Positions 1-64,000 of a stretch of 64,000 bases of DNA are shown here, piece by piece (the first letter of the stretch is position 1; the number at the start of each line of letters is the position of its first letter). The notes under the pieces were generated by a model, which was given only the letters and a program-made list of their open reading frames with translations, was not told where the DNA came from and did not search any database. This DNA is from Streptomyces sp. Ag109_O5-1 (lineage in GTDB: Bacteria > Actinomycetota > Actinomycetes > Streptomycetales > Streptomycetaceae): the NCBI RefSeq assembly GCF_003814875.1, contig NZ_RKQF01000001.1, positions 7,068,001 to 7,132,000 of the forward strand. Reading direction: 5' to 3'. Made by a program: the position numbers and the translations under genes.

Positions 1-125
1 CACCGCGCCATCGTAGGGAACCGTTCTGTGTGAGTCCCGTGCAATGGGGCTTAGAGATGGGTTCCTTTGCGATCGCCGCCCGGTTCCGGGGAGGGGCTGT
101 CGGTGGCTGCTGCGAGGATGGGGAG

Positions 126-974
126 GTGACTGGAACCCTTGTCCTCGCAGGCACCCCCATCGGCGACGTCGCGGACGCACCGCCCCGGCTCGCGGCCGAG
201 CTGACCGGCGCCGACGTGATCGCGGCCGAGGACACCCGGCGGCTGCGGTGGCTCACGCAGGCGCTGGGTGTGACGCCCAAGGGCCGTGTGGTGTCGTACT
301 TCGAGGGCAACGAGGCCGCCCGCACCCCCGAACTCGTCGAGGAGCTCCTCGGCGGCGCGCGCGTGCTGCTCGTCACCGACGCCGGAATGCCCTCCGTCTC
401 CGACCCCGGCTACCGGCTGGTCGCGGCCGCCGTGGAGAAGGAGATCCACGTCACAGCCGTCCCGGGGCCGTCCGCCGTCCTCACCGCGCTCGCGCTGTCC
501 GGGCTGCCCGTCGACCGGTTCTGCTTCGAGGGCTTCCTGCCGCGCAAGGCGGGCGAACGGCTCGGCCGACTCCGCGAGGTCGCCGAGGAACGCCGAACCC
601 TCGTCTACTTCGAGGCCCCGCACCGCCTCGACGACACCCTTGCCGCGATGGCCGAGGTCTTCGGCGGAGAGCGGCGGGCCGCCGTATGCCGTGAGCTGAC
701 CAAGACGTACGAGGAGGTACGGCGCGGTCCGCTGGCCGAGCTGGCCGTGTGGGCCGCCGAGGGAGTGCGCGGTGAGATCACCGTCGTCGTCGAGGGCGCG
801 CCCGAGCGCGGACCCGAGGAACTCGGTGCGGAGGAGTTGGTGCGGAGGGTGCGGGTGCGGGAGGAGGCCGGGGAGCGGCGCAAGGAGGCGATCGCGGCGG
901 TGGCCGTGGAGGCGGGGATTCCTAAGCGGGTCGTGTTCGACGCGGTGGTTGCCGCGAAGCGTGTTGATGGGTGA
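126..974 (+). CDS. rsmI: 16S rRNA (cytidine-1402-2'-O)-methyltransferase RsmI
   Basis: RsmI methylates the 2'-OH of C1402 in the decoding centre of 16S rRNA, using S-adenosylmethionine. The 282-residue product has the tetrapyrrole-methylase-like fold signatures: TGTLVLAGTPIGD at the N-terminus, the AAEDTRR motif, TDAGMPSVSDPG near residue 95 and GPSAVLTALALSGLP near residue 120. The frame is open further upstream, but the family begins at the TGTLVLAGTPIG strand and GTG 126 has a GAGG SD at 114-117, so 126 is preferred over the earlier start at 30. It stands alone, followed by a dispersed hairpin repeat. Length is normal for the family. Confidence 0.95.
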   Translation: MTGTLVLAGTPIGDVADAPPRLAAELTGADVIAAEDTRRLRWLTQALGVTPKGRVVSYFEGNEAARTPELVEELLGGARVLLVTDAGMPSVSDPGYRLVAAAVEKEIHVTAVPGPSAVLTALALSGLPVDRFCFEGFLPRKAGERLGRLREVAEERRTLVYFEAPHRLDDTLAAMAEVFGGERRAAVCRELTKTYEEVRRGPLAELAVWAAEGVRGEITVVVEGAPERGPEELGAEELVRRVRVREEAGERRKEAIAAVAVEAGIPKRVVFDAVVAAKRVDG

Positions 975-1028
975 GGTCGGTTCGGCCGCGCTGTCGTGGT
1001 TGCTTTTGTGCAGTCGGCTGCGGGGCGG

Positions 1029-1075
1029 CGGGGGCTGGTCGCGCAGTTCCCCGCGCCCCTTTCGGGGCGCCCCGG
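1029..1075. repeat. Dispersed Streptomyces intergenic palindromic repeat, copy 1
   Basis: The core GCGCAGTTCCCCGCGCCCC is followed by the stem GCGCCCC (1053-1059)/GGGGCGC (1064-1070) with a 4-nt loop. The same core recurs at 10161-10211, and diverged relatives lie at 15389-15460 and 22364-22440. It sits just after rsmI, where it probably also acts as a transcription terminator. The rest of the 975-1427 gap shows no gene. Confidence 0.75.
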
Positions 1076-1427
1076 CGACTGGCCTTCCAAGGGGGCGCTC
1101 CCTGATCTTTGAGCGCGCTGCTTCTCCCTTGAGCATGCGCCCCTGACCTGCGGAGATGCTTCCTCTGAGCGAGGAGCTTCTCGCCTGAGCGCGCGCCCCA
1201 CGGGACGGTAAAGCGAGGGCGGGAAAGGCAAAGCCAACCCCCCTGTCGCAAGGCCTGTTCGGCAAGTGAAGTCCAAATCGCCTCCAACAGTCGACAGGCC
1301 TGATGCATTCGCGCCGGTGAAGGCGTCCACTGGTCAGCAGGGACAGCACCCGTCCCTCACCCCCAACGGGATTCCGGGGGGAATCCCCGCGCCGGGGGTG
1401 CTTGTCCAGCGGACAAGAGGAGCTGGC

Positions 1428-1877
1428 ATGAGTGAGATCGCAGGGCAGACCGGCCTCCGCGGTACGGCCACAGCCGTCGTCCACGAGTCGTATTCCTTCG
1501 CCTGCATGCGTTGCGGGCACGGCTGGGAGCAGTCGTACCAGATAGAGCACCACACGGACGCCGACAACCACGAGTTCGTCATGTATGTGGCGAACGGTCA
1601 GGTCGTCCCGTCCCCGCTGAGCCGGCCCGCGTGCCTGAACTGCGACGGCCATGTCGTCCGGATCATGCGTGCGGGGCAGGTCTCGTCGGTGCGGAACGCG
1701 GCGCAGCGTTCGCATCAGCGGCCGGTGCAGGGCCTTCCGGACGGAGGGGCCGGAGAGGAGGCGACCGAGGCGGCGGCGGCCGAGGCGGCGGCGACGGAGG
1801 CCACCGCACAGGTCAGGGAGCCACACCACTGGCATCTGTCCGATCTCCTGCATCCGTTCCAGCGCAAGGCGAGCTGA
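1428..1877 (+). CDS. Zinc-ribbon-like conserved hypothetical protein
   Basis: This 149-residue protein has two cysteine pairs, CMRCGHGW near residue 24 and CLNCDGH near residue 70, spaced as in a treble-clef or zinc-ribbon fold. The C-terminal third is rich in Ala and Glu and probably disordered. ATG 1428 follows a GAGGAG SD at 1417-1422; earlier in-frame codons lack one. I do not recognise a named family. It is a probable small zinc-binding cytoplasmic protein of unknown role between rsmI and a TatD nuclease. Confidence 0.75.
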   Translation: MSEIAGQTGLRGTATAVVHESYSFACMRCGHGWEQSYQIEHHTDADNHEFVMYVANGQVVPSPLSRPACLNCDGHVVRIMRAGQVSSVRNAAQRSHQRPVQGLPDGGAGEEATEAAAAEAAATEATAQVREPHHWHLSDLLHPFQRKAS

Positions 1878-1912
1878 CCCGGGCGCGAGGCCGGCACGGC
1901 ATGCCCCTTTCG

Positions 1913-1918
1913 TAGGAT
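1913..1918 (+). promoter_or_regulatory. -10 hexamer TAGGAT for leaderless tatD-family gene
   Basis: TAGGAT ends exactly 6 nt before ATG 1925, so a standard start site would fall on the A of the start codon. No convincing SD precedes the gene. Confidence 0.6.
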
Positions 1919-1924
1919 CGGGGC

Positions 1925-2830
1925 ATGCCTTCGAACGCCTCCGGTACCGGCACCTCCGGTACGGCCGACAAGAACGCGGCACCGCCGCTCCCGGAACCCC
2001 TCCGGGTGCCGGTCGCCGACTCCCACACCCACCTCGACATGCAGTCCGGCACCGTCGAGCAGGGCCTCAGGAAGGCCGCGTCGGTGGGGGTGACGACCGT
2101 CGTCCAGGTCGGCTGCGACATCAAGGGCTCCCGGTGGGCGGCCGAGACCGCCGCCGCGCACGAGAACGTCCACGCGACCGTCGCCCTGCACCCCAACGAA
2201 GCCCCGCGCATCGTCCACGGCGACCCCGACGGCTGGTCCCGGCAGGGCGCCCGCACGGCGGGCGGCGACACCGCGCTGGACGACGCCCTCGCCGAGATAG
2301 ACCGGCTGGCGGGGCTGCCCCAGGTCAGGGGTGTCGGTGAGACCGGTCTCGACTACTTCCGCACCGGGCCCGAGGGCAAGGCCGCCCAGGAGCGCTCCTT
2401 CCGTGCCCATATCGAGATCGCCAAGCGGCACGGCAAGGCCCTCGTCATCCACGACCGGGACGCCCACGCCGACGTGCTGCGCGTCCTCAAGGAGGAGGGC
2501 GCCCCCGAGCGGACCGTGTTCCACTGCTACTCCGGGGACGCCGAGATGGCCGAGGAGTGCGCCCGCGAGGGTTACTTCATGTCCTTCGCCGGCAACGTCA
2601 CCTTCAAGAACGCCCAGAACCTGCGGGACGCCCTCGCCGTCGCCCCGCTCGAACTGGTCCTCGTGGAGACCGACGCACCCTTCCTGACCCCGGCGCCGTA
2701 CCGCGGACGGCCCAACGCGCCGTATCTCATTCCGATCACGGTGCGCGCGATGGCCGCCGTGCGCGGTATCGACGAGGACGCGCTGGCGACGGCCCTGGGC
2801 GCGAACACGGCCCGTGCCTTCGATTACTGA
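1925..2830 (+). CDS. TatD family metal-dependent hydrolase/DNase
   Basis: This 301-residue TIM-barrel amidohydrolase belongs to the TatD family, whose members act as metal-dependent DNases or related phosphohydrolases. Visible metal-site motifs are DSHTHLDM near residue 35, the GETGLDY strand near residue 138, VIHDRDAH near residue 175, HCYSG near residue 200 and ETDAPFLTP near residue 250. An N-terminal extension of about 30 residues is low in complexity. ATG 1925 lies 6 nt after TAGGAT, which points to a leaderless mRNA. The exact substrate is not visible. In this neighbourhood it precedes the Rpf and rsmA genes. Confidence 0.92.
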   Translation: MPSNASGTGTSGTADKNAAPPLPEPLRVPVADSHTHLDMQSGTVEQGLRKAASVGVTTVVQVGCDIKGSRWAAETAAAHENVHATVALHPNEAPRIVHGDPDGWSRQGARTAGGDTALDDALAEIDRLAGLPQVRGVGETGLDYFRTGPEGKAAQERSFRAHIEIAKRHGKALVIHDRDAHADVLRVLKEEGAPERTVFHCYSGDAEMAEECAREGYFMSFAGNVTFKNAQNLRDALAVAPLELVLVETDAPFLTPAPYRGRPNAPYLIPITVRAMAAVRGIDEDALATALGANTARAFDY

Positions 2831-2845
2831 GAGTGCACATAACGT

Positions 2846-2853
2846 AACCGGTT
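2846..2853. promoter_or_regulatory. AACCGGTT palindrome upstream of rpf gene
   Basis: An 8-bp perfect palindrome lies inside a locally A+T-rich stretch of the 156-bp tatD-rpf gap. It may mark the rpf promoter or an operator. I could not recognise the conserved elements of a cyclic di-AMP (ydaO-type) riboswitch here. Confidence 0.25.
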
Positions 2854-2986
2854 TATAACGCTCGCGAGGGCTCCCTCGGAGCTGGGTCGCGACTGTGAGT
2901 AGTCGTGCCGCTTTGGAGAGTGACTGGCACTCCGCTAGGTTCTGGGGCCCGATCCGGACCCCTCTGGCCCCCTGGAGCGTGTCGGC

Positions 2987-4576
2987 GTGAGCACATCGCA
3001 GTACGAGACGTTTGGCGCGTACGACCCCTATGGTGCGCCCGGCGTGCGCGGGCAGTACGGCGCGCATGGGCATGGCGTGCCGGGCATGCCTGGAGTTCAT
3101 GGTGTGCCCGGTGCTCACGGTGCGCCGGGCGCGAGGGGTGCGTACGGGGAGCAAGGCGGGTATCACGCACCCGGAGCGAACGGCGCACCTGTCGTGAACG
3201 GCATGAACGGCATGAACGGCGTGAACGGCGTGAACGGCGTGCACGACTCCGCGACGCTGGGATATGGCGCGGTCTACGGGAGCGGCGATACGTACCGTCC
3301 GGCGTACGAGGTCTCGGCGGGAGCGGGAGGTGCGTCGGCGGCGGCGCGCGCTCACGTGAGTGAGCCGGTGCTTCCACGGCAGGGCGAGCGCGTGCCGGAA
3401 GGCAGGGCGCGTGCGGCGGAGGCGCGCGCTGTCGTGGGACGGCGGGCCGCGCGCCGGCGGAAGGCGCGGTACACCCAGCGCCCGGAGTCCGCCGTACGCC
3501 GGCTGCTGCCGCAGGCCCTGGTCGTCGCGTTCCTCGCCGGCGGCACCACCGCGTTCCTCGCCAAGGACAAGGCGATCGAGCTGACCGTCGACGGCAGGCC
3601 GCGCACCCTGCACACGTTCGCCGACGACGTGACCGGCCTGCTGGCCGAGGAGGGTGTGCGGGTGGGGGCGCACGACGCGGTGGTGCCCGCCCGCGGCGCG
3701 GCCCTGGCCAGCGGGGACGAGGTCGCGGTGCGCTACGGCCGCCCGGTCCGGCTCACCCTGGACGGCCGGCGGCGCGAGGTGTGGACGACGGCGAGCACGG
3801 TGGAGGGGGCGCTCCGACAGCTGGGGGTGCGTGCCGAGGGCGCATACCTGTCGACCTCGCGCTCCCAGAACATCGGTCGCGCCGGGCTGGCGCTCGACGT
3901 GCGCACCGAGCGCACCGTCACGATCCTGGCGGACGGCCGGACCCGCACCATCCGCACCAACGCGGCGACCGTCGGCGAGGCCGTCGAGGAGGCCGGGATC
4001 ACCCTGCACGGTCAGGACACCACCTCCGTCCCGCCGGGCGACTTCCCGCGCGACGGGCAGACGGTGACCGTGCTGCGCGTCAAGGGCAGCAGGGAGGTCC
4101 GCGAGGAGGTGATCCCCTTCGAGGTGCGGCGGACGCAGGACCCCACGCTGTTCAAGGGGACCGAGGTGGTCGAGCAGCTCGGCCGGCCCGGGCTGCGCCG
4201 GGTCACGTACTACCTGCGGTCCGTCAACGGCGTCCGGCAGAAGCCGCACCGCGAGACGTCCGAGCTGGTGCGCGAGCCGCGCGCGCAGCTGGTGAAGGTC
4301 GGCACCAAGCCGCACCCGGACTCCGTGAAGGGAGCCGACGGCCTGAACTGGCACGGTCTCGCCGTCTGCGAGTCCGGCGGCCGCCCGCACGCGGTGGACT
4401 CCTCCGGGACGTACGGCGGGCTCTACCAGTTCGACACGCGCACCTGGCACAGCCTCGGCGGCAGCGGGCGCCCGCAGGACGCGCCGGCCGGGGAGCAGAC
4501 GTTCCGTGCGAAGAAGCTCTACGTGAGCCGCGGGGCCACCCCCTGGCCGCACTGCGGGGCGCGACTGCACGGGTGA
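2987..4576 (+). CDS. rpfB: Resuscitation-promoting factor (RpfB-type) muralytic protein
   Basis: This is a cell-wall lytic transglycosylase-like factor associated with germination and resuscitation. The order in the 529-residue product is: a glycine-rich N-terminus with GxPGxxG-like pieces and an [15 protein letters not shown] run (about residues 1-90); a basic stretch; one membrane segment near residues 172-191; DUF348 units; a G5-like domain ending about residue 410; and the C-terminal Rpf domain ([11 protein letters not shown]...[12 protein letters not shown]) with the catalytic Glu at about residue 462. GTG 2987 has a weak GGAG SD. The RpfB label rests on the DUF348/G5/Rpf order. The long cytoplasmic N-terminus is unusual. 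Confidence 0.9.
3193..3242 (+). repeat. 9-bp coding tandem repeat in rpf gene
   Basis: Five near-identical 9-bp units (AACGGCATG/GTG type) encode the NGM/NGV run in the N-terminal region of the Rpf protein. Its in-frame unit length would allow length variation without a frameshift. Confidence 0.7.
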
Positions 4577-4602
4577 CCGGCGGAGGGGTCCGCCACGGCC
4601 CG

Positions 4603-4608
4603 TACCCT
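4603..4608 (+). promoter_or_regulatory. -10 hexamer TACCCT for leaderless rsmA
   Basis: TACCCT ends 6 nt before GTG 4615. There is no SD at a usable distance, so transcription likely begins at the start codon. Confidence 0.55.
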
Positions 4609-4614
4609 TGTCCC

Positions 4615-5484
4615 GTGAGCAGCCCCACCCCCGACGCCCTCCTCGGCCCCGCCGACATCCGCGAGCTCGCGGCAGCGCTCGGTGTACGCCCCACCAAACA
4701 GCGCGGCCAGAACTTCGTGATCGACGCCAACACGGTCCGCCGTATCGTCCGCACCGCCGGGGTCCGCCCGGACGACGTCGTCGTCGAGGTCGGCCCGGGA
4801 CTCGGGTCCCTCACCCTCGCGCTGCTGGAGGTCGCCGACCGGGTCACCGCCGTCGAGATCGACGACGTCCTCGCGGGCGCCCTGCCCGCGACGATCACGG
4901 CGCGCATGCCGGCGCGCGCGGACCGGTTCGCGCTGGTCCACTCCGACGCGATGCACGTCACCGAGCTGCCCGGCCCGGCGCCGACCGCGCTCGTCGCGAA
5001 CCTGCCGTACAACGTCGCCGTCCCCGTCCTCCTCCACATGCTCGACACCTTCCCGAGCATCGAGCGGACGCTGGTGATGGTGCAGTCCGAGGTCGCCGAC
5101 CGGCTCGCCGCCGCACCCGGCAACAAGGTGTACGGCGTGCCCTCCGTCAAGGCCAACTGGTACGCCGAGGTGAAGCGCGCCGGTGCCATCGGCCGCAACG
5201 TCTTCTGGCCCGCCCCGAACGTCGACAGCGGACTGGTCTCCCTCGTCCGGCGCACCGAACCGGTCAAGACGACGGCCTCCAAGCGGGAGGTCTTCACGGT
5301 CGTCGACGCGGCGTTCGCCCAGCGGCGCAAGACCCTGCGGGCCGCGCTCGCCGGATGGGCCGGGTCCGCGGCGGCCGCGGAGGCGGCGCTGGTGGCGGCC
5401 GGTGTCTCGCCGCAGGCGCGCGGGGAGTCGCTGACCGTGGAGGAGTTCGCGAGGATCGCCGAGCACAAGGAGTCCGGTAAGTGA
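4615..5484 (+). CDS. rsmA: 16S rRNA (adenine-1518/1519-N6) dimethyltransferase RsmA/KsgA
   Basis: RsmA dimethylates the two adjacent adenines in helix 45 of 16S rRNA late in 30S assembly. The 289-residue product shows RGQNFVID near residue 33, the SAM-binding [10 protein letters not shown] near residue 58, and the catalytic motif NLPYNVAVP near residue 127. The frame is open far upstream through the rpf gene, but the family starts close to the RELAAALG helix, and GTG 4615 lies at a leaderless distance from TACCCT. Its stop overlaps the ispE start by 4 nt (GTGA), so the two are translationally coupled. Confidence 0.96.
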
Positions 5485-6410
5485 GCGTCACGGTACGCGT
5501 CCCCGCCAAGGTCAACGTCCAGCTCGCGGTGGGCGCCGCCCGCCCCGACGGCTTCCACGACCTCGCCAACGTCTTCCTCGCCGTCGGCCTCTACGACGAG
5601 GTCACGGTCACGCCCGCCGACGAGCTGCGCATCACCTGCGAGGGTCCGGACGCCGACCAGGTCCCCCTGGACCGCACCAACCTCGCCGCACGCGCCGCCA
5701 TCGCGCTCGCCGGGCGCCGGGGCATCGAACCGGCCGTGCACATCCACATCGCCAAGGACATTCCGGTGGCCGGCGGCATGGCCGGGGGGAGCGCGGACGG
5801 GGCGGGCGCGCTGCTCGCCTGCAACGAGCTCTGGCGCGCGGGCGCCTCCCGCGCCGAACTCCTCGCCATCTGCGCCGACCTGGGCAGCGATGTGCCCTTC
5901 AGCCTGGTCGGCGGCGCCGCCCTCGGCACCGGGCGCGGCGAACGGCTCAGCGTCCTCGACGTCGGCGGCACCTTCCACTGGGTCTTCGCGATGGCGGAGC
6001 GCGGGCTGTCCACCCCGGCCGTCTTCCGTGAGTTCGACCGGCTCGCCGAGGGCCTCGACATCCCCGAGCCCGTCGCCTCCCCCGACCTCCTCGACGCGCT
6101 CGCCAAGGGCGACGCCGACGCGCTCGCCGCGGCCGTCTCCAACGACCTCCAGCCCGCCGCGCTCTCCCTCTTCCCGGAACTCGCGGACACGCTCGCCGCG
6201 GGCCGCGCGGCCGGCGCCCTCACCGCCCTGGTCTCCGGCTCCGGCCCCACGACCGCGTTCCTGGTCCGCGACCCGGAATCGGCGACCAAGGTCTCCGAGG
6301 CGCTCCTGGCCTCCGGCACCTGCCGCACGGCCCGTACGGCAACGGCCCCCGCACCGGGCGCGCAGGTCCTGCCGCCGACGCCGGACACCGCCGCCCGCGC
6401 TGACGTGTGA
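5481..6410 (+). CDS. ispE: 4-diphosphocytidyl-2-C-methyl-D-erythritol kinase
   Basis: IspE phosphorylates CDP-methylerythritol in the non-mevalonate (MEP) route to isoprenoid precursors. The 309-residue GHMP kinase has the N-terminal [14 protein letters not shown] strand, the glycine-rich ATP loop [16 protein letters not shown] near residue 95 and a C-terminal [10 protein letters not shown] motif near residue 253. The GTG start overlaps the rsmA stop. The stop codon lies within the first unit of a degenerate 25-bp tandem repeat that continues downstream. Confidence 0.96.
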
Positions 6411-6575
6411 CAGCGGGGCCCATGCCGGTGTGTGACAGCGGGACTCACGGCGATACGGACACCGGCGCCCATGCCGACGCGTGACACCAGCGTCCCCGCC
6501 GACGCGTGAGCGGCGAGCTAACGCCGTTGTGTGAGTGAGCGCATACGCCGGGCGGGATGGAGGGCGTGTGCGCCG
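6403..6575 (+). repeat. Degenerate ~25-bp tandem repeat after ispE
   Basis: Seven consecutive units of 24-25 bp start at 6403, 6428, 6453, 6477, 6502, 6527 and 6551. Most end in GCCG and most carry a GTGTGAC- or GCGTGAG-like motif near their start. Units 1 and 2 are the closest match to each other. The array includes the ispE stop codon and fills the first part of the 420-bp gap before the next gene. No spacers are present, so it is a minisatellite-like array and not a CRISPR. The rest of the gap to 6830 shows nothing else I can name. Confidence 0.65.
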
Positions 6576-6830
6576 GGTGGACGGAGAGACCGCGCGCCAG
6601 GCTGCGACCGAGCTCGCGCAGGGCGCCCGATGCCTCGCGCCTGCCTACCACGCCCGGCCTCCCCGCTCCGGCGTGCATCCGCCGCCGCACGCCCCGCGTA
6701 AACCACCTGCCCTGCGCCCCTTCCCGCCACTAAGCTCCCCCGGCCGGCCCCGGACCAGGGACGGCGACACGGCGGCCGACGGCTCGGCAGGGCCGGCCGG
6801 TCCGGCCACGGGAGCGGGGGGCGCTCACGC

Positions 6831-8093
6831 ATGACCATCCATGAGCTCGTCGTCGCCGTACGGAACGGGGACGCGGACGGTGTCCGGCGGTTGCTGGACG
6901 ACGACGTCGACGCGGACATGCTCGACCCGGACGCCGGGGTGCCGCTGCTCTGTGTGGCCGTGGCGGCGTACGACGAGGACGTCGTCGACGCGCTGATCGA
7001 CGCGGGGGCCGACTCGCTGGCCGTGCTGCCCGACGGGAGTACGCCGGTACGGCGCGCGGTGGACGGCGGGTCGATCGAGATGGTGTCGGCGCTCACCCGG
7101 GACCCGGTGCGGTTCCCGGAGGGCGTGCGGCACGAACTGCTGGAGCTGGCTCGGCGGTGGGCCGGGGCGGGCGTGGCGGCAGAGCTCCGGCGCCGGAGCG
7201 GTGACCGCGGGCCGGTGGCGCGGGTGGTGGTCGGGGACCGCGACGGGGACGAGGTGTACGAGCAGTTCAGCGTGGGTGGGCTCACCGCGCGGGACGGGCA
7301 CGACGGGATTCTCACGGCGCTGGAGGCGAGTTTCGGGGTGCGGGCGCCGTTCGAGGAGGTGCTGACGAGGGCGCTGGTGCGCCGGAACCGGGACCATGCC
7401 GTGTGGTTCCAGGCCGCCCACACCCTCAGCAGACGGCTGGACGAGGAGACCTGGGCGGCGGCCGTGGCACTCGGCCGCAGTGAGGACCGCCTCCGGCGGC
7501 TGTTCGCGGCGGAGTTGCTGCTGTTCCTCGGGCTGGGCTCCTGCATCTCGTCGTACGCGCCCTTCGAAGAGCGCGGCACGGAGGTCCTGCTGCCCTGGGC
7601 GCGTGAGGAGCGGGACCCGGAGGTGCTGCGCGCCGTCCTCAACGCGCTGACCGAGAACTGGAGCCCGGAGATCGAGGAGCTGGGGCGGTCGTATCTGACG
7701 CATCCCGATGCCGGGGTGCGCTGCATGCTGCCGCACACGCTGGAGCTGGGGGAGAGCCGGCTGGTGGTGCGCCCCGAGAGCCTGAAGACGGTGTTCGCGC
7801 TGGCGCGGGATCCCGAGCCCCGCGTGCGGTCGGCGGCGTGCACCTGGCTGGCGGAGTATCCGGGGCACGACCCCGGCATCGCGGACGCGCTGGCCCGACT
7901 GGTGCACGAGGAGGACCAGGTCACCCGGATCTACGCCGTGTTCGGACTCGCTCATCAGGACGACCCGCGCTGTGTGGACGCCGAACGGCACATCGGTCCG
8001 GTGGATCCGGAGACGTGGTCGGACACCTGGATGCTGTGTGCGGTGGACAGATACCGACAGCGTGTGGCGAAGCAGGCGGCCGGCTCCGGGTGA
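6831..8093 (+). CDS. Ankyrin/HEAT-repeat protein
   Basis: This 420-residue soluble protein is built from helical repeats. Residues 1-80 contain ankyrin-like units (HELVVAVRNGDADGVRRLL, then a unit with VVDALIDAGADSLAV and PVRRAVDGGSIEMV). From about residue 180 onward HEAT-like helix pairs follow, such as EVLRAVLNALTENWSPEIEEL and RVRSAACTWLAEYPGHDPG. No catalytic motif is visible, so a protein-interaction scaffold is the safest reading. ATG 6831 has a GGAG-containing purine stretch about 8 nt upstream. Confidence 0.8.
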   Translation: MTIHELVVAVRNGDADGVRRLLDDDVDADMLDPDAGVPLLCVAVAAYDEDVVDALIDAGADSLAVLPDGSTPVRRAVDGGSIEMVSALTRDPVRFPEGVRHELLELARRWAGAGVAAELRRRSGDRGPVARVVVGDRDGDEVYEQFSVGGLTARDGHDGILTALEASFGVRAPFEEVLTRALVRRNRDHAVWFQAAHTLSRRLDEETWAAAVALGRSEDRLRRLFAAELLLFLGLGSCISSYAPFEERGTEVLLPWAREERDPEVLRAVLNALTENWSPEIEELGRSYLTHPDAGVRCMLPHTLELGESRLVVRPESLKTVFALARDPEPRVRSAACTWLAEYPGHDPGIADALARLVHEEDQVTRIYAVFGLAHQDDPRCVDAERHIGPVDPETWSDTWMLCAVDRYRQRVAKQAAGSG

Positions 8094-8112
8094 CGCGGTC
8101 ACCCCGGAGGAT

Positions 8113-8155
8113 GACCAAGGACGTCACCAAGGACGTCACCAGGACGTCACCAAGG
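8113..8155 (+). repeat. ~12-bp tandem repeat (GACGTCACCAAG)
   Basis: Four GACGTCACC units lie head to tail between the HEAT-repeat gene and the ABC-F gene. A 61-codon open frame crosses them, but its ATG directly abuts the GGAGG, so I do not call a gene there. Confidence 0.6.
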
Positions 8156-8319
8156 TCTCCGGCCGCCGCGACCGGCCGCGGGGCGACCGCCCGGGCCGGA
8201 CGGCGTACGACCGCCTCGACGAGGCACGCGCGCGGGCGGGCCGAAAGCGGCTCGCGGCCGGACGGCCTCCCCGTGCGCATTACGCTGGGAGGCTGACCGT
8301 CCCCGTGCGCAGGAGTGAA

Positions 8320-10122
8320 ATGGCCGTCAACCTGGTCAATGTCGAGAACGTCAGCAAGGTCTACGGCACCCGTGCCCTGCTGGACGGCGTCTCGCTCGGC
8401 GTGTCGGAGGGCGACCGCATCGGCGTGGTGGGCCGCAACGGCGACGGCAAGACCACCCTCATCAGGATGCTCGCCAGGCTGGAGGAAGCCGACACCGGCC
8501 GCGTCACGCACTCGGGCGGACTGCGCAGCGGAGTCCTCACCCAGCACGACTCCCTCGACCCGGCCGCCACCGTCCGGCACGAGGTCATCGGCGACATGGC
8601 CGACCACGAGTGGGCCGGCAACGCCAAGGTCAGGGACGTTCTCACGGGCCTCTTCGGCGGCCTGGACCTGCCGGGCTTCCCCAAGGGCCTGGACACCGTC
8701 ATCGGCCCGCTCTCGGGTGGTGAGCGGCGGCGCATCGCGCTCGCCAAGCTGCTCATCGAGGAGCAGGACCTGCTGGTCCTGGACGAGCCCACCAACCACC
8801 TCGACGTCGAGGGCATCGCCTGGCTGGCCCGGCACCTGCGCGAGCGCCGCTCGGCCCTCGTCTGCGTCACCCACGACCGGTGGTTCCTGGACCAGGTCTG
8901 CACCCGTATGTGGGACGTCCAGCGCGGCGCCGTCTACGAGTACGAGGGCGGCTACTCCGACTACGTCTTCGCCCGCGCGGAGCGCGAGCGGATCGCGGCC
9001 ACCGAGGAGACCAAGCGGCAGAACCTGGTCCGCAAGGAGCTGGCCTGGCTGCGCCGCGGCGCCCCCGCCCGTACCTCCAAGCCGCGCTTCCGGGTCGAGG
9101 CCGCCAACGAGCTGATCAAGGACGTGCCGCCGCCGCGCGACACCTCCGAGCTGATGAAGTTCGCCTCCTCCCGGCTCGGCAAGACCGTCTTCGACCTGGA
9201 GGACGTGACCGTCCAGGCCGGGCCCAAGGTGCTGCTCAAGCACGTCACCTGGCAGCTCGGCCCCGGCGACCGCATCGGCCTGGTCGGCGTCAACGGCGCC
9301 GGCAAGACCTCGCTGCTGCGGGCCATGGCCGAGGCCGCCCGGACCGAGGGCGAGGCCCAGCCGGCGGCCGGCCGGGTCGTCGTCGGCAAGACCGTCAAGC
9401 TCGCCTACCTCTCCCAGGAGGTCGCCGAGCTGAACCCTGCCACCCGGGTCCTGGAAGCCGTCCAGCAGGTCCGCGAGCGCGTCGACCTCGGCAAGGGGCG
9501 CGAGATGACCGCCGGGCAGCTGTGCGAGACGTTCGGCTTCAGCAAGGAGAAGCAGTGGACGCCGGTCGGCGACCTGTCCGGCGGTGAGCGCCGCCGCCTC
9601 CAGCTGCTGCGCCTCCTCATGGACGAGCCGAACGTCCTCTTCCTCGACGAGCCCACCAACGACCTCGACATCGAGACCCTCACCCAGCTGGAGGACGTCC
9701 TCGACGGCTGGCCCGGCTCGATGATCGTCATCTCCCACGACCGGTTCTTCGTCGAGCGGACCACGGACCGGGTCTTCGCCCTCCTCGGCGACGCCACCCT
9801 GCGGATGCTGCCGCGCGGCATCGACGAGTACCTGGAGCGACGGCAGCGCATGGAGGAGACGGTCGCCGCCACCGCCGTCGCCCCCAAGGCCCCCACGGCC
9901 GAGCGCAGCGCCGCCGACCAGCGCGCCGCCAAGAAGGAGCTCCAGAAGATCGAGCGTCAGCTGGACCGCGTCTCCGAGAAGGAGACCAAGCTGCACGACC
10001 AGATCGCCGCCAACGCCACGGACTTCGCCAAGGTCGCCGAACTCGACGCGCAGCTGCGTGACCTGGCGGGGGAGCGCGAGGAACTGGAGATGCGCTGGCT
10101 GGAGCTGGCGGAGGACGCGTAG
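8320..10122 (+). CDS. ABC-F family ATPase, Uup-like
   Basis: This is a soluble double ATP-binding-cassette protein of the ABC-F class, whose members act on ribosomes rather than as membrane transporters. The 600-residue product has Walker A GRNGDGKTT near residue 38, signature LSGGERRR near 130, Walker B LLVLDEPTNHLD near 153, second Walker A GVNGAGKTS near 322, and second LSGGERRR and LDEPTNDLD. A coiled-coil C-terminus (KKELQKIERQLDRVSEKE onward) matches the Uup subtype. ATG 8320 follows AGGAG at 8311-8315. A likely -10 TACGCT lies at 8281-8286. Housekeeping or antibiotic-protection roles cannot be told apart from sequence alone. Confidence 0.92.
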   Translation: MAVNLVNVENVSKVYGTRALLDGVSLGVSEGDRIGVVGRNGDGKTTLIRMLARLEEADTGRVTHSGGLRSGVLTQHDSLDPAATVRHEVIGDMADHEWAGNAKVRDVLTGLFGGLDLPGFPKGLDTVIGPLSGGERRRIALAKLLIEEQDLLVLDEPTNHLDVEGIAWLARHLRERRSALVCVTHDRWFLDQVCTRMWDVQRGAVYEYEGGYSDYVFARAERERIAATEETKRQNLVRKELAWLRRGAPARTSKPRFRVEAANELIKDVPPPRDTSELMKFASSRLGKTVFDLEDVTVQAGPKVLLKHVTWQLGPGDRIGLVGVNGAGKTSLLRAMAEAARTEGEAQPAAGRVVVGKTVKLAYLSQEVAELNPATRVLEAVQQVRERVDLGKGREMTAGQLCETFGFSKEKQWTPVGDLSGGERRRLQLLRLLMDEPNVLFLDEPTNDLDIETLTQLEDVLDGWPGSMIVISHDRFFVERTTDRVFALLGDATLRMLPRGIDEYLERRQRMEETVAATAVAPKAPTAERSAADQRAAKKELQKIERQLDRVSEKETKLHDQIAANATDFAKVAELDAQLRDLAGEREELEMRWLELAEDA

Positions 10123-10160
10123 CGCTCCGCTGGGGGCGCCGTGACGGGGCGTCGGTCGGG

Positions 10161-10211
10161 TGCGGGTGAGTTGTGGCTGGTCGCGCAGTTCCCCGCGCCC
10201 CTTTGGGGCGC
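10161..10211. repeat. Dispersed Streptomyces intergenic palindromic repeat, copy 2
   Basis: The core GGTCGCGCAGTTCCCCGCG is the same as copy 1 at 1029-1075. It is followed by GCGCCCC/GGGGCGC arms around a short T-rich loop. It sits 39 bp after the ABC-F stop and may terminate its transcript. Confidence 0.75.
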
Positions 10212-10238
10212 TGCCCTGACGGGGCTCGCATGCGCCGG

Positions 10239-10448
10239 TCAGGCGACCTGGCCGCCGACGCCCGAGCGTCCCTCGGGGACGGACAGCAGGCCGACGATCG
10301 TCTGGTCGCGGACCTCTTCGCCGAGTACGGCGGCCACCGCGTCGGTGATCGCCGCGATCAGGCGTGCGGGGGCGTCCGGGACCTGCGGATGCTGGTAGGC
10401 CGCCTCGCGCAGGCTGAGTGTGATGTTCGGGGCGGCCTGGCCGGTCAC
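10239..10448 (-). pseudogene. 4-oxalocrotonate tautomerase-like gene, start lost
   Basis: The conceptual product carries a tautomerase-family sequence: PNITLSLREA at the front, a central helix ARLIAAITDAVAAVLGE and the C-terminal VPEGRSGVGG, comparable to the GIGGE end of 4-oxalocrotonate tautomerases. In this family the catalytic proline must be residue 1 after Met removal. Here the codon before that proline (about 10430) is GCC and not a start, and the nearest upstream start, GTG 10446-10448, would add six residues with only a weak SD. Its broken neighbour supports decay. An alternative is a functional protein that no longer uses Pro-1. Confidence 0.5.
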
Positions 10449-10670
10449 GGCCCCGCCCGTACCGCGCCGGTGCGGCGGAATGCCGACCGACCGGCGGCGC
10501 CGGATAGTGGCCATCGCGCCGACCGGCACGCGGCGATCGCCGGCTGGCTCGCCCCCGGCGCGGCCGCCTGGCGCCGCGTGCTCACCCCGCTGACCCCGGC
10601 GCAGCGCGACCTGTTCGTCGAGACCCTGCGCGCGTACGAGGCCGCGGTGGCGGAGGAACGCGGGCGCTGA
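10449..10670 (+). pseudogene. Truncated, frameshifted MarR-family regulator remnant
   Basis: Only the wing and C-terminal dimerisation end of a MarR-type regulator remain. VRRNAD (from 10470) lies in one frame. The wing-like DRRRRIVAIAPTGTR (about 10489-10535) lies in the +1 frame. The tail AAIAGWLAPGAAAWRRVLTP through RDLFVETLRAYE returns to the first frame and ends at TGA 10670. The N-terminal two thirds are missing, and the break adjoins the lost start of the divergent tautomerase gene. Confidence 0.5.
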
Positions 10671-10927
10671 CCGCCGAGGGCGGTACGCACCGGCGTGAAT
10701 CAGCCGTGCGCAATCCCCTTGCGCACACCCGGTGATGGGGCCGTGAAGACGCGTAACGGCGGTATCACGGGGCGGTTCTCCCTCGGGAACAGCGGCAGAT
10801 GTGGGCCCGTGGCCTGTCGGTGCCGGGTGGTAGAAAGGTCCGTCTGAGAACTGTCTGAGAACGGCCTCGGGGCCGTCACGAGCCTCAGGCGTGGCTAAAA
10901 ATCAGTGAACGAGGGGGAAGAACGCTG

Positions 10928-12676
10928 ATGACTCAGCCGCCCGACCAGCCGCCGCAGGGCGGTTTCGGAGCACCGCAGGACCAGCCGCCGCCGGCCGGTG
11001 GCTTCGGTGCCCCGCAACAGCCGCCCGCGCAGGGAGGTTTCGGCGCGCCTCCGCCTCTTCCTCCCCAGCCGCCCTACGGATCCCCGGTCCCGCCCCAGCA
11101 GCCGCACCCCGGATACGGCTACCCGCAGCAGCCCGGACCCTACGCGCAACCGGGCCCGTACGGGCCGCAGCCGGGGTACGGGTACCCCCAGCAACCGCCG
11201 TACCCCGGTGGGCCGGTGACGACCCCGCCGCCCGGCAGCGGCGCGGGCGGCGGCGGGCCCTTCAGGGGCAGGCCCGCACTGGTCGTCGCGGCGGCGGTGG
11301 CGGGGCTGCTGGTCGTCGGCGGCACGGTGTACGCCGTGACCGGCGGCGGGGGCGGTGGCAAGAAGCCGGTCGCCCGGCAGTCGGACGACCCCAAGGCCTC
11401 CGGCACCCCGGTCAACCCCGGTGACGGCAGCGGAAACGGCGGCAAGGACCCGGAGAACCTCAACACGGGCCGCAAGCCCGGCGAGGCCAAGGTGCTCTGG
11501 TACAAGTCGGCGCCCGACGCGCCCGCGAACGGCGCCGACGCCCCCGGCATGTGGATCACCGGGAAGACGGCGGTGAAGGCGGCGTACAAGCAGGTCTTCG
11601 CCTACAACGTGGGCAACGGCAACCCGACCTGGGCCCCGATCACGTTCCCGCAGAAGATCTGCGCGGTCACCGCACACAAGTCGGCGGACGACAAGGTCGT
11701 CGTGGCCTACATGAACGGCACCAGCGACCAGGCCAAGTGCAACCAGTTGCAGGAGATCGATCTCAACACGGGCAACAAGGGCTGGACCGCGACCGTCGCG
11801 GACGGCGGGCTGTTCGACAGCGCGCTCAGCATCGCTCTGACGATCAGTGGAAAGACACTGATGGTCGGCCGTTCCGAGTCGGGCACGGCCTACGACCTCG
11901 GCAGCGGCGACAAGTTGTACGACAAGAAGAAGTACGGCACGGCCTGTTTCCCGACGGCGTTCGCGGGCGGCACGGACCGGCTGATCGAGGTGGCATCCTG
12001 CGATGCCGGCGGCAGCGACGAACACGACGAGATCTCGCAGCTCGACCCGGCCACCGGCAGGGTCGAGTGGACCCAGCCGGTCAAGAAGGGCTGGCAGGTC
12101 CAGCGGACCTACTCCGTCGACCCGCTCGTGGTCTACATGACCAACGAGGACAAGAAGGCCTGGAACATCTCGACGCTGGACGGCAAGGGCACGTTCCGTT
12201 CCGAGGTCAAGGTCGACGAGAAGTTCGCGCCCCAGTGCGGCTGGGCGCTCCTCACCCGTGACCTGCAGGGCTGCCAGGGCGTGGCCGCCGACGCCGACAC
12301 CCTCTACCTGCCGACCGATGTGAGCGGCGGCGCCAACGAGATCGTCGCGATCAGCCTCGCCGACGGCAGGGCGAAGTGGCGTGTGAAGTCCCCGACGGAC
12401 GAGTCGATGTACCCGGTCAAGGCCGAGGGCGGCAAGCTCGTCGCGTACGTACGGCCGTCGTACGACGCGGGCGGCCAGGTCGTGTCGGTCCCGACCGCCG
12501 GCGCGAGCCACGAGACCACCAGGCTGCTGCAGAACCCGCAGCACACCGCCGACATCGAGGACAGCTTCTACGACGGCGCCGTCGACTGGGTCGACGGTCG
12601 CTTCTACGTCTCCTCCACGCGGCTGACCGGCAGCGACCAAGCGAAGGAGAAGCTGATGATGGCCTTCGGCAACTGA
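10928..12676 (+). CDS. Membrane-anchored beta-propeller (PQQ-like) protein, paralogue A
   Basis: The 582-residue protein has a Pro/Gln/Gly-rich cytoplasmic N-terminus (about 1-100, with repeated GYGYPQQP-type motifs), one membrane helix (LVVAAAVAGLLVVGGTVYAV, near residue 120), a charged Gly/Lys linker, and an extracellular PQQ/WD-like beta-propeller of about 420 residues with repeated IDLNTGNKGWTATV and LDPATGRVEWTQPV type blades. The architecture resembles the sensor half of AfsK-like kinases but no kinase domain is present. ATG 10928 follows the purine-rich SD GAGGGGGAAG. It lies 85 bp before its paralogue and is probably cotranscribed with it. Confidence 0.85.
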   Translation: MTQPPDQPPQGGFGAPQDQPPPAGGFGAPQQPPAQGGFGAPPPLPPQPPYGSPVPPQQPHPGYGYPQQPGPYAQPGPYGPQPGYGYPQQPPYPGGPVTTPPPGSGAGGGGPFRGRPALVVAAAVAGLLVVGGTVYAVTGGGGGGKKPVARQSDDPKASGTPVNPGDGSGNGGKDPENLNTGRKPGEAKVLWYKSAPDAPANGADAPGMWITGKTAVKAAYKQVFAYNVGNGNPTWAPITFPQKICAVTAHKSADDKVVVAYMNGTSDQAKCNQLQEIDLNTGNKGWTATVADGGLFDSALSIALTISGKTLMVGRSESGTAYDLGSGDKLYDKKKYGTACFPTAFAGGTDRLIEVASCDAGGSDEHDEISQLDPATGRVEWTQPVKKGWQVQRTYSVDPLVVYMTNEDKKAWNISTLDGKGTFRSEVKVDEKFAPQCGWALLTRDLQGCQGVAADADTLYLPTDVSGGANEIVAISLADGRAKWRVKSPTDESMYPVKAEGGKLVAYVRPSYDAGGQVVSVPTAGASHETTRLLQNPQHTADIEDSFYDGAVDWVDGRFYVSSTRLTGSDQAKEKLMMAFGN

Positions 12677-12761
12677 GCGCGGCCCGTCCCGCGCCGTCCG
12701 CAGTCCGTCACCCCGTGCCGTCCGCAACCGTCTCGCGCGCCGTCCTCCGAGGTACCCCGTC

Positions 12762-14459
12762 ATGACCCAGCCGCCCCCTCCGCCGCCCAACCAGCCCCCA
12801 CAGCAGCCCGGGTTCGGGCCTGCGCAGCAGCCCCGGCCCCCGGCCCCCCAGCCGGGCTACGGCTACCCCCAGCAGCCGCCCCAGCCCGCGCAGCCCGGCT
12901 ACGGCTACCCGGCCCAGCCCCCCACGGGCCCCAACCCCTATGCCCAGCAGTCCGGTTACGGCTACCCGGGGTACCCGGGCGGCCCCACCGCGCCCACCAT
13001 GCCGATCCCGTCCAAGCCGAAGAACAACGCCGCGCTGTTCATCGTCATCGCGGCGGTCGTCGCGATCGCGCTGATCGTCGGCGGCGGTATCTGGTACGCC
13101 CACTCCTCCGGCGGCGACGGGAAGAAGGACGACACCGCGAGTTCCGGCGGCGGCACCGGTGGAAAGGACACCGGCAAGGACGGTGAGGGCGGCAAGGGCA
13201 CCGAGAAGGTGCCCGCGAACACCACCTCCAAGGTCCTCTTCCAGGTCCCGCTGCCCACGACGAAGGACACGACGGTCACCGCCGGTTCCTGGCTCACCGA
13301 CAAGGTGTACGCGAAGAGCGGCGTCGGCGAGATCGTCGGCTACGACCCCGACTCGGGCGCCAAGCTGTGGACGGTCCCGCTGCCCGGCCCGGTCTGCTAC
13401 GCCAGCGGGCGCGTCAGCGCGGACGGCAGGACGGCGGTCGTCTTCCAGCCGAGGACACCCCCCAAGGGCTCCTCGGCGGGCTGCAGCCAGGTCGCCGCGA
13501 TCGACCTGAACGCCGGCAAACGGCTGTGGACCAAGTCGATCAAGTCCGGTGACATAGCGGTCGACTTCAACAATGTGACGGTGGCCCAGCAGACGGTCGC
13601 GGTCGGCGGCACCAGCGGCGGCGCCGCCTTCGACCTCTCCTCCGGCACGGTCCGGTGGCAGCCGAAGCCGGGCGACGGCTGCTACGACGCCGGTTACGGC
13701 GGCGGCACCAAGCTGGTTGCGGTCCGCAGGTGCGGCAGCGGCGACACCGGACAGCTGCACATCCAGACCCTCGACCCGGCCTCCGGCAAGGTGATCTCCG
13801 AGTACACGATGACGTCGGGCATCGACTACGCCAGCGTCGTGTCGACCGACCCGCTGGTGGTGGCCGCCGACGTCAACGACAGCGCGGGCGACGGCAGCGG
13901 CTTCTCGGACGTCTTCTCCATCGACAACAGGACCGGCAAGCTGCGCACCCGTATCTCCACCCCGGGCAGCTCGTACGCGGTCCGCTGCGACGGCATCTAC
14001 GAGGTGGAGAAGTGCAAGGGCGTGACGGTCGGCAACGACCGGCTGTACCTGGCCACCGAGGAGCACGACGGCAGCGGGGACGGCACGAGGACCAACGAGA
14101 TCGTCGCCTTCGACCTGGCCACCGGAGAGCAGACCGGCCAGCGCGCCGACGCCGGGAACGGCTACACGATCACGCCCCTGCGCATGGACGGTCCGAACGT
14201 GATCGCGTACAAGAACGCGCCGTACGACAAGGGCGGTCAGATCGTCAGTATCGACGGCGGTTCGTTCAAGGAGACCAAACTGCTGGAGAACCCGGTGACC
14301 GTGGCGGTCAAGGCGATCGAGACCAGCCTGTCGCCCGAGTACGCTGAGGTCCTCTACTCCCAGGGGCACCTGTACATGTCGGCCGTGTACGCCCGTACCG
14401 CGAGTTCGTCGTCGGCGGGCAAGGAGTACCTGGTCGCCGCGTTCGGTACGGGTGGCTGA
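12762..14459 (+). CDS. Membrane-anchored beta-propeller (PQQ-like) protein, paralogue B
   Basis: This 565-residue tandem paralogue of the preceding gene has the same order: Pro/Gln-rich N-terminus with GYGYPQQPPQP and GYGYPAQPP motifs, one membrane helix (NNAALFIVIAAVVAIALIVG near residue 90), a Gly/Lys linker and an extracellular propeller. The final blade aligns closely: IVSIDGGSFKETKLLENP here against VVSVPTAGASHETTRLLQNP in paralogue A. Both begin MTQPP. Ligand and partner are unknown. The tandem arrangement implies duplication and later divergence. Confidence 0.85.
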   Translation: MTQPPPPPPNQPPQQPGFGPAQQPRPPAPQPGYGYPQQPPQPAQPGYGYPAQPPTGPNPYAQQSGYGYPGYPGGPTAPTMPIPSKPKNNAALFIVIAAVVAIALIVGGGIWYAHSSGGDGKKDDTASSGGGTGGKDTGKDGEGGKGTEKVPANTTSKVLFQVPLPTTKDTTVTAGSWLTDKVYAKSGVGEIVGYDPDSGAKLWTVPLPGPVCYASGRVSADGRTAVVFQPRTPPKGSSAGCSQVAAIDLNAGKRLWTKSIKSGDIAVDFNNVTVAQQTVAVGGTSGGAAFDLSSGTVRWQPKPGDGCYDAGYGGGTKLVAVRRCGSGDTGQLHIQTLDPASGKVISEYTMTSGIDYASVVSTDPLVVAADVNDSAGDGSGFSDVFSIDNRTGKLRTRISTPGSSYAVRCDGIYEVEKCKGVTVGNDRLYLATEEHDGSGDGTRTNEIVAFDLATGEQTGQRADAGNGYTITPLRMDGPNVIAYKNAPYDKGGQIVSIDGGSFKETKLLENPVTVAVKAIETSLSPEYAEVLYSQGHLYMSAVYARTASSSSAGKEYLVAAFGTGG

Positions 14460-14649
14460 CACCTCGTCAGACGGCCGCACCCGGCATCACCCGGTACGCG
14501 CTCTTCACCCGCGAATACCAGAAAAGCAAGAGATTCCTCCGATCCGGGGCACTTCTCATCGGTAGGGGCAGCGCAACGTCGAACAAGCGTGTAGCTTCCG
14601 GGGGCATGAAGGACGAGGTGCCGGGGGGCCCTCTGTCCATGCGGACCAG

Positions 14650-14677
14650 TGGGCATCCATAGTGGGGCATCCATTGG
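14650..14677 (+). repeat. Direct repeat GGGCATCCAT before the response regulator
   Basis: Two copies of GGGCATCCAT, 15 bp apart in phase, sit just upstream of the SD of the gene starting at 14698. They could be a regulator-binding site or a chance duplication. Confidence 0.35.
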
Positions 14678-14697
14678 GGGGACTGGGGGGTTGCTCT

Positions 14698-15387
14698 ATG
14701 GGAGTGCGGCTCATGGTGGTCGACGACCACCGTCTGCTCGCCGAGGCGCTGGCCTCGGCGCTGAAACTGCGTGGCCACCGGGTGCTCGCGGCGGCCGCCC
14801 CGGCGGCGGGCGCGGCGGAGCTGGTGATCACACGGGCGCCCGAGGTGTGCCTGCTCGGTACGGCGACACCGGCCGAGCCGGGGATCTTCGACCCGGTGGT
14901 GCGGATCAAGAAGGAACGCCCGCAGGTCGCGGTACTGGTACTGGGCCCGGTGCCGTCCCCGCGGGGCATCGCGGCGGCGTTCGCCGCGGGTGCGTCCGGC
15001 TATGTACGGCACGACGAGCGGATAGAGGGCGTCGAGCGGGCGATCATGAAGGCGCGGGCGGGTGAGGCGGCCGTCGCGCCCGCCCTCCTCCAGAGCGCGT
15101 TCAGCGAACTCCTCAACCCCGCCGCCCAGCCGGACGACGAGGGCCAGCGGCTCCTCCAGATACTCACCCCGAGGGAGGTCGAGGTCCTGGTGCGCGTCGC
15201 CGACGGCGAGGACACGAGGCTGATCGCCGCCGGCATGGGCATCGCCCCGAGCACGGCCCGCACCCATGTGCAGAGGGTCCTGATGAAACTGGGCGTGGGA
15301 TCGAGACTGGAGGCAGCGGCACTGGCGGCACGAACAGGGCTGCTGGACCGGGCGGGACCTCTGAACGGCGGGAGCGAGATTCCCTAG
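14698..15387 (+). CDS. Atypical NarL/LuxR response regulator lacking phospho-acceptor Asp
   Basis: This 229-residue DNA-binding regulator has an N-terminal receiver-like domain and a C-terminal LuxR HTH (LTPREVEVLVRVADGEDTRL, then STARTHVQRVLMKLGV). The acidic pair of beta-1 is kept (VVDDHRLLAEAL), but the beta-3 position that normally carries the phosphorylated Asp reads VCLLGTATPAEP, with Gly in place of Asp, and the beta-5 lysine region reads GYVRHDE. It therefore probably works without His-Asp phosphotransfer. ATG 14698 follows a G-rich SD; an earlier in-frame ATG (14662) lacks one. No histidine kinase adjoins it. Confidence 0.85.
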   Translation: MGVRLMVVDDHRLLAEALASALKLRGHRVLAAAAPAAGAAELVITRAPEVCLLGTATPAEPGIFDPVVRIKKERPQVAVLVLGPVPSPRGIAAAFAAGASGYVRHDERIEGVERAIMKARAGEAAVAPALLQSAFSELLNPAAQPDDEGQRLLQILTPREVEVLVRVADGEDTRLIAAGMGIAPSTARTHVQRVLMKLGVGSRLEAAALAARTGLLDRAGPLNGGSEIP

Positions 15388-15388
15388 G

Positions 15389-15460
15389 GGCGCGAGGCTG
15401 TATCAATGTGCGGCTCCGCCGCGCGGGCGCGACCAGCCCCCACACACCCGCAGCCGAACA
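15389..15460. repeat. Dispersed Streptomyces intergenic repeat, inverted relative (copy 3)
   Basis: The stretch contains the GCGCGACCAGCCCCC and CACACCCGCAGCC blocks that are reverse-complement counterparts of the GGCTGGTCGCGC block in copies 1 and 2, plus the palindromic CGGCTCCGCCG. It separates two convergent genes, where it may terminate both. Confidence 0.6.
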
Positions 15461-15471
15461 ACCACCGGCAG

Positions 15472-15807
15472 CTAGTTCTCGGCCTCCTCCACCGGAGGCA
15501 CCGGTGGAGGGGTCGGCCGAAGCCACAGCCACACCAGGAAGAACACCCCGAGCAGCAGCATCCCGATGCCCGTCCACAGGTTGATGTTGATCCCCTGCGC
15601 CTTGTCGATCTCGGCCTGCGAGTCCGTGATCCCGGCGATCGTGACGATGATCCCGTACAGCACGAACAGCCCACCGATGATCCGCCGCAGGTCGAAGATC
15701 CGCGCGGCGGTCGTGGACCTGCTCTCCAGCTCGGTGACCTCGCGCTGGACGTCCTGCTCGGAGTAGTGGAACCCGGAGTGCTCCGGGCGCCCGGAGTCGT
15801 CGTTCAT
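15472..15807 (-). CDS. Small two-helix membrane protein beside the symporter
   Basis: This 111-residue protein has a polar N-terminus (residues 1-40), two membrane helices (IIGGLFVLYGIIVTIAGI and LWTGIGMLLLGVFFLVWLWL) and a Pro/Glu tail. I do not recognise a named family. It starts 27 bp downstream of the sodium:solute symporter stop on the same strand, so it is likely cotranscribed and may be an accessory subunit of that transporter, in the way DUF485/DUF997 proteins accompany other symporters. Confidence 0.75.
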   Translation of the reverse strand: MNDDSGRPEHSGFHYSEQDVQREVTELESRSTTAARIFDLRRIIGGLFVLYGIIVTIAGITDSQAEIDKAQGININLWTGIGMLLLGVFFLVWLWLRPTPPPVPPVEEAEN

Positions 15808-15834
15808 GGTGCTTCCATTCTTCAGCGGCGGCGA

Positions 15835-17562
15835 TCAGATCGAGAACGGGATGTAGCAGAGGGCCGCGAGGACCACCGCCCCCCAGCCCAGCAGCGCCGG
15901 CCTGCGATACCACGCCTCGTCGCCGGGCGCGGGCGCCTCGGTCATGCCGGGGGAGCGCGTGCCGTAGACCAGGCCCGCGAGCTCGGCCTCCGGCTTGGGC
16001 GCGGTGAACAGGGACACGATCACCATCACCACCGCGCCGGCGACGAAGCCGGCGATCGCGGAGACGAAGTTGGCGCCCTGGTCGGTGGGGATGTCGATGA
16101 TGTGCCGCTTGTAGAGGACGAAGTAGTTGACCATCGCGGTCACCGTCCCCGCGAGCAGCCCCCAGAAGCCGGATTTCGCCGAGGCCCGCTTCCAGAACAT
16201 GCCGACGATGAAGACGACGAACATCGGCACGTTGAAGAAGGAGAACAGTGTCTGGAGGTAGCTCATGATGTTCGAGAACGACGACGCGAGGAACGCCGTA
16301 CCGACGGACGCGCAGACGCCGATCACGGTGATGAGGCGTCCGAAGCGCACGTAGTACGCGTCCTCCTCGCCCCTGACCACGTACTTCGCCCAGATGTCCG
16401 TCGTGAAGACGGTGTTGAAGGACGACACGTTGGCCGCCATGCCGGCCATGAAGGCCGCCAGCAGACCGGTGACCGCGATGCCGAGGACGCCGTTGGGGAG
16501 CAGCTGCGACATCAGGTACGGGATCGCGTCGTTGTACTGGAGGCCGGACCCGGACCTGCCGATGTTCGGCACCAGCGCGGCGGCGACCAGGCCCGGGATC
16601 ATCACCAGGAAGACGATGAAGATCTTCGGGTACGCGGCGATCAGCGGGGTGCGCTGGGCGGCGGAGAGGTTCTTCGCCGACAGGGCGCGCTGGACCTCGG
16701 CGAAGTTCGTCGTCCAGTAGCCGAAGGAGAGCACGAAGCCGAGGCCGAGGACGATCGTCAGCCAGTTCGCGCCGAGCGGGTTGACGGAGCCGATGCCGGT
16801 GCCGCCCCAGGCGGTCGTGAAGTTGTGGCCGTGGGTGGCGGTGAGCTTGTCGACCAGGCCGTCCCAGCCGCCGGCCTTCTTCAGGCCGAGCACGGACAGC
16901 GGGATCAGGGCGGCCAGGATCACGAAGAACTGCAGCACCTCGTTGTAGATGGCCGAGGAGAGACCGCCGAGGGTGATGTACGCCAGCACGAACGCGCCCG
17001 CCACCACGATCGCCACCCACTGCGGCCAGCCCAGCAGCGCCTCGACGACGATCGCGAGGGCGTACAGGTTGACGCCCGCGATGAGGATGGCGGCGAAGGC
17101 GAACAGGATCGAACTGAGCAGGTGTGCGGCTCTGTCGAAGCGGAGCAGCAGCATCTCGGGGACCGAGCGGACCTTGCTGCCGTAGTAGAAGGGCATCATC
17201 ACCAGGCCGAGGAAGACCATGGCCGGAATCGCGCCGATCCAGTACCAGTGCACGGTGTACGCGCCGTACTGCGCGCTGTTCGCGGCCATGCCGAGGATCT
17301 CGGTGGCGGCCAGGTTCGCCGAGATGAAGGCGAGGCCGGTGATCCAGGCGGGCAGCGACCGCCCGGAGAGGAAGAAGTCGAGGCTCGTCTTCACCGAGCG
17401 GCGGGCGGCGAAGCCGATGCCCAGGACGACCACGAAGTAGATCGCGAGGATCGCGTAGTCCAGGCCGTTGGTGGGGAGCCGCAGCTCCGCCGCGAGGTCC
17501 GCCGCGAGGCGTGTGGGGTTTTCATGGGCATTTGTGGGGTTCTGCACCCAGTAATTCAACAC
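15835..17562 (-). CDS. Sodium:solute symporter (SSS family), probable galactose uptake
   Basis: This 575-residue member of the SSS family has roughly 13-14 hydrophobic segments. Family-typical stretches include SLDFFLSGRSLPAW near residue 60 and ISANLAATEILGMAANSA near residue 80. Divergent orientation from galTEK across a 121-bp shared promoter suggests galactose or a related sugar as substrate; that is inference from context. GTG 17562 is chosen because GGTGAG lies about 9 nt upstream; GTG 17547 is an alternative. Open frame upstream of this runs back into the gal promoter and is not expected to be coding. Confidence 0.88.
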   Translation of the reverse strand: MLNYWVQNPTNAHENPTRLAADLAAELRLPTNGLDYAILAIYFVVVLGIGFAARRSVKTSLDFFLSGRSLPAWITGLAFISANLAATEILGMAANSAQYGAYTVHWYWIGAIPAMVFLGLVMMPFYYGSKVRSVPEMLLLRFDRAAHLLSSILFAFAAILIAGVNLYALAIVVEALLGWPQWVAIVVAGAFVLAYITLGGLSSAIYNEVLQFFVILAALIPLSVLGLKKAGGWDGLVDKLTATHGHNFTTAWGGTGIGSVNPLGANWLTIVLGLGFVLSFGYWTTNFAEVQRALSAKNLSAAQRTPLIAAYPKIFIVFLVMIPGLVAAALVPNIGRSGSGLQYNDAIPYLMSQLLPNGVLGIAVTGLLAAFMAGMAANVSSFNTVFTTDIWAKYVVRGEEDAYYVRFGRLITVIGVCASVGTAFLASSFSNIMSYLQTLFSFFNVPMFVVFIVGMFWKRASAKSGFWGLLAGTVTAMVNYFVLYKRHIIDIPTDQGANFVSAIAGFVAGAVVMVIVSLFTAPKPEAELAGLVYGTRSPGMTEAPAPGDEAWYRRPALLGWGAVVLAALCYIPFSI

Positions 17563-17683
17563 TTTCGTTGTCTCACCTTGATTGATTGCGATGTTGACTG
17601 TCGTGGTGAGTTGTGTTTTGGTGTGTTCGGTTCTGTTTGATGGTTGGCCGACTCGAACAACGCTCGATATTCGGGAGTCCGCA
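17563..17683. promoter_or_regulatory. Divergent gal/symporter promoter region
   Basis: These 121 bp between the symporter and galT starts are markedly richer in A+T than the surroundings. They contain an inverted repeat, CTCACC (about 17572-17577) and GGTGAG (about 17604-17609), and a TTGATTGATT stretch. The position corresponds to galP1 of the S. lividans gal operon, known to be galactose-inducible. I cannot place -10/-35 boxes with confidence. Confidence 0.5.
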
Positions 17684-18742
17684 GTGAAGAAGACCTCGAC
17701 CCGGTTGGCCGACGGTCGCGAGCTCATCTACTACGACCTGCGCGACGACACCGTGCGGGACGCGGTGGACCGGCGTCCCCTGGAGCGGACGCACACCACC
17801 TCCGAGATCCGCCGCGATGTGCTGCTCGGCGACCAGGTCGCCATCGCCTCGCACCGGCAGGGCCGCACCTACCACCCGCCGGCCGACCAGTGCCCGCTGT
17901 GCCCGACCAAGGGTGACCGGCTGAGCGAGATCCCGGACTCGTCGTACGACGTGGTGGTCTTCGAGAACCGGTTCCCCTCGCTGGCCGGCGATTCCGGGCG
18001 GTGCGAGGTGGTCTGCTTCACCTCGGACCACGACGCGTCCTTCGCGAGCCTCACCGAGGAGCAGGCGCGCCTGGTCCTGGACGCGTGGACCGACCGGACG
18101 TCGGAGCTGTCGCATCTCCCCTCCGTCGAGCAGGTGTTCTGCTTCGAGAACCGCGGCGAGGAGATCGGCGTGACGCTCGGTCACCCGCACGGCCAGATCT
18201 ACGCCTACCCGTTCACCACCCCGCGCACCGCCCTGATGCTGCGTTCACTCGCGGCCCACAAGGAGGCCACCGGCGGCGAGAACCTCTTCGACGCCGTCCT
18301 GGAGCGGGAACTGGGCGACGAGCGGGTCGTCCTTGAGGGTGAACACTGGGTCGCGTTCGTGCCGTACGCGGCACACTGGCCCTACGAGGTCCACCTGTAC
18401 CCCAAGCGCCGGGTCCCGGACCTGCTCGCACTCGACGAGGCGGCACGCTCAGAGTTCCCCCAGGTTTATCTGGAACTCTTGAGGCGCTTCGACCGTATCT
18501 TCGGTGAGGGTGAACCTCCCACGCCCTACATCGCCGCCTGGCACCAGGCGCCGTTCGGGACGCTGGAGGAGTTCGAGGGTGTCACGCGCGACGACTTCGC
18601 GCTCCACCTCGAGCTTTTCACCATCCGCCGAACGTCCGGCAAGCTGAAGTTTCTCGCGGGTTCCGAATCCGGCATGAGTGTGTTCATCAACGACGTGCCG
18701 CCGGAGCGCGCGGCCGAGCGACTGCGAGAGGTAGCGAGTTGA
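17684..18742 (+). CDS. galT: Galactose-1-phosphate uridylyltransferase
   Basis: GalT exchanges UMP between UDP-glucose and galactose-1-phosphate, the second step of the Leloir pathway. The 352-residue protein has a CPLC zinc-type motif near residue 73, FENRFPSL near 91 and the active-site [11 protein letters not shown] with HPH at residues 167-169; the second His is the uridylylated residue in the family. GTG 17684 follows GGGAG with a 6-nt spacing. Its stop overlaps the galE ATG by one base (TGATG), so translation is coupled in the galTEK operon. Confidence 0.97.
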
Positions 18743-19710
18743 TGAAGTACCTGGTGACGGGCGGGGCGGGATACGTCGGCAGCGTGGTCGCCCAGCACCT
18801 GCTGGAGGCGGGCCACGAGGTCACCGTCCTGGACAACCTCTCCACCGGCTTCCGCGAGGGCGTCCCGGCGGGCGCCGCCTTCGTCGAGGGCGACATCCGC
18901 GACGCCGCCAAGTGGCTCGACTCCTCCTACGAGGCGGTGCTGCACTTCGCCGCGTTCTCCCAGGTCGGCGAGTCGGTCGTGAAGCCCGAGAAGTACTGGG
19001 ACAACAACGTCGGCGGCACCATGGCGCTGCTCGGCGCGATGCGCGAGGCCGGCGTCCGCAAGCTCGTCTTCTCCTCCACGGCGGCCACCTACGGCGAGCC
19101 CGAGCAGGTCCCGATCGTCGAGACCGCGCCGACGCAGCCCACCAACCCGTACGGCGCCACCAAGCTCGCCGTCGACCACATGATCACCGGCGAGGCCGCC
19201 GCCCACGGCCTGGGCGCGGTCTCCCTGCGCTACTTCAACGTGGCCGGCGCCTACGGCGCGCAGGGCGAGCGGCACAACCCCGAGTCGCACCTGATCCCCC
19301 TGGTCCTCCAGGTCGCCCAGGGCCGCCGCGAGGCCATCTCGGTCTTCGGCGACGACTACCCGACGCCCGACGGCACCTGCATCCGCGACTACATCCACGT
19401 CGCCGACCTCGCCGACGCCCACCTGCTGGCCCTCACGGCCGCACAGCCCGGCGAGCACCTGATCTGCAACCTCGGCAACGGCGAGGGCTTCTCGGTCCGC
19501 GAGGTCATCGAGACGGTCCGGCAGGTCACCGGCCACCCGATCCCCGAGGTCGTGGCCCCCCGCCGGGGCGGCGACCCGGCGGTCCTGGTCGCCTCGGCGG
19601 CCACCGCCCGCGAGAAGCTGGGCTGGAACCCGACCCGCGCGGACCTCGCGGGGATCGTCGCGGACGCCTGGGAGTTCGCGCAGCACATCAGCGCAGCAAG
19701 GGAGCAGTAA
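18742..19710 (+). CDS. galE: UDP-glucose 4-epimerase
   Basis: GalE interconverts UDP-galactose and UDP-glucose with bound NAD. The 322-residue short-chain dehydrogenase/reductase has the Rossmann motif GGAGYVG at residues 7-13, SSTAATYG near residue 112 and the catalytic Tyr137-x3-Lys141 in [11 protein letters not shown] 18742 overlaps the galT stop; the TTG just before it in frame is not favoured. It is followed directly by galK. Confidence 0.97.
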
Positions 19711-20865
19711 GTGGGGGCACAGCAGGTGCACGACGGTTTCGTGGAGCTCTACGGAACCGCGCCCGACGGCGTCTGGTCGGCGCCCGGCCGGGTCAACCTG
19801 ATCGGCGAGCACACCGACTACAACGACGGCTTCGTGATGCCGTTCGCGCTGCCGCACGTGACAACGGCCGCGGTCGCCCGCCGCACCGACGGCGTGCTGC
19901 GCCTGCACTCCTCGGACATCGAGGGCGGGGTCGTCGAACTCGCCCTGCACGCCCTGGAGCCCGGCACCGACCAGGAGTGGACGGCGTACCCGGCGGGCGT
20001 GGTCTGGGCGCTGCGCGAGGCCGGCCACCCGGTCACCGGCGCCGACGTCCACCTCGCCTCCACGGTCCCGACCGGTGCGGGCCTGTCCTCCTCCGCGGCC
20101 CTGGAGGTGGTGATCGCCCTCGCGCTGAACGACCTGTACGAACTGGGCCTGCAGCGCTGGCAGCTGGCGCGTCTGTGCCAGCGCGCGGAGAACGTCTACG
20201 TCGGGGCGCCGACCGGCATCATGGACCAGACCGCGTCCGCCTGCTGCGAGGCCGGCCACGCCCTGTTCCTGGACACCCGCGACCTCTCGCAGAAGCAGAT
20301 CCCCTTCGACCTCGCGGCCGAGGGCATGCGGCTGCTGGTCGTCGACACCCAGGTCAAGCACGCCCACAGCGGCGGCGAGTACGGCAAGCGCCGCGCGGGC
20401 TGCGAGAAGGGCGCCGCCCTGCTCGGGGTGGACGCGCTGCGGGACATCCCCTACGACGAGCTGGACTCCGCCCTCGACCGCCTCGGTGACGAGGAGGAGG
20501 TACGGCGCCTGGTCCGCCACGTCGTCACCGAGGACCAGCGGGTGGAGCAGGTGGTGGCCCTCCTGGAGGCGGGCGACACCCGCGCCATCGGCCCGGTCCT
20601 CACCGCGGGCCACGCCTCGCTGCGCGACGACTTCCGGATCTCCTGCCCGGAGCTGGACCTGGTCGTCGACACCGCCCTCGCCTCCGGCGCCCTGGGCGCC
20701 CGGATGACCGGCGGCGGCTTCGGCGGCTCGGCGATCGTCCTCGCGGAGGCGGCCGACGTCGACACCATCACCAAGGCGGTCGAGGAGGCCTTCGCGGCGG
20801 GCGGCTTCAAGGCACCGCGGACGTTCGAGGCGGTGCCTTCGGCGGGGGCGCGGCGGGAGGTCTGA
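19711..20865 (+). CDS. galK: Galactokinase
   Basis: GalK phosphorylates galactose at C1 using ATP, the entry step of the Leloir pathway. The 384-residue GHMP kinase shows the galactokinase signature GRVNLIGEHTDYNDGFV near residues 26-42, the ATP loop PTGAGLSSSAALEV near residue 113 and the C-terminal MTGGGFGGSAI near residue 331. GTG 19711 follows the galE TAA without a gap and uses a GGGAG SD inside the galE end. It is the last gene of the operon and converges, 3 bp apart, with an acetyltransferase gene. Confidence 0.97.
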   Translation: MGAQQVHDGFVELYGTAPDGVWSAPGRVNLIGEHTDYNDGFVMPFALPHVTTAAVARRTDGVLRLHSSDIEGGVVELALHALEPGTDQEWTAYPAGVVWALREAGHPVTGADVHLASTVPTGAGLSSSAALEVVIALALNDLYELGLQRWQLARLCQRAENVYVGAPTGIMDQTASACCEAGHALFLDTRDLSQKQIPFDLAAEGMRLLVVDTQVKHAHSGGEYGKRRAGCEKGAALLGVDALRDIPYDELDSALDRLGDEEEVRRLVRHVVTEDQRVEQVVALLEAGDTRAIGPVLTAGHASLRDDFRISCPELDLVVDTALASGALGARMTGGGFGGSAIVLAEAADVDTITKAVEEAFAAGGFKAPRTFEAVPSAGARREV

Positions 20866-20868
20866 GCG

Positions 20869-21315
20869 TCAGCCCAGCCGCTTCACGAGGGTGTACTCGG
20901 TGATCCCGGGCGGATAGTCCGGGATCACGCACACCACGTCGTAGCCCTGCTTCTTGTAGAACTCCGGGGCCTGGAAGTCCCAGGTCTCCAGTCGGGCGCC
21001 GGTGCAGCCGCGGTCCCTCCCCGCGATGCGTTCCGCCTCGGCCAGCAGCCGGCCGCCCAGGCCCGCGCCGCGGTGCCGGCCGTCCACCCACAGGTAGGTG
21101 ACATGCAGCCAGGTCGTCCAGGTGTGGCCGACCAGACCGCCGGCCAGTTCGCCCGAGCGTTCGTCCATCGCCCACACGTGCAAAGGCGCTTCGCGTTCGC
21201 CGGGGGTGCCGCGCAGGGCGGCGAGGACCGGGGACGCCGCCGTATTGGTGTCCCGCAGCCTGGTGCGGAGCAGATCCCGCCGTTCCCTGTCGACTTCCGC
21301 CTCAATACGAAACAT
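20869..21315 (-). CDS. GNAT family N-acetyltransferase
   Basis: This 148-residue GCN5-related acetyltransferase has the acetyl-CoA loop VDGRHRGAGLGGRLLAEAE (motif A) near residue 75 and a C-terminal FYKKQGYDVV strand-helix. The acceptor substrate is unknown. ATG 21315 is preferred over earlier in-frame ATGs because the complementary-strand hexamer TATGGT (21323-21328) ends 7 nt before it, the spacing of a leaderless promoter, and no SD serves the alternatives. Confidence 0.85.
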   Translation of the reverse strand: MFRIEAEVDRERRDLLRTRLRDTNTAASPVLAALRGTPGEREAPLHVWAMDERSGELAGGLVGHTWTTWLHVTYLWVDGRHRGAGLGGRLLAEAERIAGRDRGCTGARLETWDFQAPEFYKKQGYDVVCVIPDYPPGITEYTLVKRLG

Positions 21316-21322
21316 GCGGCAC

Positions 21323-21328
21323 ACCATA
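21323..21328 (-). promoter_or_regulatory. -10 hexamer TATGGT for leaderless GNAT gene
   Basis: On the - strand TATGGT is separated by 7 nt from ATG 21315. There is no SD. Confidence 0.5.
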
Positions 21329-21587
21329 AACGCGTCGGCCGGGCAGTTCTGCAAATTGCCTTCCGCTCCCGGCCCCCGGCCGTACTCTGAGGAGCGGTAC
21401 CGGTGGGGGCCGGTGCTGATCAGGGGGCGAGACAAGTCGGGTACGACGCCCGCGCTGGGGGTAGCAGTTCAGGCACGGCGGCGGCCGTGCGGTTACACCC
21501 TCCCGCGGGTGTCGTGTCCGCATGGTTCGTCGTTCTCCGGACCTTGAGGTATCCCCTGCTCGTGAAGAGCCTGGGGAAGGGGGTTTC

Positions 21588-22361
21588 GTGGTTCGCATCC
21601 GAGTTCTGGTCGTCGACGACCACCGCATCTTCGCCGAGTCGCTGGCCGCCGCACTGGCCGCCGAGCCCGACGTCGACGTGTCCGCGGCCGGCAGCGGTCC
21701 GGCGGCACTGCGCTGCCTGGAGCGCGCGGTCGCCGAGGGCCGCCGCTACGACGTGCTGCTCGTCGACGCCGATCTGGGCGGTCAACTGCCCGGCGGCCGC
21801 CCGGCCGTGCCGGTGCAGGTGGGCAACGAGGAGGGGCTGGTCGACGGGATATCGCTGGTCACGGGCGTCCGCTCGGCCCAGCCCGCCGTCCGCGTCGTCG
21901 TCCTCGCCGAGAAGGACGACCCCAGACGGGCGGCCCTGGCCCTGCAGGCCGGCGCCTCCGGCTGGGTCGCCAAGGACTGCTCGCTGTCCCGGCTGCTGAA
22001 CGTCATCCGGGGCGTGCTGCGCGACGAGACGCATCTGCCGCCCGCCCTGCTCACGGGCGTCCTGCGGGAGCTGACGGCCGCGCGCAAGCACCGCACCGAG
22101 AGCGAACGGCTGGTGGAGTCCCTCACGCCGAGGGAGCGGGAAGTGCTCCGGTGCATGGTGGCGGGCCTGGGGCGCAAGGCGGTCGCGGAGCGCCTGTTCC
22201 TGTCCCCGCACACCGTCCGCACCCATATGCAGAACGTCCTCGGCAAACTGGGCGTCCACAGCACACTGGCCGCGGTCGCACTCGCCCGCCGGGCCGGGGT
22301 GGGGCCGGTGGACCTGGGGCCTGCCGGGCGGATCATGTCGGAGGAAAGCAGCAGCGCCTGA
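21588..22361 (+). CDS. NarL/LuxR-family response regulator (canonical receiver)
   Basis: The 257-residue protein has an intact receiver (VLVVDDHRIFAESL, phospho-acceptor Asp in DVLLVDADLGG near residue 53, Lys in GWVAKD near residue 125) and a C-terminal LuxR HTH (LTPREREVLRCMVAGLGRK, then LSPHTVRTHMQNVLGKLGV). GTG 21588 follows a GGGGAAGGGGG SD. It is an orphan in this window, since no sensor kinase adjoins it. A likely -10 TACTCT lies at 21383-21388. Confidence 0.92.
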   Translation: MVRIRVLVVDDHRIFAESLAAALAAEPDVDVSAAGSGPAALRCLERAVAEGRRYDVLLVDADLGGQLPGGRPAVPVQVGNEEGLVDGISLVTGVRSAQPAVRVVVLAEKDDPRRAALALQAGASGWVAKDCSLSRLLNVIRGVLRDETHLPPALLTGVLRELTAARKHRTESERLVESLTPREREVLRCMVAGLGRKAVAERLFLSPHTVRTHMQNVLGKLGVHSTLAAVALARRAGVGPVDLGPAGRIMSEESSSA

Positions 22362-22363
22362 CC

Positions 22364-22440
22364 GGCGCCCCGAAGGGGCGCCGTGGGTACCCCCGGCCGA
22401 AAGCCGGGGGAGGAACTGCGTGACCAGCCACGACGGCACC
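22364..22440. repeat. Double hairpin and dispersed repeat relative (copy 4), probable terminator
   Basis: Two adjacent perfect stems occur: GGCGCCCC/GGGGCGCC (22364-22382, 3-nt loop) and CCCCCGGC/GCCGGGGG (22390-22410, 5-nt loop). They are followed by an AACTGCGTGACCAGCCACGA block like the reverse complement of the dispersed repeat. The element lies between the converging response-regulator and MarR genes. Confidence 0.65.
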
Positions 22441-22482
22441 GCGGCCGACCGACGGCCTGCCGCGGCACGTCCAGCGGAGCGT

Positions 22483-22980
22483 CTAGCCGGGGATGTTGTC
22501 GAACGGGGCGGTCAACTGGCGTAGCAGACCGGCGAGTTCGGATCGCTGTGTGCGGGAGAGCTCGGCCAGGATCGCGCGTTCCTGGGCGAGGAGGCCGGCC
22601 AGGGCCTGGTCCGCGCGGTCCTGGCCCTCCTCGGTCAGCCGCACCAGCACGCCCCGCCGGTCGCTCGGGTCCGGCAGTCGCTCCACCAGGCCTTTCTTGG
22701 CCAGCCGGTCGATCCGGTTGGTCATCGTGCCCGAGGTGACCAGGGTCTGCGTCAGCAGCTGCCCGGGTGAGAGCTGGTACGGATTCCCCGCGCGCCTCAG
22801 CGCGGTCAGCACGTCGAACTCCCAGGGCTCCAGGCTGTGCTCCGCGAAGGCCAGCCGACGTGCCCGGTCCAGGTGCCGGGCCAGTCGGCTCACCCGGCTG
22901 AGCACCTCAAGCGGCTCCACGTCGAGGTCCGGGCGCTCCCGGCGCCACGCAGCCACCAGCCGATCGACCTCGTCCTCCAT
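22483..22980 (-). CDS. MarR-family transcriptional regulator
   Basis: This 165-residue winged-helix repressor-type protein has recognition helix region LLTQTLVTSGTMTNRIDRLAKKGL near residue 80 and wing LPDPSDRRGVLVRLTEEG near residue 100. It is divergent from the tam gene. The - strand hexamer TACACT (22988-22993) lies 7 nt before ATG 22980, suggesting leaderless transcription. Perfect inverted repeats just beyond probably form its own operator. The ligand is unknown; regulation of tam is inferred from the shared intergenic region. Confidence 0.92.
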   Translation of the reverse strand: MEDEVDRLVAAWRRERPDLDVEPLEVLSRVSRLARHLDRARRLAFAEHSLEPWEFDVLTALRRAGNPYQLSPGQLLTQTLVTSGTMTNRIDRLAKKGLVERLPDPSDRRGVLVRLTEEGQDRADQALAGLLAQERAILAELSRTQRSELAGLLRQLTAPFDNIPG

Positions 22981-22987
22981 GGCGATC

Positions 22988-22993
22988 AGTGTA
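22988..22993 (-). promoter_or_regulatory. -10 hexamer TACACT for leaderless MarR gene
   Basis: On the - strand TACACT is followed by 7 nt and then ATG 22980. There is no SD. Confidence 0.55.
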
Positions 22994-23013
22994 GTGGTTG
23001 TGTCGATGTGAAG

Positions 23014-23046
23014 TCTCTTGATGTCGAGTCTCTTGACATCAAGAGA
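23014..23046. promoter_or_regulatory. MarR-type operator, two overlapping inverted repeats
   Basis: The perfect palindrome TCTCTTGACATCAAGAGA spans 23029-23046. A further TCTCTTGATGTC at 23014-23025 is the exact inverted mate of GACATCAAGAGA (23035-23046). CTTGA-N2-TCAAG cores are typical of MarR operators. The site lies between the MarR gene and tam, about where both -35 regions would be. Confidence 0.7.
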
Positions 23047-23060
23047 CCGAAGGCGGGAAC

Positions 23061-23885
23061 GTGTCGTACATGACCTCTCCCACCTGGGACCCCGCCCAGT
23101 ACCTCCGGCACGCCGACCACCGCGCCCGCCCCTTCGTCGACCTCCTCGCCCGCGTTCCCGGCCTGCCCGGAAAGCCCCCGGTCGTCGCCGACCTCGGCTG
23201 CGGCCCCGGCAACATGACCGCCCTGCTCGCCGAACGCTGGCCCACCGCGCACATCACCGGCTACGACAACTCGCCGGAGATGCTCGACAAGGCGCTCGTG
23301 GAGTACGCGGGGCCCACCGCGGGCGGCGGCCGCCTCGACTTCGCCCACGCCGACGTCCGCAGCTGGGCGCCCGACACCTCGTACGACCTGATCGTCAGCA
23401 ACGCCACGCTCCAGTGGGTCCCCGGGCACGCCGACCGCTTCGCCGACTGGATCGCCGCCCTCGCCCCCGGCGGCACCTTCGCCTTCCAGGTCCCCGGCAA
23501 CTTCGCCGCCCCCAGCCACCGGCTGATGCGCACCCTCGCCCACTCCGCCCGCTGGCACGACCGGCTCGCCGAGATCCTCCGCCACGACGACGCCGTCCTC
23601 GAACCCGGGACCTACCTGGAGCACCTGACCGCGCTCGGCTGTACCGCAGACGTCTGGGAGACGACGTACGTCCACCTCCTCACCGGCGAGGACCCGGTCC
23701 TGGACTGGGTGAAGGGCACCGGTCTGCGGCCCGTCCTCACCGCCCTCGCCGACGACCCCGGGGCCCGGGACGCGTTCCTCGCCGAGTACCGGGCCGCCCT
23801 GCGCGAGGCCTACCCGGCCGGCCCGCACGGCACCCCGTTCCCGTTCCGCCGCATCTTCGCCGTCGCCCGCAAGGCGGAGGGCTGA
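23061..23885 (+). CDS. tam: Trans-aconitate 2-methyltransferase
   Basis: Tam methylates trans-aconitate, a damaged by-product that inhibits the citrate cycle, using S-adenosylmethionine. The 274-residue class I methyltransferase has motif I VADLGCGPGNMT near residue 42, GYDNSPEML near 65, SNATLQWVPGH near 112 and the family-typical RRIFAVARK end. GTG 23061 is nearer the AAGGCGGG purine stretch than ATG 23070; either may be used. Its stop overlaps the following ATG by one base. Confidence 0.93.
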   Translation: MSYMTSPTWDPAQYLRHADHRARPFVDLLARVPGLPGKPPVVADLGCGPGNMTALLAERWPTAHITGYDNSPEMLDKALVEYAGPTAGGGRLDFAHADVRSWAPDTSYDLIVSNATLQWVPGHADRFADWIAALAPGGTFAFQVPGNFAAPSHRLMRTLAHSARWHDRLAEILRHDDAVLEPGTYLEHLTALGCTADVWETTYVHLLTGEDPVLDWVKGTGLRPVLTALADDPGARDAFLAEYRAALREAYPAGPHGTPFPFRRIFAVARKAEG

Positions 23886-24499
23886 TGCTCACCGCCGTCG
23901 ACCACGTCCAGCTGGCCGCGCCCCCGGGCCGCGAGCACCTCCTGCGCGCCTTCTACACCGACGTGCTCGGTATGACGGAGATCCCCAAGCCGCCCGCGCT
24001 CGCGGCCCGCGGCGGCTGCTGGTTCCGGGCGGGGGCCGTGCACCTGCACCTGGGCATCGAGGACGGCTTCCGCCCGGCGCGGAAGGCCCACCCCGGGCTG
24101 CGCGTGACGGACATCCAGGCATACGCCGACCGGCTCGCCGCCGGCGGTGCCACCGTCACCTGGGACGACGACCTCCCCGGCCACCGCCGCTTCTACTCGC
24201 AGGACCCGGTCGGCAACCGCCTGGAGTTCCTGGAGCCGATGCCCCAAGCCGCCGTTTGCCCCGGCCCGATCACGGTTACCCGGCGTTCTGACCAGGAAGT
24301 CCGACCCGGTCAGGAGGTATCGACGGTGTCAGGACACCAGAAGGCAAAGGCCAAGAAGGAACAGATCAAGGGCAAGGCCAAGGAGATCGGCGGACGCGCG
24401 ACGCACGACCTGCCCGCGGAGGCCGAAGGACGCCTCGAACAGTCGAAGGGCGACGCCCGCCAGGCCAAGGAGAAGACCAAGGACATCTTCAAGCACTGA
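23885..24499 (+). CDS. VOC-family (glyoxalase-like) protein reading in frame into CsbD
   Basis: Residues 1-120 form a vicinal-oxygen-chelate domain: VDHVQLAAPP, FYTDVLGMTEIPKP, a central VHLHLGIEDGF strand and C-terminal QDPVGNRLEFLEP. Metal-ligand positions include the early His and the final Glu. There is no stop after this domain. The frame continues through a 25-residue linker into a complete CsbD domain, giving 204 residues. The start overlaps the tam stop. The full-length fusion may be translated, or the VOC stop may have been lost. Substrate is unknown. Confidence 0.8.
   Translation: MLTAVDHVQLAAPPGREHLLRAFYTDVLGMTEIPKPPALAARGGCWFRAGAVHLHLGIEDGFRPARKAHPGLRVTDIQAYADRLAAGGATVTWDDDLPGHRRFYSQDPVGNRLEFLEPMPQAAVCPGPITVTRRSDQEVRPGQEVSTVSGHQKAKAKKEQIKGKAKEIGGRATHDLPAEAEGRLEQSKGDARQAKEKTKDIFKH
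24254..24279 (+). promoter_or_regulatory. Possible SigB-type stress promoter for csbD
   Basis: GTTT (24254-24257) and GGTTAC (24274-24279) are spaced 16 nt apart, close to the G-N2-T/GGGTAY pattern described for stress-response sigma factors in Streptomyces. It lies inside the VOC reading frame and upstream of the CsbD start. One mismatch in the -10 element keeps this tentative. Confidence 0.35.
24326..24499 (+). CDS. CsbD-family stress protein, internal start within the VOC frame
   Basis: This 57-residue highly charged protein (KAKAKKEQIKGKAKEIGG, EAEGRLEQSKGDARQAKEK) is typical of CsbD general-stress proteins. Its GTG has a perfect AGGAGG SD (24312-24317) 8 nt upstream. That shows independent initiation even though the codons are also the in-frame 3' end of the upstream VOC frame. 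Function is unknown for the family; stress-sigma control is common. Confidence 0.8.
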   Translation: MSGHQKAKAKKEQIKGKAKEIGGRATHDLPAEAEGRLEQSKGDARQAKEKTKDIFKH

Positions 24500-24524
24500 C
24501 CAGCACTGACGCCCGCGAAGGCGC

Positions 24525-25199
24525 TCACGCCTTCCGGTGCCCTATCAGCCGCGGCTTCTGCTCCAGCCCGTCCAGGCCGTGCCAGGACAGGTTCACCAGA
24601 TGGGCGGCGACCTCCGCCTTCTTCGGGCGGCGCACGTCCAGCCACCACTGGCCGGTCAGCGCGACCATCCCCACCAGCGCCTGCGCGTACAGCGGGGCCA
24701 GCTTGGGGTCGAAGCCGCGGGACTTGAACTCGCGGCCCAGGATGTCCTCCACCTGGGTGGCGATGTCCGAGATCAGGGAGGCGAAGGAACCGGTCGACTG
24801 GGGAATGGGGGAGTCCCGGACCAGGATCCGGAAGCCGTCCGTGTACTCCTCGATGTAGTCCAGGAGCGCGAACGCGGCCTGCTCCAGCAGCTCCCGCGGA
24901 TGCCCGGCCGTGAGGGAACTGGTCACCATGTCCAGCAGCCGGCGCATCTCACGGTCCACCACGACCGCGTACAGCCCCTCCTTGCCGCCGAAGTGCTCGT
25001 ACACCACCGGCTTGGAGACCCCGGCCTTCGCCGCGATCTCCTCCACCGACGTGCCCTCGAAGCCCTTCGCCGCGAAAAGCGTGCGACCGATCTCCAACAG
25101 CTGCTGGCGGCGCTCCGCACCCGTCATACGGGTACGACGCGCCCGCCGCTGCTTTTCGGGACTGGGGGTGCTGGAGTCGGTCGCCACGCCGTCAATCAT
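24525..25199 (-). CDS. TetR-family transcriptional regulator of the desaturase operon
   Basis: The 224-residue protein has an N-terminal TetR HTH (RRQQLLEIGRTLFAAKGF, then VEEIAAKAGVSKPVVYEHFG) and a helical ligand/dimer domain with a WWLDVRRP motif near the end. ATG 25199 overlaps the upstream desaturase stop by 4 nt, so the two are one translationally coupled operon. Autoregulation through the palindromes upstream of the desaturase is likely. The ligand may be an acyl-CoA, inferred from the partner. Confidence 0.92.
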   Translation of the reverse strand: MIDGVATDSSTPSPEKQRRARRTRMTGAERRQQLLEIGRTLFAAKGFEGTSVEEIAAKAGVSKPVVYEHFGGKEGLYAVVVDREMRRLLDMVTSSLTAGHPRELLEQAAFALLDYIEEYTDGFRILVRDSPIPQSTGSFASLISDIATQVEDILGREFKSRGFDPKLAPLYAQALVGMVALTGQWWLDVRRPKKAEVAAHLVNLSWHGLDGLEQKPRLIGHRKA

Positions 25200-26209
25200 G
25201 CCGCCTCGACGGCCTCCGCCCCCTGTCGAGAGCCGCCTTCCCCGGTGTTACGGCGCGAATCGATACGCGAGCGTGACGGCCAGCGCACGTCGTACGCCCA
25301 CCCGAGCTGCTCGCACCAGCGGATGATCCGCGCCGACGAGTCCAGCTGGCCCCGCTCCACCCCGTGCCGTGCCGAGGTCGGGTCGGCATGGTGCAGGTTG
25401 TGCCAGGACTCGCCGCAGGACAGCACCGCCAGCCACCACACGTTCCCGGAGCGGTCGCGCGACTTGAACGGCCGCTTGCCCACCGCGTGGCAGATCGAGT
25501 TGATCGACCACGTCACATGGTGGAGCAACGCCACCCGTACGAGGGAACCCCAGAAGAACGCGGTGAACGCGCCCCACCAGGACATCGTCACCAGCCCGCC
25601 GATCAGCGGCGGCAGTCCCAGCGACAGCATCGTCCAGTAGATGAACTGCCGGGAGATCGTCCGGATCGCCGGGTCCTTGACCAGGTCGGGCGCGTACTTG
25701 TCCTGCGGGGTCCGCTCCTCGTCGAACATCCAGGCGATGTGTGCCCACCACAGGCCCTTGATCAGCGCCGGCACGGTCTCCCCGTACCGCCACGGAGAGT
25801 GCGGGTCGCCCTCGGCGTCGGAGAACTTGTGGTGCTTGCGATGGTCGGCCACCCAGCGCACCAGCGGCCCCTCCACCGCCATCGAGCCCGCGATGGCCAG
25901 CGCGATCCTGAGCGGCCGCTTCGCCTTGAACGAACCATGCGTGAAATAACGGTGGAAACCGATCGTCACACCATGACAGCCCAGGTAGTAGAAGAACACC
26001 AGCAGGCCCAGATCGAGCCAGCTCACGCCTCCCCAGCCCCAGGCCAGCGGCACCGCCGCCAGCAGCGCGAGGAACGGCACGACGATGAACAGCAACAGGG
26101 TGATCTGCTCGATCGAACCCTTCCGCTCGCCGCCCAGAGTGGCGGAGGAAAGCGAGGTGCCGGCGGGCTTCTGGGCGTCTTCGATCACATCGGAACCAGA
26201 CGAGGTCAT
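25196..26209 (-). CDS. Membrane fatty-acid (acyl-CoA delta-9 type) desaturase
   Basis: This is an integral-membrane di-iron desaturase introducing a double bond into acyl chains. The 337-residue protein has the three histidine boxes HRYFTH (residues 86-91), HRKHH (about 124) and HNLHH (about 275), with four hydrophobic segments. ATG 26209 has an AGGGGA SD about 5 nt upstream; the open frame continues 17 codons further without one. It is first in an operon with a TetR regulator and is divergent from ppc across a 302-bp gap. Confidence 0.93.
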
Positions 26210-26284
26210 GCGCGTCCCCTGTGGGGTCGAGGGTTGAGACAGGTGCCGATCCGCGGCCACCGCACGGGACTCTAGAACTCATTC

Positions 26285-26314
26285 CCTACGGTTCCGTAAC
26301 CTACGGCGACGTAA
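26285..26314. promoter_or_regulatory. TetR-type operator: TACGG-N2-CCGTA palindrome pair
   Basis: TACGGTTCCGTA (26287-26298) lies within CCTACGGTTCCGTAACC and is followed by the half-palindrome CTACGGCGACGTAAG. It sits about 80 bp upstream of the desaturase-TetR operon in the divergent gap with ppc, which contains nothing else I can identify. It is the most likely TetR binding site. Confidence 0.55.
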
Positions 26315-26511
26315 GTATGGCAGCGAGGCGTCTCGCAGCAAGAGCCCGAGAGCCTGCGCGTCCTCATGGACACCTATCCTTGGAGTCGGTCGGACAGCGC
26401 GGTCCGCTCTGTTTCCTTCCCGGATGTCCGGCCCGTATGCGACCAATGCGCCGCGCGGCTGACGGACGGGTCCCCTCCAGACGAGCTTCAACACTGCAAG
26501 GAGCCGCACCT

Positions 26512-29244
<2,733 letters not shown>

Positions 29245-29264
29245 CCGCCACCTTCGGACATGAC

Positions 29265-29296
29265 TGTGCCCCCGGGGTCGTACACCCGGGGGCACA
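29265..29296. terminator. Bidirectional hairpin terminator after ppc
   Basis: TGTGCCCCCGGG (29265-29276) and CCCGGGGGCACA (29285-29296) form a perfect 12-bp stem with an 8-nt loop between convergent ppc and the membrane-protein gene. There is no U-tract, as is common in Streptomyces. Confidence 0.85.
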
Positions 29297-29324
29297 GCCG
29301 TATGTGTCGACTGCACCGCTGTGT

Positions 29325-29825
29325 CTACTGCACCGCGAAGAACGCCGCCGTCAGCAGCGCGATCCCCGAACCGCCCAGCACCCACCCCACCCGCGTCAGC
29401 CGCAGCCCCCCGGCCACCACCACCGACGCCAGCAGCAGCGCACCGCCCAGCGGCACCCACGAGTACAGGACCCCGGCGGGACCCGACCGGACCACGTCAT
29501 CGGTGCCGGGCTTCACGATCACGTCGTACGTCTGCCCCTTGCGCACCGCCACCGACTTGTCGATCACCACACCGGAGCGTGCCGACGCCCCCGCCGAGAC
29601 GGGCGTGAACGGCCCCGAGCAGGTGTCCGCACCGCACGCGGCCACCTTGATCGTGCCCCGCTCCTTGCCCTTCGTCAGCATCACGTGCTGCGCGGTGCCC
29701 CAGGAGCCCCACACACCGGCGATCAGGATCAGCACGGCGACCGCCCCCATCGACACGACACGCAGCGCGTCGACCGGAGCCGTACGGGAGGAGGCGGCTG
29801 AGGCAGCAGGCATGGCCGGGATCAT
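29325..29825 (-). CDS. Two-helix membrane protein of unknown function
   Basis: The 166-residue protein has a membrane segment near residues 23-42 (VVSMGAVAVLILIAGVWGSW), an extracytoplasmic domain of about 80 residues with a Cys pair (AACGADTCSG) that may form a disulfide, then a second hydrophobic hairpin (WVPLGGALLLASVVVAGG and VGWVLGGSGIALLTAAFFAV). I do not recognise a family. ATG 29825 is chosen because a TAGGG purine stretch lies 8-9 nt upstream; ATG 29813 is possible. Confidence 0.75.
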   Translation of the reverse strand: MIPAMPAASAASSRTAPVDALRVVSMGAVAVLILIAGVWGSWGTAQHVMLTKGKERGTIKVAACGADTCSGPFTPVSAGASARSGVVIDKSVAVRKGQTYDVIVKPGTDDVVRSGPAGVLYSWVPLGGALLLASVVVAGGLRLTRVGWVLGGSGIALLTAAFFAVQ

Positions 29826-29834
29826 TGGCCATTT

Positions 29835-29861
29835 CCCTACGGTCGGTCAACTTCCGTAGGG
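29835..29861. promoter_or_regulatory. Inverted repeat CCCTACGG-N11-CCGTAGGG
   Basis: Perfect 8-bp arms lie 10 bp upstream of the membrane-protein gene. The half-site resembles the CCTACGG half-site of the desaturase/TetR operator at 26285, but with an 11-bp centre. Confidence 0.5.
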
Positions 29862-29889
29862 GGCAAGCGGGGAACAAACAGGGGACAAG

Positions 29890-30507
29890 TCAGGAGTTGT
29901 ACGTGCTTTGCGCCCGCTCCAGCCCCTCGGTCACCAGCGCCTCCACCGCGTCGGCCGCCCGGTCCACGAAGTAGTCCAGTTCCTTGCGCTCGGCCGAGGA
30001 GAAGTCCTTCAGCACGAAGTCGGCGACCTGCATACGACCCGGAGGGCGCCCGATCCCGAACCGCACCCGGTGGTAGTCCGCCCCCATCGCCTTCGTCATC
30101 GACTTCAGCCCGTTGTGGCCGTTGTCCCCGCCGCCCAGCTTCAGACGGAGCACGCCGTAGTCGATGTCCAGCTCGTCGTGGACCGCGACGACATTGGCGA
30201 GCGGCACCTTGTAGAAGTCCCGCAACGCGTTCACCGGCCCGCCGGACAGGTTCATGAACGACATCGGCTTGGCCAGGATCACCCGCCGGTTCGCCGGCCC
30301 CGGCGCCCCGATCCGCCCCTCCACGACCTGCGCCTGCGCCTTCCCGGCCCGCTTGAACTTCCCCCCGATCCGCCCGGCGAGCAGATCCGCCACCATGAAA
30401 CCGACGTTGTGCCGGTTCGCCGCGTACTCGGGACCCGGGTTCCCGAGCCCGACGATCAGCCAGGGGGCGTTGGCGGGCGAGGCGCCTGCGGGGGTGGTCA
30501 CGTGCAT
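29890..30507 (-). CDS. pth: Peptidyl-tRNA hydrolase
   Basis: Pth cleaves peptidyl-tRNAs released from stalled ribosomes, recycling tRNA. The 205-residue enzyme shows [19 protein letters not shown] with the catalytic His near residue 33, [11 protein letters not shown] near 79, HDELDIDYG near 110 and [12 protein letters not shown] near 125. ATG 30507 has an AAGGAG SD 4 nt upstream. It follows rplY on the - strand after 74 bp, within the conserved rplY-pth pair. Confidence 0.97.
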
Positions 30508-30581
30508 GTCTCCTTGATACGCGCCAGCCGCCGCTCCCGGAAGGAAGCAGCGGCTGACGAACGATGGAACGAAGGTGAGGA

Positions 30582-31178
30582 TCAGGCCTCGGCGGCCTCT
30601 TCGCCCGCGGCCTCTTCGCCCGCGGGGGCCTCCTCCGCCTGCGCGGCCAGAACCTGGAGGACGACCGCGTCCTCCTCGACGGCCAGCGTCACGCCGGACG
30701 GCAGGACGATGTCCTTGGCGAGGACGGAGGCACCGGCCTCCAGGCCCTCGACGGAGACGGTGACGGCCTCGGGGATGTGGGTGGCCTCGGCCTCGACCGG
30801 CAGCGCGTTCAGGACGTGCTCCAGCAGGTTGCCGCCGGCGGCCAGCTCACCCTCGGTGTGGACCGGGATCTCGACCGTGACCTTCTCGCCACGCTTGACC
30901 AGCAGCAGGTCGACGTGCTCCAGGAAGCCCTTGATCGGGTCGCGCTGCACGGACTTCGGGATCGCCAGCTCGTTGGTCTTGCCGTCGATGTCCAGGGAGA
31001 TCAGGACGTTCGGCGTACGCAGCGCGAGCAGCAGGTCGTGGCCCGGAAGGGTCAGGTGGATCGGGTCCGAACCGTGGCCGTACAGCACACCGGGAACCTT
31101 GGCGTCACGACGGATACGACGCGCGGCACCCTTGCCGAACTCGGTGCGCGTCTGGGCGGCGAGCTTCACCTCGGACAT
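30582..31178 (-). CDS. rplY: 50S ribosomal protein L25 (general stress protein Ctc type)
   Basis: This 198-residue L25/TL5/Ctc protein binds 5S rRNA. It has an N-terminal L25 beta-barrel ([24 protein letters not shown], residues 12-35), the C-terminal TL5 domain (from about residue 95) and an Ala/Glu-rich acidic tail. ATG 31178 has a GAGGAG SD with 8-nt spacing; an earlier in-frame ATG at 31187 is less favourable. Confidence 0.95.
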
Positions 31179-31264
31179 GTGGATCACTCCTCGTAGAGGT
31201 AGATACGGACGTGGTCACCCGGCCACGAACGGCCTGCTACGAAGAGCGCGTCGATAACGGAGGC

Positions 31265-31316
31265 GTGGCCTCCCTCGCCGAGCAACTTCAGAAGTCTACT
31301 CGGCGCGAGAGGCCAC
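31265..31316 (-). terminator. Long imperfect hairpin between prs and rplY
   Basis: GTGGCC...CGCCGAG (31265-31282) pairs with CTCGGCG...GGCCAC (about 31299-31316). A second smaller stem, GCGCCC/GGGCGC, lies at 31335-31349. On the - strand both follow prs and precede rplY, so they probably terminate or attenuate the prs transcript. Confidence 0.65.
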
Positions 31317-31391
31317 AGGAAAATCGATCATCAGCGCCCTCCGGGCGCGGGCGATCATGCAGAAGCGTTTTTACAGCTCACTGCTCGCTGT

Positions 31392-32372
31392 TCACTGCTC
31401 GTCGAACAGGCTCGTCACCGAACCGTCCTCGAACACCTCACGCACCGCACTCGCGATCGTCGGCGCGATCGACAGCACCGTGATCTTGTCCAGATCCCGG
31501 CTCAGCTCACCCGGCGTCGGCAGCGTGTTCGTCAGCACGAACTCGCTCACCCGCGAGTTCTTCAACCGGTCCGCCGCAGGACCGGAGAGAACGCCGTGCG
31601 TGGCGGTCACGATGACATCCTCCGCACCGTGCGCGAACAGCGCGTCCGCGGCCGCACAGATGGTCCCACCCGTGTCGATCATGTCGTCGACCAGGACACA
31701 CACCCGGCCCTCGACCTCACCCACGACCTCGTGGACGGTCACCTGGTTCGCCACGTCCTTGTCACGCCGCTTGTGCACGATGGCGAGCGGCGCACCCAGC
31801 CGGTCGCACCAGCGGTCCGCCACCCGCACCCGGCCGGCGTCCGGGGACACGATCGTCAGCTTGTCCTTCTCCACCTTCGAGCCCACGTAGTCCGCCAGCA
31901 GCGGAAGCGCGAACAGGTGGTCCACCGGACCGTCGAAGAACCCCTGGATCTGGTCCGTGTGCAGGTCCACCGTCAGAATCCGGTCCGCACCCGCCGTCTT
32001 CATCAGATCGGCGATGAGCCGCGCCGAGATCGGTTCACGGCCCCGGTGCTTCTTGTCCTGCCGCGCGTAACCGTAGAACGGCACAATCACCGTGATGGAA
32101 CGCGCCGACGCACGCTTCAACGCGTCGATCATGATCAACTGCTCCATGATCCACTGGTTGATCGGAGCCGTGTGGCTCTGGATCACGAAGCAGTCGGCAC
32201 CACGCGCCGACTCCTGATAGCGGACGTAGATCTCACCGTTCGCGAAGTCGAAGGCCTTCGTCGGGACGACCCCGACACCCAGCTGGTGGGCGACCTCCTC
32301 GGCAAGCTCGGGGTGGGCGCGGCCGGAGAAGAACATCATCTTCTTCTCGCCGGTCGTCTTGATCCCGGTCAC
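31392..32372 (-). CDS. prs: Ribose-phosphate pyrophosphokinase
   Basis: Prs makes PRPP from ribose-5-phosphate and ATP for purine, pyrimidine, His and Trp synthesis. The 326-residue enzyme contains FYGYARQDKKHRGREP near residue 101, DLHTDQIQGFF near 135 and the PRPP-binding loop VLVDDMIDTGGTICAA near 226. GTG 32372 has a GAGGAG SD 8 nt upstream. It lies downstream of glmU on the - strand (141 bp), the usual glmU-prs order. Confidence 0.97.
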   Translation of the reverse strand: MTGIKTTGEKKMMFFSGRAHPELAEEVAHQLGVGVVPTKAFDFANGEIYVRYQESARGADCFVIQSHTAPINQWIMEQLIMIDALKRASARSITVIVPFYGYARQDKKHRGREPISARLIADLMKTAGADRILTVDLHTDQIQGFFDGPVDHLFALPLLADYVGSKVEKDKLTIVSPDAGRVRVADRWCDRLGAPLAIVHKRRDKDVANQVTVHEVVGEVEGRVCVLVDDMIDTGGTICAAADALFAHGAEDVIVTATHGVLSGPAADRLKNSRVSEFVLTNTLPTPGELSRDLDKITVLSIAPTIASAVREVFEDGSVTSLFDEQ

Positions 32373-32513
32373 AGCACTGTCTCCTCAGAGGTGTCTCAGC
32401 CGTACAGCTGGATCTCCAGCGCCCTGTGTGCCGGGCGCGGGAGGCCGAATCAGCTGGTTAGGTGCGGGTGTGCACTTATCACGGTACGACGTCTTCGGCG
32501 CACCTGTTTCCGG

Positions 32514-33962
32514 TCAGTCCTCGCTCGCGCCCTGCCGGGAAGCCGCCTCGGCAGCCTTCGCCGCCGCGCTGCCCGGCCGCTTCCGGGCCACCCAACCCTC
32601 GATATTCCGCTGCTGACCGCGGGCCACGGCCAGCGAACCGGGCGGCACATCCTTCGTGATCACAGAGCCGGCAGCGGTGTACGCACCGTCCCCGACCGTG
32701 ACAGGAGCCACAAACATGTTGTCCGAACCCGTCTTGCAGTGCGACCCGACCGTCGTGTGGTGCTTGCTCTCCCCGTCGTAGTTCACGAACACGCTCGCCG
32801 CACCGATGTTCGAGTACTCGCCGATCGTCGCGTCACCCACATACGAGAGATGCGGAACCTTCGTCCCCTCCCCGATCGACGCGTTCTTCGTCTCCACGTA
32901 CGTACCGATCTTGCCCTTCGCCCCCAGCCGGGTCCCCGGCCGCAGGTAGGCATACGGTCCCACGGACGCGTCCGCACCGATATGAGCGGAATCGGACACC
33001 GTGTTGTCCACCCGCGCCCCCGCACCGACCCTGGTGTCCTTCAGCCGGCTGTTCGGCCCGACCTCCGCACCCTGCCCCACATGCGTGTCACCCTGCAGCA
33101 GGGTGTTGGGGTTGACCACCGCATCCTGCTCGAACGTCACCGTCACATCCACCCACGTCGTGGCCGGATCCACCACCGTCACACCCGCGAGCATCGCCCG
33201 CTCCAGCAACCGGTCGTTGAGAATCCGCCGCGCCTCCGCCAGCTGCACCCGGTTGTTGATCCCGGCGATCTCCCGGTGATCCCCGGCCACCGAGGCCCCC
33301 ACCCGATGCCCGGCCTCCCGCAGGATCCCCAGCACATCGGTCAGGTACTCCTCACCCTGACTGTTGTCCGTCCGCACCTTCCCCAGCGCGTCCGCCAGCA
33401 ACTGCCCGTCGAACGCGAACACACCCGAGTTGATCTCCCGGATCGCCCGCTGCGCGTCGGAGGCGTCCTTGTGCTCCACGATGGCCGTCACGGCCCCGGA
33501 GACCTCGTCGCGCACGATACGGCCGTAACCGGTCGCGTCCGGAACCTCCGCCGTCAGCACGGTCACGGCGTTGCCGTCGGCGTGGTGGGTCCCGGCGAGC
33601 GCCGTCAGCGTCTCCCCGGTCAGCAACGGGGTGTCCCCGCAGACCACGACCACGGTCCCGTCGACCGCTCCGCCCAGCTCCTCCAGCGCCATCCGCACGG
33701 CGTGCCCGGTGCCGTTCTGCTGCTCCTGCACGGCGGTGCGGACGGCGGCGTCGACCTCGCCGAGATGCGCGGCGACCTGCTCACGCGCGTGCCCCACGAC
33801 GACGACCAGGTTCTCGGGGTCCAACTCACGGGAGGCGGCGAGCACATGACCCACCAGGGAACGGCCACAGAGCTGATGCAGGACCTTGGGTGTGGCCGAC
33901 TTCATACGGGTGCCCTCACCCGCTGCGAGAACGACGACGGCTGCCGGGCGAATGGCGCTCAC
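32514..33962 (-). CDS. glmU: Bifunctional UDP-GlcNAc pyrophosphorylase/GlcN-1-P acetyltransferase
   Basis: GlmU acetylates glucosamine-1-phosphate and couples it to UTP, giving UDP-GlcNAc for peptidoglycan. The 482-residue protein has the nucleotidyltransferase motif [11 protein letters not shown] near residue 13 and [12 protein letters not shown] near 105. From about residue 260 left-handed beta-helix hexapeptide repeats include [14 protein letters not shown] and [16 protein letters not shown] 33962 follows a GAAGGG SD; the open frame upstream crosses the terminator and tRNA gene and is not coding. Confidence 0.97.
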
Positions 33963-34037
33963 GGATGTGCCCTTCGGCTTTTGGACGGGTGGGGACATCC
34001 GCAGGATACCGGGGCGTTTCACGGGGGACATGGGAGC

Positions 34038-34063
34038 GGGCCCTGACGGTGCTGTCAGGGCCC
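34038..34063 (-). terminator. Hairpin terminator after tRNA-Gln
   Basis: GGGCCCTGAC (34038-34047) and GTCAGGGCCC (34054-34063) form a perfect 10-bp stem with a 6-nt loop, directly 3' of the tRNA and upstream of glmU. Confidence 0.85.
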
Positions 34064-34073
34064 GAACCGAGCA

Positions 34074-34148
34074 TGGCTCCCCCGCCAGGACTCGAACCCG
34101 GACAGATGGCACCAAAAGCCACAGTGCTGCCAATTACACCACGGGGGA
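34074..34148 (-). tRNA. tRNA-Gln (TTG)
   Basis: On the - strand the gene reads from TCCCCCG at 34148 to the matching CGGGGGA, a G discriminator and an encoded CCA at 34074. The D-arm contains TGGTGTAATTGGCAGCA, the anticodon loop CTTTTGG gives anticodon TTG, and the T-arm GGTTCGAACCC is intact. The 7-bp acceptor stem is perfect. It lies 23 nt downstream of an HTH protein gene on the same strand, so it may be read from that gene's promoter. Confidence 0.96.
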
Positions 34149-34171
34149 ATATTCTCGACCAAACCGGACAT

Positions 34172-35038
34172 TCAGTCAGGTCGCCGAGTGGCGCCTCCTA
34201 CTATGCCGTACCAGGCGCCTTCCATGCGACGGTACAAGTCGGCGCTCTGGCGGACGTAGATCACGAGGCATCCGTGATAGGAGTCGCCGGTGTTCTTCCG
34301 GACCGTCCTGGGGTTGTGCTTCTTCAGAGTTGCCTTGCTGAACGCGGATACCTCGACGTCCGCGACGTCTGCCCAGAACTCCTCGGCGGCCCGCACGTCC
34401 GCCGTCTCGTGAATGCTGACCCGGAGGGTCAGGCGGTCCCGCGTCACCTCGAGTAGGTCGAGCCACCGGAGGAAGAGCTTGATCACGTTGGGGTCGCTGT
34501 TGATGAACTGCAAGACCTCGGTGCGCCGGTACGGCTTGTCCTTGGAGCCTTCGGCCCAGTAGAGGGTGACCCCTGCGACGAATAGCTCCCGGTCCGACAG
34601 CTCTCCGATGGACGCTGCGGCTTCCCGCTTCGTTGCTGCGCGTTCGAGGTCTCGCGAGGCGTGGAGTCGCGCCAGTCCCGCGTTCATGCGCGCTCGCTGC
34701 TCCTCGGGTGTGCATGTGGGTTCTGGATGCGGCAGATCTCGCACCCAGAGCGAGACCGAGCTCTTTGAGCACCCCAACTCGGCTTGGATCTGGTTGTACG
34801 TCCAACCCTGGAGCCGTAGCTCCCGCGCCCTGGCCCTCAGGTCGTCCTTCGCGTTCGGTCGCTTCGTCCAGTCCGGCGGTGGCTCGCCCTCCAGGAGGCG
34901 GTTGAGGATGTCGTTGTTGTCGACGTGGAGGCGGTCGCGGATCTGGCGTCGGCTGAGTCCTGCGCGCCGCAGCGCGACCGCCTGCTCCCGCAGTCCCTCG
35001 AAGTTCTGGTACTTGCCTTGTGGATGTGCCATGGGCAT
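34172..35038 (-). CDS. HTH protein with LAGLIDADG/WhiA-like endonuclease-type C-terminus
   Basis: This 288-residue protein has two resolvase-like helix-turn-helix segments (AVALRRAGLSRRQIRDRLHV near residue 21; ELRLQGWTYNQIQAELGCSK near 73). Its C-terminal domain has GVTLYWAEGSKDK near residue 155, FINSDPNVIKLFLRWL near 175 and SAFSKATLKKHNPRTVRKN near 230, a pattern reminiscent of LAGLIDADG-fold proteins that recognise DNA. It could be a homing-endonuclease relative or a DNA-binding regulator. Two close ATGs (35038, 35032) are possible starts. The gene ends 23 nt before tRNA-Gln. A palindrome 12 nt upstream may be its operator. Family assignment is tentative. Confidence 0.65.
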   Translation of the reverse strand: MPMAHPQGKYQNFEGLREQAVALRRAGLSRRQIRDRLHVDNNDILNRLLEGEPPPDWTKRPNAKDDLRARARELRLQGWTYNQIQAELGCSKSSVSLWVRDLPHPEPTCTPEEQRARMNAGLARLHASRDLERAATKREAAASIGELSDRELFVAGVTLYWAEGSKDKPYRRTEVLQFINSDPNVIKLFLRWLDLLEVTRDRLTLRVSIHETADVRAAEEFWADVADVEVSAFSKATLKKHNPRTVRKNTGDSYHGCLVIYVRQSADLYRRMEGAWYGIVGGATRRPD

Positions 35039-35049
35039 ACCGTCCGGGC

Positions 35050-35064
35050 GGAATGCGTCATTCC
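35050..35064. promoter_or_regulatory. Palindrome GGAATGCGTCATTCC
   Basis: Perfect 6-bp arms flank a 3-bp centre, 12 nt upstream of the HTH/endonuclease-like gene. A 14-of-15 match, GGAATACGTCATTCC, lies at 54311-54325 upstream of the phospholipase gene. Confidence 0.5.
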
Positions 35065-35186
35065 GGGTTCGAACGGGTGTGGTTCAGCAGTTCGAGGGAT
35101 TCCGGAGGGTTTCGGTGCTGTTCGGTTACGGAGTGTGGTGTAGGGCAGTAGACGAAACTCACCGGAAAAGCCCACCCTCGCGCCCG

Positions 35187-35192
35187 TAGGCT
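35187..35192 (+). promoter_or_regulatory. -10 hexamer TAGGCT for leaderless histidine kinase gene
   Basis: TAGGCT ends 6 nt before ATG 35199. There is no SD. Confidence 0.6.
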
Positions 35193-35198
35193 GGACGC

Positions 35199-36518
35199 AT
35201 GACCACGACGGGGGCAGACCACGCGACGGCCTTGACCGGGCCGTGGTGGTGGTCGCGGTGGCGTAGTGCGGTTCTGGACGGGGCGCTCGCCCTGGTGTCG
35301 GCGCTGGAGTGCGGCGCCGAGGGGATTCCGTTCGCGCGGGACGCGGGCGTCCCGCTGTCGGCGGGGATCGTGTTCGGTTTACTGGCCGGTTCCGTGCTGC
35401 TGCTGCGCCGGAAGTGGCCGATAGCCGTCGTGCTGGTGTCGATCGCGATCACGCCGGCCCAGATGGGCTTCCTGATGGGGATCGTCGGCCTGTACACCCT
35501 GGCCGCGGCGGAGCTGCCGCGGCGGATCATCGTGGCGCTGGCGGGGATGTCGCTGGTGGGCACGATGATCGTGACGTTCGTGCGGGTGAAGCAGGACATG
35601 GCGCGGGGCGATCTGACGCTGGGGGACTGGTTCGTGCCGTTCGCGGCGGTCACGACGTCGCTCGGGCTGACCGCTCCGCCGTTGCTGCTGGGGTTGTACG
35701 TGGGTGCGCGGCGGCGGCTGATGGAGAGTCTGCGGGAGCGGGCGGACAGTCTGGAGCGGGAGCTGCAGTTGCTCGCGGAGCGGGCGGAGGAGCGTGCGGA
35801 GTGGGCGCGGGGTGAGGAGCGGACGCGGATTGCGCGGGAGATGCATGACGTGGTCGCGCATCGGGTGAGCCTGATGGTGGTGCATGCGGCGGCGTTGCAG
35901 GCGGTGGCGCGGAAGGATCCGGAGAAGGCGGTGCGTAACGCTGCGCTGGTGGGGGACATGGGGCGGCAGGCGTTGACGGAGTTGCGGGAGATGTTGGGGG
36001 TGTTGCGTTCGGGGGAGAGTGTGCGGCGTCGTGCGGCGTCGTCGGCGTCTTCCGCGGCGGTGCCGTTGGCCGCGGTGGGGGTGGCGGCGGCGGTGGCGGC
36101 TTCGCGGGTGGCGGAGGAGGAGGGGCCGTGGCTGTCGGAGCTGGAGGAGTTGATCGGGCAGTCGGCGGCGGCCGGGATGGCGGTGGATCTGTCGGTGGAG
36201 GGGGAGGTGCGGTCGTATGCGGTGCAGATCGAGCAGACGGCGTACCGGGTGGTGCAGGAGGCGTTGACGAACGTCCACAAGCATGCGGCGGGTGCGAAGA
36301 CGCATGTGCGGCTCGCGCATCGGGGGGTGGAGATCGCGATGCAGGTGGAGAACGAGCCGCCGCCGGAGCCGGCGTCGGCGGCGTCGGTGGGGCTGCCGTC
36401 GGGTGGGAACGGTCTGGTGGGGATGCGTGAGCGGGTGCTGGGGCTGGGCGGGGTGTTTGTGTCGGGGCCGACGGATGCCGGGGGTTTTCGGGTGTCGGCG
36501 GTGATTCCGGCGGTCTGA
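35199..36518 (+). CDS. Orphan NarL-type sensor histidine kinase
   Basis: This 439-residue membrane kinase has five to six hydrophobic segments over residues 20-180, a coiled-coil linker (RERADSLERELQLLAERAEE), the HisKA_3 dimerisation motif REMHDVVAHRVSL with the phospho-acceptor His at about residue 216, an Ala-rich insertion near 290, and an HATPase region ending in GGNGLVGMRERVLGLGG near residue 407. No response regulator adjoins it. It is transcribed towards the toxin-immunity island but no functional link can be shown. Confidence 0.92.
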   Translation: MTTTGADHATALTGPWWWSRWRSAVLDGALALVSALECGAEGIPFARDAGVPLSAGIVFGLLAGSVLLLRRKWPIAVVLVSIAITPAQMGFLMGIVGLYTLAAAELPRRIIVALAGMSLVGTMIVTFVRVKQDMARGDLTLGDWFVPFAAVTTSLGLTAPPLLLGLYVGARRRLMESLRERADSLERELQLLAERAEERAEWARGEERTRIAREMHDVVAHRVSLMVVHAAALQAVARKDPEKAVRNAALVGDMGRQALTELREMLGVLRSGESVRRRAASSASSAAVPLAAVGVAAAVAASRVAEEEGPWLSELEELIGQSAAAGMAVDLSVEGEVRSYAVQIEQTAYRVVQEALTNVHKHAAGAKTHVRLAHRGVEIAMQVENEPPPEPASAASVGLPSGGNGLVGMRERVLGLGGVFVSGPTDAGGFRVSAVIPAV

Positions 36519-36530
36519 GCGTTCGTCCGG

Positions 36531-37013
36531 TCAGGTGTGGGTGGTGAGCCGGACGGGTTCGACGCCTGCGATGAGTGTGGTGAGGGCGTGGTCGATGTCG
36601 GGGCCGACGTACCAGTCGCCGGTGTGGTCGAGGGTGTAGATGCGGCCGTCGGCGTCGATGGCGAGGAGGGAGTGGGTGTCGGTTTCGGCGCCGAGGGGGC
36701 AGACCTCGGTGTCGAGGGCGCGGCCGAGGTCGCCGAGGGTGCGGGCGAGGTGGAGGCCGTGGAGGGGGTCGAGGTGGAGGGTGGCGGGGGCGATCTGGCG
36801 GCCGGGGCCGGTGGGGGTGATGTGCAGGCCGCCGAATTCGGCCCAGGCTTCGACGGCGGCGGGGAAGACGGTGTGCCGGTGTCCGGCGGGTGAGGTGTGC
36901 TCGCGGAGGGTGTCGGCCCAGAACTCGGCTTGTTTTATGTCCCAGCGTCCGGGTTGCCAGCCGGCGGTGCGCAGGGCGGTGTCGACGGGCGCGGAGAAGC
37001 GGGTGGGGTGCAT
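36531..37013 (-). CDS. SUKH-3 domain immunity protein
   Basis: This 160-residue cytoplasmic protein is of the SUKH-3 type, a family of immunity proteins against polymorphic toxins. It starts with RFSAPVDTALRTAGWQPGR, then AVEAWAEFGGLHI near residue 56, and a C-terminal AIDADGRIYTLDHTGDWYVGPDIDHAL. ATG 37013 has an AAGGG SD. It lies 80 bp downstream of a YwqJ-type deaminase gene on the same strand, the expected toxin-then-immunity order. Confidence 0.85.
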   Translation of the reverse strand: MHPTRFSAPVDTALRTAGWQPGRWDIKQAEFWADTLREHTSPAGHRHTVFPAAVEAWAEFGGLHITPTGPGRQIAPATLHLDPLHGLHLARTLGDLGRALDTEVCPLGAETDTHSLLAIDADGRIYTLDHTGDWYVGPDIDHALTTLIAGVEPVRLTTHT

Positions 37014-37040
37014 CTGCCCTTCGTTCGTGTGTGGTGCGGG

Positions 37041-37061
37041 TGCGGGTGCGGGTGCGTTCGC
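37041..37061. repeat. GTGCGG hexanucleotide run
   Basis: Three to four GTGCGG units lie in the 80-bp gap between the deaminase and SUKH-3 genes. They may allow slippage changes in spacing. Confidence 0.5.
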
Positions 37062-37093
37062 GGGTGTGTGCTGTGGGGGCGTGGGTGCGGGCG

Positions 37094-37630
37094 TCAGTCG
37101 CCGGTGGCGGGGTCGACGACGTGGACGCCGAAGTGGGCGGTGAGGGCGGTGCAGGCCCGGCAGGGGGCGGCGAAGCTGCCGTGCAGGGGGTCGCCGTCCT
37201 CGCGTATCCGGCGGGCGGTGAGTTTGGCCTGCTTGAGGGCTCTGCGGGCTTCGCCGTTGGTCATGGGTTTGCGGAGGGCGCGTTTGCTGCGGGCTGCGTC
37301 GGCGGAGCTGATGTGCCGTGAGATGAGGATGGCTTCGGCGCAGCGGCCGGTGAAGCGGTCGCGTTGTCCGCTGGGGAGGGTGTCGAGGAATTCCTGGACC
37401 AGCGGGTGGAGCGGGGGCGGCTGGTCGCCGCGGGCGGCGGTGCCGGTGAGGGTGGCGCCGCGGACGGAGAGGGCGGCGGCGACGGTGGGCAGGATGCCGT
37501 CGCGGCGGTGCTGGAGGATGGGGGTGGGGGGTGTTTCGGTGCTGCTCCAGCCGATGCGGGGGTCGCCGTGGGCGGCGCTGTGGCCGGCGCCGGACATGGC
37601 GGTGTGTGGTCCCGTCTGTGTTGCGTTCAT
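37094..37630 (-). CDS. YwqJ-type deaminase domain protein (toxin-like)
   Basis: This 178-residue protein has the two zinc motifs of the nucleotide/nucleic-acid deaminase superfamily: C97-A-E99 in FTGRCAEAILISRH and P156-C157-x2-C160 in APCRACTALTAHFGV. Residues 1-70 are low in complexity and carry no signal peptide or secretion domain. YwqJ-type domains are known as toxin tips of polymorphic toxins. ATG 37630 has a strong GGGAGGGGAAG SD. Its likely immunity protein follows. Whether it is an exported toxin, an internal effector or an orphan tip is not visible. Confidence 0.8.
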   Translation of the reverse strand: MNATQTGPHTAMSGAGHSAAHGDPRIGWSSTETPPTPILQHRRDGILPTVAAALSVRGATLTGTAARGDQPPPLHPLVQEFLDTLPSGQRDRFTGRCAEAILISRHISSADAARSKRALRKPMTNGEARRALKQAKLTARRIREDGDPLHGSFAAPCRACTALTAHFGVHVVDPATGD

Positions 37631-37800
37631 GATCGTCTTCCCCTCCCGGGGATCCCCCCGAAAATCACAGACTGCCAAATCCCGTGGCGGGTGCGGTAGC
37701 TGGGGCGGTGCGACACGCCCGGGTTTGGGCAGGCTGTCACGGCGGGGTGACGGCTGGTCACGGAAGTGGAGGGCCGGTGACCGGGGTTCGTGTACCGCAT

Positions 37801-37806
37801 AGGCTG
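37801..37806 (+). promoter_or_regulatory. -10 candidate TAGGCT for the + strand toxin-immunity genes
   Basis: It lies in the 296-bp gap between the divergent deaminase and nuclease-SUKH genes, about 120 nt upstream of ATG 37927. I see no clear -35. The rest of the gap holds no recognisable gene. Confidence 0.35.
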
Positions 37807-37926
37807 TCGCCACCGCGATGGGCGCGGTCGACGCGTCTGGGACGTGGGAGAGACAGCCGGATACGGGCCGTGGCGCGCCTTGGGGTGCGGTTTCGGTTCG
37901 TACGAGTGCCGCAGGGGGCATCCGTC

Positions 37927-38952
37927 ATGACGACAGGTCGGCTCGGGCTGGGGGCACCGCTCAGCGGCCAGGCCGGGGGACAGGCCGCGCCGCCTAACGC
38001 GGCCTATGCCGGGCAGGTCGTGCACTTCCCGGATCCGGTCCGGGCGGCACGTCACCCGAGAGGGGTACGTGTTGACGAGCGTGGCTACCCCGATTTCTCG
38101 CCCTACGCGCGTGCGGCCGCGGAGATCGCGGATCCGCCGGAGGGTTTCGGTGTCGACGAGTTGCGGCTGACGGACTTCGTGTCCGCGAACGCGGTGTTGT
38201 CGGCTTCCGGGCACGAGTTGTGGGACACGGTGCCGGCGGTGGCGACGCCGCACGGGTGGACCTGGCATCACGTGGTGGGTTCGCGGCGGCTGGAGTTGGT
38301 GCCGGTCGAGGTGAAGGCGTTGCTGCGGCATCACGGTGGGCTGGTGACGACGCGGGTGGACCAGGGCAAGCGCGGTACCCGTCCGTTGCAGGAGACACGG
38401 CCGGCGCACTTCGGGTTGCCGAAGTCGGGTGTGGCGGTGTCGGAGCAGCAGGTGCAGGGGGTCGAGGAGGACCTGGGGTACCGGCTGCCGGGTGCGTACC
38501 GGTCCTTCCTGAAGGCGGCGGGCGGGTGTGCGCCGGTGGGTACGGCGCTGAGCGCGGAGCTCGGACTGCTGCTGGACCAGCCGTTCTTCACGGTTCGCGA
38601 CGAGGCCGCGGTCAACGACCTCGTGTACGTCAACAAGTGCCTGCGTGACCATCTGACCAAGGACTACCTGGGCGTCGGTTTCGTGCAGGGCGGTCTGCTG
38701 GCGGTGAAGGTGAAGGGCGACCGGCTGGGTTCGGTGTGGTTCTGCGCGTACGACGATGTGCGCGACGTGGATCCGTCGTGGTCGTCGGCGGAGCGCGTGG
38801 AGCGGCTGTTGCTGCCGTGCGGTGAGGACTTCGACGTGTTTCTGTCGCGACTGGCGGGTTCTCCGCCGGAGTTGGAGACGGTGGCGAACCTGATGGTCGA
38901 CGGTGGTTTCGCGCGTGCCGTCCCGGTCTCTTCTGTTGGCTCGGGGGAGTGA
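37927..38952 (+). CDS. WHH/LHH nuclease domain fused to SMI1/KNR4 (SUKH) immunity domain
   Basis: The 341-residue protein appears to join a toxin domain to an immunity domain. Residues 35-140 resemble the HNH/ENDO VII-fold WHH/LHH nucleases: GYPDFSPYA near 54, GWTWHHV with the His pair at 114-115, ELVPVEVKALLRHHGG near 123. Residues 171-320 form an SMI1/KNR4 (SUKH-1) domain: VEEDLGYRLPGAYRSFLKAAGG, GSVWFCAYDDVRDVDPSW, DFDVFLSRL. There is no signal peptide. ATG 37927 has an AGGGGG SD. Its stop overlaps the next GTG by 4 nt. A nuclease held inactive by its own SUKH domain, or a processed toxin, are possible readings. Confidence 0.78.
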   Translation: MTTGRLGLGAPLSGQAGGQAAPPNAAYAGQVVHFPDPVRAARHPRGVRVDERGYPDFSPYARAAAEIADPPEGFGVDELRLTDFVSANAVLSASGHELWDTVPAVATPHGWTWHHVVGSRRLELVPVEVKALLRHHGGLVTTRVDQGKRGTRPLQETRPAHFGLPKSGVAVSEQQVQGVEEDLGYRLPGAYRSFLKAAGGCAPVGTALSAELGLLLDQPFFTVRDEAAVNDLVYVNKCLRDHLTKDYLGVGFVQGGLLAVKVKGDRLGSVWFCAYDDVRDVDPSWSSAERVERLLLPCGEDFDVFLSRLAGSPPELETVANLMVDGGFARAVPVSSVGSGE

Positions 38953-41804
38953 GTCTCGGCATGGTGACGTTCGCGCAGGCGCAGGAGCGCGCGGAGGAGT
39001 GGATCAACGGGGACGTGCCGGCGTACCAGCATCGTGAGGTGCGGGTCCGGGAGTTCGGCCTCGGGTTCGTGGTGTGGGGCGAGGACCGTGCGGAGGGTCC
39101 GCGTTCGGACGCGGGTGGGCAGCGGTTGGTCATCGCCCGGGACAGCGGTGAGGCCACGCTGTGGCCGGCGTTGCCGGTGGGCGAGGTGATCCGCCGGTAC
39201 GAGGAGGAGTACGGCCGTGAGGCGGAGGTCGCCGACGCGGTGCCGGCGGCGGCCCGGGTGGACCTGAACCAGACGTCGTTCCTGTTGAGCCCGCCGGAGT
39301 GGCTCCAGGAGGCGGCGGACAAGCTGGGGATCCCGGATCGCCGGTCCGGGGGCGACGGGGCGTCGGCCGGTGCCGGTTCCGGCACCGGTGGGCTTGCGGA
39401 GACGCAGGCCGGGGTGCCTGCGGCCGGTTCGGCGGGGAGCGGTGGTGCTTCCTGGCCGGCGGCCGGTGCGGGTGCGGGTTCGGGTGGTGTCGGAGCGCGT
39501 GGGGGCGCGGGCGCGCCCGCCGGGGCGCAGGGGGCGTCGAGTGCGCCGGGTGCGCCCGAGGTGCCCGCCGGCGCGACTCCTTGGGCCGGTACGGACACGA
39601 ACGCCGATGCTGGTGAGGACCGTTCCGTCCCGCTGCCCGCGACCGTGTTCGCGCCGCCGCTGAGCGACGCCGACGACGGTGCCCTGGGCGATGCGGAGAC
39701 GGCGCTGATGGCGGGGGGCAGCCAGCTGCCGCGCACGACGGAGGCTCCGGCGCTCGACCGCCCGGGTGTGCCCGGAGCGCACGGTAGGGCTGGCGTGCCC
39801 GGTGCGCCGCAGGACAGCACGCCTCCGCCGCCTCCGCCGGGTGTCCCGTCGTACGGCTACCCGCAGGGACCGGCGGCTCCGGCCGCACCTCCGCAGGCTC
39901 CCGCGGCTCCGCCCGCGCCGTCTTCCTACGGCTATCCGCAGGCTCCTGCCGCCCCGGGCTACGGCTACCCGCAGGCGCCGGCCGGTGTGTCCGACGCGCC
40001 CCGGCCTCCGGCGGGTCCGGCCGCTTCGGGCCGGTCGCTCGCACCGAACGCCAGTGACATAGCCGACGCCGCGACGAGCAAGGCCGCGCCTCCTCCGCGC
40101 AGGGCGCGCGGTGCGGCGGGCGCGCCTCCTCCACCGCCGGGCGTTCCGGGAACGCCGGGTGCCCGCCCTGGGGGCACGCCTCAGCCGTCGGCGCCGGGTG
40201 CGCCTGGCGCGCCGGGCGCACCGGTCAGCGGGTATGCGCCGACGCAGCTGGTGTCATCGTTGGGTCCCGGGGGACCCGCGGGGCCGACGGGTTGGGGTGC
40301 GGGGCAGGCGCCGGGCGCGCAGACTCCGCCGGGTGCCCCCGACTCGCCCCGTGCGCCGGGTGCTCCGGGCGGTCCGCCCCCCGGCGTTGATCACGCGGCC
40401 ACGATGCTGGCCGGCCCGGGCGGGGGCGCGCAGCAGCCTCCAGGCGCCCCTGGCGTACCCCCCGCGCCGGGCGTACCCCCCGCGCCGGGCGCACCGCAGC
40501 CCCCGAGCGCCCCAGGCGCACCTTTCGCCTCCGGTGCACCGCAAGCCCCTGGCGCCCCGGGCGCACCGCGGCCGTCCGGCGCCCCTGGTGCCCCTGGCAT
40601 GCCTCCCGTGCCCGGCGCGCAGGGCCCTGCCGGTGGCGCGGGTGGCGCGGGTGGCGCGGTTCACCACGCGCAGACCGTGCTGGCCGGGCCTCCGGTGGGT
40701 CCCCCGGGCGCCGCCCCCGGTATGCCGCCGGGCGCTCCGCAGATGCCGCCGCCGATGCCGGCCGGTGCGATGCCGCCGCCCCCTGCCCCCGGCCAGCAGC
40801 AGCCGGCGTACGGCTACCCGCAGCAGGGGCAGCCGACCGTGGGCCCGGGCTATCAGGCGGTGCTGCGCTACCGCGCGCAGGACGGTTCGGAGCAGCAGCT
40901 GATCCGGCGTTCGGCGCCGGGGACGCCGCATCCGGAGTGGCAGATCTTCCATGAGCTGCGGGCGATGAACGTGCCGCCGGACCAGGTGCTGGAGCTCCAC
41001 ACGGAGCTGGAGTCGTGCGAGCTGCCGGGTGCCTACTGTGCCCGGATGATCCGGGAGCAGTGGCCCCAGGCGCGGCTCGCGAGCATCGCGCCGTACGGGA
41101 CGGACCACGCGAGCCGGCAGCAGGGGATGCGGCAGTTGCTGGCGCACCAGGGGGAGTTGCACCAGGTGGCGGCGGGTCCCGCGCGGCCCGCGCCGGTGCG
41201 GGCGCCGTTGCCGCAGGTGCAGGCCGCGCCGCCGATCCCGCCGGAGGCGATCGCGCAGGAGCTGGCGGCGGCGTTCGGGCCGGGCGTGTTCCGGTTCGAG
41301 CAGGTGGCGGTGGAGCGGCAGGGTGTGCCGCCGATCGTGGCGCACACGCTGGTCGTGGCGGGGCTGCCGCTGGACATGGGACCGTTCTTCTGGGCGCAGG
41401 CCCAGCCGGGCCGTCCGGTGCCGACGCTGGCGGAACTGGCGCAGGAGCGCGGGGTGCAGCCGGCGCCGGACGCGGGGTCGTACCTCGTCATGGGCACCGA
41501 CTTCGGCAAGGCGGTCTGTGTGCAGTACGGGACCGCGAACATCGTGGCCGTGCCGGTGGAGGCGGGGCCGGGCGGGGCGTCCGTGCCGCCGCAGTTCGTC
41601 AACACCGGGCTGCCGGAGTTCGTGCGCTGTCTGGCGCTGCTGGGCCGGATGTGGCGGCTCAGGTTCGGCCTGAATCAGGAGCAGGCGGGCCGCTGGACCG
41701 TCGACTTCCAGGCCCAGTTGGCCTCCCTGGACCCGGCGGCGCTCGGTTCGCCGGAGAGCTGGTGGTCGGTGCTGCTGGAGCAGATGTGGGACGGGCTGCT
41801 GTAG
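38949..41804 (+). CDS. Multidomain Imm35-like / linker / deaminase-like / SUKH-4-like protein
   Basis: This 951-residue protein has four parts. Residues 1-95 resemble an Imm35/YrhB-type immunity domain (TFAQAQERAEEWINGDV, FGLGFVVWGED, GEATLWPALPVGEVI). Residues 130-620 are a Pro/Gly/Ala-rich repetitive linker with many GAPGAP and YGYPQ motifs. Residues 634-715 look like a toxin-type deaminase: H661-P-E663 and C690-x6-C697 in ESCELPGAYCARM. Residues 750-951 resemble SUKH-4 (PPIVAHTLVVAGLPLDMGPFFW, GSYLVMGTDFGKAVCV, WWSVLLEQMWDGLL). The GTG start is coupled to the preceding stop. No export signal is seen. Domain names are by motif recognition only. Confidence 0.75.
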   Translation: MSLGMVTFAQAQERAEEWINGDVPAYQHREVRVREFGLGFVVWGEDRAEGPRSDAGGQRLVIARDSGEATLWPALPVGEVIRRYEEEYGREAEVADAVPAAARVDLNQTSFLLSPPEWLQEAADKLGIPDRRSGGDGASAGAGSGTGGLAETQAGVPAAGSAGSGGASWPAAGAGAGSGGVGARGGAGAPAGAQGASSAPGAPEVPAGATPWAGTDTNADAGEDRSVPLPATVFAPPLSDADDGALGDAETALMAGGSQLPRTTEAPALDRPGVPGAHGRAGVPGAPQDSTPPPPPPGVPSYGYPQGPAAPAAPPQAPAAPPAPSSYGYPQAPAAPGYGYPQAPAGVSDAPRPPAGPAASGRSLAPNASDIADAATSKAAPPPRRARGAAGAPPPPPGVPGTPGARPGGTPQPSAPGAPGAPGAPVSGYAPTQLVSSLGPGGPAGPTGWGAGQAPGAQTPPGAPDSPRAPGAPGGPPPGVDHAATMLAGPGGGAQQPPGAPGVPPAPGVPPAPGAPQPPSAPGAPFASGAPQAPGAPGAPRPSGAPGAPGMPPVPGAQGPAGGAGGAGGAVHHAQTVLAGPPVGPPGAAPGMPPGAPQMPPPMPAGAMPPPPAPGQQQPAYGYPQQGQPTVGPGYQAVLRYRAQDGSEQQLIRRSAPGTPHPEWQIFHELRAMNVPPDQVLELHTELESCELPGAYCARMIREQWPQARLASIAPYGTDHASRQQGMRQLLAHQGELHQVAAGPARPAPVRAPLPQVQAAPPIPPEAIAQELAAAFGPGVFRFEQVAVERQGVPPIVAHTLVVAGLPLDMGPFFWAQAQPGRPVPTLAELAQERGVQPAPDAGSYLVMGTDFGKAVCVQYGTANIVAVPVEAGPGGASVPPQFVNTGLPEFVRCLALLGRMWRLRFGLNQEQAGRWTVDFQAQLASLDPAALGSPESWWSVLLEQMWDGLL

Positions 41805-41823
41805 CGCGGCGGTAGGACGACCG

Positions 41824-41861
41824 GTGGGGCCGGTCCGGGCGGGTGTCCGGGCCGGCCCCAC
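41824..41861 (+). terminator. Hairpin terminator after the toxin-immunity island
   Basis: GTGGGGCCGG (41824-41833) pairs with CCGGCCCCAC (41852-41861), with further internal CCGG pairing. It closes the + strand pair before the sigma factor gene. Confidence 0.8.
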
Positions 41862-41905
41862 GCGCGCGTGCACGTTTTCGCCACCCGTTGTGCGTGGTGC
41901 GCGGG

Positions 41906-41911
41906 CATGAT
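41906..41911 (+). promoter_or_regulatory. -10 hexamer CATGAT for leaderless sigma factor gene
   Basis: CATGAT ends 6 nt before GTG 41918. There is no SD. Confidence 0.45.
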
Positions 41912-41917
41912 GGGCGG

Positions 41918-42832
41918 GTGGACTTCGAGCCGTACCGGGGCGAGTTGGTGGCGTACTGCTATCGGATGCTGGGCTCGTTCCACGAGGCCGAGGATCTGGT
42001 GCAGGAGACCATGCTGCGCGCCTGGAAGGCCCGTGACCGCTACGACCCGGCGCGGGCGTCGGTGCGGACGTGGCTGTACCGGATCGCGACGAACGTGTGC
42101 CTGACGGCCCTTCAGGGGCGTGCGCGAAGGCCGTTGCCGTCGGGGCTCGGGGCGCCCGGCACGGATCCGGAGGCGCCGCTGACGCCCGCGCTCGACGTGC
42201 CGTGGCTGGAGCCGTTCCCCGACGCGCGCCTCGATGTGGAGGTGCGCACGGATCTGCGGCTCGCACTGGTGACGGCGCTGCAGGTACTGCCCGCGCGGCA
42301 GCGCGCCGTGCTGGTGCTGCGCGAGGTGCTGGAGTTCAGTGCCGCCGAGGTCGCCGCCCAGTTGGAGACGTCGGTGCCGGCCGTGAACAGCGCGCTGCAG
42401 CGGGCGCGTGCCGCTCTCGCGGGCATGGGTGCGGCGGACGAGGTGACCGAGCCGGACGATCCCGGGGTGCGGGAGGCCGTCCGGCGGTATGCGCGGGCGT
42501 TCGAGGCGGCCGATGTGCCCGCGCTCGTACGGCTGCTCACCGACGACGCGGTCCTGGAGATGCCGCCGCTGGCGCTGTGGTACCGGGGCCGCGACGACTA
42601 CGGCCGGTTCATGGAGCGCGTGTTCCGGATGCGCGGCACCGGCTGGCGTACGCGCCTGCTGACCGCCAACGCACAGCCCGCGCTCGCCGCGTACGCCCCG
42701 GAGCCCGGCGGCGGCCACCGCCTGCACAGCGTGCAGGTCCTCGAGGTCACCGGCGACGGCCGGATCGCGCGCAACACGGTGTTCACGGACCCACGCGCGC
42801 TGACGACGCTGGCACCGCAAGAAGCTCCCTGA
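41918..42832 (+). CDS. ECF sigma factor, SigG type with SnoaL-like C-terminal domain
   Basis: This 304-residue extracytoplasmic-function sigma factor has sigma region 2 ([20 protein letters not shown] and [14 protein letters not shown], residues 8-45), a WLEPFPDA linker motif near 95, sigma region 4 ([22 protein letters not shown] and [16 protein letters not shown], residues 125-170) and a SnoaL-like domain (from about residue 190, [22 protein letters not shown]). SnoaL-tailed ECF factors often have no classical anti-sigma factor, and none is visible here. The downstream reductase gene is probably in the same unit. Confidence 0.92.
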
Positions 42833-42936
42833 AGAAGTTCGCGAAGAAGCCCCGCGAAGAAGTTCCGTCCACGCCGATGGGTCCGCGCCGTGCCGCCGGT
42901 ATGTACCGGTGACCATCGAGCGAAGGGACAACCGTC

Positions 42937-43494
42937 ATGAGCGTTGTCGTCATCCAATTCACCACCCTGGACGGGATCGTGTCCGACCCGGACGGTTCCG
43001 AGGGCACCCCGTACGGCGGCTGGCTGTTCCGGTTCGGCCGGGAGGAGATCGCCGGGGACAGGTTCCGTCTGGGCGGCGTCCTGGACGAGGGGGTCGTACT
43101 GCTGGGGCGGTCCACCTGGGAGGCGTTCTCGCGGCTGTGGCCGGGCCGCGACGACCCGTTCTCCGCGCGCCTGAACGCCGCGCCCAAGCTGGTCGCCTCC
43201 CGCACGTTGTCCGACGTGTCCGCGTGGGCCAACTCCCGTCTCGTCGAAGCTGATCTCCTGGAGGCCGTCAAGGCCGAGCAGCGGGACGTGGTCGTCATGG
43301 GCAGCATCGGTGTCGTCCACGCGCTGGCGGCCGCCGACCTGGTCGACGAGTACCGGCTGGTGACCTTCCCGACGGTGCTGGGCACCGGCCGGCCGCTCTT
43401 CCCCGCCGGCAGTCCGTCGGTCGAACTGGAGTGCGTGTCGGCGGAGCGGTCGGGCGCGACGGTGCTGACCCGCTATCTGAGGGCGCGCGACTGA
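42937..43494 (+). CDS. RibD C-terminal/dihydrofolate-reductase-like protein
   Basis: The 185-residue protein has the DHFR-like fold of the RibD C-terminal family: VVVIQFTTLDGIVSDPDG at the N-terminus, LLGRSTWEAFSRLWPGRDDP near 55, VVVMGSIGVVHALAAADLVDEYRL near 108 and TVLGTGRPLFP near 140. The pteridine substrate is not known; such proteins are common near SnoaL-type ECF factors. ATG 42937 has an AAGGGA SD. Confidence 0.88.
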   Translation: MSVVVIQFTTLDGIVSDPDGSEGTPYGGWLFRFGREEIAGDRFRLGGVLDEGVVLLGRSTWEAFSRLWPGRDDPFSARLNAAPKLVASRTLSDVSAWANSRLVEADLLEAVKAEQRDVVVMGSIGVVHALAAADLVDEYRLVTFPTVLGTGRPLFPAGSPSVELECVSAERSGATVLTRYLRARD

Positions 43495-43608
43495 GCGTTC
43501 GCGCCCCCTGGTGCGCCCACATCCCCAGGAACAACGTGCAGTGCTTCGACCGTGACGTATCTGCGGAGTGTCGCGTTATGAACAGTTAAGCCCGATCCAT
43601 CAAGATGT

Positions 43609-43630
43609 GCGCGAAATAATCATTTCGTGC
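43609..43630. promoter_or_regulatory. Inverted repeat GCGCGAAAT-N4-ATTTCGTGC
   Basis: Nine-bp arms with one mismatch lie in the A+T-richer part of the 162-bp gap, 27 bp upstream of the coiled-coil protein gene. It is a probable operator or promoter element. Confidence 0.4.
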
Positions 43631-43656
43631 GGGTCCGGTGGAGAGGGGTTCCCAGG

Positions 43657-44544
43657 GTGAGCAGCACATCGATGTCGCCGTACTGCTTCGTGACCGTCCG
43701 GGGGCGTGGCTACCGCCCCGAGCAGGTCGACACGTTCATGGCGGCTCTGTCGGAGGACCGGGACGCCGCGTGGGAACGTGCCGCGCGGCTCACCGTCCTC
43801 GCCAAGGACATGGAGAAGGAGGTCGAGCGGCTGCAGGCCGTCGTCGCGGAACTCCCGCCGCAGACGTACGAGTCGCTCGGAGACCGTGCGCAACGTGTGT
43901 ACCGGCTCGTGCTGGAGGAAGCAGCGGCCCTGCGCGACAAGGCCCGGCGCGCGCTGACGGACGACGTCGCGGAGGCCTCGGAGCGTGCCGAGAACACCCG
44001 CAGTACGGCGCAGGAACAGGCCGATGCGCTCCGCGCGGACACCGAGGAGCGCACCCGCCAGCTGCTTCTCGCCGCACGCGCCGAGGCCGACGACATCCGC
44101 ATCGGCGCCCGGCTGGAGGTGAAGGAGCAGCGCGGTGAGGCCCTCGGGGCGGTGCGCGAGGTACGGCAGCGCACCACGGCGATGCTGGCCGAACAGGCCA
44201 AGGAGCACGCCGAACGCTGGGCCGAGGCGGAGCGCGAGGAGGTCGCGAGCGCCGCCGCCGTCGACGCGCACAACGCCGAACGCATCGCCCGTGCCGAGGC
44301 GGCCCTGTCCGAGGCGAAGTGCGCCCTCGGTGAGGCGGAGGAGTCCTCGCGCCGTGCCGAGGAGGCGGCGCAGACGCGTGCCGCGGAGATCCTGGCGGAG
44401 GCGCGGGCCCGGGAGGACCGCATCGCCCGGGACACCGAGCGGGTGCTGCGCGAGCACGGGGAGACCTGGGACGGCGTGCAGGCGCACATGGACCACATGC
44501 GCAACAGCCTCATGTCCCTGACGGGGCGCGCGACGGCGGAATAG
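43657..44544 (+). CDS. DivIVA-like coiled-coil protein ('cellulose-binding' family)
   Basis: The 295-residue protein begins with a DivIVA-like segment (VTVRGRGYRPEQVDTFMAAL, residues 10-30) and is then almost entirely alpha-helical, charged coiled coil rich in Ala, Glu and Arg to the end. Streptomyces relatives are often labelled cellulose-binding proteins and belong to the cytoskeletal and polarity group with DivIVA, Scy and FilP; role here is inferred. GTG 43657 has a GAGGGG SD 8-9 nt upstream. Confidence 0.85.
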   Translation: MSSTSMSPYCFVTVRGRGYRPEQVDTFMAALSEDRDAAWERAARLTVLAKDMEKEVERLQAVVAELPPQTYESLGDRAQRVYRLVLEEAAALRDKARRALTDDVAEASERAENTRSTAQEQADALRADTEERTRQLLLAARAEADDIRIGARLEVKEQRGEALGAVREVRQRTTAMLAEQAKEHAERWAEAEREEVASAAAVDAHNAERIARAEAALSEAKCALGEAEESSRRAEEAAQTRAAEILAEARAREDRIARDTERVLREHGETWDGVQAHMDHMRNSLMSLTGRATAE

Positions 44545-44609
44545 CGCCCCCGGCCATGGGCCGCGCTCCTGCGTACGCCAGGTTCGACTCCCTTTCCGTA
44601 CGCGTCGGC

Positions 44610-46220
44610 TCAGTGCCCCCGCCGTTCCGCCCCCGCCAGGATCCACCCTTCCACCGCTTCGTACTGCCGCCGCTGTTCGGCGGCCCCGCGCCGGCCGGAG
44701 ACCACCGTCCCCAGCCACCCCAGGAAGAAACCGGCGGGGATGGAGACGATGCCGGTGGTGGTGAAGGGGAACCAGTTGAAGTCGGCGTGCGGGAAGACGG
44801 CACCCGGCGATCCGGAGACCAGGTTCGTGCCCGGCATCAGGAGCAGCACGGTGAGGGTGCCGCCGAGGAGCGTGCACATCAGGCCGGTGCGGGTGTAGCG
44901 GCGCCAGAAGAGGCCGTAGACCAGGGCGGGAGCGAGGGCGGAGGCGCCGAGGCAGAAGGAGAGGGTGACCAGGGGCTGCAGGTTATGGTGCTGGACGAGG
45001 ACCGCCAGGAGGATCGTGGGCACTCCGGTGGCGAGCGCGCAGACGCGGGCCAGGTTCATCTCGCGGCGGGCCGGCATCTCCTGGACGCGGGTCGCGAAGA
45101 CGTCGTGGGCGAGGGAGTTGGCGCAGGCGAGGATCATGCCGGCGACGGAGGCGAGCAGGGTCAGGAAGATCGCCGTGGTGACGGTGGTGAAGAGCAGGGT
45201 CTCCGCCGTCGACACGTCGGTCCCGAACGCCGCGCGGGAGCCCAGCAGATACGCGGTGTTGCCCTGCGGGTCGGCGGCGCTGATGGCGGCACGGCCGATC
45301 AGGGCGGTGGCGCCGAACCCGATGATGCCGATGATCAGCACGAACAGGGCCACCCCCGACACCGCCCAGGACATCGAGCGCCGGACCTGGCGGGCGCTGG
45401 AGGCCGTGTACATGCGCATGGTGATGTGCGGGAGGCAGGCGCCGCCGAGGACGATGGTCAGCTCCGAACTGATCATGTCCAGCCGGGGGGCGGGTCCGCC
45501 GCGGAATTCGAGGCCGGAGTGCAGGTAGGCGGTGCCGGCACCGCTGCCCTTGGCGGCCGCGGCGAGCAGGGCACCGGGGTCCCAGTCGAAGCGGTGCAGG
45601 ATCAGCAGGGCGACGACGATGCCGGAGCCGAGCAGCGTCACGATCTTCAGGATCTGGATGAGCGCGGTGCCCTTCATACCGCCGATGGCCGCGTAGCTGA
45701 TCATCAGGGCGCCGAGGCCGATGACACAGCCGGTCTGCACGGACTCGTCGGAGAAACCGAGGATGAAGGCCATCAGCTGGCCGGCGCCGGCCAGCTGGAC
45801 GAGCATCAGGGGCAGCAGGGCGGCGATGGTGACCGCGCAGGCCGCGATCCGTACGCTCCGGCCGGGCATCCGGCGGGCCAGCGCGTCGCCCATGGTGAAC
45901 CGGCCCGCGTTGCGCAGCGGTTCGGCCAGCAGGAACATCAGCAGCATCAGCGACAGGGCGGTGCTGAGGGCGAGGACGACGCCGTCGTAGCCGCACAGGG
46001 CGATCACCCCGCCGGTGCCGAGGACGGTGGCCGCGGAGATGTAGTCGCCGGCGATGGCCAGGCCGTTGCGCAGCGGCGAGAGGGAGCCGTAACCGGTGTA
46101 GAACTCGTCGAGGTCGTCGCGGTCCGGGCCGGTCATCACGCACAGCAGGAGGGTGAGCGTGGCGACGACGGTGAAGGCGACCAGGGACATGTACTGGGCC
46201 GAACCGCTGAAGCCGGTCAC
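44610..46220 (-). CDS. Sodium:solute symporter, acetate/monocarboxylate (ActP-like) type
   Basis: The 536-residue integral-membrane protein has about 13 hydrophobic segments. ActP/MctC-like landmarks are NGLAIAGDYISAATVLG near residue 52, LAEPLRNAGRFTMGDALARR near 98 and LGGACLPHITMRMYTASSAR near 265. Together with its DUF485 partner this suggests short-chain carboxylate uptake. GTG 46220 overlaps the DUF485 stop by 4 nt; upstream open frame covers the DUF485 gene and is not used. Confidence 0.92.
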   Translation of the reverse strand: MTGFSGSAQYMSLVAFTVVATLTLLLCVMTGPDRDDLDEFYTGYGSLSPLRNGLAIAGDYISAATVLGTGGVIALCGYDGVVLALSTALSLMLLMFLLAEPLRNAGRFTMGDALARRMPGRSVRIAACAVTIAALLPLMLVQLAGAGQLMAFILGFSDESVQTGCVIGLGALMISYAAIGGMKGTALIQILKIVTLLGSGIVVALLILHRFDWDPGALLAAAAKGSGAGTAYLHSGLEFRGGPAPRLDMISSELTIVLGGACLPHITMRMYTASSARQVRRSMSWAVSGVALFVLIIGIIGFGATALIGRAAISAADPQGNTAYLLGSRAAFGTDVSTAETLLFTTVTTAIFLTLLASVAGMILACANSLAHDVFATRVQEMPARREMNLARVCALATGVPTILLAVLVQHHNLQPLVTLSFCLGASALAPALVYGLFWRRYTRTGLMCTLLGGTLTVLLLMPGTNLVSGSPGAVFPHADFNWFPFTTTGIVSIPAGFFLGWLGTVVSGRRGAAEQRRQYEAVEGWILAGAERRGH

Positions 46221-46627
46221 CGTACGGCCCCTCGCCTGGCGTCCAGTTCGGCGGTTCTGCGGATGCGGTCCGCGAGCGGGTCGACATGGCGGCGCGCGGT
46301 GTGCTCGTACAGCGCGATCGCCAGCCAGGTGACGGGGAGTTGGAGGAGCGCGAGGAGCAGGCCGGCGGGGATGCCGTCGGCGACCGTGCTGGTCATCATG
46401 TGCGGGGCGAACGCCGACAGCACCAGGAACAGCGTGAAGTAGCCGAGCGCGGTGAGTGCCGCGGTGCGCCGCTGCAGCCGGTAGGCGCCGCGCAGTACCC
46501 GGAGGTCGCTGTGGTGCCCGACCGGCTCCCGGTGCGGCACATGCCGGGGCCGCGGCGGCTCCGGGGGCAACGGCTGCCAGGGATAGGTCAGTTGCGAAGG
46601 CTCGCGTGGGGAAGGGTCGTAGGACAT
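46217..46627 (-). CDS. DUF485-type small membrane protein, symporter partner
   Basis: The 136-residue protein has a Pro-rich N-terminus (1-45), then two membrane helices (TALGYFTLFLVLSAFAPHMM and GLLLALLQLPVTWLAIALYE) in the DUF485 pattern, ending with a charged tail. It is coupled by a GTGA overlap to the downstream symporter gene, the usual yjcH-actP arrangement. ATG 46627 has an AAGGAG SD with 8-nt spacing. Confidence 0.88.
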   Translation of the reverse strand: MSYDPSPREPSQLTYPWQPLPPEPPRPRHVPHREPVGHHSDLRVLRGAYRLQRRTAALTALGYFTLFLVLSAFAPHMMTSTVADGIPAGLLLALLQLPVTWLAIALYEHTARRHVDPLADRIRRTAELDARRGAVR

Positions 46628-46959
46628 CCCGGTGCTCCTTGCATGGCTCGGGTCCGTGGCGGCGGACCGCAGGGAGAGGAGGGAACGGGGGACGCACGTT
46701 ACTCGCAGGTATACGGGGCGCGCGGCTTTTTCCTTCAACTGGCCGGTCGGTATGCGCTTACTGTGCGGCGGCGGTCTGACCTCGGGTGTTACCCGCGTTA
46801 ACCCGGATTTTTTCGTGTGCGTACTCCGCGCCGGCCCCGGTGGAACTCCCGCCCGGCGTCGGCCCCTACAACTGTTCGGCGGCGGGCGGAGTCTGATGAG
46901 CGGGGCGCGTCTTGCCCCGCAGTTCGTCCATCCGTCACCGAGACTTCATATGGGGACAC

Positions 46960-48141
46960 ATGTTCCAGACCTCTCCCGGACCTCGCTTCCTCGGGCGAAC
47001 CGCCGGCATGATCGGTGCCCTCGCCCTGGTCGCGCTGGGTGCCACGCCCGCCGCGGCCGACGGACCGGCCCCCGGGGTGGTCCTGGGCAGGCTCGCCCCG
47101 GTCGACGGGGCCGAGCCGGGGAGTTCCTTCCAGGTGCCGGCCCAATTCACCAACACGGGCGCGGAGGCGCTCGGCAAGGTCTGGCTGTCGTACACCCTCA
47201 CCCGCGGACTGAGCCTCACGGAACTGCCCTCCAACTGCTCCTCCCTCGAGATCCCGACAATGGACGAGATCCCCAACAAGACCGAGGCGGTCTGTGAGTT
47301 CGACCAGACCGTGAAGCCGGGCGTCGTCTACGCGCCCGAGAAGCAGCTGACCTTCGACGTGCTCGACTACGCGTTGTACGACGACGTCACGGTGGGGATC
47401 GACACCTCGGGGTTCCCCTATCCCGGGGACAACTTCTCGCATCCGGAGCCGGGATCCGGGCCCGCGATCAGACTCGTCGAGCAGCCCGACGCCACGCCGG
47501 CGGCCCCCGGCAGCGCGAAGCGCCCGTCCGTGGACGTGGCCGATGTGCCGGTCACCGCCGCGAACACGGCCGACTTCCAGGTGACGGGAGCGCGGCTGGA
47601 GGGCGCAGTCGGGGACACCGTCCCCCTGAAAGTGAAGATCACCAACGCCGGGCCGGCCTGGGTGTACCGGAGGGACCGTGCGACGGCGGCACGGGTACTG
47701 ATCAAAATGCCCGCCGGTACGACGGTGGCCAAGAGCGACAACTACTGCATCAAGGCGGGCTCCGGGACCTACACCTGCTCCAGCGGGTACGCCTGGGTCC
47801 CCGAAACCTACAAGCAGACCTTCACCTTCGAGCTGAAGATCGACAAGGCCGTGTCCGGGGCCGAGGGATCGATCGAACTCACCGGCCGCTCCCGGCCGTT
47901 CGACACCCACGCGGAGAACGACAAGGCCGGCATCCGGCTCGACGTCACCGGCGGCGACGGGGCGTCCGGCGGCGGCGCGAGCCCGACGCCGTCCACCGGG
48001 GCCTCCGGCACGTCCGGCGGCGACGGTCTGGCGAACACCGGTTCCGGTACGGCCCTCCCGCTCGCGGGCGCCGCCGCGGCCGCCGTCGCCCTCGGCGCGG
48101 GCGCACTCCTGGCGGCCCGCCGACGTGCGAACGGGCGGTAG
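46960..48141 (+). CDS. LAxTG sortase-anchored cell-surface protein
   Basis: The 393-residue exported protein has a signal peptide (MIGALALVALGATPAAADGP, cleavage near residue 33), two immunoglobulin-like or DUF11-like beta domains with cysteines, a Gly/Ser/Thr/Pro-rich spacer and a C-terminal sorting signal: LANTG, hydrophobic helix, RRRANGR. LAxTG is the motif of Streptomyces class E sortases. ATG 46960 has GGGGA just upstream. The 332-bp gap before it has two A+T-richer patches near 46697 and 46790 but no gene I can support. Confidence 0.9.
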   Translation: MFQTSPGPRFLGRTAGMIGALALVALGATPAAADGPAPGVVLGRLAPVDGAEPGSSFQVPAQFTNTGAEALGKVWLSYTLTRGLSLTELPSNCSSLEIPTMDEIPNKTEAVCEFDQTVKPGVVYAPEKQLTFDVLDYALYDDVTVGIDTSGFPYPGDNFSHPEPGSGPAIRLVEQPDATPAAPGSAKRPSVDVADVPVTAANTADFQVTGARLEGAVGDTVPLKVKITNAGPAWVYRRDRATAARVLIKMPAGTTVAKSDNYCIKAGSGTYTCSSGYAWVPETYKQTFTFELKIDKAVSGAEGSIELTGRSRPFDTHAENDKAGIRLDVTGGDGASGGGASPTPSTGASGTSGGDGLANTGSGTALPLAGAAAAAVALGAGALLAARRRANGR

Positions 48142-48212
48142 GCACGCGAACAACGGTCAGTCGGGCGGGCCTTCTGGACGGCGACGATCACCCGCGGGGA
48201 GGCGCCCGCTTC

Positions 48213-49727
48213 TCACCGCTCCGTCAGGACCGGAAAGCGCCGGGGCGCCAGCACCAGCAGCACCACGAAGGCCAGCGCCGCCGCGCCCGCCGCTCCCAGG
48301 TACACCGCGTGCACCGCGTCCGCGATGGCCCGCCGGGTCGCCTCGGGCGCGGTCCCGGCGGCCAGGGCGCGGGTGACGGAGTCCAGGTCGCCGGCTCCGC
48401 CCAGGCGCGCGGACAGCACGCCGTTGGCCACCGCCCCGAAGGCTGCTGCGCCGATCGTCTGCCCGGTCTGCCGGCAGAAGAGGACGGACGCCGTCGTGGT
48501 GCCGCGCTCCGCCCAGCCGACGGTGGACTGGACGCCCACGATCAGCGGGAGCTGGAAGAGCCCCAGGGCGGCGCCCAGCAGGGTCATCAGCAGCGTCGGC
48601 TGCCAGGCCGATCCGGGATACGGCAGGAACGGGAAGGCGAGCAGGATCAGCGCCGCCGCCCCGATCCCCAGCATCGCCGTGTTGCGGAAGCCGATCCGCC
48701 GGTACACGTGCTGGCTCAGCGCCGCCGCCACCGGCCAGGTCAACGTCCAGACGGACAGCACGAATCCGGCGGCCACCGGGGCGAGGCCCAGGACCGACTG
48801 GGCGTAGGTGGGCAGGAAGACCGTGGGGGCGACCATGAGGAGTCCGAGCGCGCCCGACGCCAGATTCACCGCGGCGATGGTCCTGCGCCGCCACACCCAC
48901 CCCGGGATGATCGGCTCCGCCGCCCGGCGCTCGATCCACACCACGAGCGCCACCAGCGCCAGCCCGGCGGCGAACAGAGCGCAAGACGGCGCGGACCACC
49001 AGGCCCACGCCACCCCGCCCTGCACGAGCGCCGTCAGCAGTGCACCCCCGCACGCGAAGACCGCCAGTGCGCCCATCCAGTCCACCCGCGGAGGCGTGCG
49101 CGGCGCGCGCTCCGGCTCGTGAAGGTGGCGCACTATCAGCCAGAGCGCCGCCGTGCCGATCGGCAGGTTGACGAGGAAGATCCACCGCCAGTCCGCGTAC
49201 GCGGCCAGCACCCCGCCGATCCCCGGCCCGGCCACCGCCGACACCGCCCACACCGTCGACAGCTTGGACTGGATCTTCGGGCGTTCCTCAAGGGGGTACA
49301 GGTCGGCCGCGAGGGTCTGCACGGTGCCCTGCAGCGCGCCCCCGCCGAGGCCCTGCACGATCCGGAACGCGATCAGCGCGCCCATGTTCCAGGCCAGCGC
49401 GCACAGCAGCGAGCCCAGCAGGAACAGCGCGGCACCCACGACCAGCACCGGCTTGCGGCCGAAGGTGTCGGAGAGCTTGCCGTACACCGGGAGGGTCACG
49501 GTGACGGCCAGCAGATAGCCGGAGAAGAGCCAGGAGAAGACGGAGAAGCCATCGAGGTCGCCGACGATCTGGGGGACGGCGGTGGAGACGATGGTGGAGT
49601 CGAGCGCGGCCAGCGCCATCGAGAGCATCAGGGCGGCCACCACGGCTCCCCGCCGGCCCGTCCCGGTGTCCCGCCCGGCCGCGCGTATCGCGGGTGTCGT
49701 ACTCCCCACGCCGGATCCCCTCCCCAT
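48213..49727 (-). CDS. MFS drug-exporter-type transporter (EmrB/QacA, 14 helices)
   Basis: This 504-residue major facilitator protein is predicted to have 14 membrane helices. Motifs are LDSTIVSTAVPQIVGDL in helix 1 (motif D1), GKLSDTFGRKPVLV in the first cytoplasmic loop (motif A) and AVAGPGIGGVLA in helix 5 (motif C, typical of antiporters). Probable proton-driven efflux; substrate unknown. ATG 49727 has GGGGAA just upstream; ATG 49742 is an alternative. No regulator adjoins it. Confidence 0.9.
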   Translation of the reverse strand: MGRGSGVGSTTPAIRAAGRDTGTGRRGAVVAALMLSMALAALDSTIVSTAVPQIVGDLDGFSVFSWLFSGYLLAVTVTLPVYGKLSDTFGRKPVLVVGAALFLLGSLLCALAWNMGALIAFRIVQGLGGGALQGTVQTLAADLYPLEERPKIQSKLSTVWAVSAVAGPGIGGVLAAYADWRWIFLVNLPIGTAALWLIVRHLHEPERAPRTPPRVDWMGALAVFACGGALLTALVQGGVAWAWWSAPSCALFAAGLALVALVVWIERRAAEPIIPGWVWRRRTIAAVNLASGALGLLMVAPTVFLPTYAQSVLGLAPVAAGFVLSVWTLTWPVAAALSQHVYRRIGFRNTAMLGIGAAALILLAFPFLPYPGSAWQPTLLMTLLGAALGLFQLPLIVGVQSTVGWAERGTTTASVLFCRQTGQTIGAAAFGAVANGVLSARLGGAGDLDSVTRALAAGTAPEATRRAIADAVHAVYLGAAGAAALAFVVLLVLAPRRFPVLTER

Positions 49728-49745
49728 GCGTTCCCCATGCATCTA

Positions 49746-49759
49746 TGTCGCGTACGACA
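49746..49759. promoter_or_regulatory. Inverted repeat TGTCG-N4-CGACA upstream of the MFS gene
   Basis: It lies 18 bp before the transporter start in the 428-bp divergent gap with the ABC operon. The gap also holds the palindrome CCCCTAGGGG (49888-49897) with a second CCCCTAG at 49856-49862. No gene is evident in the gap. Confidence 0.35.
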
Positions 49760-50155
49760 GCTTCCCATCCGCCCCCACCTGGCGGGAGTACGCGTCCGCT
49801 TGCGTCTCACGCCACGGGAGGGTGGAGGCTGACCGGGCCGGCGGGTGGAGTCCGACCCCTAGACGGTCTCCACCCGCCGGTGGACTTCCCCTAGGGGGTT
49901 CTCCGTATCAGGGCCCGGGGAGGGTTCGTACCGCCGGAGGAGGAGACGGCACCCCGGTCGTCCTTAACCTGGTTTTACGCCGCCGGGGGGCGGTTGACCG
50001 AACCGGCGGGGGTGGGGTTTTCCCCCGGGCAAGACGGGGCTTCGCACCAGCGCGGGACACCCCCGCCCACCGCCAGACTCATCGTCGTACCGAACGCTGC
50101 ACAGCACGACGCAGCACAGCGCTGCTCGTTCGCTGACCGACTTAGGAGACATACC

Positions 50156-50944
50156 GTGACATCGGCTGTGACCATTCCCAGGCACGGGGGTACTGGAGGG
50201 CGTACGGCCGTTGCCGCGCGGGCGCGGCAGGTCGTCAAGGCGTACGGGGCCGGAGAGACCCGTGTCGTCGCCCTCGACCACGTCGACGTGGACATCGCGC
50301 GGGGCCAGTTCACCGCGATCATGGGCCCCTCGGGGTCCGGCAAGTCCACCCTGATGCACTGCCTCGCCGGGCTCGACACCGTGACGAGCGGTCAGATCTA
50401 CCTGGACGAGACCGAGATCACCGGCCTGAAGGACAAGAAGCTCACCAAGCTGCGCCGGGACCGGATCGGGTTCATCTTCCAGGCGTTCAACCTGCTGCCG
50501 ACGCTGAACGCGCTGGAGAACATCACGCTCCCCATGGACATCGCCGGGCGCAAGCCCGACAAGGAGTGGCTGGAGCGCGTGGTCACCACCGTGGGGCTCG
50601 CGGACCGGCTCAAGCACCGTCCCACGCAGCTCTCGGGCGGTCAGCAGCAGCGCGTGGCCGTGGCGCGCGCCCTCGCCGCGCGCCCCGAGATCATCTTCGG
50701 TGACGAGCCGACCGGAAACCTCGACTCCCGCGCGGGCGCGGAGGTCCTCGGCTTCCTGCGCCGCTCCGTCGACGAGCTGGGCCAGACCATCGTGATGGTC
50801 ACCCACGACCCGGTGGCCGCCTCGTACGCGGACCGGGTGCTGTACCTCGCCGACGGCCGGATCGTCGACGAGATGTTCAAGCCGACCGCGGACGCCGTCC
50901 TGGACCGCATGAAGGACTTCGACGCGCGGGGGCGTACGTCATGA
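50156..50944 (+). CDS. ABC transporter ATP-binding protein, MacB/LolD type
   Basis: The 262-residue ATPase has Walker A MGPSGSGKSTL near residue 59, the MacB-type FQAFNLLPTLNALEN near 107, signature LSGGQQQRVAVARAL near 159 and Walker B IIFGDEPTGNLD near 180. It partners with the downstream FtsX-type permease, overlapping its start by 4 nt (ATGA). MacB-type pairs move lipoproteins or peptides or transmit force by mechanotransmission; substrate unknown. GTG 50156 has an AGGAG SD with 8-nt spacing. Confidence 0.94.
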   Translation: MTSAVTIPRHGGTGGRTAVAARARQVVKAYGAGETRVVALDHVDVDIARGQFTAIMGPSGSGKSTLMHCLAGLDTVTSGQIYLDETEITGLKDKKLTKLRRDRIGFIFQAFNLLPTLNALENITLPMDIAGRKPDKEWLERVVTTVGLADRLKHRPTQLSGGQQQRVAVARALAARPEIIFGDEPTGNLDSRAGAEVLGFLRRSVDELGQTIVMVTHDPVAASYADRVLYLADGRIVDEMFKPTADAVLDRMKDFDARGRTS

Positions 50945-53523
50945 CCGTCATGAGGACCTCCCTGCGCAACTTCTTCGCGCACAAGGGACGCATGGCCCTG
51001 TCAGCGGTCGCCGTGCTGCTGTCGGTGGCGTTCGTCTGCGGCACGCTGGTGTTCACCGACACGATGAACACGACGTTCGACAAGCTGTTCGCGGCGACCT
51101 CGTCCGATGTACAGGTCAGCGCCAAGGGCGCCTCCGACACGGGTGAGACGACCTCCGACACCGGCAAGCCGCCGGTGATGCCCGCCTCGGTGCTGGGCAA
51201 GATCCGGCACGCCCAGGGTGTCAAGGCGGCGGAGGGGACGGTGTTCTCCACCAAGGCCACCGTCGTCGACGCCGCCAAGGACGACCTCTCGCCCAGCAGC
51301 GGCGCGCCGACCATCGTCGGCGGCTGGAACGGCAACGACGCCCGCACCATGAAGATCACCTCCGGTACGGCGCCCAGGGCCCCCGGCCAGATCATGGTCG
51401 ACGCCGACACCGCCGACAAGCACCACCTGAAGCTCGGTGACGAGATCGGTGTGATCACCACGGTCGGCACGCACACCGCGCGCATCTCCGGCATCGCCAC
51501 CTTCACCGTCACCAACCCCGGCGCGGCGATCTTCTACCTCGACACCCGCACCGCGCAGCGGACGCTCGTCGGCCGGACCGGCGTCTACACCAACGTCAAC
51601 GTCACGGCGGCCAAGGGCGTGACCGACGACGGGCTGAAGAAGAACGTCATGGCCGAACTCGGCGGCGGCTACAAGGTGCAGACCGCCAAGGAGGTCGCCG
51701 ATGCCAACCAGAAGCAGGTCGAGAGCTTCCTGAACGTCATGAAGTACGCGATGCTCGGCTTCGCCGGGATCGCGTTCCTCGTCGGCATCTTCCTGATCAT
51801 CAATACCTTCTCCATGCTGGTCGCCCAGCGCACCCGGGAGATCGGCCTGATGCGGGCCATCGGCTCCTCCCGCAAGCAGGTCAACCGCTCGGTGCTGGCC
51901 GAGGCGCTGCTGCTGGGCGTGGTCGGGTCCGTGCTCGGCGTCGGCGCGGGCGTCGGTATCGCGGTCGGCCTGATGAAGCTCATGGGCAACATGGGCATGC
52001 ATCTGTCGACGGACGATCTGACGGTCGCCTGGACGACTCCGGTGATCGGTCTGCTCCTCGGTGTCGTGGTCACCGTCCTGGCCGCCTACCTGCCCGCCCG
52101 GCGTGCCGGCAAGGTCTCCCCGATGGCCGCGCTGCGCGACGCGGGCGCCCCGTCCGACGCCAGGTCCGGGTGGATACGGGCCCTGGTCGGCGCCGTCCTC
52201 ACCGCCGCCGGTGGCATGGGCCTGTACGCCGCCGCCACCGCCGACAAGGCCAAGGACGGCTCCTCGTGGCTGGGCCTGGGCATCGTGCTCACCCTGATCG
52301 GTTTCGTCGTCATCGGCCCCCTGCTGGCCGGCGGCCTGGTGCGGGTGCTCAGTGCCGTACTGCTGCGGGTCTTCGGCCCCGTCGGACGGATGGCCGAACG
52401 CAACGCCCTGCGCAACCCGCGCCGCACCGGCGCCACCGGCGCGGCCCTGATGATCGGCCTCGCGCTGGTCGCCTGTCTGTCGGTGGTCGGCTCCTCCATG
52501 GTGGCGTCCGCCACCGACCAACTCGACAAGACCGTGGGTACGGACTTCATCATCCAGAGCGACAAGGACCAAGTGCTCATCACCCCGCAGGCGGTGCAGG
52601 TCATCAAGGCCACGCCCGGTCTGGCGCGGATCACCGAGTACAAGACGACCGTCGCCGACTACACGACCCCCGACGGCCAGACGCTCAAGGACACCGACAT
52701 CACCGCGGCCGACCCCTCCTACGCGAGCGATCTGCGCAAGAAGACCGTGGCCGGCGACCTCAAGGACGCCTACCTGCCCGACTCGATGTCCGTCCACGAG
52801 AAGTTCGCGAAGGCCCACGGCATCCATCTCGGCTCGAAGGTCACGGTCGCCTTCAAGAACGGCTCCACCGCCCACCTGACGGTCCGCGCGATCACCAGCA
52901 GCGACGACGTGATCGACCAGGGTGCCAAGTACACCTCCATCGCCACGCTCGACAAGTACGTGCCGGCCGACAAGAGGCCGCTCGACCGGCTGGTCTTCGC
53001 CACCGCCGAGGACGGGCAGCAGGCCGCCGCGTACAAGGCGCTGAAGTCGGCCCTGCACGAGTACCCGCAGTACAAGGTCCGCGACCAGACCGACTACAAG
53101 AAGGCGCTCAAGGACCAGATCGGCCAGCTGCTGAACATGATCTACGGCCTGCTGGCACTGGCGATCATCGTGGCGGTCCTGGGCGTGGTGAACACCCTGG
53201 CCCTGTCGGTGGTGGAGCGGACCCGGGAGATCGGCCTGATGCGGGCCATCGGTCTCTCCCGCCGCCAGCTGCGCCGTATGATCCGCCTGGAGTCGGTGGT
53301 CATCGCTCTCTTCGGTGCCCTGCTCGGCCTCGGCCTCGGCATGGGCTGGGGAGCCACCGCCCAGAAGCTGCTCGCCCTGGAGGGACTGAAGGTCCTGGAC
53401 ATCCCCTGGCCGACCATCGTCACGGTCTTCGTCGGCTCGGCCTTCGTGGGACTGTTCGCGGCGCTCATCCCGGCGTTCCGGGCGGGCAGGATGAACGTTC
53501 TGAACGCGATCGCGACGGACTAG
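50941..53523 (+). CDS. ABC transporter permease with two FtsX domains
   Basis: The 860-residue protein has an N-terminal helix (about 17-40), an extracytoplasmic MacB-PCD-like domain, a first FtsX block of helices (about 260-400) with AQRTREIGLMRAIGSSRKQV, two central helices, a second extracytoplasmic domain and a second FtsX block (about 730-850) with the near-copy ERTREIGLMRAIGLSRRQL. The two halves are clearly duplicated. It is the sole permease of the pair. Confidence 0.93.
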   Translation: MTVMRTSLRNFFAHKGRMALSAVAVLLSVAFVCGTLVFTDTMNTTFDKLFAATSSDVQVSAKGASDTGETTSDTGKPPVMPASVLGKIRHAQGVKAAEGTVFSTKATVVDAAKDDLSPSSGAPTIVGGWNGNDARTMKITSGTAPRAPGQIMVDADTADKHHLKLGDEIGVITTVGTHTARISGIATFTVTNPGAAIFYLDTRTAQRTLVGRTGVYTNVNVTAAKGVTDDGLKKNVMAELGGGYKVQTAKEVADANQKQVESFLNVMKYAMLGFAGIAFLVGIFLIINTFSMLVAQRTREIGLMRAIGSSRKQVNRSVLAEALLLGVVGSVLGVGAGVGIAVGLMKLMGNMGMHLSTDDLTVAWTTPVIGLLLGVVVTVLAAYLPARRAGKVSPMAALRDAGAPSDARSGWIRALVGAVLTAAGGMGLYAAATADKAKDGSSWLGLGIVLTLIGFVVIGPLLAGGLVRVLSAVLLRVFGPVGRMAERNALRNPRRTGATGAALMIGLALVACLSVVGSSMVASATDQLDKTVGTDFIIQSDKDQVLITPQAVQVIKATPGLARITEYKTTVADYTTPDGQTLKDTDITAADPSYASDLRKKTVAGDLKDAYLPDSMSVHEKFAKAHGIHLGSKVTVAFKNGSTAHLTVRAITSSDDVIDQGAKYTSIATLDKYVPADKRPLDRLVFATAEDGQQAAAYKALKSALHEYPQYKVRDQTDYKKALKDQIGQLLNMIYGLLALAIIVAVLGVVNTLALSVVERTREIGLMRAIGLSRRQLRRMIRLESVVIALFGALLGLGLGMGWGATAQKLLALEGLKVLDIPWPTIVTVFVGSAFVGLFAALIPAFRAGRMNVLNAIATD

Positions 53524-53542
53524 GCAAGCACGCCGAGACGAT

Positions 53543-53585
53543 CGGACGGCGGGGCGCTGAGATCGACTGCGCGCCCCGCCGTCCG
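53543..53585. terminator. Strong bidirectional terminator
   Basis: CGGACGGCGGGGCGC (53543-53557) and its exact complement (53571-53585) form a 15-bp stem with a 13-nt loop between the permease and the convergent phospholipase gene. Confidence 0.9.
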
Positions 53586-53656
53586 TGTGCCTGCCCCTGG
53601 TCAAAGCGGTGTTCCGGGCTCCGGACACGCCCTCGGTGACGGGCAGAGCCCGGCGG

Positions 53657-54214
53657 TCAGCCGGCGGCGCGCACCGCGTTGTAGTACTTCTTGGCGGCCT
53701 TGTAGCAGGCGTCCTTCAGCTTCTTGCGCTGCGCGGCCGGGTACGGGTCGTCCCAGAAACGCTGGCCGCAGACCCGGTTCAGGTCGCCAAGGAGGGCCTT
53801 GTCGACGCGCAGCTTGTGATCCCGTTTGAACGCGGCGTTGCCTACGAGGTTCTTGTAGTTGCGATAGCCGAAGTCGTGTCGGTAGCAGCCCCATTTAAAG
53901 ACGTAGCCGCCGGGAAGTGAATCCGGAGAGTAGGTGCAGTAATCGGTGTGCCAGTTGAACTTGTACTTTTCGATCGGCTGCCGGCCGGCAGTGTGGTCAT
54001 CGAGCGCCGTGCCCCACTTGAGCTCCGAGTCCTCCGAATTGCTCGTCAGGGTCTTCAGCTTGCTGAGTTTCTGCGCCTTGGTCACAGAGGCGGTTACCGT
54101 CTGCGAAACGGCTCCGTGGGATGCCGCGGAGTCGGCAAGGGCCGGCGACGCCCCCGCGATGAGGACGAGGCCCGAAAGGGCGATGGCAGGAATTCTGGCG
54201 CGTAACTTGATCAA
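53657..54214 (-). CDS. Secreted prokaryotic phospholipase A2
   Basis: This exported enzyme hydrolyses the sn-2 ester of phospholipids. From TTG 54214 it has 185 residues: a signal peptide (IPAIALSGLVLIAGASPALA), then the mature Streptomyces-type PLA2 with CTYSPDSLPGGYVFKWGCYRHDFGYRNY, including the catalytic His-Asp pair, paired cysteines, and VDKALLGDLNRVC. TTG 54214 is chosen because AAAGGGAA lies about 8 nt upstream and it places the signal peptide at the N-terminus; an upstream ATG would bury it. Confidence 0.88.
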   Translation of the reverse strand: MIKLRARIPAIALSGLVLIAGASPALADSAASHGAVSQTVTASVTKAQKLSKLKTLTSNSEDSELKWGTALDDHTAGRQPIEKYKFNWHTDYCTYSPDSLPGGYVFKWGCYRHDFGYRNYKNLVGNAAFKRDHKLRVDKALLGDLNRVCGQRFWDDPYPAAQRKKLKDACYKAAKKYYNAVRAAG

Positions 54215-54310
54215 GGCTGAGTTCCCTTTCCGGTTGAGGTGGCGGGCAACGATGGCATGTCCGCGCCAGGGGGCAAGCGACTTTCTGACGCGTGGCGGTT
54301 CGAGAAATTC

Positions 54311-54325
54311 GGAATACGTCATTCC
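54311..54325. promoter_or_regulatory. Near-palindrome GGAATACGTCATTCC
   Basis: It matches the element at 35050-35064 at 14 of 15 positions and lies about 97 bp upstream of the phospholipase start. The 445-bp gap 54215-54659 also contains a -10 candidate TAGCCT (54491-54496) for the XRE gene and no other gene I can support. Confidence 0.45.
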
Positions 54326-54659
54326 ATGCTGCTTCACCTTGGCTTCCGTGTGAGCCGTGGGCCGTTATGCCGGTCCTGCTATATGTCAGAAATGTCATAG
54401 CGCGGTGCGAGGGCCCGGGTGGCGGCAGCCGACGGCGTGGTATCAAGCTCAGATCTTGCTCAAGTGACGGCCGGGCGGACCGGACGTCGGCTAGCCTCGC
54501 GGGCGTATTTTGTTCCGCGATTCGTCGGCGAATGAAGAGCGATTCGGGAGTGAAGGTGCAGCGTCATCAACGGGGGATGGCCTGGGAGTGTGTCGGACGG
54601 AGAGAAAACGTCGAGGAAATCCTCGGACGGCCGTCCGAGAACGGCGAGGGAAAGTCGGG

Positions 54660-54851
54660 ATGACTCAGGTGCGGCTCGCCGAACTCTCCGGTATGACACA
54701 AGCGGCGATCTCCCGGCTGGAGCGCGGGAAATGCATGCCCACGTTCCCTTTACTGGAACGCATCGCCAAGGCCTTCGGATCGGACCTGTTGGTGACGGTC
54801 GAGCCGGGCCGCGGCGTGACAGTCGCCTTCGCCAGGAACGACGCCGCCTGA
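54660..54851 (+). CDS. Short XRE/HigA-like HTH protein
   Basis: The 63-residue product, MTQVRLAELSGMTQAAISRL then ERGKCMPTFPLLERIAKAFG, is an XRE helix-turn-helix with the VTVEPGRGVTVAF tail common in HigA-type antitoxins. The first helix that normally precedes GMTQ is missing from this frame. ATG 54660 has GAGGGAAAG upstream; a longer in-frame start at 54510 encodes unrelated sequence. I see no toxin gene beside it. It may be a solitary regulator, a truncated antitoxin or a remnant. Confidence 0.6.
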   Translation: MTQVRLAELSGMTQAAISRLERGKCMPTFPLLERIAKAFGSDLLVTVEPGRGVTVAFARNDAA

Positions 54852-54939
54852 TGGCCGAGCCGGAGTCACGCGCAGTCGTGACGTCGGCCCGGCAGGGCCC
54901 CGTTCCGGTCAGGTGGGGCGGTTGGGGCAGCGGGCGCCG

Positions 54940-54945
54940 TAGGCT
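54940..54945 (+). promoter_or_regulatory. -10 candidate TAGGCT upstream of mfd
   Basis: It lies 63 nt before ATG 55009; mfd also has a GGATGGA SD, so this would give a leadered transcript. No clear -35. Confidence 0.35.
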
Positions 54946-55008
54946 GGGGAGCCCCGGCCCGTGTGACGTGTCGGGCTGTTTGCGTGCCCCTCCCCGGATG
55001 GAACTCCC

Positions 55009-58000
55009 ATGAGCCTGCACGGTCTGCTCGACGCCGTAGTCAAGGACCCCGCCCTCGCGGAAGCGATCAAGGCGTCCGCCGACGGCAACCGCATGCACGT
55101 CGACCTGGTCGGTCCCCCGGCGGCCCGCCCCTTCGCGGTCGCCGCCCTGGCCCGCGACGCCGGCCGCCCGGTGCTGGCGGTCACGGCGACGGGACGGGAG
55201 GCCGAGGACCTGGCCGCCGCACTGCGCACACTGCTGCCGCCCGAGGGCGTCGTGGAGTACCCCTCGTGGGAGACGCTGCCCCATGAGCGGCTCAGCCCGC
55301 GCAGCGACACCGTCGGCCGCCGCCTCGCCGTGCTGCGCCGTCTGGCCCACCCCCGCCCCGACGACCCCGAGACCGGCCCGGTCTCCGTCGTCGTCGCCCC
55401 CGTACGGTCCGTGCTCCAGCCGCAGGTCAAGGGCCTCGGCGACCTGGAACCGGTGGCGCTGCGCACCGGCCAGAACGCCGACCTGAACGACGTCGTCGAA
55501 GCCCTCGCGGCCGCCGCCTACGCGCGCGTGGAGCTCGTCGAGAAGCGCGGCGAGTTCGCCGTCCGCGGCGGCATCCTGGACGTCTTCCCGCCCACCGAGG
55601 AACACCCCCTGCGCGTCGAGTTCTGGGGCGACGACGTCGAGGAGATCCGTTACTTCAAGGTCGCCGACCAGCGCTCCCTGGAGGTCGCCGAGCACGGCCT
55701 GTGGGCACCGCCCTGCCGAGAGCTGCTGCTCACCGACGACGTCCGCGCACGCGCGCGTGCCCTCGCCGAGGAACACCCCGAGCTGGGCGAACTGCTGAAC
55801 AAGATCGCCGAGGGGATCGCGGTCGAGGGCATGGAGTCCCTTGCCCCGGTCCTCGTCGACGACATGGAACTGCTGCTCGACGTGCTGCCCAAGGGCGCGA
55901 TGGCCGTCGTGTGCGACCCGGAGCGGGTCCGCACGCGCGCCGCCGACCTGGTGGCGACCAGCCAGGAGTTCCTGCAGGCCTCCTGGGCGGCCACGGCCGG
56001 CGGCGGCGAGGCGCCCATCGACGTCGGCGCGGCCTCGCTGTGGTCCATCGCGGACGTCCGCGACCGCGCCCGCGAGCTGGACATGATGTGGTGGTCGGTG
56101 TCGCCGTTCGCCGCCGACGAGGAGCTGTCCGCCGACACCCTCAAGCTCGGCATGCACGCCACCGAGACCTACCGCGGCGACACCGCCAAGGCCCTCGCGG
56201 ACACCAAGGGCTGGCTGGCCGACGGCTGGCGCACGGTGTACGTCACCGAGGGCCACGGCACCGCCTCCCGCACGGTCGAGGTGCTCGGCGGCGAGGGCAT
56301 CGCGGCCCGTCTGGACGTCGACCTGGACGAGCTCGGCCCCTCCGTCGTCCACGTGTCCTGCGGCTCGATCGACTACGGCTTCGTCGACCCGGCGCTCAGA
56401 CTCGCCGTCCTCACCGAGACCGACCTGTCCGGCCAGAAGGCGGCCGGCAAGGACGGCGCCCGGATGCCGGCCCGCCGCCGCAAGACCATCGACCCGCTCA
56501 CCCTGGAGCCGGGCGACTACATCGTCCACGAGCAGCACGGCGTCGGCCGCTACATCGAGATGGTCCAGCGCACCGTCCAGGGCGCCACCCGCGAGTACCT
56601 GGTCGTCGAGTACGCCCCCGCCAAGCGCGGCCAGCCCGGCGACCGCCTCTACATCCCGACGGACCAGCTGGAGCAGATCACCAAGTACGTCGGCGGCGAG
56701 GCCCCCACCCTGCACCGCCTGGGCGGCGCGGACTGGACGAAGACCAAGGCGCGCGCCAAGAAGGCCGTCAAGGAGATCGCCGCCGACCTGATCAAGCTCT
56801 ACAGCGCGCGCATGGCCGCCCCCGGGCACGCCTTCGGCGGGGACACGCCCTGGCAGCGCGAGCTGGAGGACGCGTTCCCGTACGCGGAGACCCCGGACCA
56901 GCTGACCACCATCGCCGAGGTCAAGGAGGACATGGAGAAGTCGGTCCCCATGGACCGCCTGGTCTGCGGCGACGTGGGCTACGGCAAGACGGAGATCGCG
57001 GTGCGGGCCGCCTTCAAGGCCGTACAGGACGGCAAGCAGGTGGCCGTCCTCGTCCCCACCACCCTGCTGGTGCAGCAACACTTCGGGACGTTCTCCGAGC
57101 GGTACTCGCAGTTCCCGGTGAGCGTGAAGGCGCTCTCCCGCTTCCAGACCGACACCGAGGCGAAGGGGACTCTGGAGGGTCTGCGCGAGGGCGCGGTCGA
57201 CGTCGTCATCGGCACCCACCGGCTGTTCTCCTCGGAGACCAAGTTCAAGGACCTCGGCCTGGTCATCGTCGACGAGGAGCAGCGCTTCGGCGTCGAGCAC
57301 AAGGAGCAGCTGAAGAAGCTGCGCGCCAACGTCGACGTGCTGACCATGTCCGCGACCCCGATCCCGCGCACCCTGGAGATGGCGGTCACCGGCATCCGCG
57401 AGATGTCGACGATCACCACGCCCCCGGAGGAGCGGCATCCGGTGCTCACCTTCGTCGGGCCGTACGAGGAGAAACAGATCGGCGCCGCCATCCGCCGCGA
57501 ACTGCTGCGCGAAGGCCAGGTCTTCTACATCCACAACCGGGTGGAGTCCATCGACCGCGCGGCGGCCAGACTCCGCGAGATCGTCCCCGAGGCGCGCATC
57601 GCGACCGCGCACGGCCAGATGTCGGAGTCGGCGCTGGAGCAGGTCGTCGTCGACTTCTGGGAGAAGAAGTTCGACGTCCTCGTCTCGACGACGATCGTCG
57701 AGTCCGGCATCGACATCTCCAACGCCAACACGCTCATCGTGGAGCGCGGCGACACCTTCGGCCTGTCCCAGCTGCACCAGCTGCGCGGCCGGGTCGGCCG
57801 AGGGCGCGAGCGCGGGTACGCGTACTTCCTGTACCCGCCGGAGAAGCCGCTGACCGAGACCGCGCACGAACGGCTCGCCACCATCGCCCAGCACACCGAG
57901 ATGGGCGCGGGCATGTACGTGGCGATGAAGGACCTGGAGATCCGCGGTGCCGGCAACCTGCTCGGCGGCGAGCAGTCCGGGCACATCGCGGGCGTCGGCT

Positions 58001-58542
58001 TCGACCTGTACGTCCGTATGGTCGGCGAGGCCGTCGCGGACTACCGGCGGCAGCTGGAGACCGGCGAGATCGAGGAGGAGCCGCCGCTCGAGGTCAAGAT
58101 CGAGCTGCCCGTCGACGCGCACGTTCCGCACGACTACGCGCCCGGCGAGCGGCTGCGCCTGCAGGCCTACCGTTCGATCGCCTCCGCCAACTCGGAGGCG
58201 GACATCAAGGCGGTCCGCGAGGAACTCACCGACCGCTACGGCAAGCTGCCCGAGCCGGTCGAGAACCTGCTCCTCGTCGCCGGTCTGCGGATGCTCGCCC
58301 GCGCCTGCGGGGTCGGCGAGATCGTCCTCCAGGGCGCCAACATCCGGTTCGCGCCGGTGGAGTTGCGCGAGTCGCAGGAGCTGCGCCTCAAGCGCCTGTA
58401 CCCGGGGACCGTCATCAAGCCGGCCGTCCACCAGGTGCTGGTGCCTCGCCCGAAGACCGCGAAGGTGGGCGGAAAGCCGCTGATCGGACGGGAACTGCTG
58501 GGCTGGGTAGGGGAGTTCCTGGCCTCGATCCTGGGGTCGTAG
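55009..58542 (+). CDS. mfd: Transcription-repair coupling factor
   Basis: Mfd pushes stalled RNA polymerase off damaged DNA and recruits UvrA. The 1177-residue protein has the UvrB-like N-terminal module (residues 1-330, VEYPSWETLPHERLSPRSD), the RNA-polymerase interaction domain (about 490-570, GDYIVHEQHGVGRY), RecG-like translocase motifs (Walker A GDVGYGKTE near 653, DEEQRFG near 754, SATPIPRTL near 783, QLRGRVGRG near 925) and the C-terminal TRCF domain from about 1025. Length is normal. ATG 55009 starts the conserved SLHGLLDAV helix. Confidence 0.97.
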   Translation: MSLHGLLDAVVKDPALAEAIKASADGNRMHVDLVGPPAARPFAVAALARDAGRPVLAVTATGREAEDLAAALRTLLPPEGVVEYPSWETLPHERLSPRSDTVGRRLAVLRRLAHPRPDDPETGPVSVVVAPVRSVLQPQVKGLGDLEPVALRTGQNADLNDVVEALAAAAYARVELVEKRGEFAVRGGILDVFPPTEEHPLRVEFWGDDVEEIRYFKVADQRSLEVAEHGLWAPPCRELLLTDDVRARARALAEEHPELGELLNKIAEGIAVEGMESLAPVLVDDMELLLDVLPKGAMAVVCDPERVRTRAADLVATSQEFLQASWAATAGGGEAPIDVGAASLWSIADVRDRARELDMMWWSVSPFAADEELSADTLKLGMHATETYRGDTAKALADTKGWLADGWRTVYVTEGHGTASRTVEVLGGEGIAARLDVDLDELGPSVVHVSCGSIDYGFVDPALRLAVLTETDLSGQKAAGKDGARMPARRRKTIDPLTLEPGDYIVHEQHGVGRYIEMVQRTVQGATREYLVVEYAPAKRGQPGDRLYIPTDQLEQITKYVGGEAPTLHRLGGADWTKTKARAKKAVKEIAADLIKLYSARMAAPGHAFGGDTPWQRELEDAFPYAETPDQLTTIAEVKEDMEKSVPMDRLVCGDVGYGKTEIAVRAAFKAVQDGKQVAVLVPTTLLVQQHFGTFSERYSQFPVSVKALSRFQTDTEAKGTLEGLREGAVDVVIGTHRLFSSETKFKDLGLVIVDEEQRFGVEHKEQLKKLRANVDVLTMSATPIPRTLEMAVTGIREMSTITTPPEERHPVLTFVGPYEEKQIGAAIRRELLREGQVFYIHNRVESIDRAAARLREIVPEARIATAHGQMSESALEQVVVDFWEKKFDVLVSTTIVESGIDISNANTLIVERGDTFGLSQLHQLRGRVGRGRERGYAYFLYPPEKPLTETAHERLATIAQHTEMGAGMYVAMKDLEIRGAGNLLGGEQSGHIAGVGFDLYVRMVGEAVADYRRQLETGEIEEEPPLEVKIELPVDAHVPHDYAPGERLRLQAYRSIASANSEADIKAVREELTDRYGKLPEPVENLLLVAGLRMLARACGVGEIVLQGANIRFAPVELRESQELRLKRLYPGTVIKPAVHQVLVPRPKTAKVGGKPLIGRELLGWVGEFLASILGS

Positions 58543-58640
58543 GCGCGGACGCAGACGTATTCGTACGGGGGAGGCGCACGCCCCGCGACGGTGTGAGCGG
58601 GCGTGCGGCCTCGGCAGCCGGGCTTCTCCCGCTGTGTCCG

Positions 58641-58669
58641 GCCCCCGACTACAAGAAGGGGTCGGGGGC
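58641..58669 (+). terminator. Hairpin terminator after mfd
   Basis: GCCCCCGAC (58641-58649) and GTCGGGGGC (58661-58669) form a perfect 9-bp stem with an 11-nt loop. Confidence 0.8.
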
Positions 58670-58775
58670 ATCCGTCCGCTGAGGCCCCGTCCGGCCCGAA
58701 CCCCGGCGGTTACGGTGGGGCCTGCGGACATCCGCCCCTGCCGGGCGACGGAGGGCGAGTACGAGGGGGGCGCAC

Positions 58776-59492
58776 GTGGCGCGTCTGAGGGGCGGGGCGG
58801 CCGTGGCCGCCGCCGCTGTCTTCGCTGTGGCGGGATGCAAGAACGCGCAGGACAAGGGGGCTTCGGGAGCCCAGGGCTCCGGAGGCGGGGGCGCGGCCCT
58901 GGCCGCCGCCGACTCGCTGACCGTCAAGGGCCGGGCACCGAAGACCGGTTACACCCGGGAGAGGTTCGGCTCCGCCTGGGCGGACACCGACTCCAACTCC
59001 TGCGACACCCGCAGCGACATACTCAAACGCGACCTGAAGGACGTGAAGTTCACCGACGGCGACTGCAAGGTCTCCTACGGCGTCCTCGACCCTGACCCCT
59101 ACTCCGGTAAGAAGGTCACTTACCGGCGTGGCCGCAGCCTGGTCGACATAGACCACCTCGTCGCCCTCTCGGACGCCTGGCAGAAGGGCGCCAAGTACTG
59201 GGACGCGAGCAAGCGCATAGCCCTCGCCAACGACCCGCTCAACCTCCTCGCCGTCGACGCGAGCGCCAACCGCGGCAAGGGCGACGGCGACACCGCCACC
59301 TGGCTCCCGGCCAACAGTTCGTACCGCTGCACCTACGTCGCCGCGCAGGTGGCCGTGAAGAAGAAGTACGGCCTGTGGGTCACCGCCGCCGAGAAGGACG
59401 CGATGAAGAAGGTCCTGTCCGGCTGCCCGAACCAGGAACTCCCCACGGGCGGAAACCCGACCGAGGCGCCGTCCCGCTTCAAGGCGCGCTGA
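58776..59492 (+). CDS. Secreted lipoprotein nuclease of the HNH/GmrSD-C type
   Basis: The 238-residue protein has a lipoprotein signal (AAAAVFAVAGC, lipid-modified Cys near residue 21), a low-complexity spacer and a nuclease-like domain with DIDHLVALSDAWQKGA near residue 124 and NLLAVDASANRGKGDGDTATWLP near 155, the DUF1524/HNH core in which DxDH and the later Asn/Lys bind metal. It is probably an extracellular nuclease for nucleic-acid scavenging. GTG 58776 follows GAGGGGGG. Confidence 0.88.
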   Translation: MARLRGGAAVAAAAVFAVAGCKNAQDKGASGAQGSGGGGAALAAADSLTVKGRAPKTGYTRERFGSAWADTDSNSCDTRSDILKRDLKDVKFTDGDCKVSYGVLDPDPYSGKKVTYRRGRSLVDIDHLVALSDAWQKGAKYWDASKRIALANDPLNLLAVDASANRGKGDGDTATWLPANSSYRCTYVAAQVAVKKKYGLWVTAAEKDAMKKVLSGCPNQELPTGGNPTEAPSRFKAR

Positions 59493-59516
59493 ACCGGCCC
59501 GCCCCCGCCGCGTGCG

Positions 59517-60641
59517 TCAGTACCCCAGGGAGTGGCCGCGCGGCGGAGGGGCGGGACGGCCCGCCTTCTCCCAGGCGACGAAGGTGTTGGTACGGGCGAA
59601 GACGAACGCCTTGACCGGGTTGGCGGAGTAAGTCCATGGCGTGCTGCCGACGTATCCGCCGATCGCACGGAACTGCTCGACGGCCTCTGCGTACCGCTTC
59701 GTCTGGAACAGGGCGTCCGCCAGCAGGTGCCGTACCGCCGGCAGCCGGTGGTGCCCGGCGGGCGCCCGGTCCACCGCGTCCAGGGTGGCGTCCACGGCCG
59801 ACTGCACGAACGGCTGGTTGTAGACAGGCGCCTTGGGCTCCCGGAACGCGTGCTCCATCAATGCGTCCAGGCGCAGCACCGGCAGCAGGCTGCCCTGCGG
59901 CGCGGCGGCCGCGGCCTGGTCGGCGAAGGCGTACATCAGCTCGTGTGAACCGCGCCACTTGGCGCACCAGTACTGCAGAGCGCTCATGTGCGCTCCGAAG
60001 TGGTGCGGGTCGCGTGCGGTGATCTCGGCCCACAGCGCCCGGAAGTCGTCGTGCGACCAGCCGAGCCCCACAGCGATGGAGATCTGCGCGATCCAGGGGC
60101 AGGGATCCTCGGGTGCCATCCAGGCGGCCTCCTGGCAGGCGGGCAGCGCCTCGGCCAGCAGCCGGTGGAAGCCCTCGAACTGCTCCGCCGTGGTGTGCTT
60201 CGCCAGCTTCGCGCCGCGGACCTTGCCCGCCAGCGAGACGAGTGCGTCGGCGTGCACGAGGACGGCGGACGGGTCGCCGGGGTACTCGGTCCGCCACGCC
60301 TTCAGCCAGGCGTCGTCCTCGACGGCGGCGTGGGTGAGGATGCCGAGCCGGTACCACCGCAGGTCCCAGTCCCGGCCCGCTCCGGCCAGATAGGCGGCCG
60401 CCTGCCGCCAGTCACCGGCGAGGGCGGCCGCCGCGACCGCGTCGGCCTCGGGATCGGGGCCCGCGAAACGTTTGTCGAGCTGGGCGGCCGGCACCAGCCC
60501 GTACTTGGCGGGGTCGATGTTGACCGGCGCTTTGGCCTTCGCCTCCGCCCGGAGGGCCCGCCCCTTGCGGATGTTGCGGGGGAGGGTGACGACCGCATAG
60601 AGGAGGATGCCGGCACCGGCTATGTCGATCAGGATGTTCAT
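59517..60641 (-). CDS. TPR-like membrane-anchored protein of unknown function
   Basis: The 374-residue protein starts with one membrane helix (ILIDIAGAGILLYAVVTLP) and a basic stop-transfer stretch, followed by an all-helical domain of TPR or DUF4034 character (DWRQAAAYLAGAGRDWDLRW, PWIAQISIAVGLGWSHDDFRALW, LADALFQTKRYAEAVEQF). No catalytic motif. It lies 110 bp downstream of an M48 protease gene on the same strand and may act with it. Confidence 0.75.
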   Translation of the reverse strand: MNILIDIAGAGILLYAVVTLPRNIRKGRALRAEAKAKAPVNIDPAKYGLVPAAQLDKRFAGPDPEADAVAAAALAGDWRQAAAYLAGAGRDWDLRWYRLGILTHAAVEDDAWLKAWRTEYPGDPSAVLVHADALVSLAGKVRGAKLAKHTTAEQFEGFHRLLAEALPACQEAAWMAPEDPCPWIAQISIAVGLGWSHDDFRALWAEITARDPHHFGAHMSALQYWCAKWRGSHELMYAFADQAAAAAPQGSLLPVLRLDALMEHAFREPKAPVYNQPFVQSAVDATLDAVDRAPAGHHRLPAVRHLLADALFQTKRYAEAVEQFRAIGGYVGSTPWTYSANPVKAFVFARTNTFVAWEKAGRPAPPPRGHSLGY

Positions 60642-60750
60642 ACCGGGTCTTTCGGATAGGGGCCGCCGGAGGAAGCGGTCGAAGAGACTCTCGAGGAGAC
60701 GGCCGAGGGGACGGCCGAGGAGGCTGTCGGAGCAGGAAAGCGCAAGGCTG

Positions 60751-62535
60751 TCAGCGCGGGGTGCCGGGCGGCGGCCAGGGCAGGACGGCCGGCGGTGGTG
60801 CCGAGCCGCCGAACGGAGCACGACCGCCCCCGGACAGCAGAGCCCGCAGGGGGGCCGTGGTGGGCGGGTCGGCGATCGCGTGGTCCAGAGCCTCGTCCAG
60901 TGCCTCGGCGAACCGTTCGGGTGCCAGCGTCCGCACCGGGGGTCCGGACCAGCACAGCTCCCACCGGCACAACCCGGTGTCCAGCGCGGTGAGCAGGGCC
61001 AGTCGGCGCAGGGCCGAGCCGAAGGCCGTCCTCGCGAACTCGCGTGCCGCACGGCCGCTGCTCCGACCGGCCTGGTCCGACCTGGGCAGCCGGTCCGCGA
61101 TGTCGTACAGCAGGCCGTGGTCGATCAAGTCCAGGAGGCGGTCGAGGTGTGTCGCTCCGTACACGCCGACGCCCCTCGCGCCGGCCACCTGAGCCATGGC
61201 CTCCAGCAGCGGCCCCGTTTCCCGCGCCCAGCTCTCGCGCCGTGTCTGTGCGGGCAGTTCGGCCCAGGGCACCCGCCGCCAGGACTGCGTCTCCCGGCTC
61301 AGTACAGCCCGTTCCAGTCCGGCGAGGAGACGGTCCGGCTCCCGGAGCAGCGCGAGAGCGGGACGACGAGGGAATGTGGTGGTGCGACCGTCGTCGGGGA
61401 GTGCCTCCAGCGCCGCGATGCGGTCGGCCGTGGGCGGGTGGCTGTCGTACGGAGAGCTCTCCTCATAGACCGCCTCCGGGAGCGGTCTGAGGGTCCACGC
61501 TTCCAGTTCCGCCCGGCGTACGGGGTCCGCGAGCAGGAGGGCGAGGCCGCCGTGGAACTGTCCTTCCGGCGGCAGCAGGCCGGCGTCCCGGCCCATCAGC
61601 GCGTACTCGCGCAGGTAGAGGTCGTCGGCGGCTTCGAGCGCGGGGATACGGCGCAGTGCGGCGGACATGCTGTCCCGGCCCGCGACCCGGGCGGCCGTCA
61701 GGTCGGCCGCGTACTCCTGCCGGCGGCTGACGGCCTCGGTCAGGCGCAGACACAGCCGGGCGTACGCGGAGAAGACGAGGGCCAGGTAGTGGTCCGGGCC
61801 TCGCGTCGGCTCCCGCTTCACCGGTGGCGGCTTGCCGGCCGCACGGCGCCGCGCGGCCCGTGCGGCTGCCCTCGCCTTCTCTTCGGCTTCCTCACGCGCA
61901 GCCCGCTGCCGCAACGTGTGCGCGGTGTGCAGCAGTCGGCTGTGCAGCGCCCAGAGCAGGCCGCCCAACCGGGTGTCGTCGTGCGCGTAGTGGCCCAGTT
62001 CGTGCGCGAGCACGGCGTCCAGTTCGTCCTTCGGCAGGCCGATCAGCAGTGCCACGCCGAGGAAGAGCCGCCGTTCACCCGCGACCAGCCCGAGCCACCG
62101 GGAGTCCTCCCGCACCATGGCGTTGGCCCCTGGGACCACCCGGATCCGAGCGGGCGGCCGCGTGCCCACCCGCTCGGCCAGCTCGCGTACCCGCCGCCAC
62201 AACTCCGGCTGCTCCCCGGGCGCAAGTGACAGACCGGGCTCCTCGTCCTGCCCGTCCCCGGCGCCGCGGCTGAGCAGGACGACCCGCACCACGCACCAGG
62301 CGATCGCCAGCGAGCCGAGCCAGCCCTCGACGGCCATGACCGTGAAGCCGTGGCCGCGGGCCAGGAAGACGTCCAGGGCCGCCAGCGCGACGAGGAGGAG
62401 CAGTGCCAGCACGTAGAACCCGAGGAGCAGGCCGAGAACGAGCGCGGCACGCAGCGGAGTTCCGGGCACGCCCCGTTCCCGTGCGGCGGTCTCCGCGGCG
62501 GCCGCTCGACCGGCGGGGCGGGACGTCAGGCGCAT
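60751..62535 (-). CDS. Membrane M48-family zinc metalloprotease
   Basis: The 594-residue protein has two N-terminal membrane helices (LVLGLLLGFYVLALLLLVAL; LGSLAIAWCVVRVVLL), then an M48 catalytic domain with HELGHYAHD near residue 183 (HExxH) and a downstream EYAADLTAARVAG segment supplying the third ligand Glu near 273. The C-terminal half is helical and unassigned. A related domain occurs in HtpX and Ste24-type proteases. ATG 62535 is preferred over 62541 by SD spacing (GAAGGA). Confidence 0.88.
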   Translation of the reverse strand: MRLTSRPAGRAAAAETAARERGVPGTPLRAALVLGLLLGFYVLALLLLVALAALDVFLARGHGFTVMAVEGWLGSLAIAWCVVRVVLLSRGAGDGQDEEPGLSLAPGEQPELWRRVRELAERVGTRPPARIRVVPGANAMVREDSRWLGLVAGERRLFLGVALLIGLPKDELDAVLAHELGHYAHDDTRLGGLLWALHSRLLHTAHTLRQRAAREEAEEKARAAARAARRRAAGKPPPVKREPTRGPDHYLALVFSAYARLCLRLTEAVSRRQEYAADLTAARVAGRDSMSAALRRIPALEAADDLYLREYALMGRDAGLLPPEGQFHGGLALLLADPVRRAELEAWTLRPLPEAVYEESSPYDSHPPTADRIAALEALPDDGRTTTFPRRPALALLREPDRLLAGLERAVLSRETQSWRRVPWAELPAQTRRESWARETGPLLEAMAQVAGARGVGVYGATHLDRLLDLIDHGLLYDIADRLPRSDQAGRSSGRAAREFARTAFGSALRRLALLTALDTGLCRWELCWSGPPVRTLAPERFAEALDEALDHAIADPPTTAPLRALLSGGGRAPFGGSAPPPAVLPWPPPGTPR

Positions 62536-62581
62536 CGGCATCCTTCACGGGAACGGAAACGGAACGGAACGTGGGTGGGGC

Positions 62582-62623
62582 GGCGCCTCGGGGCCGGGCT
62601 CGGACCCGGCCGCACGCGGCGCC
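62582..62623 (-). terminator. Nested hairpin terminator after the lipoprotein gene
   Basis: GGCGCC (62582-62587)/GGCGCC (62618-62623) enclose GGCCGGG (62592-62598)/CCCGGCC (62605-62611), just 3' of the lipoprotein stop on the - strand. Confidence 0.75.
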
Positions 62624-62634
62624 CGCTTCTTCAG

Positions 62635-63357
62635 CTACTTCTTCAGCGCCGACAGGATCGTCGTCGTCACCTTCTTCGCGGACGCGGCGCCGTTGTCGCC
62701 GCCCGCGGTGGACAGCACGGTGACCACGGAGCCGCCGGAACGGGCCGCGATCAGCGTGGTGCCGTTCTCCCAGTGGCCGCTCGTCAGCGTCATCGTGTAG
62801 GCCTCGTCACCGAGTCCGGCCGTGGAACTGCCGGTGAGCTTCACCGTGGCGTGCTCGTCGCTGTCCGTGTACGTGGCGCACTCGGCGGCCACGGTGCGCA
62901 GGGCCTTCATCACGTCGGTCGCCGTGGTGCCCTGGAAGGCGTCGATCTCCTGGTCCACTTCCTCGGTCTTGTTCGCGTAGCCGTTCTGCGCGAACGACAC
63001 CCCGCCCTTGTAGCCGGACACCTGGATCCAGGACGTGGACTCCAGCGCGGTGCAGTCCGGCTTCCCCGTCTTCGGGCTGGACGGGGAGAGGAACTGGCCA
63101 CCGCTGTCCGCGGAGCCGTCGGATTCGAGGGCGAGCCCGGACGGGAAGGCCGAGGCGGGCGCCAGCGCCTTCTTCAGCTGTGTGCCGGTGAGCAGGCCGG
63201 AGTTGGGGTCCTTCGCCTTGGCGGGCTTGGCGTTCGTGCCGGTACCGGAGTCGGTGGTGGAACCGGTGGAACCGGTGGAACCGGTGGAGCAGGCGGTCAG
63301 GGCCAGCGGAAGGGCCGCAACGGCTATCAGCATCACGGCACGGGACGGGAGACGCAT
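62635..63357 (-). CDS. Exported lipoprotein, PknH-sensor-like
   Basis: The 240-residue protein has a lipoprotein signal with lipobox LTAC (Cys near residue 23), a Ser/Gly/Thr repeat STGSTGSTGSTT, then a domain of about 180 residues with two cysteines (PDCTALE, AAECATY) in the spacing of actinobacterial PknH-sensor-type lipoproteins. Ligand unknown. ATG 63357 follows AAGGAC. Divergent from the DNA methylase-type gene. Confidence 0.85.
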   Translation of the reverse strand: MRLPSRAVMLIAVAALPLALTACSTGSTGSTGSTTDSGTGTNAKPAKAKDPNSGLLTGTQLKKALAPASAFPSGLALESDGSADSGGQFLSPSSPKTGKPDCTALESTSWIQVSGYKGGVSFAQNGYANKTEEVDQEIDAFQGTTATDVMKALRTVAAECATYTDSDEHATVKLTGSSTAGLGDEAYTMTLTSGHWENGTTLIAARSGGSVVTVLSTAGGDNGAASAKKVTTTILSALKK

Positions 63358-63563
63358 CAGGAGTCCTTCTGGGGTGGGTGAAACGGATTCAGGGCGGGAC
63401 GGTGATCCGGGCGGGCGATGGTCGGGCTGTTCTCTCCGGTTGCCACGGCCCGTTCGTCTCGAAGCGCTGGGTCAATAAGAACAGAGGCTGTGAACCGAGT
63501 CAACATGACATGTTTGATGCGGCGTTCGCGCGTTTGTGAAGGCAGAGGTCTTGTGTACGTCGG

Positions 63564-63569
63564 TATGCT
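63564..63569 (+). promoter_or_regulatory. -10 candidate TATGCT for the methylase-type gene
   Basis: It lies 33 nt before GTG 63603 in the 245-bp divergent gap. No convincing -35 at standard spacing. Confidence 0.4.
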
Positions 63570-63602
63570 CGGTGCACACACGGGACGAGGGGAGCTGGGC
63601 GC

Positions 63603-64000
63603 GTGCAGGACAACGCCACGGAGGTGACCGCGGCCGGTATCGCACGGCTCGCCGGAGTGGGCCGCGCCGCCGTCAGCAACTGGCGCCGCCGCCACGCCGA
63701 CTTCCCCAAGCCGGTCGGCGGTACCGAGACGAGTCCGTCCTTCGCGCTCGCCGAGGTCGAGTCCTGGCTGCGCAAGCAGGGCAAACTCGCCGAGGTCCCG
63801 CTGCGCGAGCGGGTCTGGCAGCAACTCGCCGGGCACCCCGAAGGCGCCCTGACAGCGCTGGTCCACGCCGGATGTGCGCTGCTGCTGATCCACGAGCGCC
63901 CCACCGTCTGGCTCGACGTGAGCGCCGGCTCGGACGAGCGCCTGGCCGCGATGCTGCCGGGCGCGCTGGAGCAGGTACTGACTGCGCGCCTCGGCGGGAG
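63603..64000 (+). CDS. HTH protein, likely N-6 DNA methylase N-terminus (partial at window end)
   Basis: The reading frame is open from GTG 63603 to the last base (132 codons visible). It begins with a MerR/excisionase-like HTH, TAAGIARLAGVGRAAVSNWR then DFPKPVGGT, and SFALAEVESWLRKQGKL. From memory, long Streptomyces proteins that start this way carry a type I-like N-6 adenine methylase domain further on; that domain is outside the window, so the call is tentative. The SD GGGGAG (63589-63594) has 8-nt spacing. Confidence 0.7.
   Translation, partial: MQDNATEVTAAGIARLAGVGRAAVSNWRRRHADFPKPVGGTETSPSFALAEVESWLRKQGKLAEVPLRERVWQQLAGHPEGALTALVHAGCALLLIHERPTVWLDVSAGSDERLAAMLPGALEQVLTARLGG

Follow-up and report, generated by a model that had tools for sequence, protein, structure and literature searches.

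Joint exchange of a tRNA-Gln(UUG) gene and half of an adjacent putative LAGLIDADG-type endonuclease gene at a chromosomal locus of Streptomyces

Introduction

Free-standing endonucleases of phages are described as spreading by intronless homing, in which the flanking sequences are co-converted, and one of them, SegB, as acting in tRNA regions (outlined in PMC2988022). Homologues of SegB are likewise reported to co-localise with tRNAs (outlined in PMC13096335). Here we describe a locus in Streptomyces sp. Ag109_O5-1 at which an open reading frame (ORF) for a protein with helix-turn-helix (HTH) segments and a LAGLIDADG-like C-terminus lies directly upstream of a tRNA-Gln(UUG) gene. The window analysed is the whole stretch of 64,000 nucleotides around this locus. 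A preliminary description of this DNA, made from the sequence alone, had pointed to the tight linkage of the two genes and to the mobile-element flavour of such a pairing, and both points were upheld when the locus was compared with its relatives. The reading that we prefer, with a probability of roughly 0.55, is that the ORF is a free-standing homing endonuclease gene of the LAGLIDADG type through which its own, divergent tRNA-Gln allele supplants rival ones.

Results

Layout of the locus

The following features of the window are referred to below.

34172-35038, minus strand: ORF of 288 amino acids with HTH and LAGLIDADG-like parts, ATG start
34074-34148, minus strand: tRNA-Gln(UUG) of type 7 (ARAGORN, anticodon TTG)
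34895-35002, minus strand: first HTH unit, residues 13-48 (AlphaFold2 helices; absent from the five copies classed as short)
34736-34852, minus strand: second HTH, HTH_23, residues 63-101 (Pfam and AlphaFold2 model)
34190-34603, minus strand: predicted LAGLIDADG-like domain, residues 146-283 (VIA-align to I-DmoI; weak profile match)
34541-34552, minus strand: codons 163-166, with E163 and K166 invariant, at the positions of I-DmoI E117 and K120
34226-34231, minus strand: CGTCGC, upstream box of the promoter-like element, codons 270-271 (codon usage 49/49)
34200-34207, minus strand: GGCATAGT, -10-like box within the 3' end of the ORF (conserved in 119/147 loci)
34149-34199, minus strand: type-specific leader, from the -10-like box to the tRNA (locus comparison)
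34037-34064, minus strand: G+C-rich, terminator-like hairpin between the tRNA and glmU (sequence and fold, without a shuffle control)
34064-34731, minus strand: exchange block with the ORF from about residue 103, the leader, the tRNA and about 10 nt (change-points against locus L150)
32514-34004, minus strand: glmU, right flank, host-following, start approximate
35199-36518, plus strand: divergent gene, which we take to be sensor-kinase-like, left flank, host-following (found in 144/150 loci)

The ORF and the tRNA gene share a strand and are separated by exactly 23 nt (34149-34171), as had been noted before. The tRNA was also matched by Rfam RF00005 (53.3 bits, 34077-34148). One copy of the ORF is present in its own genome. 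A second UUG tRNA-Gln was not found in that genome, where the other BLAST matches were tRNA-Gln(CUG), and a pattern running from the anticodon to the T-loop gave six matches there, of which only the one at this locus was tRNA-Gln(UUG). From general decoding knowledge, together with these searches of one genome, the UUG tRNA is taken as essential. Compared with integrative elements found at the 3' ends of tRNA genes, the ORF sits on the 5' side; no integrase-like ORF was seen by eye in 30000-40000 and no second close copy of the tRNA was found in the genome.

Relatives of the ORF were encoded by 116 stretches of the genome collection, and all of the 80 that were kept had the order ORF - tRNA-Gln(UUG) - glmU, so that the ORF is not a chance reading and its tight linkage to the tRNA is borne out.

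Distribution within and outside the genus

An ORF match was obtained in 204 of 295 genomes of a sample of Streptomyces. For the comparison of loci, 149 Streptomyces glmU loci and the window were combined, and these 150 loci were classed as full (70), C-terminal remnant (34), none (25), broken (13), short, with the first HTH missing (5), and tRNA uncalled (3). The last three, L202 (contig edge), L288 and L292 (no tRNA-Gln called), fall outside the 147 tRNA loci used below. The gene thus lies between conserved genes, present in some relatives and gone in others, which is the pattern looked for in intronless homing. In 77/147 loci it is not full-length, and the tRNA is retained there. From the start of the kinase-like gene to the tRNA the median distance was 1046 nt for full loci and 232 nt for loci lacking the ORF, and gene presence changed 37 times on the glmU tree of the 147 loci (counted without a shuffle).

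Twenty regions outside the genus were compared, namely 18 of 37 matching genomes and two from another search. A tRNA-Gln(UUG) followed the ORF on its 3' side in 18/20, in 17 of these together with glmU; one region was cut by a contig edge, and L339, a relative in another actinomycete, lies beside tRNA-Asn and tRNA-Met genes instead. Seven viral contigs carried a relative, which reduced to five distinct ones, and in 5/5 tRNA genes lay within about 200 nt. Four of these five carry several nearby tRNAs, and the adjacency is therefore less surprising than in bacteria. An HNH-type ORF was seen by eye near the relative in three of the five viral contigs.

HTH part and C-terminal domain of the protein

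The two HTH segments that had been proposed from the sequence were recovered as HTH_23 at residues 63-101 (E 1e-8) and as three-helix units at residues 13-48 and 63-99 of the structural model. In the AlphaFold2 model of the whole protein, made from 42 rows (pLDDT 87.7), these two units are followed by a C-terminal alpha/beta domain, which, modelled alone from 23 rows, gave a pLDDT of 88.5 and a pTM of 0.82. When the whole protein was compared with VIA-align, I-DmoI occupied rows 1-12, 14 and 15, row 13 being an HTH match, and the best of these alignments had Z 7.3 and rmsd 2.8 over 86 aligned residues, below a Z of 8. With the domain alone, rows 1-15 were all I-DmoI (Z 7.0 to 5.8; best rmsd 2.6, 85 aligned, again Z < 8), a Z of about 7 being middling on the tool's own scale. 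The next unrelated match to the C-terminal part had Z 5.3 with the whole protein and 5.0 with the domain alone, and the LAGLIDADG maturase bI3 followed I-DmoI at Z 5.0 with the whole protein. One I-DmoI entry, 1b24, reached a Z of only 3.8 with the domain, which counts against the fold assignment.

A profile of the domain searched against all PDB sequences gave I-DmoI as the first 7 of 10 matches, weakly (E 0.18), and paired the E and K of the ORF with I-DmoI E117 and K120, mutants of both of which are named in PDB titles. E163 and K166 were invariant in 69/69 full copies and also in 19/19 rows of an alignment that includes relatives from other genera and from a phage contig (A2). The ORF has both the acidic residue that closes the motif helix of LAGLIDADG homing endonucleases and the lysine near it.

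Foldseek gave nothing at E <= 1e-3 against PDB and BFVD; its top PDB matches, YfiB and IspF, were both placed below I-DmoI on re-alignment. Pfam, PHROGs and NCBIfam gave only HTH-type matches for the ORF, with all LAGLIDADG models unmatched; the C-terminal domain alone had no match in Pfam (E <= 0.5) or PHROGs (E <= 0.01), and single-protein phmmer against PDB gave nothing useful. A GIY-YIG match was likewise absent in Pfam, PHROGs and NCBIfam, libraries that miss LAGLIDADG too. The C-terminus noticed at the outset as LAGLIDADG-like thus has structural backing and weak backing from a profile, and none from Pfam, PHROGs or NCBIfam; on the model the domain is probably of the LAGLIDADG type.

The median dN/dS over 11 close pairs, in which several loci were reused, was 0.14 for the ORF and 0.13 for glmU. 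Alignment A1 comprised 40 of the 80 genome loci, the window and the phage-contig locus L001; among those left out were L007 (stop inside the tRNA), L024 (early stop), and L043 and L069 (frame breaks).

The two HTH units and the adjacency to a tRNA would also suit a domesticated WhiA-like regulator of the tRNA or of glmU that co-evolves with an element in its own 3' end and does not cleave DNA, and the Streptomyces protein WhiA itself combines an HTH with a degenerate LAGLIDADG domain (as outlined in PMC3781837). In that outline WhiA is without key metal-binding and catalytic residues, whereas E163 and K166 are invariant here, and the loci in which the gene is not full-length nevertheless keep the tRNA. 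We regard such a regulator as very doubtful.

Divergent types of tRNA-Gln(UUG)

tRNA genes are normally among the slowest to change. At this locus the tRNA-Gln(UUG) genes of the 147 loci fell into eight clusters at 22% distance, with a median pairwise identity of 0.70, a minimum of 0.50 and a mean difference between types of 22-46% within the genus. Control tRNAs, one per genome, had median identities of 0.90 for tRNA-Gln(CUG) (13 genomes) and 0.97 for tRNA-Glu(CUC) (12 genomes). The control genomes were the 13 whose best match to the tRNA of the window was a CUG tRNA, and because they were picked in this way their UUG tRNAs (median 0.64, 10 genomes) are biased to divergence, a selection bias of which the 0.70 median of the 147 loci is free. 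A CUG tRNA query matched in 157/159 genomes at E <= 1e-6, with 86-100% identity among the matches listed. The ends called by ARAGORN differ by 1-4 nt across loci, which adds small noise to the tRNA identities.

A search of 50,697 phage records with the ORF gave nothing at E <= 0.01. The best phage matches of the type-1 tRNA were to a Caulobacter phage tRNA-Gln at 82%, and the type-3 tRNA had partial matches only, to tRNA-Glu of the Streptomyces phages Hiyaa and Spocter, so that this search with types 1 and 3 identified no donor of the tRNA types.

Diversity of this kind could arise from diversifying selection on the tRNA itself, if tRNA-cutting toxins or phage defences favoured rare tRNA-Gln(UUG) alleles and ordinary recombination spread them, the protein hitchhiking or joining in such a conflict. 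The roughly eight types would suit this explanation, as some lie near tRNAs of other genera (91% identity to a type-3 tRNA for L329, of another family, and 93% to type 8 for L336, of another genus), and tRNA-Gln(CUG) is likewise more variable than tRNA-Glu.

Exchange of the C-terminal half of the ORF together with the tRNA

Distances were compared over 69 of the 70 full copies, the kinase-like gene not being found in the other one. The left gene and the second half of glmU were correlated at 0.71, whereas tRNA distances were correlated at -0.06 and -0.01, and ORF distances at 0.36 and 0.32, with the left gene and the second half of glmU, respectively. Within the ORF, the first 300 nt carried a partial host signal (0.16-0.45 with glmU) and the remaining part less (0.05-0.29). 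On the glmU tree of the 70 gene-bearing rows the tRNA type changed 39 times, compared with a mean of 44.0 and a minimum of 38 in 100 shuffles, which is close to random. A single tRNA species at an unchanging position is thus distributed over the host tree almost as if by chance, while the genes on its two sides agree with each other. On the ORF tree there were 25 changes compared with a shuffled mean of 43.9. The nearest neighbour by ORF nt 300 to the end shared the tRNA type in 0.565 of cases (shuffled 0.167; 0/2000 as high), and the corresponding values for ORF nt 0-300, the left gene and glmU, 0.333, 0.319 and 0.290, were slightly above chance (11, 16 and 42 of 2000 shuffles).

In the pair L241/L239, with flanking genes 97% identical, identity drops to 60-87% from -600 to +100 of the tRNA start. 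Change-points were placed in 53 close pairs, 33 with different tRNAs, 17 with the same tRNA and 3 intermediate, the last being outside the medians given here; pairs share loci and are not independent, so that the pair counts are descriptive. In the 33 different-tRNA pairs the left change-point had a median profile position of 101 (about residue 103 of the window), with 20/33 at 98-106, which is directly after the second HTH (residues 63-101). The right change-point had a median of 23 nt past the 3' end of the tRNA, with 31/33 at +7 to +79; in the remaining two pairs it fell within the tRNA or at its start. Mismatch in these pairs was 0.35 within the block and 0.10 outside it. Between the window and L150 the change-points lie at -583 and +84 relative to the 5' end of the tRNA. 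The exchanged block is thus about 0.7 kb long and contains the C-terminal half of the ORF and the tRNA, while host relationships are reflected in the genes on either side and, to some extent, in the HTH half.

Across the 33 pairs, then, change in the nuclease half tends to be accompanied by change in the leader and the tRNA, and co-conversion of flanking markers, as in intronless homing, is seen here by comparison of species and not by a cross. Against a strict unit, 5/17 same-tRNA pairs also diverge from profile position 98-106 on, with a median likelihood gain of 18 compared with 117 in the others, and L185 and L181 have identical tRNAs with an ORF 3' identity of 0.65. Linkage is also partial for types 2 and 5, which are dispersed over the ORF tree (7 and 6 rows, respectively, each with 6 changes). 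The comparison nonetheless gives good support to an exchange of the C-terminal half of the ORF and the tRNA as one block.

Sharp block borders could in themselves merely mark where homology resumes. Chromosomal DNA passes between streptomycetes by mating, and a passive recombination hot spot would be formed if foreign alleles recombined between the homologous HTH part and glmU, the gene being a neutral passenger and the tRNA swap a by-product. Borders at the points where homology resumes, host-following flanks and the exchange of chromosomal DNA among streptomycetes all fit such a hot spot. The dN/dS of intact copies and the invariant catalytic-type residues, however, argue for a function of the protein, and turnover of the tRNA is higher where the gene is present (see below). 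A passive hot spot is in our view quite improbable.

Turnover of tRNA type in the presence and absence of the gene

For each locus the nearest neighbour within its own class, gene-bearing or gene-less, was chosen by the flanks, and tRNAs were counted as different at an identity < 0.8. The neighbour carried a different tRNA in 45/69 gene-bearing loci (65%) and in 11/57 gene-less loci (19%), two of the 59 gene-less loci being left out as the kinase-like gene was not found in them. The difference has a Fisher p of 3e-7 with loci that are not independent, and the median flank identity to the nearest neighbour was 0.903 and 0.883, respectively. By flank identity, gene-bearing and gene-less pairs had different tRNAs in 4/6 and 0/5 cases above 0.94, in 7/16 and 3/8 at 0.91-0.94, where they were about equal, and in 30/40 and 2/19 at 0.88-0.91.

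Type 7 makes up 46/59 of the gene-less loci, so that the kind of background in which the gene is lost may account for some of their low turnover. On the host tree the tRNA types of these loci were also scattered, with 12 changes in 59 rows compared with a shuffled mean of 12.7, and were no more host-like than shuffled labels. Exchange that preceded the loss of the gene would explain this scatter, which diversifying selection on the tRNA would account for as well. Such selection leaves unexplained why a nearest neighbour with another tRNA type is so much commoner where the gene is present, and why viral relatives lie beside various tRNAs, and we consider it unlikely as the cause.

A promoter-like element in the 3' end of the ORF

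It had been suggested that the tRNA depends on the promoter of the gene. This is probably wrong, given that the final codons of the ORF contain a promoter-like element that outlasts the gene. A mapped tRNA promoter within the gene had been named as speaking against such dependence, and the comparison of loci points to a candidate for one in this conserved element: at the glmU-tRNA-Gln locus, gene-less relatives of tRNA types 1, 2, 5 and 7 retained GGCATAGT. It lies 54-79 nt upstream of the tRNA in 119/147 loci and was kept in 54/54 gene-less or C-terminal-remnant loci of types 1, 2, 5 and 7, including 21/21 without a detectable remnant, which is the cleaner count because the C-terminal-remnant class is itself found via this stretch.

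In types 1, 2, 5, 7 and 8 the codons R270 CGT, R271 CGC, G278 GGC and I279 ATA, some of them rare, were each used in 49/49 ORFs. In the 20 ORFs of types 3, 4 and 6 the codons at these four positions vary, with ATA in 1/20, and elsewhere in the 69 ORFs ATA accounts for 14/727 Ile codons; the figures for codon 279 are given by tRNA type because classing by motif would be partly circular. The spacing of the element is unusual, 20 nt separating CGTCGC and CATAGT, and it is named by conservation alone because no sigma-70-type site was found to fit at 33950-35300. Outside the genus, GGCATAGT was absent in the 119 nt before every called tRNA of the 20 regions.

The 28 loci without GGCATAGT belong to types 3, 4 and 6. 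TAAGGT was present 16-18 nt before the tRNA in 19/28 and another TANNNT box was seen by eye in 9/28, and we read these boxes as a second promoter type. The 75 nt 3' of the tRNA fold below -15 kcal/mol in 147/147 loci (without a shuffle control). With the internal element and the 3' fold, the tRNA looks like a transcription unit of its own, with a predicted start within the 3' end of the ORF. The retention of a promoter-like element within the coding sequence of a putatively selfish gene can account for the survival of its 3' end after the rest has decayed.

Discussion

We propose that the ORF encodes a site-specific endonuclease with an N-terminal HTH part, which would be inherited together with its own divergent tRNA-Gln(UUG) allele. 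When DNA of a donor chromosome enters a strain, for example by mating, the protein would cut the resident tRNA-Gln region, its presumed target, unless the resident allele were protected by sequence divergence. Donor-templated repair would then swap a single tract that runs from the C-terminal half of the ORF through the leader to the tRNA, presumably in the direction from donor to resident, the crossovers falling within the conserved part that encodes the HTH units and immediately 3' of the tRNA. As the tRNA received from the donor would be both functional and uncuttable, the cell would survive. After such putative drive the nuclease gene could decay or be deleted, and the tRNA and the embedded promoter-like element would have to stay.

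A further-reaching version of homing by this gene is possible at somewhat less than even odds, namely that the locus is a natural bacterial cleave-and-rescue element in which a polymorphic nuclease half and a cognate, cleavage-resistant tRNA-Gln allele serving as immunity form one unit. A selfish gene would then set the UUG-reading tRNA of the cell, with many turnovers within one genus, and the element would be part of a wider, uncatalogued family of tRNA-linked HTH-LAGLIDADG genes in phages and Actinomycetes. If homing is the cause, the locus would be a natural counterpart of engineered cleave-and-rescue drives, acting on an essential-type RNA gene and not on a protein gene, and the reshaping of core translation genes by a selfish gene becomes directly testable in Streptomyces.

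Comparison with known systems

T4 SegB resembles the present case in being a free-standing nuclease gene in a tRNA region. It differs in that SegB is a phage-borne GIY-YIG protein, whereas the protein described here is LAGLIDADG-like with an HTH part and is encoded at one bacterial chromosomal locus, where the marker exchanged is a tRNA-Gln for which no second UUG-reading copy was found in the genome. An identity with SegB was not adopted, as the libraries searched gave no hint of a GIY-YIG domain and I-DmoI is the closest solved fold to the model. With I-DmoI and LAGLIDADG homing endonucleases the protein shares the nearest solved fold and the retained positions of E117 and K120; it differs in having one motif copy per chain with an HTH in front, with no intron or intein seen and no match in the libraries searched.

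WhiA combines an HTH and a LAGLIDADG-type domain in Streptomyces (outlined in PMC3781837); here, in contrast, the catalytic-type residues are retained, presence is patchy and the gene is linked to a tRNA. WhiA itself was rejected as an identity, given that in that outline a degenerate LAGLIDADG domain is followed by a C-terminal HTH, whereas the HTH part of the ORF is N-terminal and E163 and K166 are kept.

Engineered Cleave-and-Rescue and home-and-rescue drives (outlined in PMC7951863 and PMC7968924) are similar, by analogy only, in pairing a nuclease with a resistant functional copy, whereas the present element is natural and bacterial, has a tRNA as the rescue copy and would depend on a presumed cleavage. 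Phage islands of homing endonuclease genes (HEG) and HEG domain swapping (outlined in PMC10448857) share nuclease genes that border exchanged DNA and domain shuffling; the present block, in contrast, is chromosomal, < 1 kb, and includes the nuclease half itself. No title or abstract opening among the literature matches listed described an exchange of a nuclease half together with a tRNA. What is new is the setting, a chromosomal locus at which an essential-type tRNA is the exchanged and presumably resistant allele and half of the nuclease gene travels with it.

The leader 5′ of tRNA-Gln, which lies between the -10-like box and the tRNA, looks specific to the tRNA type, and the leaders of different types may form different hairpins. 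At the Streptomyces glmU loci (L150-L298), ATGTCCG is found about 15-23 nt 5′ of the tRNA mainly in types 5 and 7 (34164-34171 in the window), and CGGACAT, in the opposite orientation, is found at the same distance mainly in types 1 and 2. At two of the Streptomyces glmU loci, L288 and L292, tRNA-Gln was not called. At loci L106-L119, tRNA-Gln(CUG) was more variable than tRNA-Glu(CUC), with minimum identities of 0.83 and 0.96, respectively, and tandem arrays of the two were common.

For relatives in other families (L328, L330, L331, L334, L335, L338 and L340), an extra HTH-like piece matched separately, upstream of the main match, a pattern that resembles duplication or frame-splitting of the HTH unit. 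In another actinomycete, tRNA-Asn(GTT) and tRNA-Met(CAT), not tRNA-Gln, are located directly 3′ of the relative (L339:2544-3329).

An HNH-type ORF was seen by eye near the relative in 3/5 distinct viral contigs (L341-L347, IMG/VR), and on all five, tRNA genes adjoin the distant relatives. PHROGs matches of any strength covered only the HTH part in the four viral relatives searched.
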